Below, one piece after another: positions 1-64,000 of a stretch of DNA of 64,000 bases. The notes below the pieces were generated by a model. It saw only the letters and a list, made by a program, of their open reading frames with translations, searched no databases and was not told where the DNA came from. The DNA lies in assembly GCA_009869945.1 (NCBI GenBank), contig WIXG01000054.1, forward strand, positions 62,001 through 126,000, in the 5' to 3' direction. The stretch comes from Mesaphorura yosii (taxonomy: Eukaryota > Arthropoda > Collembola > Poduromorpha > Tullbergiidae). Position 1 is the stretch's first letter. Each line of letters starts with the position of its first letter. The translations under genes and the position numbers were made by a program.

Positions 1-1816
1 CCTCAGAGTCAAAGTGTTTGTCGGCGAGGAGTGAATGCGGACCCCAAAACGGTAAGCATTAAGTCCAGACTTAACAAACCAATGGTAGAGCCGATTACAA
101 ACATCAAATTAAAAATTTATTTCAGATGTCACCAGTCAAAACCAATACGACCACTGTTGGTTTCGAGCCAACTGGACTACCAAAGTCGATGTCTGGCACA
201 GGTCGCAACTTACCAAATCCAGGCGTCATTGAACCATCCAATAACTTAGACGCGTATAGAATAACTCCAACGAATCAACAAAATGGACAACCCAACGGCG
301 GTTACAAAGCCGGGACCTTTCCTGGTAAGTCTAATCCTGCCTTCAATCCTATGCACACATCAGAAACAAATTTATCCGCCACCGCAAATCCACCTCCTAC
401 AAAATCATACTGCTCTCAATCAATGCTAGAGGATAATAGTTATGAAAGTAATAATTTTGCGGAAGTTGACCTTGGCCTTCCTAGAAGAATACTTCCGAAT
501 GTTGGTGCTCCGTATCCCAAACCCCAAAAATACGAGAAACCCATAAGGAAAATGTCTGCACCCGCTGGTGGTCTTTCGCAGCTGGCTGCACACCAGCGCA
601 CTGCAATTCCAAACGATTACCACTTCTATCAGTCAGGGTTGATGAGTGCTACACCTCCACCGATACCTCAGCCACAATTTAAACCGTGGAGCAGTAGCAG
701 CAGTCGTGGAAGTAGCGCAGGCCCACTAAGAACGAACCCTGGCCACGGGTCCACAGCTCGCAGTTTGCTGTTTCCGTCACGTCCTAAAGTTGTAACGACT
801 GTGGGAATGGTCTCTGCAAACAGAGCCAGGCATTCTTTCTTGTCTGATGACGGTGACAACGTGACCGTGTCCTCAGTCGAAACAATTCCGATTGATTTCG
901 ATTCTGATATCATTGAAGTCGTGCGCCCTGACGGCATTGGAGTAAGTTCTGGACAAGGCCATCCACGAACCCGGCGACAAGCGTCAAGTTTCGTGAAAAT
1001 GGGGTTTGGGAAGCGAGGCATCAACACCTCGGCGAATTCTAGAATCTAAGCATACGTGAAACTATTTAAAATTTAACATATCATGGCTAGGCGCTCTAAC
1101 TTTTTATAGCATTTGTTTATTTATTTTCTCATACTTTTTGACATATTTCAAGCTCTCTAGTCAAACATAGTTTCTCATTTCGAGTCGTAGCCTAATATCT
1201 CTGGCGTGATACCTGTCTATAGTACGTTTTTCCTCGTAACCTGCAATATTTGACTCTCTTTGTGTACAATTTCCATGCTTTCTTGTCTTCGCACGGTTCC
1301 CCATGTTGGGGGCGTAATGTATGTAAAGTATGGTAAGCAGACCGACCTTATCTGACATTTCATGTGGTATTTGACGTAATTGTGTCTATGCAAAGATTGA
1401 TCGTTTGTTTACTTCATTTCAGATGCCGTTCCTGCTCAGAGGTATTACACGTCTGAGTCAGTGCCATTGAATGTAAGATCCAGCCACGTCCTGCAAAGGC
1501 AGCACGGGCGTGGCATGTCCTCCTCATCGTCGTCTTCATCGTGGTCATCGTCAGGTGAGCATTCTATTCTAGCATTCATCGCAGAAATGGCAAATTGTGA
1601 CTTTGCGTTTCCATTTCAGGGCTTGCGAATGGCTATGAAGTTTCTTCTGCTCCGTCCTACCGAACAAACGGCAATGGCAGTAGTATCGGAGTATCAAATG
1701 AGCCAAAGGCAAATCGCGGGACGAAGAATCCCCACAATGCCGATCGAAACCACTTTGAACTAGAAAATATGACTATGATCAATTCCCCATTACACCTGGA
1801 CAGCATTGTCGATTGA
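1..1816 (+). CDS. 3' part of an unrecognised Ser/Pro-rich protein gene (5' end outside window)
   Basis: I do not recognise the product. Exon 1..51 ends at a GTAAGC donor and joins in phase 0 to an exon starting at 126 after TTTCAG. From there two 3' ends are possible. In one, a CTG|GTAAGT donor after 324 (phase 1) joins 1423..1554 and then 1620..1816, ending in TGA; all phases agree and the visible part is 192 residues, with a Ser run around 1520-1550 and the C-terminus LHLDSIVD. In the other, the second exon reads on to TAA at 1049, adding about 240 residues rich in Pro and Ser, with a Ser stretch near 690 and an acidic segment near 890-920. The low-complexity character could fit the cytoplasmic tail of a larger receptor or a scaffold protein, but that is a guess. 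No membrane segment lies in the visible part. Confidence 0.6.
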
Positions 1817-2797
1817 TATTATGCACGCTAATCACGCCCATTATAAACAATGCCAAATTATTTTGAAGCAAAATTCTTAAATTCCTTTCGTCCATTCTTT
1901 TAATGATTTTATTGTACAAAGTCTGAGCGTTTGATATTGATTTCATGCATGCTTTCAATTTCGATTTCAATGTTTTGCGCAAGGTATTTTTCAAAGTTTC
2001 TGTCCCTCAAAGTTATTTCAGTTAATTCCACCGTCTCAGGGCTTCAAATCCAAATAGTTCTCAGGTGACCGCAATCGTACGCTTGAATATTTATTTTGTT
2101 GATCCATTGCACCCTGCGCGCTTTGGATTTTGAGGTGTACTTCCGTGTTACTCTAAGCAAGTAAGTATTGAGGAACTTGTAATTCCGAATAAGTACTAAT
2201 GTAAACTTCGCGCGAAAGTCAGGCATCACGCTCAAAATCAGTTATTCGACAATCCTTTAATAAGTGTAAGAATAATGAATGAAAGCACGAACAGGCCAGA
2301 ATCAACAAAGCTTGTAAACTAGAAACCTTTAAGATGCCATTATTTTTGTGAATTTGCGATGCAATTTCCTTGTGATCTTATCTCTTTAAGCAACTACGAG
2401 CTACTTTACTGTTACACTGCGTTATTGTGTTATCTCTTGATATTATCGCTTGCGAAGATTATTATGACGTACGCATGAATGAATTTGTCAATAAATGCGA
2501 CAATCTTGACTTGAATTGAACGAGGTAGCGATTCGAATTTATTTAACTTCAGGCTCAGCAAGAATAAATTAATGGATTCAATAATACGATGTAATTCGAT
2601 ATACTGACTAGGAACGCAGCGATAAAAGTTCTAGTAAAGCGAAAACGTAATAATAATATACTGCGACCTGCGAGACTAATCTCCGAAATTAGCTAAAAAG
2701 TAAAAATACTTGTTGATTGTGACAATCGGATGGAAACTTAAGTTCTTGTTGCAGTGGTTTCGAGGCACATTGCAAAGTACCCGTCTTTGTTAAAGGC
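1817..2797. other. Intergenic, AT-rich, nothing recognised
   Basis: This stretch separates the 3' ends of a plus-strand and a minus-strand gene. Stops are frequent in all frames and I see no spliced reading frame, RNA gene or repeat. It presumably contains both 3' UTRs. Confidence 0.6.
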
Positions 2798-3373
2798 TTA
2801 AGCAAATGTGACCCGGTACGTACGGCCCGGCGTTGCCTTCTTCTTCACAGCAGGAGCCTCAAATTCTTCTACATCCTCATCGTCCAGCATGTTCAACAAC
2901 GGGATAATTGGCGGTGGCGGTCCGGTCACTGCTCCCGAAGTACCCGAAGTGGTGTTTGTGCTGCTGTGCGATGTGTGATTCATATTTCTGTCTCTTTGAC
3001 TCCCTGAAGATGTAAGCGTAGGTGTCGGACTCCTTCTCGATGCACCGTTGTTAGCATTTAAACTTGTGGGATCAGGCCACGAGTCGTCAACGGGCTTTTC
3101 TACTTTTACTTTGAAATCTTGAACATGAATATACTCTGGAACATTTTCATCTTCATCTGACCGTACTTGGGCGCGAGTGACCTTCACGAATCGTGCGTCC
3201 AAATTCTCTTCATCATCATCGCTGTTTGAAGCAACAAGCCCCTGCGTTTCACTGTCTTCGAAGTAGTCTTCGTCCTCATAATCACCTTTTTTGTTTAAGA
3301 ATCTAAAATACAAATCATCTGGGATTGGTGCGCAGAAATGTTGAGAAGAGAAAGGGTCATTGTCACTATGCAT
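2798..3373 (-). CDS. Small acidic protein, unrecognised
   Basis: A single open frame of 191 residues begins at ATG 3373 and ends at 2798. The N-terminal half is strongly acidic, with D/E runs around residues 31-60. The middle is Ser/Thr/Asn-rich and low complexity, followed by a Pro tract near residue 150 and a short acidic then basic C-terminus ending YRVTFA. No signal peptide or membrane segment is present. A TTTTAG acceptor-like sequence lies near codon 25, so the true N-terminus could come from an upstream exon instead. The stop codon of the ENPP gene lies only about 200 bp upstream on the same strand. I do not recognise a domain; the composition suggests a nuclear or regulatory disordered protein. 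Confidence 0.5.
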   Translation of the reverse strand: MHSDNDPFSSQHFCAPIPDDLYFRFLNKKGDYEDEDYFEDSETQGLVASNSDDDEENLDARFVKVTRAQVRSDEDENVPEYIHVQDFKVKVEKPVDDSWPDPTSLNANNGASRRSPTPTLTSSGSQRDRNMNHTSHSSTNTTSGTSGAVTGPPPPIIPLLNMLDDEDVEEFEAPAVKKKATPGRTYRVTFA

Positions 3374-3407
3374 TAAAGAGAAGGGGAGATATAGATGATT
3401 TATTAGT

Positions 3408-3434
3408 CATACTATTCATACTATTCATACTATT
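3408..3434. repeat. Short tandem repeat, three 9-bp units
   Basis: The unit CATACTATT occurs three times in direct succession between the acidic-protein gene and the ENPP stop codon. It is a minor microsatellite-like repeat. Confidence 0.9.
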
Positions 3435-3577
3435 CAAGATGTAAGCTACAGATAAGATGCGGAATTAGTTGACTGTATTGTGAAGTTATTTAAGCAAAGT
3501 GAAGGAATTAGTTTAAGAACAAGAATTGAGAACCGACACCGAAACCAACCCAGTCGCCGGAACCATGCAGAAATGTC

Positions 3578-5447
3578 TTAAAGGTCGGACTCTTGCATGC
3601 TCGAAACGATCGGGGCCTTATCGCTTGTAGTAAAATGGTACCTGTATCCAGCATTGGATCCACTGCTGGACTTCAGCAGGGAATGATTTCCAGGTTGTTT
3701 GTGTCTCAGCATGGACAGTATCACAGTAAGAATCATAAGGCCGAATATCACAGCGATCACTACAAAAAAGATGAAACCAGAATTTAAGAAAGGCGACTGA
3801 GAAATCCATAAAATGCAAACGTACCGACAATCCACCCGACGCCCTGAGCACCAAGATGAATTTGATGTCTCTCCTTCAGAAGAATCCGTTTGATTGCGTC
3901 TTGACTTCCGTTGTTGGCTGGCTGCTCGAAACCGGAAACTAAAGCAAACAACGGGAACAAGTCGAGGTTGTCGAATGGTACAACGTCTCGGCCATCCGAA
4001 TAAAAGAGTGGACCGTGAGCCATGAAAAATGGATGCATGGACATTTCGTGGTTGTCGTACCCGTGTGTACCGTACGTTGCATTACGACTAACTGCAATGT
4101 GACATAAATTAAAAGCACGCGCATGAATGATCCGTTGAAAATGAACTGATTTCTTTAGCTTACATGTGTGATTGTAAGGCGGCACGGCGTAATACTTGAG
4201 AATTTCCTCGTAGAAATCGTCAAATACATAGCCAGGATCAGCAACAAGCAGCAGCGGCATGATTCGACGGTTGTTGTAGAAATGCCAGTATGGCTTGACT
4301 TGATTCAGCTCAGATTTCTTGTACACCGTAAAATTACGACCTTTTGACGCTTCTTGAAATTTAGCAAACAACGCATCCACAACTTGTTCGTTATCTAGAC
4401 ATCAGAGAACAAAGTGTTTTAGCAGATACACTTTAGCAAACCCAGAACCAATTCAATAAAATTTTACTTACTATTCACCGGTACGACACTTATGACGGGC
4501 GAGCCTCCATACTTTTTGTACCCAAGCTCAGGATCATCAGGATTTACTAGCTCCGTAATGTTGATGATGTCCTGTGTCCTCACGGAATGAAATCCGTGAT
4601 CACTGAGCAGCATCAGGTTCACTTTGTTAAAGATGTCCAGCTCCTTCAATCGCTTTATCAGATATGCGGTAACTTCGTCCATGAGCTCAATGGCTGCTAT
4701 GGTCTCGGTTGAATTTGGACCCCAGGCATGGGCAGTTGCATCGGGCTCCTCCAAGTGCACAAACACCAAATTCGCCGGAGTTTCTGAGTGAGTTATCCAT
4801 CCCAGAATGGTCTCAATGCGAGTTTTATATGGAATTGTAGTGTCGTACGCTTGGTGGAATGTAGGATGTGATTTATTGGCTCCATATCCGTATTCGCATC
4901 CAGGCCACATCATCGTTCCACTCGTCCGATTATTCCCGGCCCATTCATTCAGGATCCATACAGGAACGACAGCGTCGCTGTAAACCCAAAACTTCTCATC
5001 CCTTGCTCCAAGTGCCTCCCCGTATTTCGGATCAAACACGTGATTCTCCGTGACACCATGCGACTCAGGGTGCAAGCCCGTCACCATCGACTGATGGTTT
5101 GGAAATGTCTTGGTTGGAAACTGATTCTTCATGAATGCGCGCACGCCATTATACCCAATTTCGTCCATGGCAGGAGTTTCAGTTCCCTCGAAAAAATTGT
5201 AGCGGAATCCATCGTAGGAAATTACAATCAGGACAGGATAATGTGATAAGTTGGGGCTTTGTTCGGTAGTTTGTTCAGTAGGCAAGCACGTCGTTAACGA
5301 TATGAGGAAGGCAACGGTTAGTGCGAAGACAGCGAGCGGATGTGGGAATCGTCGACAGGATGTTTGTGGTGGGCGCGAATCATTATTGGTGTCTAAACGT
5401 TGAAATTGATCCCAGACATGCGTCCTACCAAGTTGGTCTTGACTCAT
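3578..5447 (-). CDS. Ectonucleotide pyrophosphatase/phosphodiesterase (ENPP4/5-like)
   Basis: This is an alkaline-phosphatase-superfamily ectoenzyme that hydrolyses phosphodiester or pyrophosphate bonds of extracellular nucleotides or lipids. Four exons (5447..4472, 4394..4164, 4091..3825, 3759..3578) give 551 residues in consistent phase. A hydrophobic signal or anchor segment lies near residues 37-55. Metal and catalytic motifs of the family are all visible: SYDGFR, the nucleophile Thr in TKTFPNH, EPDATAHAWG, SDHGFH and THGYDNH. The last exon encodes one membrane helix (about residues 490-512) and a short cytoplasmic tail, so the topology is single-pass with the catalytic domain outside. 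The family call is firm. The subtype rests on the lack of somatomedin and nuclease domains together with a C-terminal membrane helix, as in ENPP4, 5, 6 and 7. Confidence 0.93.
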
Positions 5448-6116
5448 GTTGTGCTGGGGTCAGTCGCAAGATTAAGTTCAGTCCATCTGGACCATCCGCG
5501 ATGCTCATGGAAGAGTCCTATCTGACAAGTTGACTGGCTTATCAGTTGATAGTTGATATGCTATAGAGATTTATCCTAGTGGTTTCTCACGCACATACGA
5601 AAACAACGCCTTGACATTTATGTATTTACAGATGACAGTCACTGTGAAAACCTCCACTACCTTCCTCTCATCATCTCAAAAGAGAATTAATGAATATGCT
5701 AAGAATTTAACCAACCATTTATCTAAGCAAAAATAACCACCTAAAATATTCTAAAATAAGTTAAAACTCACATAGCATTATTGTATCTGCTTTAACTTTG
5801 AGTGAGTATGGAGAACTTTTTGAAAAGTATTTTAGCGCTTTTGAGCAGCGCACTCTCAACAAGACACGACTGGAATGTGAAAGTAGTAACACCTCAGCGA
5901 ACAAATGAAACAGTGAAGTAGAACGTGACGTAAATTAATTCCAATTGATCTGCTCGCGTCATAAAGTTAAATCACGGAATAGTTTAATTAAACATTCATC
6001 GGATAATCACAATCAAGGCATGCGTGTATGTCATATGGCTTGTCACTTGATTCAGTATTGTACCGACGTTAGCTTGTGCACAGCTTCACGAAACGCGTCT
6101 CCGATTGTGCTGGTGT
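5448..6116. other. Intergenic, 5' flank of ENPP gene
   Basis: About 670 bp between the ENPP start codon and the 3' end of the next minus-strand gene. It should hold the ENPP promoter. I see no clear TATA box or reading frame. Confidence 0.5.
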
Positions 6117-7830
6117 CTACGTATTTGTGAAAACTGACCCGATGTAATCACCTGGTGTCAAGATCCAGGTAAGAAACTCGTCGCCTTCGTCATACAGCGT
6201 TCGCAGGTCAAACCCCTTCGTGTGGCATGTGCTCCAAAAATTCTGGGAAGAATAATTGACGCTGGCTTCATTGCACGCATGGGGAAGAGGGAGACTCGGC
6301 GAGAGAATTTGGGCTGGCGGATCTTCTGCAATTCGGCTTGCAGGGAGGACCGCTTCTGGTGCTTTTTCTTCGAATTGAAACGGATGTTCTTTAAGTAAGT
6401 CCCACTGTTCAAATGCTGGTGGCGGACCTAAAGGCACAACAGCTTCGAATCCTGGTGGAGGACCGGTTCTAGGATGAAGTCCTGGTGTAGGATGACATGC
6501 TTCTTCCCAGCAGCAGCCCTTCCCATCGTTCACTTCATCCATGCTGTTCAACCTTTTAGAAATGAAGAGACGAAAGACGATCGTGAACAAAATAGTTTGT
6601 CTCGAGGAAAAGATGTCAACCACCAGTAAGCAACCTGTTGCAGAAAGTAGAGTCAAACCCAGGAGGTGGGCCCAAACCGACTTTATCTGAGCTTGAATTT
6701 AACTTGAATCTCAAGGCATCACGACCAGCGCTCTTTGCCACGATTTCATTTTCTTCTTGGCTGCATGACTCCGAACAACCGCTATAACAAAATCCGCTAT
6801 CATCCTTGTCGCAGCCGTCGAAAATACCCTCACTTGATAAAGACTTGGATCGCGTCGAAGTGCTGGAATCACATGTATTTGTGTCAGTATAACCTTTGCA
6901 CGATAGTGAATGACATTCGTGGGCAGTCGCTCCAACAAGTTTTGCTTGATGGTCTTGAGATGTGGCATGTTTCGTCGTTGAGACCGACCGATGCACGTTC
7001 CTCCAGTTTCCGTTGATGATTTGGCGTTGCGGAAAATCGTAACCGTTGAAAGGACGGCGAGAATAAAATGACCACCAATTCCTGCTGGACCTGGTGCTGC
7101 GAAACCCGTAAGCCAAGTTTAAGTTCTGAATTAGACTAATTAATTTCAGGTGGAAGCGGGAAGCGCTACGGAATACTAACTTCTGCCCCTTTGAAGTTGG
7201 TTGTCTGGGGCGATCCGGAACACCAGAACTGCTATACTGCCTCTGGGACGTCTGTGAGGACTGCCAGGATTTAGCTCTTGAGAATTTCTTGGTGTCTGAA
7301 ACTGCAAATAATAGAACACATGTTAGAAGCTCCAGAACTCCTTTCTCAAGTCGTTCACCGGCTCACCTCCTTGTTGATGCGGCATAAAGGTCATTTTGAT
7401 GCTGGACTTTCGCTTGATGGGCTTTCTCTTTCTCTTTAAACGAACTTTCACGAATCCAGCGACACCGTATCTAGGAAGCTCCTCTTCTTCTTCAGCCGTA
7501 GAGTCACTATAAGCTGTGTACTCCGTGTCAGTTTCGTGATCTGTGAAGTGTTCTACCACACCATCGGTCTCCAAGAATTCCACAAGCCGAAGAGCTGCCT
7601 CGTACCCAACCAAAAATCCCAGGGTTGCCGACAACAAACTACTATCTGCAAATTTAAGTCGACAGACTATAAGATCAGATATTACAAAATGCTGATGATT
7701 CGTTCGGACAACGAATGCATTAAAAAGAACCCTACTCGATTTATGAGTCAGATTGCGGCATTGTTGGTTCTTAAACTTACTACTTACAGCATACGAAAAC
7801 CCTAAGTGTCTCCTCAAACAGATGCCACAT
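6117..7830 (-). CDS. Unrecognised protein with GPPPGF-type repeats
   Basis: Four exons (7830..7788, 7645..7367, 7301..6635, 6552..6117) join in phase to give 474 residues. The start MWHLFEETLR was chosen because its exon ends at a GTAAGT donor that splices cleanly to a TTGCAG acceptor and keeps the frame. Visible features are an N-terminal segment that could be a short helical domain (residues 15-45), an acidic patch EEEEE followed by a very basic K/R stretch (about residues 75-95), a Ser/Cys-rich middle, and three related motifs, GPPPGFD, GPPPGFE and GPPPAFE, near residues 320-370. The junction between the first and second motif uses a weaker AG|GTTGCT donor. No known domain is recognised. 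The basic stretch suggests a nuclear or RNA-associated role, which is inference only. Confidence 0.6.
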
Positions 7831-8242
7831 TATACAGAAGACTTTAAAGAATAACACCGTCTAAACTATGCCACTTTTGTTTTGTTTTCATGTAGCAATT
7901 TTACGAAAATTCTACCTTCTCTTCAGCTGAGCCCCCGGCGAAGCATCAATGATCAAAAGCACATATGAGGATATGGCCGGCTTGAGATGCTCATTGTTCG
8001 TAGTTCGTCAAGTTCGTAAATAGAATCTTTCTTGCTTGCGCTGTGGCGATAATTTGGTTTACACTATCGGACGTTGTTAGAGTAAAATCGCATAATTACT
8101 CATTTTAGCTAAGCTAGTACAAAGATACATGAGTTTATTCCAGACTCGATTTGATCAATTTGGCTGACTTCACCCTCGTTCCAACTTGTTCCCTTGTTAC
8201 TTCTGTCACCCTTCTCCTGTGTGCCTTCCTTTGCTTTCAGCT

Positions 8243-8816
8243 TCAACATTCAATAAATGAATGTGGGTTATCTGAAGTGCGGACCCGGGACACGTTTGTG
8301 CGACGTAAACAATTTTGTGAATCACCAATGAATCGATCATGCGTTTGCGAACTGTGACCTGTGTGTGCGAGTGGCTGTGCTGTGTGCCCCCAAGACTGTC
8401 CTTAACTTACCTATGCATCCTGTTTTCGGATCCACGATGAATGCTGCCAGCCGTGAAACGATTGGAATTCCGATGATTGTGGTGGCATTATCAGCTGGTG
8501 CAGCCATACACTGCTCTGGTGGTGGTGGCAACGGATTTTGTATCCAATCGGACAAGGATTCAGGTTGGACGGTGAGATCAGAAAAATAGAAGTGATCGCC
8601 ACGAACTTCATACGAGGAGATGACTGGTCTCAGCTTGCAGGTACCTTCAGTACTTGGAATGGGCGCATGACGCCTCGACTGCGGGTTGAGGGACGCATCA
8701 GACTTGGACAACGTGGGCATAACTCGTATGTCATAACGCTCATCAGCGTGCAAGTGGCCATGGTGTGTCTCGTTCTCATTTGCGGTGCGGGTAGAATGAC
8801 ATGACATGTTATCCAT
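8243..8816 (-). CDS. Unrecognised two-exon protein
   Basis: A 173-residue model starts at ATG 8816, ends its first exon at a strong ATAG|GTAAGT donor (8411), resumes after CACACAG at 8358 and stops at 8243. It is His-rich near the N-terminus, has a central segment containing DHFYFSDLTVQPESLSDW and a Pro run, and a basic C-terminus. The strong donor and the unbroken frame are the only support. I recognise no family and see no signal peptide. It could also be part of a gene with further upstream exons. Confidence 0.4.
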
Positions 8817-9372
8817 GCGTTCTTTATCAAAAGGAACGATGCTTAATTTTGAAGGACTTTTGAAAGATTATCAATTCGGACAGCAGAATTTGGAGAGAAT
8901 TGACCCTGGACGGACGGGCCTACGATGCTGAACATTGAACTAGGACACAGAATGCACCAAGGCGAGGCGACAACGGGCGCCTACCGTATCTACTCGGCGT
9001 GGTTTGGCATGCCCCTGCATGCAAGCCAAGCCGGTCCTCCAGAGTACTCATGAATTGCTAAGGGAATGAGTAGCCGCGGTGTCAGAACACAGCAAATTCT
9101 TTGAAGCTCCTCCGTAAAAATAGTAATAATTTACTTCCACACCGCGAAATTTGTGAGTCTAATACATAATGTCGGTATTTAACTTAATACTTTGCAATCC
9201 CGTGTTGAAAAACAAATCTCACATAAATTGCATAATCATTGCATAAGCAAATACAGTGCGAAGGTCTTTTGGAAAATTATCACAATTTCGAATTATAAAA
9301 CCCCATCACCATTGCTGGTATGACTAATAAAAGGTATGGAACTAAGACTACGCGTGCAACCTCTATGCTTAG
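8817..9372. other. Intergenic, nothing recognised
   Basis: About 550 bp between the 5' end of the unrecognised minus-strand gene and the 3' end of RAB33. No reading frame, RNA gene or repeat was seen. Confidence 0.5.
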
Positions 9373-10414
9373 TTAGCATGCACAAGATGATTCACCCGCT
9401 TCTTGTTCGTCGCCGGGCGAAGCTGGTGACTGTGGATTCGTGTCGTGCAGTTGTACTGGGGCACTGCCACTTGGTTCATTGCCCACCATCATGGGTTTGG
9501 AAGCCTTCAGTTTATGAGCCAATGTCAAAAAAATTGACTCAACATGGTCGGCAGACGAATCAGCGAGTGCGGAAGTTTCGAACAGCTGAAAAATGTGAAA
9601 CATTTTAGACACCCGCGATACGTTTCGAATATCAGATAATTAAACTTGTACTTACAGGCATATTGTGTAAATCGGCAAACTTTTGAGCTGTCTGTGTTGG
9701 CACTGCTTGAACTCCACAATCCAGCTTATTTCCAACCAGAATTCGGGGCACTTGATTCGTTAGATTATGTTTCTCACATTCACTAATCCAGTTTGGTAGT
9801 GAATCGAAGCTAATCGGTGACGTAACGTCGTACACGAACACCACTGCGTTGACATTTCTATAGTAATGATGGATCATGGATTTACGAAACCTTTCCTGAC
9901 CTGAAACAAATGGTAATCAGAGTGCTTGCTGTAAGGTGCAATATGACTCCAAACCAGTCAAGTCAAATTCTCGAACAATTGAAAAAGTTACCCGCAGTAT
10001 CCCATAACTGAAGCTGTAAATAACAATATTCACAGTACAGCATGAACATTAAAACTCTGTACTACCTAAAAATATTTATGCTTCTATTTTAAATTCTTTA
10101 CCTTAATCGTCTCGCCTTCGATCTCGACACACTTCTCCCGGAAATCCACTCCAATTGTGACTTCAGTCTTGAGTGGAAATTTCCCAGAACAGAATCGATA
10201 CGTCAGACATGTTTTGCCAACACCGGAGTCTCCTATTGCAATTATCTGTCGAGTTATCGATAGGAATTAGAAAGTTGATCACGCGACCAAAGTAGGCATT
10301 GGAGTACTATCAGCTGTTTACCTTAAATACTTTCAGGTCACCGGACTTTTTGGCAGACAGAGTCTGGCGTGGTGCTGGGCTCGCTGCGGTGGTCACGGGC
10401 TCGCTGCCTGACAT
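9373..10414 (-). CDS. RAB33: Rab GTPase, RAB33 orthologue
   Basis: This small GTPase belongs to the Golgi and autophagy-linked RAB33 subfamily. Five exons (10414..10322, 10245..10102, 10013..9992, 9900..9656, 9585..9373) give 238 residues. One exon is only 22 bp. All nucleotide-binding motifs are present: GDSGVGKT (P-loop), TIGVDF (switch I), WDTAGQERFR (switch II), GNKLD and ETSA. RAB33-type signatures include the VVFVYDVT and LPNWI segment, [19 protein letters not shown] and [14 protein letters not shown]. The C-terminus ends SSCAC, a double-cysteine CXC prenylation motif. Relative to vertebrate RAB33B the N-terminal tail is similar in length. The start MSGSEP was chosen as the first ATG after an upstream stop region. 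Confidence 0.95.
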
Positions 10415-11390
10415 CACTGTTCCGTCACTAAAGGGTGCTGCTTAAATTGCGATGACGATGACGTACACATTAAAAATAGAATGCCCTTAGATGATACGAA
10501 CTGCGCATTTCCCACTCCACCGTTTAATCCACTGTCATTATCATCACAGAGACAAACTACAAGAAGGAAGAAGTTCCAACTCTGAACTCACGCAAGCGTT
10601 GCCCTTTCAATTTATTAAATCTTATTGACATTTGATGATGAATCATGCGCCTTCACTACACTTCTGGCAGAGTACAAATTTATTTAGTCGTAGTTTGCCG
10701 CTTTTGTTTAGGGTAAGCTGAATACAGGAGTGCGCTGCGAATTGCGAACTGCGATTTCGCATACGTTGTACAATTAACTTAACGAAAGATGCATATAACT
10801 AATTGAAACTCGAGTGGATGGATGATGTCCTTTGGCGTTTGACGATGATAAAAATACATTTACCAGTTGCAAAATGATGCTCAAAATTCATGTGCTTTAC
10901 TTTGGAGGCAGATTCACAAAATGACGCTTGCTTGATGTCAATTTCAGACCGTTTTTCAGAAAGTCGAGCTGTAAATTTTGCAATGTGATGCCATGCTATC
11001 AGTCCATCGGCTTGTTAGCAGATGTCCAAAGTGATATTGCAATTTTGGGTCTAATGACCAAATTCGTCACCAGCATTTTGGACAAAACTGGCAGCCGTCG
11101 ATCGGAGTGGCATTCGTGTCATACTCTCGCCCCGTTTGACAACAAGGTGTTATTGTTTGTGTAATAGACCTTAATTACGTAATTCTGCACATAAAAACCA
11201 CTTCTTTCGCACATGGCGCTAATACTTGTGCTGTCATTGTTTTTGTAACTCCATTATATTCCGGTACGGAGGACGGATTGCCAGCACTCTTTGTTTGGCA
11301 CTGGACTGAGTGAGTCAAGCACACAAGATTCGACCAGCTGTTTCTCGACCTTGAAATTGAACCCCCTCGTTCGCAGAAGGGCTGAACAAA
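10415..11390. other. Shared 5' flank of RAB33 (-) and carotenoid oxygenase A (+)
   Basis: Divergent intergenic region of about 975 bp. It should contain both promoters and 5' UTRs. I see no convincing TATA box or long frame. Confidence 0.5.
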
Positions 11391-13354
11391 ATGTCAACGC
11401 AGAAGAAATCCAACAACTTCCGCAATGCTAACAAGCCCACAGTTGTGCCGATATCCGGAAATCAGTCAGGTGAGTCTTTAATTTGGGAACACATTTTGTA
11501 TTTCAAATTCAATTTCACGCGTATCGGTTTTTAACATAATTCAGGCACAATCCCATCCTGGCTGGAAGGCAATCTCTTCAGAAATGGGCCTGGGCTACAG
11601 ACAATCGGCCCGGACACTTACAAGCACTTCTTCGATGGGCTCGCCGTGCTGCACAAATTCGAAATTAAAGACGGCAAAGCGACGTACCAATCCAAGTATC
11701 TGGAGAGTGACGCGTACAAAAAGAACATGAAGTCGCAGCGGATTGTCGTCAGTGAATTCGGCACGCACCGCCACTCCGATCCGTGCAAATCTTTGCTGGG
11801 TAAATTCATGTCGTACTTCCACCCATTTGAAGTCACCGACAACTGCAACGTGAATATGGCGTTCTACGGTGATCAACTGTACGCCATGACCGAGACAGAA
11901 TTCGTGCGGCGAGTCGATCCAAAGAACTTGGACACGATTGGGGAGAAAGTGAAGCTCACCGACTACCTGACCATCAACCACGCGACGGCACATCCGCACA
12001 CGCTGCCGGATGGGACCATGCTGAACATCGGGAACAATTATCGCCACAAGAAGGGGCCACATTACTGCATTATTCAAGTGCCGCCAACTTATGAGACTGA
12101 TGGTAGAATCGCTTTAATTTTAACCTTCATAATCATTTTCCTGTTGCTCCTAATTAGTTTGCATCTTCCAACTCAGAAACCTGCTTCAAGGACGCTAAGC
12201 TGATCGCCGAGATTCCTTGCCTGTGGAAGTTTAAGCCGTCTTACTATCACAGCTTCAGTATCACGACTGAATATATTATCTTTGCCGAGCAGCCATACAC
12301 ATTAAGCGTGCCCAAGATTCTGACGTCTGACATTCGCGGTGCGAGCTATTGTGAATGTCTCTCTTGGAACCCCAACGAAAAGGTATCCATTCCACAACAC
12401 AGTCACAATAGAGCCAATCCCCCGCCTGTGGAATGACCACTTGTGATACAAACATTTCCGTATGCTTTAGACAAGAATTCATGTGATATCGTTCTCAACT
12501 GGCGAAATCCATCCAATTATTTACGAAACCTGTGACCTCTTCATGTTTCATCAAGTAAACGCTTACGAAGTGGATGGACAAATTGTACTGGATTTGGCAG
12601 GGTACAACAGCGCAGAGTTTGTGGAGAAATCGATGAGGGGCCTTATGCGAGATGAGGAGCACCTGCAGCAAAATTACATTGAGGGTGCCTCTCTCAGACG
12701 ATATGTGTTACCGCTTGACATTGACAAGGTAAATTCCGAAAGGAAATCTAATGCGCAGGCACCGTTTCACTTGTGCAGTCGCTTTCAAATGGATTAACGA
12801 ATTTGGTCTTGTTATCTCTTTCCTAGTACGCGCCGCTCGGAGCCAACCTCGTGACAATACCAGGTACGAAGGCCACAGCAAAACTCCGCACCCGGTCCGT
12901 GAGGGAAACCGTCCTCGAGTTGACACCTGATCATCTCGCTCCCTGGATGGAGTTCCCGCGAATCAATTATAAGTACAACGGCCAAAAATACCGGTATATC
13001 TTCGGAGTTGGAGCAAGCGAGAAGCGGATGCAGGAAAGCATCATTCCCGAAGCCGACAAACTGGTCAAGTTCGATCTGGAGACGCGGGAACAGGTGACGT
13101 GGACGAGAGAAGATGTGGTCGTGGGCGAACCGGTATTCATCGCAAACCCCGAGACGGAGTCGCCTGCAGAGGACGATGGCGTACTGCTTTCTCCGGTTCT
13201 GCACGTCGACGACGACAAGAAAGTCACACTTCTCGTGCTCGATGCGAAATCGATGAAGGAACTGGCGATGGTCGAGTTCACGACGGATGGTCCGGTTCCG
13301 GGGACGTTTCACGGGCAGTGGGCGCAGGATGGAGAAGAAATTCATGCTTTTTAA
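11391..13354 (+). CDS. Carotenoid cleavage oxygenase A (BCO/NinaB/RPE65 family)
   Basis: The enzyme family cleaves carotenoids (for example beta-carotene to retinal) or isomerises retinoids with a non-haem iron. Five exons (11391..11469, 11545..12102, 12177..12382, 12471..12728, 12827..13354) give 542 residues, the usual family length. The four iron-binding His are visible: in NHATAHPHTLPDG, YYHSFSIT, FMFHQVNAYE and the C-terminal GTFHGQW. The N-terminal EGNLFRNGPGLQTIGPDTYKHFFDGLA segment begins the beta-propeller. No signal peptide is seen, which fits a cytosolic enzyme. An AATAAA lies 40 bp after the stop. A close paralogue follows 570 bp downstream. The substrate (carotenoid or retinoid) cannot be told from sequence alone. 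Confidence 0.95.
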
Positions 13355-13923
13355 TTTATTGATTCTAAGATTCCTGCCCATTTTCAGTATATTAATAAAT
13401 ATCGTGAATATCAAGAAACCATTGTGCCCCGTGAAAATGTCTTACTAATGACTTAATTGAGCCGCCTTGCTCCTAAGATTGAGTAAAACTGAACTGAATT
13501 GCCTGAGATCTGCGTTGTCTACTTGTCGCACTGATATTAACATGCTAGTTCTAATCGTAAATAGCATATGGTGCAAAGTCTACCATAAGAGAGTAAGTGT
13601 TGCAAAAAATTACCAGCCATTAAACCGATTACGTAATCTGCTCTGCACGTTCGCCACTCGCAAGCTTCTCGACGGCTGCTAGTGCGCCTCTCGCATGCTC
13701 ATCGTGCCTAAAGCCTTTATAATAAAACGCTGAAAGCAGATTCAGCTATAATTCCAGTCTACAGATGGTAAACAAAGGTTTAAAGCTTAGTAAGGCTTAA
13801 TAGTCCACCTGTCGTGTAACCTTCCACTTTATAGATTGCGTGAAGTGTAGAGTAACAGACAATCTGTGAACCGCGTGTAAGTTTTCAATTTTAGTTGGAT
13901 CATTTATCAGGTACTGGAGTAAA
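13355..13923. other. Spacer between the two carotenoid oxygenase genes
   Basis: Contains a likely polyadenylation signal of copy A (AATAAA at 13394) and the promoter of copy B. A TTTATAATAAAA stretch near 13716 is TATA-like but about 200 bp before the start codon of copy B. No further gene is seen. Confidence 0.5.
13394..13399 (+). terminator. Polyadenylation signal, carotenoid oxygenase A
   Basis: Canonical AATAAA 40 bp downstream of the TAA stop. Confidence 0.6.
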
Positions 13924-15761
13924 ATGGCACCTCCGAAAAAGTCCAACAACTTTCGCAATGCAAACAAGCCCACCGCCGTGCCGGTCGCAGGAAAGCAGTC
14001 AGGTAAGACTGAAGTAAAATCACCGCTTCTTCACTGTAGCTACTATGCTGACTGTTGGCTCGAAATTCAGGTCAGATTCCAGCATGGGTGGAAGGCAACT
14101 TGTACCGAAATGGGCCCGGGTTACAGACAATCGGTCCTGACACTTACGACCACTTCTTTGACGGGTTGTCGCTTCTTCACCGATTCGAAATCAAAGATGG
14201 AAAGGCTACGTATCAATCCAAGCACTTGGAAAGCGATACATACAAAACGAACTTGCAAGCAAAGAGGATCGTATGTGGAGAATTCGGAACTGTCGGGTTC
14301 CCGGATCCCTGCAAGTCTCTGCTGGGCCGATTCATGTCATACTTCAAGAAGAGTGATACAACGGACAACTGCAACGTGAACGTAGCATTTTATGGCGATC
14401 AGCTTTACGCAATGACCGAGACAAACTTCGTCCGACGCGTGGATCCAAAGACGCTGGAGACAAACCCAGAGAAGATTAACCTCAGCGATTACTTGACCGT
14501 GAACCACGCGACAGCACATCCGCACACGCTGCCGGACGGATCCGTGTTGAACATGGGCAACAACTACAAGCACAAGAAAGGACCGCACTACTGCATCATA
14601 AAAGTGCCACCAACGTACGAGTCTGATGGTAAGTTCCATCCGTCGCTTTATTCAATTACGCAACCAGTCAACATAATTATGGAAAATCACGCTTCTGTAT
14701 AGAATCAAGCTTCAAGCAGGCAGAGATCGTCGCAGAGATCCCTATGCGCTGGCGCTTGCACCCTTGCTACTACCACAGCTTTGGAATGACGACAGACAAA
14801 ATTGTCTTCATCGAGCAGCCGTACTGCATGAGTGTGCCCAAGATCATGACCATGCACTTTCGTGGAATGTCCTTCAAGGACGTGTTGGATTGGTATCCAA
14901 ACGAAAAGGTACTTAAACCATTAACTTGTAATTCGTGCGACCATTGCCTCCTAATTCCTCAATTTGCGTCTAATGCAGACAAGAATCCACGTCGTGTCAT
15001 TAAAAAATGGAGACATTCATCCGATCGTCTATGAGACCACCGACCTCTTCACTTTCCACCACGTGAATGCGTACGAGGAAGACGGCCACATCGTGCTTGA
15101 CGTGTGCGCGTATGACAGCGCCGAATTTGTCAACAAAACGGTCAAGGGAATGATGATGATGGACAAGAAGTGGAAGGATCCCCTCCCAGGTGCGGCGCTT
15201 CGACGATACATCCTTCCTCTGGAAGTTCCAAAGAACGCGAGCGAAGGATCCAATCTCGTGAGCCTACCCGGCGCCCGGGCGAGCGCCAGACTCCGTTCAC
15301 AAACCAACAAGCAGACCATCATTGACGTGGCACCAGAAGTGTGCACGCCTTGGGTCGAATTTCCACGAATCAATTACAAGCACAACGGGCAGAAGTACCG
15401 GTACGTGTTCGGAGTCACGGCAACCGAGAAGCGACGCCAGGAAAGTGTCATCCCAGAAGCAGACACACTGATCAAGTACGATCTAGAGAAGCGACAGATG
15501 CTCAGCTGGAAGAATGATAATGTTCTCGCCTCCGAACCAGTATTCGTCCCCAACCCAAATGCCGCACCGGGCGCGGAAGACGATGGTGTTCTGCTTTCAG
15601 CGCTGTTGCACGTGAACGAGGAGAATAAGGTTACTTTGCTTGTCCTCGACGCAAAAACGATGAAGGAGCTGTCGACGGTTGAGTTCACGACCGGCGGGCC
15701 GGTTCCAGTCACATTTCATGGACAATGGGCACAAGACGGAGAAAGGGTGCATACTTATTAA
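13924..15761 (+). CDS. Carotenoid cleavage oxygenase B (tandem paralogue of A)
   Basis: Second member of the tandem pair. Four exons (13924..14002, 14071..14628, 14703..14908, 14979..15761) give 541 residues. The first three exons are identical in length to those of copy A (79, 558 and 206 bp), and the N-terminal exon is almost the same protein, SNNFRNANKPT in both. All four iron ligands are kept: NHATAHPHTLPDG, YYHSFGMT, FTFHHVNAYE and TFHGQW. The last exon of copy B corresponds to the last two of copy A, with the intron at VPLDIDK absent and only a few residues different at the junction. The high similarity suggests a fairly recent tandem duplication. Differences near the active site, such as MTTDKIVFIEQPYCMS against ITTEYIIFAEQPYTLS, leave room for altered substrate preference, which is inference. 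Confidence 0.95.
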
Positions 15762-17875
15762 GCAAAGCCTTTGTCGTGTTGCAAGTAGGCAGGGTATTAT
15801 TATAATTTTATGTCATTTTGGTCCAGCCAAGCGTGACCATATTGTGAGGCACCCACGCTCCACACGCCACGCAATGCATGTGCTGTACTAAATAAGAGCG
15901 TTACTGTTTAGAATTACCATTACAATTGCTGTGTACTGTTTACTGGCTAAGGATAATAAATAGCGATAAGCAAAACAAACACAGCTCCAGCTCTTGCATT
16001 ATTTACTTTGAGGGATTTGCAACTCGGCATTTGGCATTCCAAGGGATGTTGGTGGTTATATTGGCGGTTGGCGTTAATGCAGTGCTTATCCACGAAATCA
16101 CGCACATGTACAGTCCAGGCTGCCTTTTGTTGGTTCTGTATTTTAATGAAGTTTACAAGGAATTCTGCATTCTGCACATCATCGTTACATGTTTTTGCGG
16201 AGGGCTGTTAATAATATCACGCTTAACGCAAAGCTTAGCTATGCTATTCAGTTTAATACGTTATTATGATGCACTGGCATGGTAAGGTTTGGGACTGGGT
16301 CCTGTCCTCCTGTCCTGGGTCCCACTTTATAATATTTGACTGCTTTTCGTGCAGAGTACAAGCAAGCCAGTTCCTCATGTAAAGATAAGCCCAACGAATG
16401 AGTAGAGCGCACGAAACAGAAACAGAGAGCCGAGGGCGTGTGAACACCAACGACTGAACAACTGAAAGAAGATGAAACAACTCGCTTGCGCTTGAAAGAA
16501 GAAGAGTTCAGTTTTTATGCACTCGATTTCCTCAGAATCCCAAAAGTATTTCATCTTCACTCTCAGCAGCTCACAGAACACGGGCACTGCGTGAGTTCAG
16601 TTTTCCTGCTCGAATACCTACAGTACCTGTTGCACAGTCACCGTCCTCCGTCCTCTTCTTTTATTTACCTTTGTGTGTTATTCAATGAATTTGGTATACA
16701 ACGAAACCAACCACTGAGTTCCTCGTTTCACGCAAATAAGCTCGACAACAGCAGTAAACTCGTTCGTTAAAAGTGAAGTGATTTAGGAAATTGGAGTTGT
16801 TAATTACCAATTGCTTTTGCTGCTGTACTTCATTGGATTTCAGTTCAGGTAGATTGGATTGCACATTGCATCGAGTAAGAATTGCAGTGCAGTTGCAGGT
16901 TGATTGCAGCATTCATCCAAGGAGCCAGCGCAGCAGCGTCGAGCGTGTGTGTGTGAGTTGTCCTTAATTTGATTTCTCTAGCTGATTGCTTGAAGTACTG
17001 CAGTAGTGCCACTTATCTGCCTTGTAATTGCGATTGCCTTGGCTTGCCTTGTCGGCCGCTATTGTAATGATTGAAATTACATAAGACAAGACATGCAACA
17101 ATAGAAAGTGCTTGGCTTGACTAATGTAGAATGTAGTGTTTGATTTGATGTGTTAATTGTTCTTGAGCGACTCGAGTCAGTCTCCAATCACTCGAGTCAA
17201 GTTGACTTTGTATTGTCTCTGTGTATGCAGGCAGCACGAAAGCAGTCGGGGTTGAGGATAATTCGTCATTAAATTCACGCAATTCAAGTGCTGTTGCTCT
17301 GTTGGAGCTTGTCCTAGTTTGGCTCTGGCTTCATCGCATCATTGGTTATCATTCTGGATTTGGTTCAGCACTTCCGGACGGAGGCCTTGAAGATTTCAAT
17401 TCGTCATCTGTGTAAATAGTGAACATATGACGCATACCCTTGGGTTTCATAACGTGCAGCAAACCATCCGAGCATTGTGAATAAGTGTGTGCAGTGATTC
17501 GATCGTCGAACGACGCACTCCACTATCAGTTGATTTATTGCAAATACACGAATGCACTCAATTACGTAAAGAGGAAGTTGACATCAGCCGTGGTGACACA
17601 TCTGGCAGACGCATTCCATCTCATCTTTCTTACAATTTCAATCGTCATACTTACATCGCGTGCGTTTTAACACTTGGATTCTCATTGGACAGAGACAAGT
17701 GCTATTTGGCAATTTCAAGGTAATTAGCGTACGTTTGTGCATAGTTTGTCAGTTAATGCATAATAACGCACTAAGTTTTTGGAACCATTTCTGATTTCAG
17801 ATCTTAGCCCGAGAAAAGCAACCACAGGAAGTGAAAACTTTAACCGGCTGCTGTAACAGATCGAGAATCTTAGTC
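15762..17875. other. Intergenic plus 5' UTR of the Cys-rich protein gene
   Basis: About 2.1 kb without a convincing coding gene. AATAAA at about 15954 may serve carotenoid oxygenase B. A noncoding exon probably ends at 17719 (CAAG|GTAATT), with an 81-bp intron whose acceptor GATTTCAG ends at 17800, just before the start codon at 17876. The rest shows nothing. Confidence 0.5.
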
Positions 17876-18436
17876 ATGAATTCGGCGTGCGTGACCACAA
17901 CCACTGCAGTCTCCGTCGTGCTCCTGCTCTTGTGCCAGATTTATTTCTCGCACGCTTTCGAATTCGCTGGTTGGGGCAAGCCATGCAAGACAGGTGCTGA
18001 CGGTTCAATCGTGAAACCTCACGAGGAGTGCGAGCAGAGCAAAGGAATGCAATGCCAGCGTTGGGAACAAGGCGAATATTGTGGTTGCCAAAGGGATAGC
18101 GTGCTGACGTACGACCGTATCGCTGGAGAATGTCGACGGAAGATCGGAGCCCTGTGCGAGAAAGCGGCAACGCCGGAACATGAAAGCCGCCAGGCGTTTA
18201 ATCATCGGTGTCACGAAAGGGCAGAGTGCGTGCAACTGAATGCTACGACGGCCAGCACCCCGTCTACGAGACAATTCTTATGCCTGTGCAAGCCCGGGTA
18301 CTATGCGACGTCCAATTTGGAGGAGTGCGTGAGCAAAAGTGTGGCGACGACGACGGTGGTTGGTCTTTCGGTGGCGAACGTGGTGTCGGCGATGTCTGTG
18401 AGTCTACTGCTTTTACTTGCGAATGTTGCTCGGTAA
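17876..18436 (+). CDS. Small secreted Cys-rich protein, probably GPI-anchored
   Basis: A single coding exon of 186 residues from the first in-frame ATG (17876). Residues about 8-28 form a strong signal peptide (VSVVLLLLCQIYFSHAF), followed by GWGKPCKTG. The mature part has about 12 cysteines in patterns such as CxxWxxGxYCGC and FLCLCKPGYY, resembling EGF-like or EB-type modules of arthropod surface proteins. The C-terminus is a hydrophobic tail (SAMSVSLLLLLANVAR) after small residues, as expected for a GPI-attachment signal. A single C-terminal membrane helix is the alternative. I do not recognise the family. It might be a cell-surface recognition or adhesion factor, by analogy only. Confidence 0.75.
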   Translation: MNSACVTTTTAVSVVLLLLCQIYFSHAFEFAGWGKPCKTGADGSIVKPHEECEQSKGMQCQRWEQGEYCGCQRDSVLTYDRIAGECRRKIGALCEKAATPEHESRQAFNHRCHERAECVQLNATTASTPSTRQFLCLCKPGYYATSNLEECVSKSVATTTVVGLSVANVVSAMSVSLLLLLANVAR

Positions 18437-19896
18437 ATCTTAGCGAACGGTGCATTAATTCGCGATTAATCACAAAAGCCAATTAGCAAACCAAATCATG
18501 CCATGCCAAGTACTGAAAGCACTTTAAAATGTTCTCCTACACCGCTAGTCACGCCACCGTCGAAAAACTACAGAATATGCTGAGCCAGAGCCAGAGTAGG
18601 TACACAATTTTACTGACAACCCCGCTTCGATCGTCTTCCATCAACAACGAAGTACCTTCAGAATTCATACAGTTAACTTGTTCTTCAGTTTCCAGTTCCA
18701 TTGTTTTTTGCTCCTTGCTATTAGGCGTATCTGTAAACTAAAATTGTGTTGCCACGTGCCACTTAACTGTGACTTAAACGAAAAAAGACAATCTGCTTTC
18801 AAATTCAAATCCTGATTTTAATTGAGATTAACGCAAACGACAATCGACTCATGTCAAATCGTTGTACGCTATTTATTGAAGCGTAGTCTTTCCATGTACA
18901 GAATAGGGATTCCGAAACTTAACGTACTTAGTTTTTGGTGTTGGAATTAATTCTGTTGTTTTATAGCATGTACGCATTTGTTAAGTATTTCATAAGGAAA
19001 ACTTTAAGTATTTTTATGTAATTTTCCTGTCACAAAAATAGAATCATGTGTTATGTGTACTATGCATAAATGTATTGTAGATGTTGTCCAAAACAGAGCC
19101 GGCCAGAGCTAGAGGCTAGAGCCTTTTCTGAAATTTGAGTTGACAATCCTTCTAGTACGGCCCGTGATCCAAGCAAAGCCTAGCCAGTATGCCCGCACCG
19201 TCCAAAGTCTAATCCTTTGTTTGTACTTGCTGATACCGCCGAATTGACCTAACGTTGACCTAGTTTTTGTGGTCTTATCAGAGCCTTGCTTTATTTTAGT
19301 CGCAACAAGGGTACAATCGCACAGGCAATCTATACTTTCAGCCCAACAGTGGTCCAAGTCCATATACATGACACAACAGTACACAATTTATCAGTATACA
19401 TGCCAACGCGGCCAAAGCCATAGTCGTAGCAGCGGTTCCCAGATTCTCAGGTCTCACCGCTTTTGAGTGACTGGACAGACAAAATGACAGAATGTGAGAC
19501 AAATCCTTGCAGTTCATGCAGTCCACCTCCGTTTGTGAGTAGTTGCTTTTATGAATGCCTAAGCTTAAGCTTGATCTTAATCCAGTCCATGAGTCCTTGC
19601 ACTTTACTTAATTTGTAAAAATTTGTATGATGCTGATACTATTTTTTCCACGTATTTATGTGTTCTTTATTGAAAAACTATGTGGACAATATTGTAAAGT
19701 GTAAATAAGAGTTACAGATAGAAGTACAATGTTACTAACTGTAAGAATTTTAATAAATCACAACTTCGTGTTGTATAATCAATCAATCATGGTTTGACCT
19801 TTGACATACATCAATCACATTCTTTACGCACCGCGTGCCGACGACCTCGCGACGTGACCCTTGATCAGCACGGGTTTTAATTATGTGTTAATGGCA
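18437..19896. other. Intergenic, nothing recognised
   Basis: About 1.46 kb between a plus-strand and a minus-strand 3' end, so it is a convergent spacer. It is AT-rich with AATAAA-like signals on both strands (plus near 19751; minus near 19668). Short hydrophobic frames near 19340-19520 on the minus strand are not supported by splice sites. Confidence 0.5.
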
Positions 19897-21242
19897 TCAT
19901 TTAATCTCGGCTGGCATTTCTTCATTCAGGAGCACAGCAAGAATGTTTCTTGCGGTTATCAGCGCCATTTGGTTCCGGCTGTCCACCGTCGCTGAGCCAA
20001 TATGTGGAATCAGGACACAATTGTCGAGTTTCGTCAGTTCGTGGTCCGATGGCAGTGGTTCTGGGCTCATGACATCGAGAGCGGCAGCAAATATATGCCG
20101 CGTGCGCAGCGCATGGATGAGGGCGTCTTGCTGGACAAGACCTGCATGCAAACAACAACATTCTTTGCACTTGAGCATAAAGCCATGATTGACATAAACC
20201 TTACCACCACGACTCGTGTTCACAAACACGGCATTGGATTTCATCAAACTGAATGCCTTCGTATTGAATATTTGTTTCGTTGCATCTGTCAGTGGGGCTG
20301 TTACGATGATGAAGTCTGACTCATGGAGCAGCGTGTCGAAGTCCACAAATTCGGCACCAACAACTGCGCAATTATATCGTGGAAAAAGGTGAGGAATGCG
20401 CTATGTGCACCAAGCATCCAACTTAAATTAAATCGGGTCAAATTGTATACCGTCATTTTTCTTGCTGCGTCCCGTGTAAATGAACCTTTTCACGTTGAAT
20501 GGAGCCAAGCGCGCCATCACCCCGGCACCAATGCGTCCCAGACCAAATATGCCGACTGTGGATCCTGCGAGGCCCATCCCGCACAGCCAGGTGGGGCCCC
20601 AGAACGTAGAAGCCCAATCATCACTGTACACAATCAGCTAATGATACTAGTCCGCTGACAAGTCCTAATAAAAATTAGCACTTACGCACTTGATTATCTT
20701 TTTATGCGCTTCGAACAATCGTCTAGAAGCTGCCAACAGAATCGCTACGGTGAGTTCTGCACAGGCGTCAGTCAACACATCAGGAGTGAAGCCAAGTCTC
20801 ACGCCTTTTGCCTTTACCGCTGGAGCATCGATGTGGTCGTAGCCTACGGACATTGTCGCCACCACTTTCAAGCTTGAACCTGTTGTAATTAATGTACAAT
20901 AATGACAGAAAGATAAAAAGATGGCATGATGACTTGACTTGATGTGTTTACCTGCTTTCTCTACGATCTCTGCATTAATTGTATCTGTGAGACAGCAAAA
21001 TATGCCATCCACACCAGCAATACTCTTTAGAAAAGTGTCCCGAGGAATTCGAGATGGGCTGATCCATGTCGTCACTTCGCACCTGCGTAAGCAGCATACA
21101 AATGCTGGAGTTAGAACTATTCGCTCAGGAGCCATACAGTACTTTTCGTTTCGGAATTCTGCGCTTACTTTTCGCGAAGTAAATCCAGCGCCACTTGTGG
21201 AACATCCGGACGAGTCACAAATACCTTCGGCTTCTGAGCCAT
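19897..21242 (-). CDS. GRHPR: Glyoxylate/hydroxypyruvate reductase (D-isomer 2-hydroxyacid dehydrogenase)
   Basis: This NAD(P)H enzyme reduces glyoxylate and hydroxypyruvate to glycolate and D-glycerate. Six exons (21242..21169, 21082..20952, 20879..20690, 20623..20451, 20363..20205, 20141..19897) give 323 residues, close to the animal enzyme (328). The start MAQKPKVFVTRPDVP matches the family N-terminus. The Rossmann motif GLGRIGAGVMARLAPF, the VNTSRGGLV motif with the catalytic Arg region, DVMSPEPLP with the catalytic Glu, and the catalytic His in PHIGSAT are all visible, as is the conserved ATMSVGYDHID. The donor of exon 3 is read as CAA|GTGCGT rather than the stronger-looking downstream site, because only that keeps frame with the next exon. 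Cytosolic; no targeting peptide seen. Confidence 0.94.
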
Positions 21243-22455
21243 TTTACAAGAAGTGGAGAAATTCACGTTCCGGTTGTTGTAGTACTGGTCCACAGATTTT
21301 GGTGATGGCGAACCATAACAGTGAGAACCAAAGATGGGAGAGATCTTCAGAATACTAGACCTACGTAATCATAATCAGCGGCGAATAGAAAGTTCTTTTA
21401 ACATTTTACTCTTCTGTTTTGTACAACAGGCTTGTGGTTATAAGTGGAACTTACGTATGCAATCGCCACAATTTGAATAATACCATTTGAATTTAGGATT
21501 AGAATAGCTGAAATGAATACTGCTTTGATTATGGGGTTCGACGGATGGTAGGGTAGTGATAAGCCTGCAGCGTCAGCTGACAGCAAGTGCCATTAACCAA
21601 CTTATGTCGGGTTTCACTGTAATTTGAATGATTGCACGCGTGCTCAAAACTCAAATACCTCGTCTTTGTTAACTCTTTCCAGTAGCAGTTTATTGCATTT
21701 GACTGTATGAATAGTTTAATACAGTCTGGTGTTCGCGAAACCATTTTGAGAATCCATTTTTGTATTTTCATTGATCATACTCGGAAAGTACCTTTAAGCA
21801 TTTTGTACTTTGGTCAAAGTGGGATCATTTTAGGGCAAGCTTTTTGTGAATGGATTTGTAACGATTTTGAAATCTCTGCTCATCACAACATATATCACAG
21901 CGGGGACATGAGAAAATCAGAAAATCAACTGCAGGATTAAGAATCCTGGAGTGACAGTGACAGCGTTTGATGAATTGACACCGCAGCACAACAAGAGTGA
22001 GTATTTGACCAATTACCCGGTCTCAAGTTTGTATTCGAGGTTGCGAGTTACGACTGTATTTGATTGGTCAACACACGTCCATGTAACTAACTAGTGCGAG
22101 TTGTATGTTCGAGATGAAACTGCTCAACGCGAGCTGTGCAATAGCAATTCTACCAGCGCAGCAAAGCCAGAAGATGTTATTGTTATGAAATAGCAACGAG
22201 ACTGAAGCTCGACATTTTATAGCATTGCCCAGCATTGCACTGTTCCACTCCACCACGAATCTTTTAATTCCATTGACACTTTTTGGATTTGATTGATTTA
22301 AACCATTCAGAAACACAGGTTAATTGATTAGATAATTGGAACGTTGGAAGCGTCATGCTCTGGAATTAAGGCTTCCTTTGAGTTTAGCGTGCCCTTCTCA
22401 TTGAATTTGTCGTGCTACATAAATTAAATTGATTCGCCTCCCAGAAAAGGAAATA
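21243..22455. other. Divergent 5' flank of GRHPR (-) and RING2 (+)
   Basis: About 1.2 kb that should contain two promoters. No reading frame with splice support and no clear core promoter element seen. Confidence 0.5.
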
Positions 22456-23929
22456 ATGCCGATGGCTGGTGTAAGTACCCAATGAATTTATGTAGGAAAC
22501 GATCTGATCCTTTAACAAACGTTAATCTGTGTGCCAATCTAGTCAACTCCACAAGCCGTGTCTGGAGGAGCTGCGGGAGGCGCGGGTGACAACCCGACTT
22601 CGAATGGAGTGACCAACAACAATAACAATGCAGCTGGAGTTGCGGCAGCCGCAGCAGTGAGCTCCAGCAAAACCTGGGAACTCTCTGACTACGAACTCCA
22701 TCGCACACCACAAGAAGCGGTGACCGACGGATCTGAAATCGCTGTCTCACCCCGCGCGCTCCACTCGGAACTCATGTGCCCGATTTGCCTGGACATGCTG
22801 AACAACACAATGACCACCAAAGAGTGTCTTCATCGCTTCTGTGCCGAATGCATCATCACTGCACTGCGCTCCGGGAATAAAGAATGCCCAACATGTCGCA
22901 AGAAACTTGTCAGTAAACGGTCTCTGAGACATGACCCGAATTTTGACCAGCTTATATCAAAGATCTATCCTTCAAGGTGCTTCAAAAAGCCCAATAATTC
23001 AAAAGAAATACTTACGGAATAATACGAGCTAATCTTTGATTAATGAATTCAGGGATGAGTACGAAGCCCAGCAGCAGAAGGCCATGGCAAAGCTCTCGAA
23101 ATCTCACAACCAACTTGCACTGTCCTCCTCTGTCGAAGAGGCGCTGAAGCAGCAAGCTTTGCGCAACAAGGCCAAACTGATGGCAGGTGGTAAAGGAGGC
23201 CCGGGCGGTGAAACCGGAGGGGATACGGTCGACGCAGCTACAAATGAGTCCTTGAGCACTCTCACGCCAACAAATGGACTGCAGCAGGCGACTCAGGCCA
23301 ATTCTCTGATGAACATGAGTAATAATAGTCTGAGCCAGAGCCAGGGCCATCACAGCCAGCAGCATCCGATGCCAAGCAATGGAGCTGTAGCAGGTCCGGC
23401 CAACCTTGCAGCAGGAGCCGTTCCGATTGCGGCGAAGATCACTCGTACAGATTCGGCGGCAGCAGACAACTCGTCTGTCACTTCTGGTAAGCTCTTTTTA
23501 ATCTTATGTTCGTGATGATCGCTTGGATTAGTCTCAAATTTCGAATCCATCTTAGGATATTCAGAAGAGGTGACAGAAGTAGAGCTGGTGTTCAAACCCC
23601 ATCCAGAAATGCAGGCACCAGCTATTCCTAGCGCGAGCACATCTACAGCTACGGCAAGTCAGACTCGGTTCATCAAAACTACTGCCAACGCTTCAGTTGA
23701 ACATCTCACCAAGTATTTGGCAATGCGTCTTCAGCTGGACTCTCAGCCACAGCCATCAACCACCGGCCTGGACATGGCGTCAACCTCCGCGAACAACTTT
23801 ACCATCTTCGTCTCTCCATTCGGTGACAACTACGTCACCGTCCAGCAGAACCAGACCCTGGCCCAAGTGTGTGAGCGGTTCTGGAGATTCAACAAACCAC
23901 TGGAACTTTACTATTCGATCAAAAAGTAA
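22456..23929 (+). CDS. RING2: E3 ubiquitin ligase RING1/RING2 (Sce) of Polycomb repressive complex 1
   Basis: Catalytic subunit of PRC1, which monoubiquitinates histone H2A in chromatin. Four exons (22456..22470, 22543..22976, 23053..23486, 23556..23929) give 418 residues. After an Ala/Asn-rich N-terminus comes [16 protein letters not shown], a hallmark of the family, then the C3HC4 RING finger (CPICLDML ... [10 protein letters not shown] ... CPTCRKKL, about residues 82-125) followed by [30 protein letters not shown] low-complexity Gln/Ser/Gly linker leads to the C-terminal RAWUL domain ending [19 protein letters not shown], which binds CBX/Pc or RYBP-type partners. The coding part of the first exon is just five codons. 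The poly-Ala and Asn tracts lengthen the N-terminus relative to the vertebrate protein. AATAAA lies near 24128. Confidence 0.96.
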
Positions 23930-24320
23930 ACAAGAGCCAGAGAGCAAGAGAGATGTGGTGTAAATATCAAACTTGCAACAGAAATACGTAAACCAACATT
24001 TTAAAGTCTAAACTAAGGACTCTGTATTTATTCTTTGTAACCAAATGAAGTTTTCTTTAGTTAACAAGGATCGTATATTTGATTACATGCAGAAACTCAG
24101 ATCACGGTATAAGAAAAGCTGAACTTGAATAAATTCCACCATTTTATGATTGTTTTGCTTGTAAAAATTAGGAAACCGGAGAACTTGCGTCCTTATTCGT
24201 TATTCTGTGATTTCATCCGTTTATTCAGATTCTAAACAAGCAATGATTTTCACAATTAAAACGAAGTCAGAATTACAGAAGTATGAAATGAACATAGGAA
24301 TTAAAAACAAGCTTAATTCT
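23930..24320. other. Convergent 3' UTR region of RING2 and SF3A3
   Basis: Tail-to-tail spacer of about 390 bp. It contains AATAAA at 24128 for RING2 and, on the minus strand, a matching signal near 24213 for SF3A3. No other gene seen. Confidence 0.6.
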
Positions 24321-26180
24321 CTAAAGAAGGCCCTGTCTCTTGAGATCCTCAAATGTCTTCTTATTCACCACGTTCCCCATCGAATCCTCAAACTCTTCCT
24401 CCTGATCAGGAACCCAGCGTTCGGCTGTTTTCTGTCCCCGCAATTTTTCCCACACTGAATGAAAATAGATGTTTCAAGTAAATTAATGTTTGCCCTGATA
24501 ACAATGAGAAGCTACAGTTAACTTACACTGTAGTGCGTCTTCAATTAACGTAACATTTGCAAAATGTGCGGTATTTGGAATTCCTAAACATCTCATTCCA
24601 TGAGCGTGTCTCCATTCCTGAAAGGAGAATCGATTCCCAAATTAAAATTAATAGGAACAATTTACACGCTTAAGATTTAACAGCAGTCAGTGCACTCACC
24701 GCAAAATGCCTCTGAAACGCCTTGGGCCCTTTGTACACAAAATTTCCACATATTTCGCAGTTGTAGCTTATATTTAGTCCGTGTAGCTTGTACAGCCAGT
24801 AAGGAATTGGTTTGCCATCCCAGCCAAGCGGCAGATTTTTGGGATTGTACGGAATATCATCGTCTTCCTCATCGGAATCGCTGGGCTCTTCAACCTCGTC
24901 CTCGGATTCCTCTTTCTCGCCCGCCGTCCGTGCCTGTTTCCGTGTCACATTTTCTTTCGTCGCACTACGCTGTTCAGAGAGAAGTTCGGCAAGCTTGTAG
25001 ATTTGTGCTTCCAGCAGAGCAATATCCTTGTTCTTCTCGCCATCTTTACGACTCTTGTCGCTGCCGCCTGCGCTTGTTCCTGGTTTTGACTTCGCAAAGT
25101 GTGCCGGGTCAATTTCTTCCAGCGATTTGCCCTTGGTTGAAAAGAGACGCTTTGCTCTCTCCTCCAGCGTGCCACCACATTTCAGGCCGAGAGCCATCAG
25201 CCCTGACTTGAGTCTGTCCAGCCCTAAAGTTGCAAGTTCTTCCGCTGTCGAGAAGGCCGACAGGTCCAAATGAGCTCCAGTGTGTGCCAAGGCACCGATG
25301 TGAGTCTCCTTAGGCCAACCAGGAAACTGTCCATTCTCCCACTGCACATCGAAATCCTTTTGCACTTGCTCGCAAATGCCATCCACATCAAGCAATGGCT
25401 TAATTCTCGCAACGAAATTGTAGAGGTAGTCCAGTAACTCTTCGGCGTACTTTCGATACTCAGCTCCTTTGCGCTCCTTGGGGATCTCGTAGAGTCGATC
25501 GAAGATGCTCAAGTACGTGATGTAGTCCACGCGTTGCACTCCTTTCAGGTTCAAGTACTTCTCAAAACACTCATTCAAGTCTAGATATTTTCCGTAGCCT
25601 TCTTCGTCCTTGAACTCAACGAGATTGGTGAACTCTTCGCTAGTGGACTCTCGCATTTTCTTGTACTCTTCAAATTCTAGGGACATTGGAATCGATACTT
25701 CGTTGGGATGCTTACGGTAGAATTCCTTTATGGTTTTGAGACGAGTATAAAACTCGTTGAACTCATTCGGGCCACCTAATGCCTGGATCTCGGATTTACG
25801 GGCGGAATCTTTATCTTCGTACAGGTCGCGCAGACTAGCCGTGCTCTCCATGTATCTCTGTAAAAAATTGTTGGATTATCAAACATCTGATACTCAAATA
25901 CTCATTTACTTTCACGGTTTAAGATTTAACTCACGTCCAGCAACATTTTCGTCCTGTGTTCCGAATTTATGTTGTCCCTATGCTGAAAGGCAAATGGGTG
26001 ATCAGTTGGCAATTTAGTAAAGAGCTTCTACTCCTAAAAAAAGCATCACTCCAGTCCCAGTTTGAAGGTTGTTTAACTTACCGACATTTTCTTGTGCAAG
26101 AATTCCTCGACCATTGTGTCGATAATCCGTTCGCGTTCTTCATGGTAGCGTCGCTGCTGCTCGATAAGGGTTTCCATCAT
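24321..26180 (-). CDS. SF3A3: Splicing factor 3A subunit 3 (SF3a60)
   Basis: Subunit of the SF3a part of the U2 snRNP, needed for prespliceosome assembly. Five exons (26180..26082, 25982..25935, 25857..24700, 24617..24527, 24454..24321) give 509 residues, compared with about 501 in vertebrates. Collinear family blocks are visible: [18 protein letters not shown] at the N-terminus, [25 protein letters not shown]-type helices, then [54 protein letters not shown] (SAP-like fold), [26 protein letters not shown] and the C2H2-type matrin finger [28 protein letters not shown]. The C-terminus [13 protein letters not shown] matches the family end exactly. Acidic D/E repeats near residue 380 vary between species. 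Confidence 0.97.
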
Positions 26181-26807
26181 CGGCAGGAGCACAAGCTAAT
26201 TTGCTCCAGAACTTGGTTCACTGATTAACTTATTAACTTCGGGATAAGTAGTTTATGCCTAAATGTTCTAAATCAGCGACAGCAAACAATCGAACACTAC
26301 AACTGTTGTAGAGAGACTCGTGAATTTGGTTTTTACAAGTGTAAAGCAGCGGCGTTCTGTAGCGTAGTTCAAATACATTGTGCCAAGTGCATAACACAAG
26401 GAATGCCTTCACTGTTTCTCATATCTCAAATAAGAAAGCAAAGCTCCTACTGTCGATCGAAGCTTTAATTCGCATTCGGTTATTTCGATATATGATTGGA
26501 TCAAGCACCGGAAATTAAAATGTGGAAACACTGGAGATTTACTAATCAGTAATTTATTTCATCAACTCAGTACTGTATTCTACTATAGACTACTTTACAT
26601 GTTACAGTTACATTTACATTTAAATACGCTAGAATTGTACTACTACTATGCAGTATTCGGGGCAATGTTAGAAAAGTAATAAATGGTAGTAATAAGAATC
26701 CTGCATTGCCCCCTTCAAAACATTCCATCCGTGTTCGTTCTCCATGATGTCTTCGTCTTCTGGGTCCTGTCTCCATCGCGTTGTTTTTTCGCTGAAGGTC
26801 CTTGTGC
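26181..26807. other. 5' flank of SF3A3 and 3' UTR of NDUFA4
   Basis: About 630 bp. The NDUFA4 polyadenylation signal (minus-strand AATAAA) is at 26553-26558. Nothing else recognised. Confidence 0.5.
26553..26558 (-). terminator. Polyadenylation signal, NDUFA4
   Basis: Minus-strand AATAAA about 250 bp after the stop codon; the only canonical signal I noted in this 3' flank. Confidence 0.4.
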
Positions 26808-27325
26808 TTAGTACTTTGGAGAAGGTCCAGGCTCCGAGTAGTCACGGCCCACCTTCAGAAGCTACAATCAATCAAATAATGCAATCGCTCCTTAATCTCT
26901 CGTAGCCAAACAAAGACAAGATAAAATCAAGATATTGCTTGGAGAGAGCACTTACCTTGAACTGGCGATCATGGTAGTCGTTCCAGGGTTCCGGGTTCTT
27001 GTGACGAGCCAGCTCAATGTCAGGACCCTTGAGAGTGTGGATGATGGCCAGGACTCCAAATGTGATTCCAGTGCCAATCGCCGCGAGAATCGGGATAATC
27101 TGAGACAAAAACCCGCAATATTTGTCTAAACACAAGAAGTGCCAGTTGTGCCAGTGATCTCAGTGGCAGTAAATATGAGTTTTCACATACCCCGTAGTGC
27201 CTTTTCAGGGAAGCCTTGGTGAGTCCACTGAGCTGTGGCTTGCTGAAGGGCAGACCCCAAGTTTGCATGGGATCTGGAGGAGCCGTGGTTGTTGGGGGCT
27301 TGAAGTTGACGCCCGTTGTACGCAT
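26808..27325 (-). CDS. NDUFA4: Cytochrome c oxidase-associated subunit NDUFA4
   Basis: Small inner-membrane protein first assigned to complex I and now regarded as a complex IV subunit. Three exons (27325..27191, 27099..26956, 26861..26808) give 110 residues. Family signatures are a short basic segment (KASLKRHYG), one membrane helix (IIPILAAIGTGITFGVLAII), the NPEPWNDY motif and the C-terminal KVGRDYS. At 110 residues it is longer than the usual 80-90, because of about 30 extra N-terminal residues rich in Pro and Thr. The start was placed at MRTTGVNF. An upstream in-frame Met exists, but the sequence between them looks like 5' UTR. The 766-bp region upstream is shared head to head with a small plus-strand gene. 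Confidence 0.9.
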
Positions 27326-28091
27326 TGTTACAAAGTTATTCAATGTCACGTTATTCTCAAGATAAGAATACCTTTGCAAATACAATAGCAATTCGTTCAG
27401 TTGAAATTCGTAATCATTCACAAGTCGAAAGTTTGAAAATGCACTCAGAATATTTCAGGCAATGTCCTTATATCGCAATCTTCGGTCATCGGTTTGTTCG
27501 CTGTGTTTCTAAACGACGCAGTTGGCAGTTGGGTCCTACTTAACCTGCCATGGTATCGGGGGCTTCATATTTATACAATTCGCGAATCTGGAGTTCCAGC
27601 GAATGCCACAGAAGAGTGAACGTTCCAAAGCGCACATGGACAGCATCAGAATCTTAACCCACCTCAATAATAAGAGTTGGCTTGGTTCCCCTCTTGTTCA
27701 TAGCAGTTGAGTTAATGCAGTGTGCGCCTATGCCGGTTTTTGCGTAGTTGGTTGGGAGAACTGTGGAACCACCGACGCACAGAGCAATAAAGCGAAATGC
27801 ACACTCGGATGGAGAGACAAGGTCATGCGTTCAATTTCGCTTTCGTGTTTACAAACACTAACGAAGAACTTTCCATAGAAGGTCGCATACGCTGTCTGGT
27901 TCACGTTAACTCGCTTGTCCTCGCACTCATATATATATACGAGTTTCTTGCGCAGTTAAATTCTAAATTTATCCACAGCATTACACCGGTTCAGAGTTCG
28001 AGTTCGTTTGCGAGTTACCGAATGTGTTTAGTCGTGATCGTATGTAAAATGTAATTTATTGAGCCGCCTCAAACTCAATTCCAAGTGCATC
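27326..28091. other. Divergent 5' flank of NDUFA4 (-) and the 28.1-kb small gene (+)
   Basis: About 770 bp, presumably both promoters. A short AT run (ATATATATATAC near 27930) is TATA-like but may be simple repeat. Confidence 0.4.
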
Positions 28092-28588
28092 ATGCTGTTT
28101 AAACTTAATCTTGGTGGTGGTAGCCACTCACCAAGTGCTTCGTCTCATCACTGGCTCGAGACGATTAAATCATTTGCCCACACGCCTGACAATTCGACGA
28201 TCACAGTGACCCGGCGTTTATTGGCAAAGGTAAGGGCAAATGGCGACTGACTCGTACGAGTGCATTCATTGTTTCATTATTCATTTCTCATTCTAAATGC
28301 CCATCTCGGTGTCGTATTGTATTGCAGGTCTTGATCGCGATGCTGATCCTCAGCTGCATCGAGCGACTCTCCAATGACATCCAGGAAGTGAACCCGGATC
28401 ACGAGAGCAACATTTGCTCGTATTGGAGCTACTATTGGAACTGCAACCACAGCCATAGCCATAATGGTGACGCCGAAGAAGGCGCAAATGCAAAGATGCC
28501 TGTCGAAAGTATGGGCATGAAATCACCGATATCACTACCAGTATTCAACCCCCATTTTGTCTTGATTCCAAATCAGAATTTGCAATAA
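28092..28588 (+). CDS. Small unrecognised protein, possible single-pass membrane protein
   Basis: Two exons (28092..28229 and 28328..28588) join in phase 0 at AAG|GTAAGG and TTGCAG to give 132 residues. A hydrophobic stretch LLAKVLIAMLILSCI at about residues 43-57 could be a membrane segment or internal signal anchor. After it come a Trp/Tyr/His-rich patch (SYWSYYWNCNHSHSHN) and a Met-containing C-terminus. The TAA stop overlaps an AATAAA signal (28584-28589). The alternative frame of exon 2 is also open for a while and hydrophobic, so the model is uncertain. No family recognised. Confidence 0.4.
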
Positions 28589-28944
28589 AAGCCACAATAG
28601 TTGTTTCTATACAGCATTTTGAAGTACTAAACGAACGAAACTTTATTTCGCTAATGAATGGAATCAACAAACCAACAAACTTTTATTGGCATCGGGATAG
28701 TTGTCATTTTCTCATTCATTCTCTCATTTCCAAATTTTAACATTCGCATTCATTTGCTGCAAAATTCCGATTTTCGCCGAGCCTTTCGGTCTTTCGGTCG
28801 AGCTGCCGCCGTCCTAATCCTGCTGAAAATTACTTTTCTGGCGACTTAACTGGACCTGTGGGCTAGCGGTTGACATCCTTTCCAAAGTTCTGAAAAATTT
28901 CTAAACAAAATTGAGGGGGAAGTGATCCTGTTCTGGGAAGAATC
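28589..28944. other. Intergenic, 5' flank of the Pro/Glu/Cys-rich gene
   Basis: About 355 bp without a recognised element. Confidence 0.5.
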
Positions 28945-31845
28945 ATGAGCACGTTTTGGTCCAAGCTCTTCGGCGGCGGTGGAAGAGGTGACACAGATTC
29001 TGGTCAGGACGACGAGTGCAACAGCCGTTGGGGTTCCAGAGTATCCAGTAGTACTGCTGCTGCAAGTGGGAATAATAAGAAACAACTCTCTGCCAGATCT
29101 TCCTCCTGTGGTTTCTGCCCTAGGTCTCACAAAAATGATCGTGCCGTGACAACTCCATGTTGCAAAGATGATGAAAAGGTAAAGTCATTCGTAATTCTTT
29201 ATCTTTACTTCCACTCATTGTTTCATAAATTAACCTGCACGCTGTAGATTGAAGCAAAGCACAAAGAACTGAACGCAATTTGCGAGCACTTGAATATCGA
29301 GAAAGAAGAAATTCGACATCATCGAGACGTAATGAATCCAACGTTGGTTGTGCGCAACGACGGCTACTCAGTCCCATTTTTCTCTTCATTCTTCGCCAGT
29401 TGCGAACGTGCGGCTCCCTCCGGTAAGTTCGGTTCCTGACAGAGAAGGTTTGTAGCAAGATTTGTGTTTTATTTGCTCACGTGTGTAACATTTCCAACTC
29501 CTCCAATTTACGAATTCCTGAATACTTTGGCTACTTTTTTTTTTTACTTGTCTTCCAGATTGTAAGCCAAGATGTGAACCAAGTTGGCAACCTGAACCGC
29601 TGTTTTGTGAGAAAAGTCATAGGCCGAAGGCAGAACCATCGTTTCCAGAGCCAGAGATAGAAGTATTCGGTGCGCCTCCCGCTGCCTCCATGCCTGAAGA
29701 CCCATGCGCGAACTACTGCAGTCAATTCAGCAAAGATGAAGACAGCTTATACGAGCCCGCGCCACTTCACTTCGACGCTTGTCCACCAGAAGACTATTAT
29801 TATCAACAGTATTGCGAAGACGAGCCAACGTTCGACAACTGTAACACAGTGGAAGAACTCCCGTCACAAAAAGCGCCAGCGGAGGATTGTCAGCAGCAAG
29901 CGGAGCCTGAGGTAATCATTCTAAAGGACGAAGTGGAACAGATTCTTCTGGAAGATGCCACCGGGCTTGAGGATGTCGCTGCTGACGATTGTTGCCTGGG
30001 ACCAACTGAAGCGGAAGAAGCTGTTGCAACTCAAGTAGACTGCTCATGCGCACAACCTTCAGAACCACAGTCACCGGCTTCATGGTGGAATCGTGTCAAG
30101 AAGCCGACATTCGCGGACATCTGCCCAGAGTATGCTGCCAGAAAGGAAGAGGTAAAGCCCACTCCTGTGATTCGAGAACCTGCGTGTAAACTTGAGCCAA
30201 CTGAACCTGTTTCTCCACAGGAGGAATGTGCCCCGCAACAACCACCACCACCAAAGGCAGAGAGTTCCTGCGTGGATTTGAGTTCTTGTCTGGACTTGAG
30301 TCTTCCAAAACTTGAAGACATCTGCCGAGAACGAAAAGTTCCTGCCTCTTCGAGCTGTGACTGCAAGCCGAAAGTTGAAGCTACACCTCCACCTGCTCCT
30401 GTTTGTACGCCAGAACCAGAACCGAAACCACAACCCCCCACTTGTGATTGTTCATGCGCTCCTCCGCCCTCCCCTGTGGCATGCTGTCCGGCTATTCCAG
30501 AGCACCCAATTCCTCCAGTTGACGTCAAGGAAATTGCCGCCAAAGCCATGCAGGTGGCCGCTCCTCTTATGCAATGTGCATCAGAGGCTGCAGCTTGTCA
30601 ACAATGTCCTCGTCTTGTCATCTGCTACATTTGCGATTTTGGTGATACTGCAACGCCGCCACAAGATCCTTGCACACCGAAACCTGTAGAATGTGCAGAA
30701 GTCCCGAAACCAGCAGACGAGTGCGAAGAAGTTCCTCCAGTTAATGTAGATGATTGTTACGGATGTTATACTCCACCTTCGCCACCGGTGTTTGAAGAAT
30801 GCGTCGAAGAACTACCCGTTGTTGATGAATGTTTCGAAGAGCCACCAGTTGTCGAAGAAGAACCATATCCTTGCCCTCCGATTGAAGTTTGCGACTGCAG
30901 TTGTGGTGAACAAGCTGTACCTAAGGAGCTGCCAGAAGAACCTCTTTGTGAACCAGAGCCAGAACCGGAGGTTTGCCCGCCACCACCGGAAGAGACTCTG
31001 CCTTGCCCAGTTGAACCAGAACCTGCCCCCTGCAGATGGCCATGGTCAGAACCCGAACCGATTCCAGTAGCGGTTGAAGATGATTGTAAGGAGGACGATG
31101 AAGATCCGAAGGAACCACCACCTCCTCCTCCTCCACTAGTCTGTGTCGAGGAGCGTCTCGCCGAACTCCGTGAACACAATTCACGCTTCATGAATGAGTT
31201 CTGCGGTTGTCGTAAGTGCATCGAGTCAGGAGGCTGCTGTCAAGAAAGCGACCCCGGCCCATACAAATGCACGTGCCCCGACTGTGGCGATGTACGTGGC
31301 GACAATCCAGAGTGTAGCATGTGCAACTTCGCTGTTTGCATGGACAAGTACTCAAAGAGATGTGCTGAAGAGGATGACACCCAATGCGACTGCCCGGATT
31401 ATGTTCGAGATCGGTGCAACTCAACAAGACTCAACAGATTCGATCTGAACCCGGATGGAACTCCCAAGTGTGAAGGTGCAATGTGTCTTCAACGTGCCCA
31501 AACTTACCTATGGGAATCAATCGTGAGAAACATTAGAATTATTCTCGCAGTACCGCATTTGAGATGAGACATACTCATGAATTCTTTTGTCTTGTATTGA
31601 ACATTTCACAGGAGCCGAAGGAACCGACTTCTTACGGTACGCTTGCGTTCAAGGGGCAGGAGTTCAACGACTTCTCTGATTGTATCCCAAATTGCTGCAC
31701 ATGTGAGTGCACGTGCGGTGAATGTGAATGTGGTGGCTCGAGTCAGTCAAGCCAAGATCGTTGTCGTGGAGTGGACAGGAAGTACCACGGTGCAATGACG
31801 CTGGATCAAGTGCAGAAGTGGTTTTGGTGCCATGATCATCGCTAA
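28945..31845 (+). CDS. 868-residue Pro/Glu/Cys-rich protein, unrecognised
   Basis: Four exons (28945..29178, 29248..29422, 29559..31522, 31612..31845) join in consistent phase to 868 residues. There is no signal peptide. The N-terminus MSTFWSKLFGGGGRG is followed by a Ser/Gly-rich part and a short helical, charged segment (exon 2). The large third exon is dominated by Pro, Glu and Cys, with recurring motifs PEPEPEP, CDCSC, VEECVEELPVV and EECFEEPP, and a repeated WWNRVKKPTFADICPEYAARKEE / LSLPKLEDICRERK pair that looks like two diverged copies of a PTFADIC / PKLEDIC motif. The last 200 residues are Cys-dense with CxxC pairs (CGCRKCIESGGCC, CTCPDCGDV, CSMCNFAVCMDK, CCTCECTCGECECGG), suggesting metal binding or disulfide cross-linking. 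Without a secretion signal, a cytoplasmic structural or sperm-tail-like protein is possible. No known domain is assigned. Confidence 0.75.
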
Positions 31846-32039
31846 CTACGCCGGTACGAGCAAGACAAAATCTTGTGCCAAGAGTTCAGATCACATTTTT
31901 CGCTTTCTGAATTTTAGGTGCTCTTTTGGGATGAAGACAAGACTCAGGACGGAAGATTTTATACTCACAAAATTCTAATTTGAATTTTAAATTTCTCAAT
32001 TTAATTTGATGTCAATTTTATAATTTTTTTGATACACAA

Positions 32040-32779
32040 TTAAAACCGGTACACTTTAACTGAGACGTAATCGTCATCTGTTAAATGCTCTTGCTTGAAA
32101 ACCCTCTCGCCTGTGTCTGGATCCACAAAATCCTTGTAGCAAACTCTTCCAAGTGTTTCAAATGACTTGGTCGCAGCACGTGTGAACGGGCTAGACGTGA
32201 AGACTTTCAACACTTTTATGTCCAAAGCCTTGAAGTATGCCATCGAGCGCTGATAGAATTCCTTCGCGAGCCCGTTGTTACGATACTCCGGTGTGGTGGA
32301 AGCCAGGTAGAAGAATCCGTACTCGTCTACGCCGTATCTGTTGAAAATGTCCGCTTCCTTATCGAGTTGGTTAAATATTTTGAGGACTTTTATCATTTGT
32401 GGAGTGCGGAATTGCAAATGAGAAAACAAATCCACATCTTTACGGTGAATGTGGCTTACACGCAGAGCAGCAATCTACAGAAGAAGACCAATCAGTAAGG
32501 ACAAGTTGAATAGGTTCAGGTCCGACTTACATCGCCAGTCTGGTTGTCCTCGGCCAAGAAGCTCATGCCCTGCTCCATCGACACTCGCACCAGAGACACA
32601 AACTCTTCCGTGTATGCTGCGTCCGCTCCAACGTTCTGGTTGGTGACTTCATCGCGCATGAAGTATTTTCGCACGTTGTCGCACACTCTGTCGTAGTCTG
32701 CTGGCTCAATGGCACGGATTGTGAAGCACTTGAACTGGCCTTCGACGAGTGAACGAGGATCCCACCTTTCCGAGCCCAT
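32040..32779 (-). CDS. GNAT-family N-acetyltransferase (arylalkylamine/dopamine type)
   Basis: Acetyl-CoA-dependent acetyltransferase. Two exons (32779..32531 and 32474..32040) give 227 residues. The N-terminus FTIRAIEPADYDRVCDNVRKYFMRDE is the first GNAT strand and helix as in insect-type arylalkylamine N-acetyltransferases. The acetyl-CoA motif A appears as YRNNGLAKEFYQRS (R-x-x-G-x-A), preceded by the beta strand GFFYLASTTPEY. The end has the FETLGRVCYKDF segment and a short C-terminal tail. In arthropods such enzymes acetylate dopamine, serotonin or other amines in cuticle hardening and amine inactivation; the substrate here is unknown. A TATA-like and initiator pair lies about 35-70 bp upstream of the start. 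Confidence 0.88.
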
Positions 32780-32811
32780 TTTACCACTTGTGTGCGCCAA
32801 GTTGACCAAGA

Positions 32812-32848
32812 GACTGATTGCAATAACAAACTGAGTCTTTTATTTATG
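32812..32848 (-). promoter_or_regulatory. Core promoter of the acetyltransferase gene (TATA-like plus initiator)
   Basis: On the minus strand, CATAAATAAAAG (32848-32837) is followed about 30 bp later by TCAGTC (32817-32812), an arthropod initiator consensus. The start codon is 33 bp further on. The spacing fits a TATA-Inr promoter with a very short 5' UTR. Confidence 0.45.
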
Positions 32849-33151
32849 TGAGAGCACGAGACACGTATTCTCCGACTGCTACTTGAACGTTGGACGTCGG
32901 ACCTTGACTCGTGGACTTGCTAAATGAGAGTCATAAATAAATTTATTATTGTCGGGTTACGTAACTTGGACAAGTTCAAGTGGTATCACAGGTTACGTTA
33001 ACTATGCAGAAAAATTTTCCATGACATGTACACTGTACAATAAGGTTGACGTAATGGCTGACATGCTGACAATTCCGTATTTCGGTATTTATTACATTCG
33101 AGCGCGTGACGTGTCAAAATTTATTGAGCTTCATTGCCATTATATAGTCAG

Positions 33152-34183
33152 TTAACTTCTCTGCGAAACATAAGATTTCTTGACATCTCGAGCAACACTC
33201 GGGTCGAAGTATGATTGTTCTTGTTCCGACGCTTGGTTTCGCAACAGAAGTTCTCTCCCGCGTACCAGGTCCTTGGTATAGATCAGTGACTTGAGAGGAA
33301 GGGTCGCCATTTCCTTAAGCTTCCTTTCCACCTCAAGTCTGAATGTAGATGAAGGGAACACCCAGCTCACCAGTCCCGCATCGTACGCTTCCTGAGCGCT
33401 AGCCTTCTGGCAGAATAGCAAGATTCGGTTGGCACGAGAGTATCCCATCATCCTAGGAAACGTGTATGTCGATGCAAATTCTGGAGGCAGTCCAAAGCGC
33501 GTGAAATGAGTCTGAAACGTTGCCGCGTCGCTTGCGTACACGCCATCAAACAGACCGAGCATTGTGACAGCGAAACCGACAGCGGGTCCATTAATGCAAG
33601 CGATCAGAGGTTTCTTCACGGTATTTACAGTGGAGAAAAGATCGCTGAACTTGAATGGGGCTTGTGCTGGTGCGGCGTCTGCTGTGCCAGGTTTTGGACC
33701 TGCAAACCCAACCAGATCGATTCCGCTGGAAAAATAAGAGCCCGCACCAGTCAGAGCGATTAATGTGACATCGTTCGAATGGTCTGCCTCCTGCAATGCT
33801 CTGATAAACCTCCTGGCCATAGTCAAGTTAACAGCATTCCTCTTGTGCGGCCGATTAAATGTGATTGTGCAGATTCTGTTCTGTGTGGTGACCAAAACTT
33901 CTTGGATAAGGTCATTAGGAGGGCTGGACTCAACGGCAGTGCCAAAACGGCGACTGCTGATGAAGCCTGAAAAGAATAAAATATTATGCAAGGCCAGCAG
34001 GGCTTCAATATGATATACTGGCGAGCAAATAACCTTACCACCGGAATGGGCTAATGTTGACTTGAGCCGATTCTGGTGGTCCTTCATCATTGACACAGCA
34101 GTTTGGAAGATTGGAGGAGTTCTATTAACACTTTTGGAACGCCAAATGGCGTAGGTGTATGCTCCACCACGGGCCAGTCTCAT
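33152..34183 (-). CDS. Enoyl-CoA delta isomerase 2-like (crotonase superfamily)
   Basis: Crotonase-fold enzyme that shifts double bonds of enoyl-CoA esters in beta-oxidation of unsaturated fatty acids. Two exons (34183..34039 and 33966..33152) give 319 residues. Typical ECI2 segments are ITFNRPHKRNAVN, LTGAGSYFSSGIDL (oxyanion-hole strand), KPLIACINGPAVGFAVTMLGLFD, FTRFGLPPEFASTYTFPRMMG with the catalytic Glu, and the AQEAYDAGLVSWVFP block. There is no N-terminal acyl-CoA-binding domain and no C-terminal SKL peroxisomal signal. The N-terminal 45 residues are rich in Arg, Ser and Thr and poor in acids, as in a mitochondrial presequence. The start codon lies directly on a TATATATAATG sequence, so a downstream Met (SMMKDHQ) is an alternative start. 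Confidence 0.9.
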   Translation of the reverse strand: MRLARGGAYTYAIWRSKSVNRTPPIFQTAVSMMKDHQNRLKSTLAHSGGKVICSPVYHIEALLALHNILFFSGFISSRRFGTAVESSPPNDLIQEVLVTTQNRICTITFNRPHKRNAVNLTMARRFIRALQEADHSNDVTLIALTGAGSYFSSGIDLVGFAGPKPGTADAAPAQAPFKFSDLFSTVNTVKKPLIACINGPAVGFAVTMLGLFDGVYASDAATFQTHFTRFGLPPEFASTYTFPRMMGYSRANRILLFCQKASAQEAYDAGLVSWVFPSSTFRLEVERKLKEMATLPLKSLIYTKDLVRGRELLLRNQASEQEQSYFDPSVARDVKKSYVSQRS

Positions 34184-34883
34184 TATATATAGCGGCTCGG
34201 CTGAATTGAATCAGTAACAACTGAAGCAATCAAAGTTCACACGAGCATCTTATCTTTGTAATTATCCGATATCAGGCTGCATTTGTAAAGTTCAAATCGG
34301 CATCAGAATGCGCTTTAACTGAACCAAGCAAACTGACTCTTTGTGCATTATCGGCATCTTTGTCTCCTCGCTGACTCGATTCATTTCCTCTAACGCAGGA
34401 TAATTGTTCAACCATTTCATTCATTTACAAGCTACCCAATTCAGACTATTCAACCCAAGTATCACTTTATAACATGTTTAGGTGCCAATTTCCGTAAAAA
34501 TCACTTAAGAATGTCAATACGCCAAATAGTTTAACCATAGTGTCACCCAGTTGAGATATTTAGCGATTAAGCCCCTATTTTGTGTTTCCTACAGGCCTGC
34601 CGCTGACACTTTCATGAATCGTTCAATCAAGACACAAGACAACACGATTCAACACTTTGGAACTGACAAATACTTGCCGTTTGTGATGTTCTGATGTCAG
34701 TGACACATTGACCGAGCCGAGCTACCCGTGTCATCTATAATGGAGGAAGAGCTGTCCCGTTACTTCAACAATGATCCGCAGTTTTTTACAGAAAATATGT
34801 CCCATGTCCGGCTCATGCTTAATTACGCTATCATTCAAGTCGACGAGGTTGACACGCGCAGTATGCTTTCTGAAGTTCTCCCG
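34184..34883. other. Divergent 5' flank of the ECI2-like gene (-) and the CUB gene (+)
   Basis: About 700 bp. An in-frame ATG at 34740 could extend the CUB protein by 48 residues, but it would bury the signal peptide. A TATATATAAT stretch sits at the ECI2 start. Confidence 0.5.
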
Positions 34884-36930
34884 ATGAAGCCCGTGCTCTG
34901 CAGCGTTCTGGTGCTCTTTATTTGGAGCGCCACAAGTAGGAATTTGCTCGCACCGGGACCAGCAGTAACTAAATTTGGCCGAGATGAGCCGATGGCGAGA
35001 CTCCGTGAGTTTAACTCATACTCCTGTTGCAAACCAGGAAAGTATTTCCCAAAATCTAGTATATTGTTCTCATTTTGACGCAGTTTTATTTAATCCATTA
35101 ACTCCTCGGCCATGCGAATTTGGAGGAGAATTTGGAACGGTTCACACACCGTACGTCACTAATTGCAGTGAAATACGATTGAATTCGGTTATGACTGATT
35201 AACATCGTTCATTCCCTTGTACTCCAGAAAAGCCTGCACGAACCGCGGTGGGATGTCGCTGAGTCCATGGACAGTACCCGGAGGAGGAGCTGCGGTGTGC
35301 TGCGCATGTAAGAAATCGTCAAATTCATACGGAATTGATTGAAAGATAATTTTTTATTCTGTTTTGATGCAAGTTGCTTCGACATGCAACGCACAAAACA
35401 ATATGATTGAAGTCACGCAAAATGTGACCACCCTGACCGGAGGTGAGCCCGATTGCATGTACATGATCCCAAGGGTATGTGTGAACTAAATTTTGAATTC
35501 AAAACAGATAACGCAGCTCTATGCATTTTGAACCCGTAACATCTTGCACTCAGGTCCGGTCGGCTACACTCCGAAGATCCATCTTGTTTAATCATCAACA
35601 ACAGCAGGTCACTCAAGCGCAGGAAACTTGCCAATTGAAAATAGAGCTTAATCTCACTTACACAGCTGCAGCACAAGATGCACCCTGCCAGGAGTATTTG
35701 CAAATAAATGGCTCAAGCACTGTCGCCGATGGATTTTCCATTTGTGGGACTACCAACGAGACAAGTAATCTGACACAACAATGGCGACTAACTTTTCCTG
35801 TCCTTTCCGGCAGTGAAGGAAGCCTTCACTGCCGTAAATTACTGCCACACATTTACTTGAGTTTTTGTTTTCATAGTTTATTTGTCGTATGGTGACAGCC
35901 CCTCCATTATTTTGAGATTTGTTGCCGAGAGCGGGACAAATCATACTGCACGAGTCACACGACTCGGCTGCAATCAACGAAACCTGCTTGGTAATTGACA
36001 GAGTATGCAATAGCAGAGAAGGTCAAATGCATAAAATGCTAATGCATGACAATTTTAGTTCCTGAGCACTGTTTACAGCAACTAGAAGGAACCGACCGGG
36101 TTGTAAGTTTTGGGTATCCCGATGGCATGGCCATGCCTCCGGCTGCTGAAACCACCCGCGACATTGCGCAGTCATACGCAATCTGTGTTCGAGCTCCACA
36201 AAACGCGATTGGAATCAGGGTAATTCCAAGACGTGACGCAGTAGCACTGGCCCATGGTGTATTATAATGAATTGAGTGGGTTAATTGTGTTTCATGATAG
36301 TGGAGGGAATGCCCACCAGATCCCAACCGTAAATCTGAGTTTTTCCTGTCAACATATTTTGCAAATGGCTTGGACCCCAGCATGCCGGATATATTCCGGC
36401 AAAACAACATGCCCGTAACTGGAGGCGTGTGTGAGGTGACTTCTTATGTCCAAGTTCATGGAGAAGCCAAGCACTGCGGAGCGCGGTTCGATCTAAACTA
36501 TGATACAGCTTCCGATCCGGGTGTTACAAGTATGATTTCCTGGCCAGACCATTATGGGACTGGGATCTATTATGCCAGACCCTGATCGTTCTGACTGAAT
36601 TATATCTTAGGCATTGCAAAACCTTTTATGCTGTACGTCAACACCAAGCTAGACGTCCACTCAAATTTTCCTACGTCACAATGGATATCCTTTCCCTTTC
36701 CGTACATTGACGGTGCTGAGCGTGAGCCTTGTGGCCAGGAGCTTGGCATTGAACCCTGGGCCATAGGATTTGAAAACGTTACTTGCATACCGAATTCACA
36801 TGTGGAGCAGTGCATGTGCATGCTAAAGATAGGGGGAGCGCCCGAACAACCGATTGAGATTGGGATTCCTCGAACTGGCTTCTGTCTAACGTACGAACTA
36901 ATCCTTCCACCGCCAGTGAGGTCAGGGTGA
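34884..36930 (+). CDS. Secreted CUB-domain-family protein, arthropod type
   Basis: Nine exons (34884..35004, 35084..35150, 35228..35307, 35374..35474, 35554..35833, 35877..35990, 36059..36219, 36301..36529, 36611..36930) give 490 residues with all phases consistent. The start was chosen at MKPVLCSVLVLFIWSATS, a signal peptide; an upstream in-frame ATG at 34740 is less likely. A short Cys module CEFGGEFGTVHTPKACTNRGG...AVCCAF comes first, then a CUB-like region with CQLKIELNL, CQEYLQI and FSICGTT. After that come further Cys-containing segments with the pattern YAICVRAPQNAIGIRWRECPP, and a C-terminal domain rich in Cys, Pro and Gly. Several N-glycosylation sequons occur, for example NLT and NETS. 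This arrangement is familiar from secreted arthropod proteins of unknown role. The exons are unusually small (67-320 bp). Confidence 0.75.
35808..35834. repeat. Perfect 12-bp inverted repeat at an exon end
   Basis: CGGCAGTGAAGG and its reverse complement CCTTCACTGCCG are separated by AAG. The hairpin covers the last 26 bases of CUB exon 5 and reaches the first base of its GTAAAT donor. Confidence 0.9.
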
Positions 36931-37256
36931 AGGTCCGAGTATTCGAGGCGCAGATTCATGCTTGGATCGATCTATTTGTCCAGTTCAATTATTGAGAAAT
37001 AGTTACATTTGTACTGTTCGCACATCCATGAGTCCATGAGAAGTGAGAATAAATGCTATGCTTGTTAAACAATGGAATATTTTGCACTCGGCAGCAGCAG
37101 AGAGGAAATTCAAACCAAAGCTTTTGCGTGTCAAGTTTTAAAGCCTTGCCTTACAACACAACTTTGCAAGCATTTAATTGACAATTAATTGACTAAAATC
37201 TTTTTGCGCTTTCGCTCTGAAACTCAAACTTGTTAGGCTGTGACTAGCGTCAGTAA
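36931..37256. other. Spacer between the CUB gene and SPATA20
   Basis: 326 bp with AATAAA at 37048 for the CUB gene. It should also hold the SPATA20 promoter. Confidence 0.5.
37048..37053 (+). terminator. Polyadenylation signal, CUB gene
   Basis: AATAAA 118 bp after the stop codon. Confidence 0.5.
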
Positions 37257-39808
37257 ATGAATTTAAATCCTCGACTTTCAAACCATCGTGTACTTCGTAT
37301 GTTTCACCGAAATCAGATATCCAAATATTTTAGAAGGAAATTAAGTCAAATTTTGTCAGCAAAAATGAGTAACAAATTGGGACAGGAGAAATCCCCGTAT
37401 CTTCTTCAACATGCACATAATCCTGTAAACTGGTAAGTTCCTCACCGAATTTGGAATTAGCGAATGCTTATATCGCCAGCAATGACATATGACATACTAC
37501 CACTCTTTATACAGGCTACCTTGGAACGATGAAACTATAGAACTTGCAAAAACTCTGCAAAAACCAATCTTTCTATCGTCTGGATACTCGACTTGTCATT
37601 GGTGCCATGTAATGGAGCGTGAATCATTCGAAAATCCAAGAATCGCGAGCATCATGAATGAGCATTTCATCAACATTAAGCTTGATCGCGAAGGTTGGTC
37701 AAGCACTGCAAGCATTTGCCCTGGCAAACCGAATTTAATGGTTTTGTCAAAGAGATTTGACCTTCGAAACTGAAAAATCTTCGGGTTTTGTTTCTGTGCA
37801 GAGCACCCGGACATTGATAAAATATACATGACATTCATTCAAGCAATCAGTGGCTCTGGAGGATGGCCCATGTCAGTATGGATGACTCCAGAGCTGAAAC
37901 CGTTCTACGGTGGAACATATTTTCCTCCGGAGGACCGCTACTTTGGTCGTCCCGGGTTCCGGGCATTGCTGGAATCACTCGGTGAGCAGTGGGTAGAGAA
38001 CAGGGACAAATGTCTTGAGTCAAGCAACAAAATTGTGCAAGTTTTGGAGAGAGGTGCGCAGCTGCCAGTTTCCGAGCAACTTCCGGTCGCTCTAGAGGTG
38101 GGGAAGAAATGCAATGATCAACTGGCTCGTTCATATGAGCCCACATACGGGGGCTTCTCCGAGCAGCCGAAGTTTCCACAACCAGTCAACCTTCAATTTC
38201 TGATCCAATACGCGAAATACGAGCCAAGATGCTTCAACATGGTTGATAAAACTTTAAAGTACATGAGGAAGGGCGGAATTTACGATCATTTGGGGAAGGT
38301 AAGACTCAATTCATTTGCCAGTCGCGCAGACAGGGATTAATTGCTATTTCACGCAGGGATTTTGTCGGTATTCGACGGATAAGAAGTGGCATGTCCCTCA
38401 TTTCGAGAAGATGCTTTATGATCAAGCGCAACTGACCCTTGTCTACCTCTATGCATACCTGCATTCGAAGGAAGAATTCTTTTCCGGGGTCGCGCAAGAA
38501 ATTTTGGAGTACGTATCACGAGACATGAGCATACCTGAAGGAGGATTTTACAGTGCAGAAGATGCTGATTCACTTCCCACTCACGAATCTACTGACAAAG
38601 CAGAAGGAGCATTTTACGCGTGGGAGCAGCATGAAATTGAGAGTTTGCTCGGCAACACAAAGCTATCCAACTCCGAAAAGCCAGCTGCGGAACTCTTCAT
38701 TGCAAGATTTGGTGTGAAGCCGAACGGAAATGTTGACCCTTATCAAGATCCGCACGACGAACTGAAGAAGAAGAATGTGATCTTCCAAGCTAAAGATATC
38801 CCTGCACTCGCGACGGAATTCGGAGTTGGCGAAGCTGAAGTACAGCAAGTGCTGGCCGAATCTTGTACAAGATTGTTTGAGTGGAGGAACGCAAATCGTC
38901 CTCGTCCGCACTTGGATAACAAGTTCATCACGTCGTGGAATGGGCTCATGATTTCTGCGTATGCTCAAGCCGGGTACATTCTCGCGAACCAAGCATACAT
39001 CGATCGAGCAGTGAAAGCAGGTGAATTTGTCCAGCAGCACATGCTGCGTGATGGCGATTTACTGCGCACCTGCTACTCCGACGGTGTAGGATCTGGGCAC
39101 CGAATAACGAACCTCCAGGCTCCGATTTACGGGTGCGTGGACGATTTTAGCAATGTCATCGCCGGAGCCATCGACTTGTTTCAAGCTACTGGGCACGCAA
39201 AATGGATAAAGTTGGCACTGGACCTTCAAACCAAGCAAAACGATTTGTTCTGGGATTCTTCTCCAACCGGTGGTGGTTATTTCAGCTCACGAGCAACCGA
39301 TAAGAGCGCAATTGTCCGAATGAAAGACGACGATGACGGAGCTGAGCCATCCTCGAATTCTGTCAGCTTGATCAATTTGCTTCGTCTGCAACACCTCTTT
39401 CCCGACAAATACTCCTCGTATATTGAGAGGTTATTGCTGCAGCTTGGAGACCGTCTCACCAAGATTCCAATCACATTACCACTCATGACCTGCGCCTTGT
39501 TGTCGATGAGGGCTGGTGTCAGGAGCTTTACGGCAGTGGGCAAGAATGTGGGCAGCAGTTCCCTCGTGCAAGCTTTGCGAAATAAATTACTGCCCACGGG
39601 AAGTTTGGTAATCTTGGTGGACATGCAGCACTCAGGAAACGTTGACTCGCTCAAGAATATCGTTCCAGTCATTACTGAAAGAGTGCAGGAGTTTGAAAAA
39701 TTGGGGCTCGGGCCGGATGAAGTAGTTATCTTTTCACGGAAACAATCGGGAGGAGGAACAGACACGGTGGCAAAAACCGTGGAAGAACTGGAGCAACTCT
39801 TTGAGTAA
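37257..39808 (+). CDS. SPATA20: SPATA20 / DUF255 thioredoxin-like protein (YyaL family)
   Basis: Large conserved protein with an N-terminal thioredoxin-like domain and an (alpha/alpha)6-barrel-like region, found in bacteria and animals; its biochemical role is unsettled. Four exons (37257..37432, 37515..37693, 37802..38298, 38357..39808) give 767 residues. The signature [19 protein letters not shown], the CxxC motif in [38 protein letters not shown] and [13 protein letters not shown] are all visible, followed by [23 protein letters not shown] and [11 protein letters not shown]. Translation from ATG 37257 adds 36 mostly basic residues ([19 protein letters not shown]) before MSNKLGQE, which looks like a mitochondrial presequence. 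Starting at 37365 would give the shorter form. AATAAA follows at 39921. Confidence 0.95.
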
Positions 39809-39920
39809 GATATTTCGTGTATGCTTCAATTATTAGTTTAGGAATGTGCGCATTAGAAATCGAAATTACTCATTACTTCTACTTTTAGATAGCGCATGTG
39901 AAAATGACGAACTTCATTAT

Positions 39921-39926
39921 AATAAA
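39921..39926 (+). terminator. Polyadenylation signal, SPATA20
   Basis: AATAAA 113 bp after the stop. Confidence 0.5.
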
Positions 39927-39968
39927 TCGTGTAAATTACTCTGTACATGAGTACGGTGCATATGCCTA

Positions 39969-39974
39969 TTTATT
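39969..39974 (-). terminator. Possible polyadenylation signal, BED-GATA gene
   Basis: Minus-strand AATAAA about 800 bp after the stop. Closer signals may exist; the assignment is tentative. Confidence 0.3.
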
Positions 39975-40773
39975 CTCACGTCTCACCAAAATTACACAGA
40001 TTATTCTGTACTTACATGCGGCATGATTATAAAAACTCACAACTGTGCAGTAAATACAAATTAAATGTCAATAAATAGAATACACTCTACATCATAACGA
40101 GTATAAAATACGAACAAGAATAAACACTAAGAAATTTTAACTGTGCTGACAACAAGATCTACAAGATTAACATAGGGTAAAATTTTGGGTTAGACTACGA
40201 GTAAAATCGACGTCTGTCTTTTCGCGAATTGTGCAAATGTAGTTTTCCGTTTTCGTGTCTTAAATGTTGCAATTACAAGAGCAAATCTGATTAACAGTTT
40301 ACAATTTTTGATTGAGTCAGAACAATTTGAGTGAAGAAGAGAAAAGACAGGACTCTTTTCGCTCCAGTATGCTATACAAGTAGTACATCATGCATCCACC
40401 GACGTTACCTACACACGCACACGTGCTTAAACGAAGTACAAAATGCTACACAATATTCACTAATAATACTTGGATTAATTATTCAGAATACAATAAGTTT
40501 CCTCGAACCATCAGATCTTACTAGGCGTTATTGTTAAGAGGTGCCTGAGCAAAAAGTAAATGAAAGAAGGTGGTTGTGGTTATTTTAACAAGTCTAATCT
40601 TACAATACACTTAACATGCTAAAAGATAGAAAAACGTTACAAGGAGATTACTCGAGTGGTTCTGAAATTCTGTAGAAATGCAACTGGGTTTCTTCAGTTT
40701 CTTGTTCTTGGCTAGTAGCAAAATGCGTTGAAGTATGGAGATTCTTGATTAAACTAAATGGAATCATTCCCGG

Positions 40774-43492
40774 TTAAAAGTCTTGGGCTCGCTTGATTTG
40801 GGTCGTGTATTGACCTGCAGGGATAAAATTGTTAGTCAACACCACGAATTGCATTATTTTTATAATTCATCAAGCTGTGCTTACCGTATGTTTTAGCATA
40901 AATGTTGCCTATTTGCTGCTGCTGTTGACCAGAGAATCCGCCTCCGGAGCGTTCCACTTTAACAGGCTGAACGTGTCCAATGAAGCCACCAAGACCCACT
41001 CCCATCATGCCTGTATTTGAGTTTGTACTAGTCGATGGTCTCTTCCGCTTCAAGGGGTCTCCGGGTGATCTTCGTTTACGCGTTCTTATCGATCCTGATG
41101 TCTGCATCATGTGCAGCGGTCTATTCGTACCGTGATGTTTGAAATAACAACCACACGCGTTGCACAATGGCTGGCCTTCAGGATTCCGTCTCCAGAGCGT
41201 AGTTTTCTCAGTGCCACAGTGCGAGCATTTGCTGCATTTTGGACGTTTTTGTTGTTGTTGATAATACTTTGTCTGTAGAAGTAGAAAATACCATTTCGTG
41301 AAATGAGTGTCATGAATAACGATTCTCAGTCAATTGGCATTTACCATGAGTCCTTGGATATCTCCATCCGCTGCTCCACTCATTTGTACTTGACACAAAT
41401 ATCCTGCGTCTGAACAACAAGCACCGTAAGCCATGCGGGTAAAGGCTGAGCAGTACAAGGATTCGCTGATTCGTGGATATTTACCTGACATTCCCGGTCT
41501 CTTCGAAGGTTGTCTCATCCCTGCCTGCATCCCGGGGACCATTCCTTGTTCCTGCATCTGATCGTCCGCGTCTTCACCGTCTTCATAGTCGACCTGTAGA
41601 AAGTGCAGAGGAAGCGAGCCTGAAAAGAAAAAAATCAAAACTTCCTGAGATTTCGTCCACTTCGTCAATGTGTTTGCGCTACAGTATACTCTCTATTTTG
41701 ACGATACTAGGTTTCTACAGTCACTTGATTATACTTTTATTACTTACCATCGCCTTGTGAATCCATTTCGTCTTCCATACCCATATCATCTCCGTTGTCC
41801 AAACCGTCTTCACCATTGTCATCGTCATATTGCTCGGATTCGTCCGCTGCCAGGCTCGAGACTCCACTAATTTCCAAGTTAGACGTTTCTCCCTCATCGT
41901 CATTAGCTTCGCCATCGGATTTGCTTCCGCCTTCGTTCTCGGTTTTGATCTTCACATTCTCCGTATCCTGATCGCTACTTGCGGAAACGGCTGCCGAGGC
42001 TGATGGAGAAGTGGATGTAGACAGTGCCTCCCGCAGTTTGGAAGTGGATTCATCCGCAGCCGCTCCTTGTGCGTCGTCCTGAGGTTTGGTCAACAAAACC
42101 TCCAACTTGGGTTTGATCGCCGGGCTTGTTTCCGTGGATGGTCCTGTGTTAACGGGAGCAATTGTGAGTGCAGAGTTGACATTGATTGGAGTAGTGGAAT
42201 TGTTGCTTCTGTTCAGAATACTTGTAATGATGCTATTGCTGCTGGGTTTTTCAACCAGTTTCGGTGGCGCTGGAGCAATTGGACGAAGTTTAGGGAGCAT
42301 TTTTTTCTGTTGTGCAACGAGATTTGGAATATTTGGATTGCGTCGCTGCTGCTGAGTTGACAGAAGCTGCTGTCGTAGTTGGGCATTTTTATTGCTGTTT
42401 GAGTGCATCACGTTTCCATTTGATCTTCGCATAAATTGAGATTTGTTGGCAACACCGACACCGCCCGCAACCTGGCTGTACCTCAACTGAGATTTCAGAT
42501 CATGCCCTGCAATATATCGTTAGGTCATGAAATCCAGAGCGAGTAATGTTGGATATTATTTGTGATCAATAATTTACATCTCTTCATACCAAAGGTATCT
42601 CGGGCCCATATTTCAACCCTTTTATTGAATCGTTCTTGCTCGCTTAACTTTTGCTTGAAATATACAAGCTCGGTTTCCATTGCCTCAAACTTTTGCTCGT
42701 AATATGCCAATTCTCTCTGTATCTGCCGCAGGACATGATTGCTCGAGCTATTTGAAGCCTGAGCTTTTCTATTTGTGGGACCTAAGTGGCAAACAATTTA
42801 TAAATGTGCAGATTCAACAACGATGCGAAAATATGTCAAACAACTTAATTTACTCACCTTGCGACGAGTAGTATTCATCATAATCTTGACTGTAATCGTA
42901 CTCGGGCCCATCATCTTCCACAATCATAGTCGTTACAGGAATTCTTGACATTCCCTCTTCATCGTCAACAAGATCTTCGTCTTCCTCACCCGTGCCTTGG
43001 TACTGATTCGTATAGTCTCCGTACCCGTCTTCCGTCGAATCGTAAGCATCTGGCTGTTCCATACTGTCTTCGTAATAATCTGACATTGTGCTATTGTTAT
43101 TGGAATTCACAGATCTGTTATATTTAATCAAAGCTGGAGGCTTCAGTCTGCCACCACCTCCAACGCGGTTGTCCGTCGACTGTCGTCTTGTTGCTTGACC
43201 TGAAGATGACGAAGTCGGAGAAGTAGGTCGGCTTTTTTCATGAATCGATAAGTGTTTCCTGAGATTTGACACCACGCGACCCTTCAATTCGCGACGACAT
43301 GTTTTGCAAGTGGAAACGTTTCTTTCAGGATCGAATTCGAATTGCGCACAAACTCTAAAATTAAAAGGTAAGTTTGCATTTAAATTTTCAAAATTCTTAG
43401 TTTTTCAATGAATTTACTTACGAGGCCGCACTCTGTTCCCGAAGGGCCCGATCAACCTCTTCTGGAAGCTGGGCGCTCACGGTAGCACTCAT
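40774..43492 (-). CDS. GATA-type zinc-finger transcription regulator with an N-terminal BED-like finger
   Basis: Seven exons (43492..43422, 43354..42858, 42781..42578, 42506..41748, 41619..41345, 41272..40885, 40814..40774) give 744 residues. Residues about 24-62 form a BED-like C2H2 finger: [18 protein letters not shown] followed by [11 protein letters not shown] (CxxC, HxxxH). A Ser-rich linker, acidic regions and a short coiled-coil segment ([20 protein letters not shown]...[16 protein letters not shown], about residues 200-245) follow. The C-terminal part has one GATA finger, [18 protein letters not shown] then [20 protein letters not shown], and a basic tail [18 protein letters not shown] that resembles the DNA-binding extension of the GATA C-finger. 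The usual Leu after CNACG is replaced by Cys. Only one GATA finger is present. A 96-bp in-frame segment within exon 5 starts with GTAAAT and could be an optional intron. Confidence 0.85.
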
Positions 43493-46400
43493 GCTAGCTG
43501 ACTACCTAGACCAGTCTGATCCACGATGCTGAATCAGCACAACCACGTTACGTTAAGCCGGGAAGTCGAACTTCAGCAAAAATGATGAACTCAATTCAGG
43601 TTCACGATGATAATGACCACTCGGAATAAATGCTCGCGAATGCAATTGACAGATAGCTGAAAATCAAATAAACACAATAAATGTTCTGATTAGATAAAGC
43701 ACTACTGTCATTGTCATTGTAATGCAGAACTCCACAAAACGCGTAATGTCAACAGATAATATTTGCAGACCGACTTACCGGATTTGTATTAACTTGGAAA
43801 AGCTGCTGGTATCGTTTTAGCGCAAATCAGATCGAATCTTCCAGATGCGTAGTTGTGGATAAGGATGACAATGGCAGATTTGCGGAGTACACAGTGGTAG
43901 TTGGCGCACGATGAATAATCACGACACGGATAAGTCTGTATTGTACACAATCAGAAGATGATTAATCCTGCTGCTGCGACGCGAAGGTGAATAATACTTG
44001 TTTGGAATACGCGAAAACGAGTGGATGACGAATACAAAGTAATTGATTTTTACAAATGGTTCTCCAAGGCAGGAGCCGTCGTCTTGATAAACGTTGTGCT
44101 AAATAGATACAGAGTGGTGGAGATACGTGATAGCAGCAGTAGAGCCAGAATGAAAAGGAATTGCATGCGTTGCGAGTGGACGAGCGTCAATTCGATGATT
44201 CCTTCCCCTGCGTTGCTTGCCTGCTTCCTTTCTTTCTTCTCAGCACACAACGCAAGCAGATGCAGAGTAGCAGTGGTTGGGTTTTCTGATAAGTATACAA
44301 AGAAGGTGATAGACAAGTATTAGTGTTAATGTACAGCAGCAGGAGCACGAGTGGGATTGTTACTGCCGCACTGCACGATACGAGACGAGGCGATATGGCA
44401 TCGCTCGACTCGCATGGAGGCATTCGATTCGAATTCTACTCAGATCAGTAATAAGAACATTCGCATCACAACAAGTATTCGAGTATTATGGCAATAACAA
44501 CAAGGACACGCTCAGAGCGCCGTCGTCGACCTCCTATCAACGTCGTATCTGAATTCCCTTCAATGCATGCATACAGTGAGCAGCACAGAAGCACTGTTCG
44601 CAGAGCTTCCGCTCGTAATCCGTATCACTCACTGTGCTTTATATCGCTTCTTGATCATCGATCATGCTCGTAACAAGGAAAATAAAATGGCAATAGAAAT
44701 AGCAATGGCAATAGCAGCTTGTGAAATTATGTGGCAATGGTATTTGTGGAATTTAGAGCAACAGAACACCTCTTGCATTTGCATGGATTTTGGGTTATGT
44801 CACATAAACCTGAGCGCGGTACGTATCAAGCACAGCGACAGCATATTCACTCATCGTACGTAATTATTGATGAACATGAACCAATTTACTTCACCTGCCT
44901 GCTTGCCTCTCGCTGCCCCTTGTACGTATCAGTAAACTTGGTATGTGTGTTCACAAATACTACACGGACAATGCTGAGACAAAACAAAAAACACCTTCCC
45001 TTTTTCTCTACGCTAAGCCATACCAGCTAAGATCTATGTTTTGGTTGAGTTGCTGCTATCTCCACTGATCTGTAAATTAATATAACCCTTCCATTTCCAC
45101 CTCTCTTGGCTTGCCTTGCCTTTTGTGTATGACTGCGCTCTGGCTTGCTTTCTGTCTATTGGCTGGCCGAGGCCGAGACGCCGAGAGTTCGCATCGCTGT
45201 TGATAATATGGTATGGTGATATGATTTCATGGGTTGATAGACGATACAAGCAAAATGGCGTGGCCTTGTGAATAAACTCGACACTTATCGTATAATTGTA
45301 CAGTGCAACTCAAGGTCTGCCTTCGACGCGTTTTGGGTTTTTGATGGTATTCGCACAATGCAGCAGGCGAGCACCAAGACAATTAGTGTCAGTGTCGGCT
45401 GCTCCTATCAGACAAACGTAGAGGCAGAAATTCGTATGTATTTCTCATATGAAACGAACCACCCATTTTTGTGAAGACAAGAATCCCATCTTCTGCGTAT
45501 ATCAGTATCAAGTTATGTAAACGTAAACTCTGCTAAGTGATAGCGCGAGAGTGGTGACGCTTGCCCTGTCTGGTCTCTTTATAAAATATGCAAAAATCAC
45601 TGATAACAAAATAATGAAGTAACATTTCTCGATTCTTGAAATGGCATGCAAGGACAACTTAACGATATGAAGGAGCATTTAGGCATTGGGAGATTATTTA
45701 ACCGCAAAATAGACTGATAGGAATGCTGCTGTTCTACTGCAATACTCTGAGGTCGCTCAATACTCAGAACAAAGAAACGATACTTGAATATTGCTCAGGT
45801 TGACGAACCAATAAAACGTATTCTTGTGAATTGTTTGAGTAAACACAACACTTACGACAATCGTGAAATTTTGCTGAGTGCTGACTCTGATCGATTCTTT
45901 GACGCTGAATATTGAGAATGCAATACGCGTTCAGGCGTTGAATGCTCGATGAATGTTTTGACGCCTTGACAGAATTCAATTCCAGAAGTATGAAGACGGT
46001 TCCACAAGCGCCCAAGAACAGTGAACGAGTTCTGCCTGGACAGTAAACAGAAAATCTAATAGCGCAAACCTGAGCAAGGGAAGACATAGCGATATGAACT
46101 TCATGCAACAACACCTACCAATTGGATTTGTGACCACAAAATGGAAGTTCCTTACCTCTTACTCCACACTCCGACTCCTTATTTCCACGCTTGAACTGAT
46201 TTGTGAACTTAATTTACCAGCTTTGAGAAAGCCACCAAGGAATTTTAATTTCAGAAACTTTAGTTTTATGCCATGAGTTGAGGTCGAAAAAAAGAAACTG
46301 TCGAGGAATCAAAGGTTAATCGTTTGTGGTACCTTTACGTCTTGCGCGACAATTCACCTCCAGTCTGTTCAAAACGAGAACTAATCTGCAGTTTTGTTCT

Positions 46401-47910
46401 TAGTGATCTGATCCGTCTGCGCGTTCTATCACCGTCATGCCATAGATTAGCCCAATACAGACTGCCGTTCGATGTTTATCCAAATCTGAAACTTGTATCG
46501 CCTCCACTCTTGACTCTTCTCATTGAGCGAGTTCAGTCTTATCTCCATTCTCCCCACTCTTCATATCAGTGCACGTTCAACTTACGCACGGCGCGCTGCT
46601 TCCTGTGTGTATTAGTTCTAGCCCCAGTTGCCGCCCGATGAGACAAGAGACTTGACATTGCAATCCTGGTGATGATCCGAGAATCGAGTTGATTATTGAT
46701 GGTTTAGAGGTGTATGACCTTATCTAATCTGTGGACCGATCCCGCGCCCGCTGCTGCACTTGGCATTCCCACCTTCCCACGCCGGGCCAGCTCAGCAGCT
46801 GACGCGACGCTGAGAGGACGAACGTACTAACTAGGAGAAATTGTAAATGGCACTGCTCTGTTTCGTTCAAGGTCCAAGTCTTTGTTTCATCACGCATTTT
46901 GCCTTGATAATAGATGAACACGATATACGAGCGAGAAGCCCATCAAGCGCCACACAGCTACGAGCTTGGAATACGTCTCTTCGACATTCGACTGCTCTGG
47001 CTAGCTGGCTGGGCTCTCGTCCGTCTGCAGTCTGCATTCATTGCATTGCAATTGGCTGGTTCTTGGTGTTGAAGTTGATGGTATTACGCGATCTCGATCT
47101 CTCTTTTGTGATCTACTGTGCATAAACTCAATCAAGTCAAACTGATTTAATTTATATTGCGTACTGCCAAAGCTAATAATAATTTCAGACGAAGCACCAA
47201 TTGATGAAATTCTAATTAGTGGTGCGGGTGGAGTTAAATAGCCAGCAAACCTGAGTTAGTCAACAGGGACTTGGATGCATTGGATGTGGATGACTGCGTG
47301 ATTGAAGGACTGTGAAGCAGTGACCATTGCGAAAGGTGAGGTAATCAATTAAAATATTTATCATTTGCGTACTCACGTGCCTCGATTTCAGTTGATACTG
47401 CAAGGTCGAAATTTAGGTAAAGGTGATAACTTTAATGACAATGACTGTTCTTTTTAGGTCAAACAATTAGTCAACTAACTGCTCTCAGCACCAGCGATTG
47501 GCTTCGACGACAACTTCCCACCCTAGCCTAGTTAAACTTAACTGCTTAGGAATAACTAACAATTTTAACGGAACGGAGCCCCATGTTCTCCATTTTAGCA
47601 GGAGCAATTTGATAGACTCAAATAAGTAGTTAATTAGAAGCACGTAATTTTATTTCTACAAAGCTCCTCCGTTTCATAATAGGTTATTAGCTTTTCTTTT
47701 AAACTGTTAGCTGTGGAGAAGATTATTTCCATTTGCTGTGCAATTGTTGTTGTATTGGTTGGTTGGTTGTTCCACCTAAGAAACCGATTCAATTCACCAT
47801 TGTACCCTATTTATGATACGCTGAGGAAGAAATCGATTGGATTAAGCGAACACTACGGATTAACCAAGTCAAACAACAAGAACAATTCCAAGATTGCGAC
47901 CACAGCGAAG
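43493..47910. other. Large gene-free region between BED-GATA gene (-) and DCUN1D (+)
   Basis: About 4.4 kb with no convincing coding gene. On the minus side, a donor CG|GTAAGT near 43777 and an acceptor TAGTCAG just before the GATA start codon suggest a noncoding first exon. On the plus side, AAAG|GTGAGG after 47335 and TTTTTAG ending at 47457 suggest a 5' UTR intron of DCUN1D. The remainder is probably regulatory DNA of the GATA gene. Short frames such as one at 44021-44323 have no ATG and no splice support. Confidence 0.5.
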
Positions 47911-49540
47911 ATGGTGAGTTTCGGTCAACTCAATTATGCTGATCAGGACTGACGTGCTCAGAATTTAATACCCTTAGCCAAAAGAAAGATTATTACACTT
48001 TATCATTAGGGCAAATTTAACCCTAATGAGGTTAGTTTCAGTAAGAAAGTTAACGTAGAATTGCAAATTATGACATGACATCCTTCTGCTACGAGATTCT
48101 CTGGAATTTGGGTCCCAACGTCCCAAGGTACTTGTTGGTTCCATTCCCCTGAACTCCGTCACAATTTAACGCTGACCCCGTCAGGCCAATACAAATGATT
48201 GGCATAGAAATGTGGAGCGAACCTTGGCCTTCTGACAACCCTTGTGTTCACTTAAAGGTCACCCGCTTGCCGCCTCGTGCTAGTTGAATAGATGGAACTA
48301 GGAACGGTCGGAGACCGTATAGTTAAGGTCTCCGATCTCGGACTAGTTCATTTTTATATAATCTTGGTTAATTCAAGGAGGTCATAAGCTGATCGAAGTT
48401 GGTGTAAATGACACGCACCTTCCTCTTTTCCAGCACAAGCTCAAGTCAACGCAAAAGGACAAAGTGAAACGTTTTGTTTCATTCACACGAACCAGCGAAC
48501 AGCTAGCTATACATTGCTTAAGTCAACACGATTGGAAGCTGGAGCTGGCATCAGACGCATATTTTCAGAATCCTGATAGCTACTGGCGCGAAATAATGGG
48601 AAGCAAGGCCATATCTACAACCTCGTCGGTAGACAGGAAGAAGGTCGAGCAACTCTTTAACAAATACCGGGGCAAAGGTAAAAATAATTCACTTGAATTT
48701 GATATTGATTGATGCTCGCATTCGAAATGACAATTTTGTGTCAACCTGTGCAGAGACTCACGAATCAGATCGAATGGGAGCTGAGGGCATATTTCGTTTC
48801 CTCCAAGACTTAAACTTAGCACCAGATTCTCGTCTTGTCCTCATAATGGTTTGGAAAATGCGAGCGGCAACTCAATGCGAATTTACTAAAGACGAATTTG
48901 TCAGTGGTATGGTTGAGATGGGGTAAGTTTTTATCATTGGTCAATAGTCTAGAATACTGAATATGAATTCTTGAAAACCCTGTGTTAAGTTGAAATTTTT
49001 TCTAATGTGTATCACCATTTCTGATTTTAGGGTCGACTCTTTGGACAAACTCAAGGCCAAGCTGATTCAGATTGAAAATGAGACCCTTCGAGATAACAAT
49101 AAGTTTCGTGATTTGTACATATTCTCATTCGGCTACGCAAAGAATCCTAATCAGAAAGGTATTGAATTGGAAATGGCGATTCCGTACTGGAATATTTTAT
49201 TGCAAGGGCGATTCCCTCTTCTTACCCTTTGGACAGAATTTTTACAAGTAAGCACAAAATTAAGAGCGAATCTGTACGATACATCATTGGCACAATTAAT
49301 GATGCGTAATTTCTGTTGCAGGAACAGCACAAACGCTCGATACCTCGTGATACTTGGGTACTGTTGTTGGACTTCTGTCACAGTATTTCATCTGACCTGA
49401 CTAATTACGACGAGGAGGGAGCCTGGCCAGTACTCATTGACGACTTTGTTGAGTGGGCACGTCCAAAACTGAGCGGTGTATCGTCAAAGGCTGCGTCAAC
49501 AACCTCTTCACTGTCGGCTTCGTCATCGTCATTTTCTTGA
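47911..49540 (+). CDS. DCUN1D: DCN1-like protein (cullin neddylation co-E3)
   Basis: Scaffold-type E3 that promotes NEDD8 transfer to cullins. Five exons (47911..47913, 48434..48677, 48754..48922, 49031..49247, 49322..49540) give 283 residues. The start codon is the entire coding content of its exon: ATG is followed at once by the GTGAGT donor. The protein then reads [18 protein letters not shown] (UBA-like N-terminus, as in DCUN1D1/2, which begin with a similar MNKLKSSQKDKV). The potentiating-neddylation (PONY) domain includes [71 protein letters not shown] and [22 protein letters not shown] Ser-rich tail ends the protein. A 66-codon open frame without an ATG precedes the start codon and encodes a hydrophobic segment (see findings). 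Confidence 0.95.
48004..48028. repeat. Inverted repeat in DCUN1D intron 1
   Basis: CATTAGGG and CCCTAATG are separated by 9 bases. An 8-bp perfect stem. Confidence 0.8.
48295..48349. repeat. Two-part inverted repeat in DCUN1D intron 1
   Basis: An inner 9-bp stem (TCGGAGACC / GGTCTCCGA, 10-base loop) is nested in an outer 7-bp stem (GAACTAG / CTAGTTC), with short internal unmatched stretches of 6-7 bases. The whole element spans 55 bp. Confidence 0.8.
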
Positions 49541-50152
49541 GGCCACGTCCAGACTATGTATAAACCGTAATCGAATCGCCAACCTCACGTCTGTTGATCT
49601 ATCACTAATGCAGTACACTTAGGTTACTTTAAGACGTGTTATTCTGATTGATTAACATTAATTAGCTGTTTAATTAACCCACTTACTTGCGATTTTTCTG
49701 TTCTAATAAGTGTAAAAAGCCAGTCATTGCGGTCAGCAGTCATGCGTAATATTCTTATTACTTGAACTAATTTAATCGATTAAAATAAGCTGATGCGCTG
49801 TTATTGCGACTTGATCCTTCATTTGAGTGCACTGCATTTCAACCCATAGTGACCCTTGGGCATAATTTAACATCACAACAGAGTTGAGATAAGCGGTTGG
49901 TTGCTAAATCGAAACTGCCTTGAACCTTGTAAGGGAAACGTTGGACGAAACTGTTTGAACTGTCACATTTCTTAAAGAAACACAAAACTCTCAAATGACG
50001 TGCCCGAGATACTTGCCAGTTGCTAAATTCAAGTTCTGGAATTTGACTCTGAATGATATTAGCCTGCCATCATGATAAGCACTCAAAACACAGGACGCTG
50101 GGCTGTTTAGTTTCCTAGTTTTATTTATTTCCTTGAGCCATACATTCCGAAA
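49541..50152. other. Convergent 3' UTRs of DCUN1D and chorismate synthase
   Basis: About 610 bp. Minus-strand AATAAA copies at 50125-50120 and 50129-50124 serve the chorismate synthase. No further gene seen. Confidence 0.5.
50120..50129 (-). terminator. Polyadenylation signal, chorismate synthase
   Basis: Two overlapping minus-strand AATAAA copies about 25-30 bp after the TGA stop, consistent with a eukaryotic mRNA 3' end. Confidence 0.6.
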
Positions 50153-51579
50153 TCATTTCCTTAAAACCGGTCTCGCTCTACTTATTTGCACCAGTGCAGC
50201 GTCCATGAGCACTATTGAGGCCATCGCTTCGACCAGCGGCACTGCTCGGGGCAGGACACACGGGTCGTGCCGTCCGGTTCCTTTCAGCTGTACCAGCTCT
50301 CCGTCAAACGCCGCCGTTTCCTGTGACTTGCCAATTGTCGACACTGGTTTGAAGGCGACGCGAAAGTAAATGTTTGACCCGCTCGAAATTCCTCCCAGTG
50401 TCCCACCAGCGTAGTTTGTCTTGGTCTTCAGTGGCACTGCTTTCGTCGTGGACTTGGTGTCTGTGCCGTTGACGTTTTCACCTCCAGCGATGAAGCAGTC
50501 ATTGTGAAGCGCTCCGCGAAGGCGCGTGCCACGGAATCCTGAACCAATCTCAAATCCTTTTGTCGCAGGCAGGGAAAGCATGCCATGTGCGAGAAGAGCC
50601 TCCAGTTTGTCGAACACAGGCTCGCCAAGTCCAATAGGCACATTCTGCACTAGGCAAGTAACGACTCCACCAATCGAGTCCTTGTCGTGTTTCACTTCAC
50701 GAATACGTGTGGCCATTCTAGCCGCGTATGACGGATTCGGGCAGCGTACGTGCAAGTAATCGGCTGCACTTCCGTTGAACCAATTATTCACGTCGACGGG
50801 TATCTTTTCCATTGGCAGCAGAGCTCCGAAGCGATTGTAAATTATTCCATCCAAATCTTGGTAACATGCCGTATCCTCGTCGAGAGGTGATGCGATAAAA
50901 ATTGATTCATCATCCGTGGCAGTGTGCTCGGGGTCACGAAGGATCTTCAGACAACCTAGTCGGTCAATGTCGTCGCGAGTCCAATTATCACCGGGTTCCA
51001 TTCCGACGTTGAAGGCATTGTCGTCCATGTCCACATCGCCGACGGAACTCACCCACGCCACGACGTTTGTGCCAAACTCTTGCTTTAGCCACTTGTCAGC
51101 AATTGCGCCCGCACAAACACGACCAATTGTCTCTCTTGCACTTGACCTGCCTCCACCGCTACTCGCCTTGATTCCGTACTTCAATTGGTACGTAAAGTCT
51201 GCGTGGCCTGGTCTCGGCACATCTGCGAATGAGCTGTAGTCTTTTGGAAACTGGTCCAGATTCGGGACGACCAGCCCGATTGGTGTCCCCAGTGTGTATC
51301 CTTTCTCCACGCCACTTTGGATAGTGACCACGTCTGATTCAGCTCGAGGAGTGGTCAGGTTGTTCTGCCCCGGCCTGCGTCGATTCAATTGTGGTTGAAT
51401 ATCTGCTTCGGACAGAGCGAAGCCTGGCGGACAGCCGTCAACTATAGCGCCAACACTTTTCCCGTGTGACTCGCCATACCTGGACCGAGAATATTGCCAA
51501 TTAGTTTAGCAACGCAACGCAGAATGCAGTTAATGTCGACTTACGTGGTGACACGAAAATGCCGTCCAAAGGTGCTCAT
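50153..51579 (-). CDS. aroC: Chorismate synthase (shikimate pathway enzyme in an animal genome)
   Basis: The enzyme removes phosphate and a proton from 5-enolpyruvylshikimate-3-phosphate to make chorismate, using reduced FMN. Two exons (51579..51545 and 51479..50153) give 453 residues. Exon 1 reads MSTFGRHFRVTT and joins in phase 2 to YGESHGKSVGAIVDG. Active-site motifs are intact: GESHGKS and RRRPGQN near the N-terminus, PRPGHADFTYQLKYGIKASSGGGRSSARETIGRV, DSIGGVVTC, GLGEPVFDKLEALLAHGMLSLPATKGFEIGSGF, GGTLGGISSGSNI and GRHDPCVLPRAVPLVEAMA. It is longer than typical versions (about 350-430), mainly because of a stretch of roughly 60 extra residues between VSSVGDV and LHVRCPNP. One short intron, AATAAA signals and animal genes on both sides argue that it is part of this genome. 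Its likely origin is horizontal transfer; donor unknown. Confidence 0.93.
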
Positions 51580-52504
51580 AATTGTCTTCAAACAGTATAA
51601 ATAGTCCTAAGTTGTGATGTGTTGATGCGTCTCAAACCTCGTACAGCTGGGGAATGAATTCAGACCAAGTACAAGTCAAGGCGATAAGATGTGGAAGCAA
51701 GCACGCATGTTGGATAGCTGGATTCAAGATCCAAAGGTCATACTCGTCTTCGTCTCAATCTCGATAGCTGGATCATCAATACAAGATACATCATCAATAC
51801 AAAGCATTTGTCTGTAGTCTGAGTGAGCGAAAGCTCGGTGATTTATTTGCGTAGTGATTCTGGTTCTCCTTGTTCGTGTTCATGTGATACGAATGTGATG
51901 TCGATGCAAGGTTAGTGACACGGACAAACGGAAGCCAATGTGTGGTATGCGGACATTTTTCAAGGGAATAAGTGACTTCGAGAAGAAATTGCGATGATTT
52001 TGTTTTAGAACTGTATAAGTATTTAATTTGAATAAACTTTAGATAAATTAACAGTGATTATCATAATTCGTAATACAATAAATAGCAGTTATTACGCTCA
52101 ACTCTTTCGAGTTACCTTCAATCGCATTTCGTGATTGTTCTTTTGATTCCGCAATAATACAAAAATTACATTTTTATCTGATTAAGTTGACTATAAATAT
52201 ATTTTGGTTTCTTTTTATAATCTGTTCAATCTTAAACAAGTACACAGTTTATGATTATCGCATCATTGTCAATTAATTCCTCCCTTATCGCACGTGGTAT
52301 AAATATAAACAGTGAATAAATACTCTTGAAATACACACACGCACTTTGTACGCAATAAATAACTACAATAGAGTTTCAAATCCCCGAAAAGTAGAGTACA
52401 AAAAATAGATCGATAGTCGCAGTATTAACAAACCCTCTTCCCGTGCCATCCTAGCATTTCTAACTTAGTTCACAAGGTATACAAATATCGCAACAGTGCA
52501 GAAT
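51580..52504. other. 5' flank of chorismate synthase and 3' UTR of Blimp-1
   Basis: About 925 bp, AT-rich in the Blimp-1-proximal half (52000-52500). A direct repeat-like pair around 51770-51800 (CATCAATACAAGATACATCATCAATACAAAG) is a minor local duplication. No further gene seen. Confidence 0.5.
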
Positions 52505-57205
<4,701 letters not shown>

Positions 57206-60200
57206 TCTGTACACGAGAAATGAATGCCTTGATTAGCTGACGGTAAACATAGTGGGCATTAAAAGCATAACACAGGACTCAGGGCACGGTGGCACAGGTT
57301 ACGAGTACCTCAAATCACTGGTGACCCAAGGTCAAGTACAAAGAAATCATCTCAGAGTCAGGAAGCCAGTAATTAACGCTTGTCGTCGCGAGACGTAGTT
57401 GGTAATTTAATAAGAGTTTTATTATGTGGGTCAGTCAGACTCACTTTAATTCGTGCTGATAAGAAGTGCCTGCCTGCCTGAATTCAAGTACAAGTTCGCG
57501 TCCATGCTCGTGAGAATGCGTACGTATTTGGGCAAGCATGGAACACGTATTTCGTGCTTCATTCTCATGCGCCGATATTTTTATTTATACATCTGCTAGA
57601 CAGGCTCGTGATACTCAACCCGTGCTCTGCATATTGGCAAATCGAGCCGACCTTGCCGTACGCAAGCCATAAAATAAAACACATGATGTACGAAATAGGA
57701 ACATGTGCGGATAAGCCAACGCGTAATTGTGGTCTAGTTTCGCGAGAAGGTCAATACCAAACTCCATTACGTAAGCGTGCTCAGGATCAAGCTGATTCAC
57801 ATTATGCCACACGCCGTGGTACAAAAATAAACTCGTCGTCGGTGCGGCGAGACTCTAAATTCTCAAAGGCCGCAGTCGCAAATCAAGCGGGTGCGATCGA
57901 GGAATGCTTAGTCTCAAATTCCTTTGCGCATGCATAAAAGGCGAAAGTGCTTTAGAATTTTAGGCTCGTTGGCTGGCAATGAATTACGGGAAATGGCTTG
58001 CCTTGCCCGTTTCTGGCATTACTTCAAGGTTCAAGACATTGAGTCCTTTCAGCATCCTACACAAGTTGAGTGTGTAAAATGTGCAAAAGACATGCAAATT
58101 ACCTTGATCGATATAGCGATGGAAATAAATGCTCTGGAAAATATGGCACTATAAAATCTCAATTGCAATTACACGAAACGAACGAAACGTATCACTTTAT
58201 AAGTTTAACTCTGAATTGTCACTTTAGAGATGTAATAGAAAATGACAAATGAAAGCTAAAGAGTGTTCTAAAGAGCTTGAGATTCAAAGAATGAATGATT
58301 TCTCAGTACTGAGCAAAGTGGTCCCTAAATCCTAACTTGCACTAGCAAACCCAGCATCAAATTGTGCTGGTACTTCTTCCTAAGCCACCTCTGATTCAGG
58401 AAGGGAATTGTAGAATTCTATGCAACGATTCCGTAATACTTGTAGAAGTGCAGGAAACAAAGTAATTAAATCCGTGCTGTGAACCCAACTCTTATAGAGA
58501 ATAGAGGCAGGCATATGGCATGACATGAAAGGCAGCATTTGACAGTCCAGCAGTCCGACGACACCAATTTCAACTGAAAAATAAGTCTTCCGGGATCTTA
58601 TGTGCGTCAATCGGGCAACTTCAAAAGCCAGGGTGAGGCAAAAAATGGAGCCAATAACCGCAGGTTAATGCTCCAAATCACGAAATTAGGTGAGATTTTA
58701 GTGGATTTCGACAAGCACGACAATAGGAAAGAAAATAAGTTCAGGCAGAATCTCAACATGCCTCGAGAGCGATGTCTAAAATTCCACAGCGCTCAGTCTC
58801 AGCGTGCCCCGGATGCAAGAACAGGCTTGATCCTCATGCCAAGCCTTTTTCAGTTTACATTAAATGATTCATGCATATTCAATTGAATGGCGACAATCTG
58901 GAGATGAAAAGATTAATTACGAATTTTCTCGTAAATCTTGCATTTGTTTACAATTTTAAGCTTCGAATTGAATTTCTCGATGTTTGTAAATATTTATATT
59001 TTGAACGGTAGCGAATTTAGAAAATAAGAGAGAATCAAGAATCCTGGCCTCAGCAATTTCCTGCTAAATTATTAAATTATTTATCTAATTTGTCTCAAGG
59101 CTGTGAATTTGAATTGGGCTCGAGGCTCCGATGCAGGGCTCTGATTACGACGATGCAAATGGGCTCAATGAAAAGATAAAGCCAAGGTGGCTTTTCTCAA
59201 GCGAAGCCATCTTCCAAGGACTTTGGTACATGTTGCGCCGCGGTGAAAGTACAGCGCATTACAACACGCCCTTGTCTGTACAGAGTGAAAGCCGCCTTAC
59301 TTGTCTGCCTCGTCATGAATAAATCATGTCATCGCCCATCGTCAAGCATTTCGCGCAAGCAGATGCTCCACTCGAAGAAAGAATGATAAACACGATACGG
59401 TCGACAGAGTACGCGAATAGTGAATTGCAAAGTATGGTTGGCATAATAAAAGCAAGGTTAAGCCCCGTCGGACTTAGACGTACGCAGTATTACATAAATA
59501 AACACAACACCGGGAAATCATAGGGGGCCTTGCATGGCATCATGTATAGTCAAGTACACGAAAGGAAAGGAGGTCAGACCTTCACAACTCACGGCTCCGA
59601 AACCGAGAACCCGAATGCCAATTCACTCTTGACTGTCTATTCTTCACTTAAAGCCCGTGTGCTCAAGTATGTGTGTGGGACGCAAAGGAAGGTCATTCAT
59701 ACCAAACACCGCCGCCCCGCCACAACAGAACGGAACCTGGATGTCGTCGTTCGTGGTTCGCTTATTGTCAATCAGCGTAATGCTTGCTTGTGTGCTTTCT
59801 AACTGGTGAATCAGCAACAAGGCAAGGCTGCCTGCTTGCCCTTCGCAATTTCCAATTCACAAACTACGACTCGGCCTTCCTTCCGTAATAAGAACAAAAG
59901 CTAACAATTCCAAGACAAAGTAAACTGAAACAAGAAGAATGACGCAAGCGAGCGGTAACCTGAAGAATGTTTTCATCGCCTTTCCGCTGCGCGCCGGTGA
60001 AAGTCCGTGCCTACGTGCGCAGTCAACGCAACGCGACGTCCTTTGACCCACATTCAAAACTATCTCACCAATTTTGTAGTTGTCTATTTACCTGGAATCA
60101 TACACCCACACGCGGGCCCCAAAATGAGCCTCCAAATAACCTTTCCCGTGCCTGTTACCGTTGCCCATTATTTACCCGCTGATTTCGTTGTACCGTGAGT

Positions 60201-63200
60201 TGTGTACCATGTTTCACACGCCTCGTGGACGAGTCACTCGCGATCCGCACGCGCGCTTGTCATCTCGCATCATTAAAATGAGCGTAAACAACGATCAGGA
60301 ATAGGGTAGAGGTAAAATTAAACTGTTGATGTCCCTCGTTCTTGCTTTGTTGTTCCACGAGACGCCAACACAAATATCAATATGCTGCATGGGAAGAGAA
60401 AGGCCCACGGGCCCAGTGGGCTGTGAAAGTAAATCTCAGTCTCAACAGAGGCATAACAAATGTACAGCACATAGCACAGTTCAAGAGAAATTAGCCAAGC
60501 TTCGTAATTGCGATTTTTCTTTCAAGGATCATAGGAAAATACGAAAGAACTCACATACAACAATATATTGTCCATGGGCAATTGTGCCGTGGTGTGCGTA
60601 TTCAAAGACTCTCCTTTCATGTTTCATGTAACGCGTACTTTCACCCACACGCTACGCGAAAGTTATCAAGAAACAGCTCAAATTCGTACTCGCGTACTTG
60701 AGTTGAGTAGAGCACAACATATTTGTGGTTCTTCTCCAATTGTATGGCTTGGTACACTGCGAGAAGCCTAGGCGAAGAAGTAATTTATTACGTAGTCGTC
60801 TAGCTGTAGTTCTACTCCGCATACCACATAGCGAAACCTTCGCCACGTGGAGAAAGGAAGGTCAAGTTTATAAATATAGATCAACAACTGCTGCGGTAAG
60901 TTGTGCGAAACTGTCTTCGGTTCTTCCTATTTGTCGCATCACGTCTTCGTCAGACTTCGTAATGGACTTTAATTATAAAGAATACATTGACTTCAAGTAG
61001 TTGGCCGGCTGCTTGCTTGCGTAATCGTTAGCGAGACAAGAATAGAATCAATGCAATGTATGGAATTCGGCTCCACTGCCCATCGTCCATTCACAGTCAC
61101 CACCTGTCACTGTCATCGTTATGAGAAAACCGTTAATTTATCTGTTTACTAACGCCAGGATTAAAATAGACCCGAATTAGGGCCGAGACTGAAACAACTC
61201 AGCACATGACTAGGATTACGGCGCCCGTCCGTAAACAACAACAGTTTATGGACACTCAAATCGATAACGAAATTTCGTCGTACTCGTAGTAAAATGGGAC
61301 AAATAAGTGACCGCATGTCAACGCCACAAGTAAGCTCTTCTGGTGACTGAATACGAGCGAGGAGGAAATGCGATCACTTTTCGAAGTACGGAGATGAACA
61401 GCATCAATGGGGCCATAGATCATTAGCTCATTAGGAAACCACAACATACACACGTTCACCCGTGGATTGATTGCCACAGTTGGCACTTGGCATGACGGAG
61501 GCCGGAACAAGACAAGACCGGCGTTGTTGGCTGTTGGTCGGTGGTATTGGGGTCGGGTGCGGGTCTTGCTACAAGAGCACGGACATAACCTTGGGCATCC
61601 GCTCAAAAAGCGGCGCAACGCAATACCAGCACACCAAGAGTCATGTATCACCATACATTAAGGTTACAATTACACAACAGCAAACAAATCCAATCACACC
61701 GGCTGGCTGGTCGGCCCAGTTAACACACTCGCATAAATACAATTACATAATATGTACGTAGTGGCATGAAATTATGAATAATTTATAGAATTGTAATTGT
61801 AATTGTAATTCTGGAGCTACTCGTGCTAATCGCCGATGCCACACATCAATACAAGAATGCATTAAGGTAAGGGGACTGAGGGCTGAATGGCGACCTTGAA
61901 ATTTCCGAGGAATTTATGCTAAATTATGCTGGAATTCTTTAATACGATTGATTCGATGAATTTGCATCCAGTTTGTAAATTGAACCATTTCGCTTTCTTT
62001 CGAGATGCTGCTGCGCCCTTGAAACTTAAGTTATGATTCGGTAAGCTGCGTGCGCCATTGCCTTTTACCTGGTCAGCAATTGTAAAGCCGGCTCAGTAGG
62101 TCAGTCCGGTCTAATTGTGTCTTGAATATCAGGTACAACGTCCAGGATTCAATGTCACTAATCACAATTTGATCGTTCTTAAATCACAATTCGAGTTACG
62201 ATTTAGTTGGACCGCGTCGTTGATAAGTTCATGTTCGTAGCCAAAGCTGAAGCTCGAGGCACTGTGGCAGATCGCCATGATTGTAATTTCGGATCGGGCA
62301 AGTTAAAAATCATAAGAGTCACAGGTAGCACCAAAAGTTGTCAGAAATCACGGTTAAGATCACAGGAATCAGAAAATGAATGAAAGTACGCAATGGACGC
62401 ACGGTGATAATGAATGAATTGTTGTGTCACTCAACAAAAGGACCAGACTCTTACGTAACTCCACGCTGCGGGATTCGTTACAAAAAGTCTTTGATCTCTG
62501 GCTGCACGTCTCACTCTCACATCGAGCCGAGTCTCGGTTGTAGCACCGCACCGCTAGTTTTGCCGTACGGATTCTTTTCTATGTTGTACGCTTCTAAAGT
62601 CTAAACTCTCGCTTTCTACTTCTACCAGTTGCTTCGCCTAGGTCTGAAATACGACTAACAGCGGATAACATGGCTCGACGGCCTACATGCACCGGCATGG
62701 CGTATGGCATCTTCTCTACACTTTCACTACCGCGGGTTAATGCTGGGACTGAACCAGCAGATTATTAACACGTTGCTCGACTCGACTCTGAGTTTGCGCT
62801 ACTCGATCGACGACCAAGACTAGCTCAATGATAAATCTTATCCCGGTCCCAGTACAATTTATTTCGCTGTGTACCGTGTTCGGTTCTGCTTTGCGGGTTT
62901 GTTATGGCTGCATGCCCTTGCCCGCTGTTGCCCGACACGCGGCGTACGTGGCGTTGACACTGACCCAGTTCGGCGTTGACTGCTTGAGCTAGCCGTCAGT
63001 GTCACTGCGCCATACGGCAGGTAATCTCATGTTTAATCAGCCAGTGTTAAAAATATACGCTTCACTGGAATCATACGTGGGACACGACCCCGACCAGACT
63101 CATGAATATGATGGAAAGGAGAAAGTTTATGCCAGTGAAATCAGGCAATGGCAGCGGCAGAACGACACAAATTCTGATAAGTCTAGACCACGACTCCGAC

Positions 63201-64000
63201 TTTGGATCACAATGATTAATTAGTTTCATCATTTTTCTGTGCAATTAAAAGTTTGGATTTTATGCAAGCAAGCTTTTGTCCTTTCGATTCCAGAAGACTG
63301 AAACGAATCGCATTGACTCAGGTTGGCAGTTGCCATATTTTAATTAGTGCCCTGCTCCAACTTTAACTTTGCAGCTTACGCTCGACTTTGTCCGAGCAAA
63401 GGAATTCAGGAAAGTACACCGGTAAACATGGCCTGATATCAGTTCGGAGCAGCTCCTACAATTTTGTTCTTTATTGCCAACATTCCTGTTCGATCTCAAT
63501 TCAATCAAGTCAATAATGTTCGGCGACTACGACAGGCGTTCAATCGATGAGCCCGAAGTGTGTTTACAAGCTGTACTTAATGTAAATATAAACTGGCTCG
63601 TGGACACACACACGAGTGCATACGTCAGAAGCAATTTTCCCTGAACAGGCCAACACAGTACACAAAGCATGTATAGGTAAATCAATTATATTATAGTGTA
63701 GTGTAGTGCCGGTACGGTACGGTGCGGTGTCATTTTCCAGTTCGCCGTTGGCGTACCGATGTACGTCAACCTTGAGGAAAGCAAGAGTGAAATGTTGGCG
63801 TGCATATTTCATAAACGCCGGGCCGACCCACGCCATATGTGCCATGCCATGCTATGCAGTGATGTTTCTTATTCTAGCCATGCTAGACTTTCGGTTTCGG
63901 TACAGCACACGGGCTCTGAGCTGGACAATTTTTGCAAACTTTCAGCAGCAGCAATAACGACCGAGACAAAAATAGGATTACTTTATTACATAAAAGCAGG
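57206..64000. other. Gene-free region upstream of Blimp-1
   Basis: About 6.8 kb with no convincing reading frame, RNA gene or transposon. An acceptor directly 5' of the Blimp-1 start codon implies that a noncoding first exon and a large intron lie here. Minor simple repeats are a run of TAATTG units near 61788-61815 and a GGTAC/TAGTG repeat patch near 63690-63725. Short frames have no splice support. The region is best read as Blimp-1 first intron and cis-regulatory DNA, possibly continuing past the window. Confidence 0.5.
61788..61815. repeat. Short AATTGT tandem repeat
   Basis: About four units of a 6-bp AATTGT-type repeat in the region upstream of Blimp-1. Confidence 0.7.

Follow-up and report, generated by a model that had tools for sequence, protein, structure and literature searches.

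The window (the whole stretch of DNA analysed, 64,000 nucleotides, C54:62001-126000) carries on its minus strand a chorismate synthase (CS) gene of two exons, whose joined frame is open over 453 amino acids. The locus is composed as follows, in window positions:

48362..49540, plus strand: DCUN1D-type flanking gene, with UBA_4 and Cullin_binding exons
50120..50129, minus strand: a pair of AATAAA hexamers that overlap, some 23 nt past the CS stop
50153..51479, minus strand: CS exon 2, including the stop TGA; it carries a 67-residue insert
51480..51544 (65 nt), minus strand: CS intron, GT-AG (GTAAGT...CAG), phase 2
51545..51579 (35 nt), minus strand: CS exon 1, encoding MSTFGRHFRVTT, its last codon split
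about 52505..56325, minus strand: Blimp-1-type flanking gene, with PR domain and C2H2 zinc-finger exons

The first-pass annotation had described a complete CS frame with an intron in phase, AATAAA signals after the stop, and a position between DCUN1D and Blimp-1, and all of this was borne out. The domains of the two neighbours were computed; their gene names are presumptive. The protein scored far above the cut-offs of both family models (Pfam Chorismate_synt, 413.5 bits, cut-off 27; NCBIfam aroC, 407.6 bits, cut-off 212.2) and was the single CS match in the whole assembly (93.0 Mb, 1127 contigs). When it was aligned with five PDB chains, two of them fungal and three bacterial, and one MAG sequence, 83 of the 85 columns invariant in these six references were kept. 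The insert, residues 188-254, lies between two conserved halves and is absent from all six references. Third-position GC content (GC3) was 0.54, next to 0.48-0.53 in native sets of genes picked by hand from contigs C54, C146, C87 and C150. The open frames and the retained invariant columns suggest that the gene has been under selection, and the presence of a real, intact CS gene in an animal genome is supported. Elsewhere in the window (11535-15761), two adjoining frames of carotenoid-oxygenase type that look alike (RPE65 family) were observed, of which the one at 14052-14699 was tested.

The CS protein was 60.9% identical to the enzyme of Candida, 59.9% to that of yeast and 50.7% to that of a Bacteroidetes MAG; identities to the three bacterial chains were 49.2, 48.4 and 42.3%. 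Among PDB entries, fungal enzymes scored 441 and 439 bits and bacterial ones at most 287 bits. In a tree of seven CS sequences, made up of the animal protein, two fungal and four prokaryotic ones, the animal CS joined the two yeasts, outside their pair, with a support of 1.000. Based on these PDB scores, identities and tree position, we regard the CS as eukaryote-type. Its RHDPC motif is common to the bacterial chains; the two yeasts have RHDPA or RHDPS. Nearest-relative scans, which rely on exact eight-residue patterns and thus miss much, returned one relative of the CS (51%) from bacterial and archaeal genomes, and from viral contigs none for the CS and none for gene A described below.

Animals are generally considered to lack the shikimate pathway. 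It had been suggested in the first-pass annotation that the gene could belong to a rebuilt partial pathway, and a search of the genome for the other shikimate enzymes and for chorismate-using enzymes was proposed there. The five steps before CS and a chorismate mutase (CM) were indeed found elsewhere in the assembly, so that membership in a rebuilt pathway stands; its extent had been understated, as the steps from DAHP to prephenate are encoded. Family searches of the whole assembly located EPSP synthase (EPSPS) and DHQ synthase (DHQS) both on contig C146, in two genes:

L007:4234-2270 on C146, minus strand: gene A, 654 aa, no intron needed; DHQS fused directly to a type I DHQase
L007:4990-8662 on C146, plus strand: gene B, 1200 aa, with one 70-nt GT-AG intron

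The two genes are divergent, with 755 bp from ATG to ATG. Gene B encodes, in this order, EPSPS, shikimate kinase (SK), a segment of 220 aa without recognised family, and shikimate dehydrogenase (SDH). All named domains of both genes scored above the Pfam cut-offs. Against the NCBIfam models, aroB was passed (355.2 vs cut-off 305), aroD and the AROM-type SDH were narrowly missed (126.3 vs 139.3 and 191.7 vs 196, respectively), and the aroA score refers to a partial frame of gene B only. The best PDB match of either gene was fungal AROM, with 408 bits for gene A and 511 bits for gene B (frame with exon 2). As the five activities are split over two divergent genes, we call them AROM-derived and not AROM. 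GC3 was 0.48 in gene A and 0.52 in gene B.

Judging from its position in the AROM order, we infer that the segment of gene B is a decayed DHQase. Islands of it align with DHQase; the profile score was 1.1 bits, a value matched by 17 of 500 shuffled sequences, and an AlphaFold2 single-sequence model had a mean pLDDT of 39.6. Because the segment has no significant similarity to DHQase, the history of duplication and loss proposed below is likewise one that we infer.

Downstream of gene B lie an ML-domain gene (NPC2/Der p 2 family), a serine-protease-like frame recognised by eye and an HSP70-family gene. A carboxylesterase-family exon was found about 22-27 kb before gene A, together with an exon without Pfam match that we take to be the transmembrane part of neuroligin. 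From the look of the neuroligin, NPC2 and Blimp-1 sequences, the host may be an arthropod, perhaps a mite. The GC content of C146 was 0.409-0.445 in five 10-kb stretches, like that of the window. Near genes A and B, two open frames in tandem that look alike, 445 and 465 aa long, were also noticed (L008:246-1580 and 2517-3911 on C146, minus strand). A second member of the EPSP synthase family is present in the assembly, on contig C87. C87 carries a MurA-type gene (C87:6939-8402, minus strand, L009), intronless and open over 487 aa, which scored 422.5 bits against NCBIfam murA (cut-off 392.7) and 295 bits against a bacterial MurA in the PDB, that is, a gene for a bacterial cell-wall enzyme in an animal assembly. 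Frames within the next 10 kb of C87 presumably belong to Raptor.

The eukaryote type of both CS and AROM would also be expected if the pathway of the holozoan ancestor had been retained in this lineage while almost every other animal lost it, and choanoflagellates still have a shikimate pathway according to PMC6040629. However, such retention would require many independent losses, and in the same paper the pathway is taken to have disappeared along the stem lineage of animals. We consider vertical retention improbable and horizontal transfer of the CS and its pathway likely.

As for chorismate-using enzymes, the search yielded a mutase, but no match to chorismate_bind (anthranilate-synthase type) in the assembly. 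The CM was the one match of its family, located on contig C150. It scored 97.0 bits against the AroQ-gamma model TIGR01806 (cut-off 74.15), and its best PDB match was a cyclohexadienyl dehydratase/chorismate mutase protein (62.7 bits). Exons of CAAX-protease type (Peptidase_M48) and of a cytochrome P450 are its neighbours. Neither prephenate dehydratase (PDT) nor the N domain of prephenate dehydrogenase (PDH) had a match in the assembly. Since family matches were made exon by exon, genes with many short exons may be missed; furthermore, the best PDB match of the CM indicates that the dehydratase may belong to a class outside the search. The main gap in the route is the step from prephenate to phenylpyruvate, for which a cyclohexadienyl dehydratase would be plausible.

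These observations could also be read to mean that the CM has nothing to do with the pathway, having been acquired separately as, for instance, a secreted protein, and that chorismate has a different fate. The AroQ-gamma class is exported in bacteria, the CM gene lies on a separate contig, and PDT and PDH had no match; moreover, transferred chorismate mutases have been reported in plant-parasitic nematodes (PMC4828791). On the other hand, for a genome that makes chorismate and has one open mutase, a single pathway would be the simplest reading, and the cyclohexadienyl dehydratase in the best PDB match leaves room for a dehydratase class that the search did not cover. We consider an independent CM possible, but rather doubtful.

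Taken together, open frames for DHQS, DHQase, SDH, SK, EPSPS, CS and CM are present on C54, C146 and C150 among animal-type neighbours, and between them they encode every step from DAHP to prephenate. Contamination of the sample by a microbe or another eukaryote, or an assembly artefact, has to be weighed as their source, the more so as a second animal is possibly present in the assembly (see below). Nevertheless, the CS, genes A and B and the CM lie amid animal-type genes on contigs of 297, 178 and 175 kb, respectively, and their GC content resembles that of the rest (0.409-0.463 in 17 10-kb segments of C54, C146, C150, C87 and C36). The CS and gene B contain introns, and GC3 is host-like. 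No near-identical prokaryotic CS was found in the limited scan, and a search of the assembly for COX1 gave no match of any kind, mitochondrial or microbial (the control was positive in 8 of 14 genomes). From this, a microbial origin of the CS, genes A and B and the CM by contamination is unlikely, and contamination or artefact in the broad sense appears very remote.

The first step of the pathway is a different matter. Class I DAHP synthase (DAHPS) had no match in the whole assembly, and class II DAHPS was found as one gene, on contig C441 only (whole-assembly search, PF01474 exon matches):

C441:9336-7791 (L018), minus strand: class II DAHPS, four exons, 445 aa open once three introns are removed

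The introns measure 68, 79 and 61 nt; the first, at the junction of exons 1 and 2, is workable only as GC-AG, with GCAAGT as its likeliest donor. The protein scored 332 bits against a bacterial class II structure. GC3 was 0.78 in this gene and 0.65 in two gene sets from C441. The contig had a GC content of 0.471-0.555 in five 10-kb segments, compared with 0.409-0.463 in the 17 segments from other contigs. Mean dinucleotide differences were 0.053-0.079 between C441 and other contigs and 0.035-0.074 among the others. Tetranucleotide correlations between C441 segments (0.51-0.59) were above any to other contigs; after normalisation for GC, C441 correlated with the others at 0.33-0.39 and the others with one another at 0.20-0.37.

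C441 also carries an SPT6 gene (L025:3885-5207) with 29.7% identity to the human protein over 397 positions, and a second SPT6, on C36 (L032), reached 43 and 49% identity over two stretches. These two genes of very unequal divergence could point to a second animal in the assembly or to a paralogue of an odd kind. The ISWI core encoded by C441 was identical to the mammalian protein in 58 of 96 residues. From its high GC and the divergent second SPT6, it follows that C441 may belong to another animal. However, among 20 sampled contigs, C440 had a GC content of 0.545 and C442, C600 and C1100 of 0.485-0.511, the other 16 ranging between 0.351 and 0.476. GC-rich DNA is thus not unique to C441, although a second genome would fit this as well. 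In an all-versus-all comparison of 26 contigs or pieces, the sole match was between C36 and C441, next to the SPT6 matches and presumably SPT6 coding DNA. As the remaining contigs had nothing in common with one another either, the comparison speaks neither for nor against C441. We regard the chances that C441 belongs to the same genome as the CS as about even.

Should C441 be foreign, the pathway would lack DAHPS, and its enzymes would work on intermediates that the animal obtains with its food or from symbionts, for example quinate, dehydroquinate or shikimate. The occurrence of class II DAHPS on C441 only, the failure to find class I, the outlying GC, the divergent SPT6 and the ISWI core all point in this direction. 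Against it, DHQS is still open and above its cut-off, and we know of no DHQS substrate other than DAHP. In addition, DAHPS is not expected in an ordinary animal contaminating the sample, and the GC-normalised tetranucleotide signature does not separate C441 from the other contigs. A pathway without its first enzyme is therefore conceivable, though we are inclined to doubt it.

We consider it quite probable that the gene in the window is a genuine nuclear CS of the animal and stands at the end of a eukaryote-type (AROM-type) shikimate pathway that was probably acquired by transfer. According to the explanation proposed here, an AROM gene would have entered the lineage and given rise to an inverted duplicate, after which complementary domains would have been lost from the two copies. 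The upstream region common to genes A and B may allow their joint expression. DAHP would be supplied by the class II DAHPS of C441, whose membership is uncertain; chorismate would be converted by the AroQ-gamma CM to prephenate and this, via a putative dehydratase, would lead to phenylalanine and tyrosine. The predicted enzymes would be active and would supply aromatic rings, most likely those of phenylalanine, from which the animal's own phenylalanine hydroxylase would form tyrosine. In its fullest form, the proposal describes a bilaterian that makes chorismate de novo by a complete seven-step nuclear pathway of AROM origin, with AROM duplicated and split into two complementary divergent enzymes, and that carries EPSPS and is freed at least partly from dietary aromatic amino acids. 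This full form might equally well be right or wrong.

Among the matches listed from the open-licence literature (subscription papers and preprints lie outside it), none reported a shikimate pathway of AROM type from an animal. The main text of the trombidid mite genome paper (PMC6275457) contains no words in shikim-, chorism- or arom-, and that of the 2026 compendium of metazoan transfers (PMC13342648) none in shikim- or chorism-. Elsewhere, arthropods are said to be supposedly incapable of making aromatics (PMC7542773), shikimate transcripts are claimed for the nematode Heterorhabditis indica by authors who call revalidation essential (PMC9612587), and matches to shikimate pathway genes are mentioned once in passing for bdelloid rotifers (PMC11258130). 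We take the find to be an animal's nuclear shikimate pathway with a split AROM; its coding covers the steps from DAHP through prephenate and may be complete from central metabolism onwards. An AROM that is spliced, split and placed in animal synteny would demonstrate that an entire pathway for essential nutrients can be regained, and would be an instance of a fused gene for several enzymes whose tasks came to be shared by two copies. It opens aromatic autotrophy of an animal to direct tests by isotope labelling, glyphosate sensitivity and yeast complementation; if the proposal is true, the animal itself carries EPSPS, the target of glyphosate.

Several known systems resemble the one described here. 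For the sea anemone Nematostella vectensis, too, transferred genes for shikimate enzymes have been claimed (PMC3018139 and PMC6040629). Those genes are bacterial and dinoflagellate in origin according to PMC3018139, whereas the present ones are AROM-type, spliced and set in animal synteny. The transferred chorismate mutases of plant-parasitic nematodes also reside in animal genomes, but are candidate secreted effectors according to PMC4828791, while here the CM occurs beside chorismate-making enzymes. As for the CS, the closest counterparts are yeast ARO2 (PDB 1r52) and the Candida enzyme (PDB 7rca), with about 60% identity, from which the animal protein differs in its insert of 67 residues at 188-254, its RHDPC motif and its location in an animal. 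Finally, genes A and B together hold all five activities of fungal AROM (PDB 6hqv, 7u5s), and gene B preserves the fungal order of EPSPS, SK, the DHQase position and SDH. Where fungal AROM has its DHQase, however, gene B has the segment without recognisable DHQase, and in place of a single polypeptide there are two divergent genes in an animal genome, one of them a direct fusion of DHQS and DHQase.
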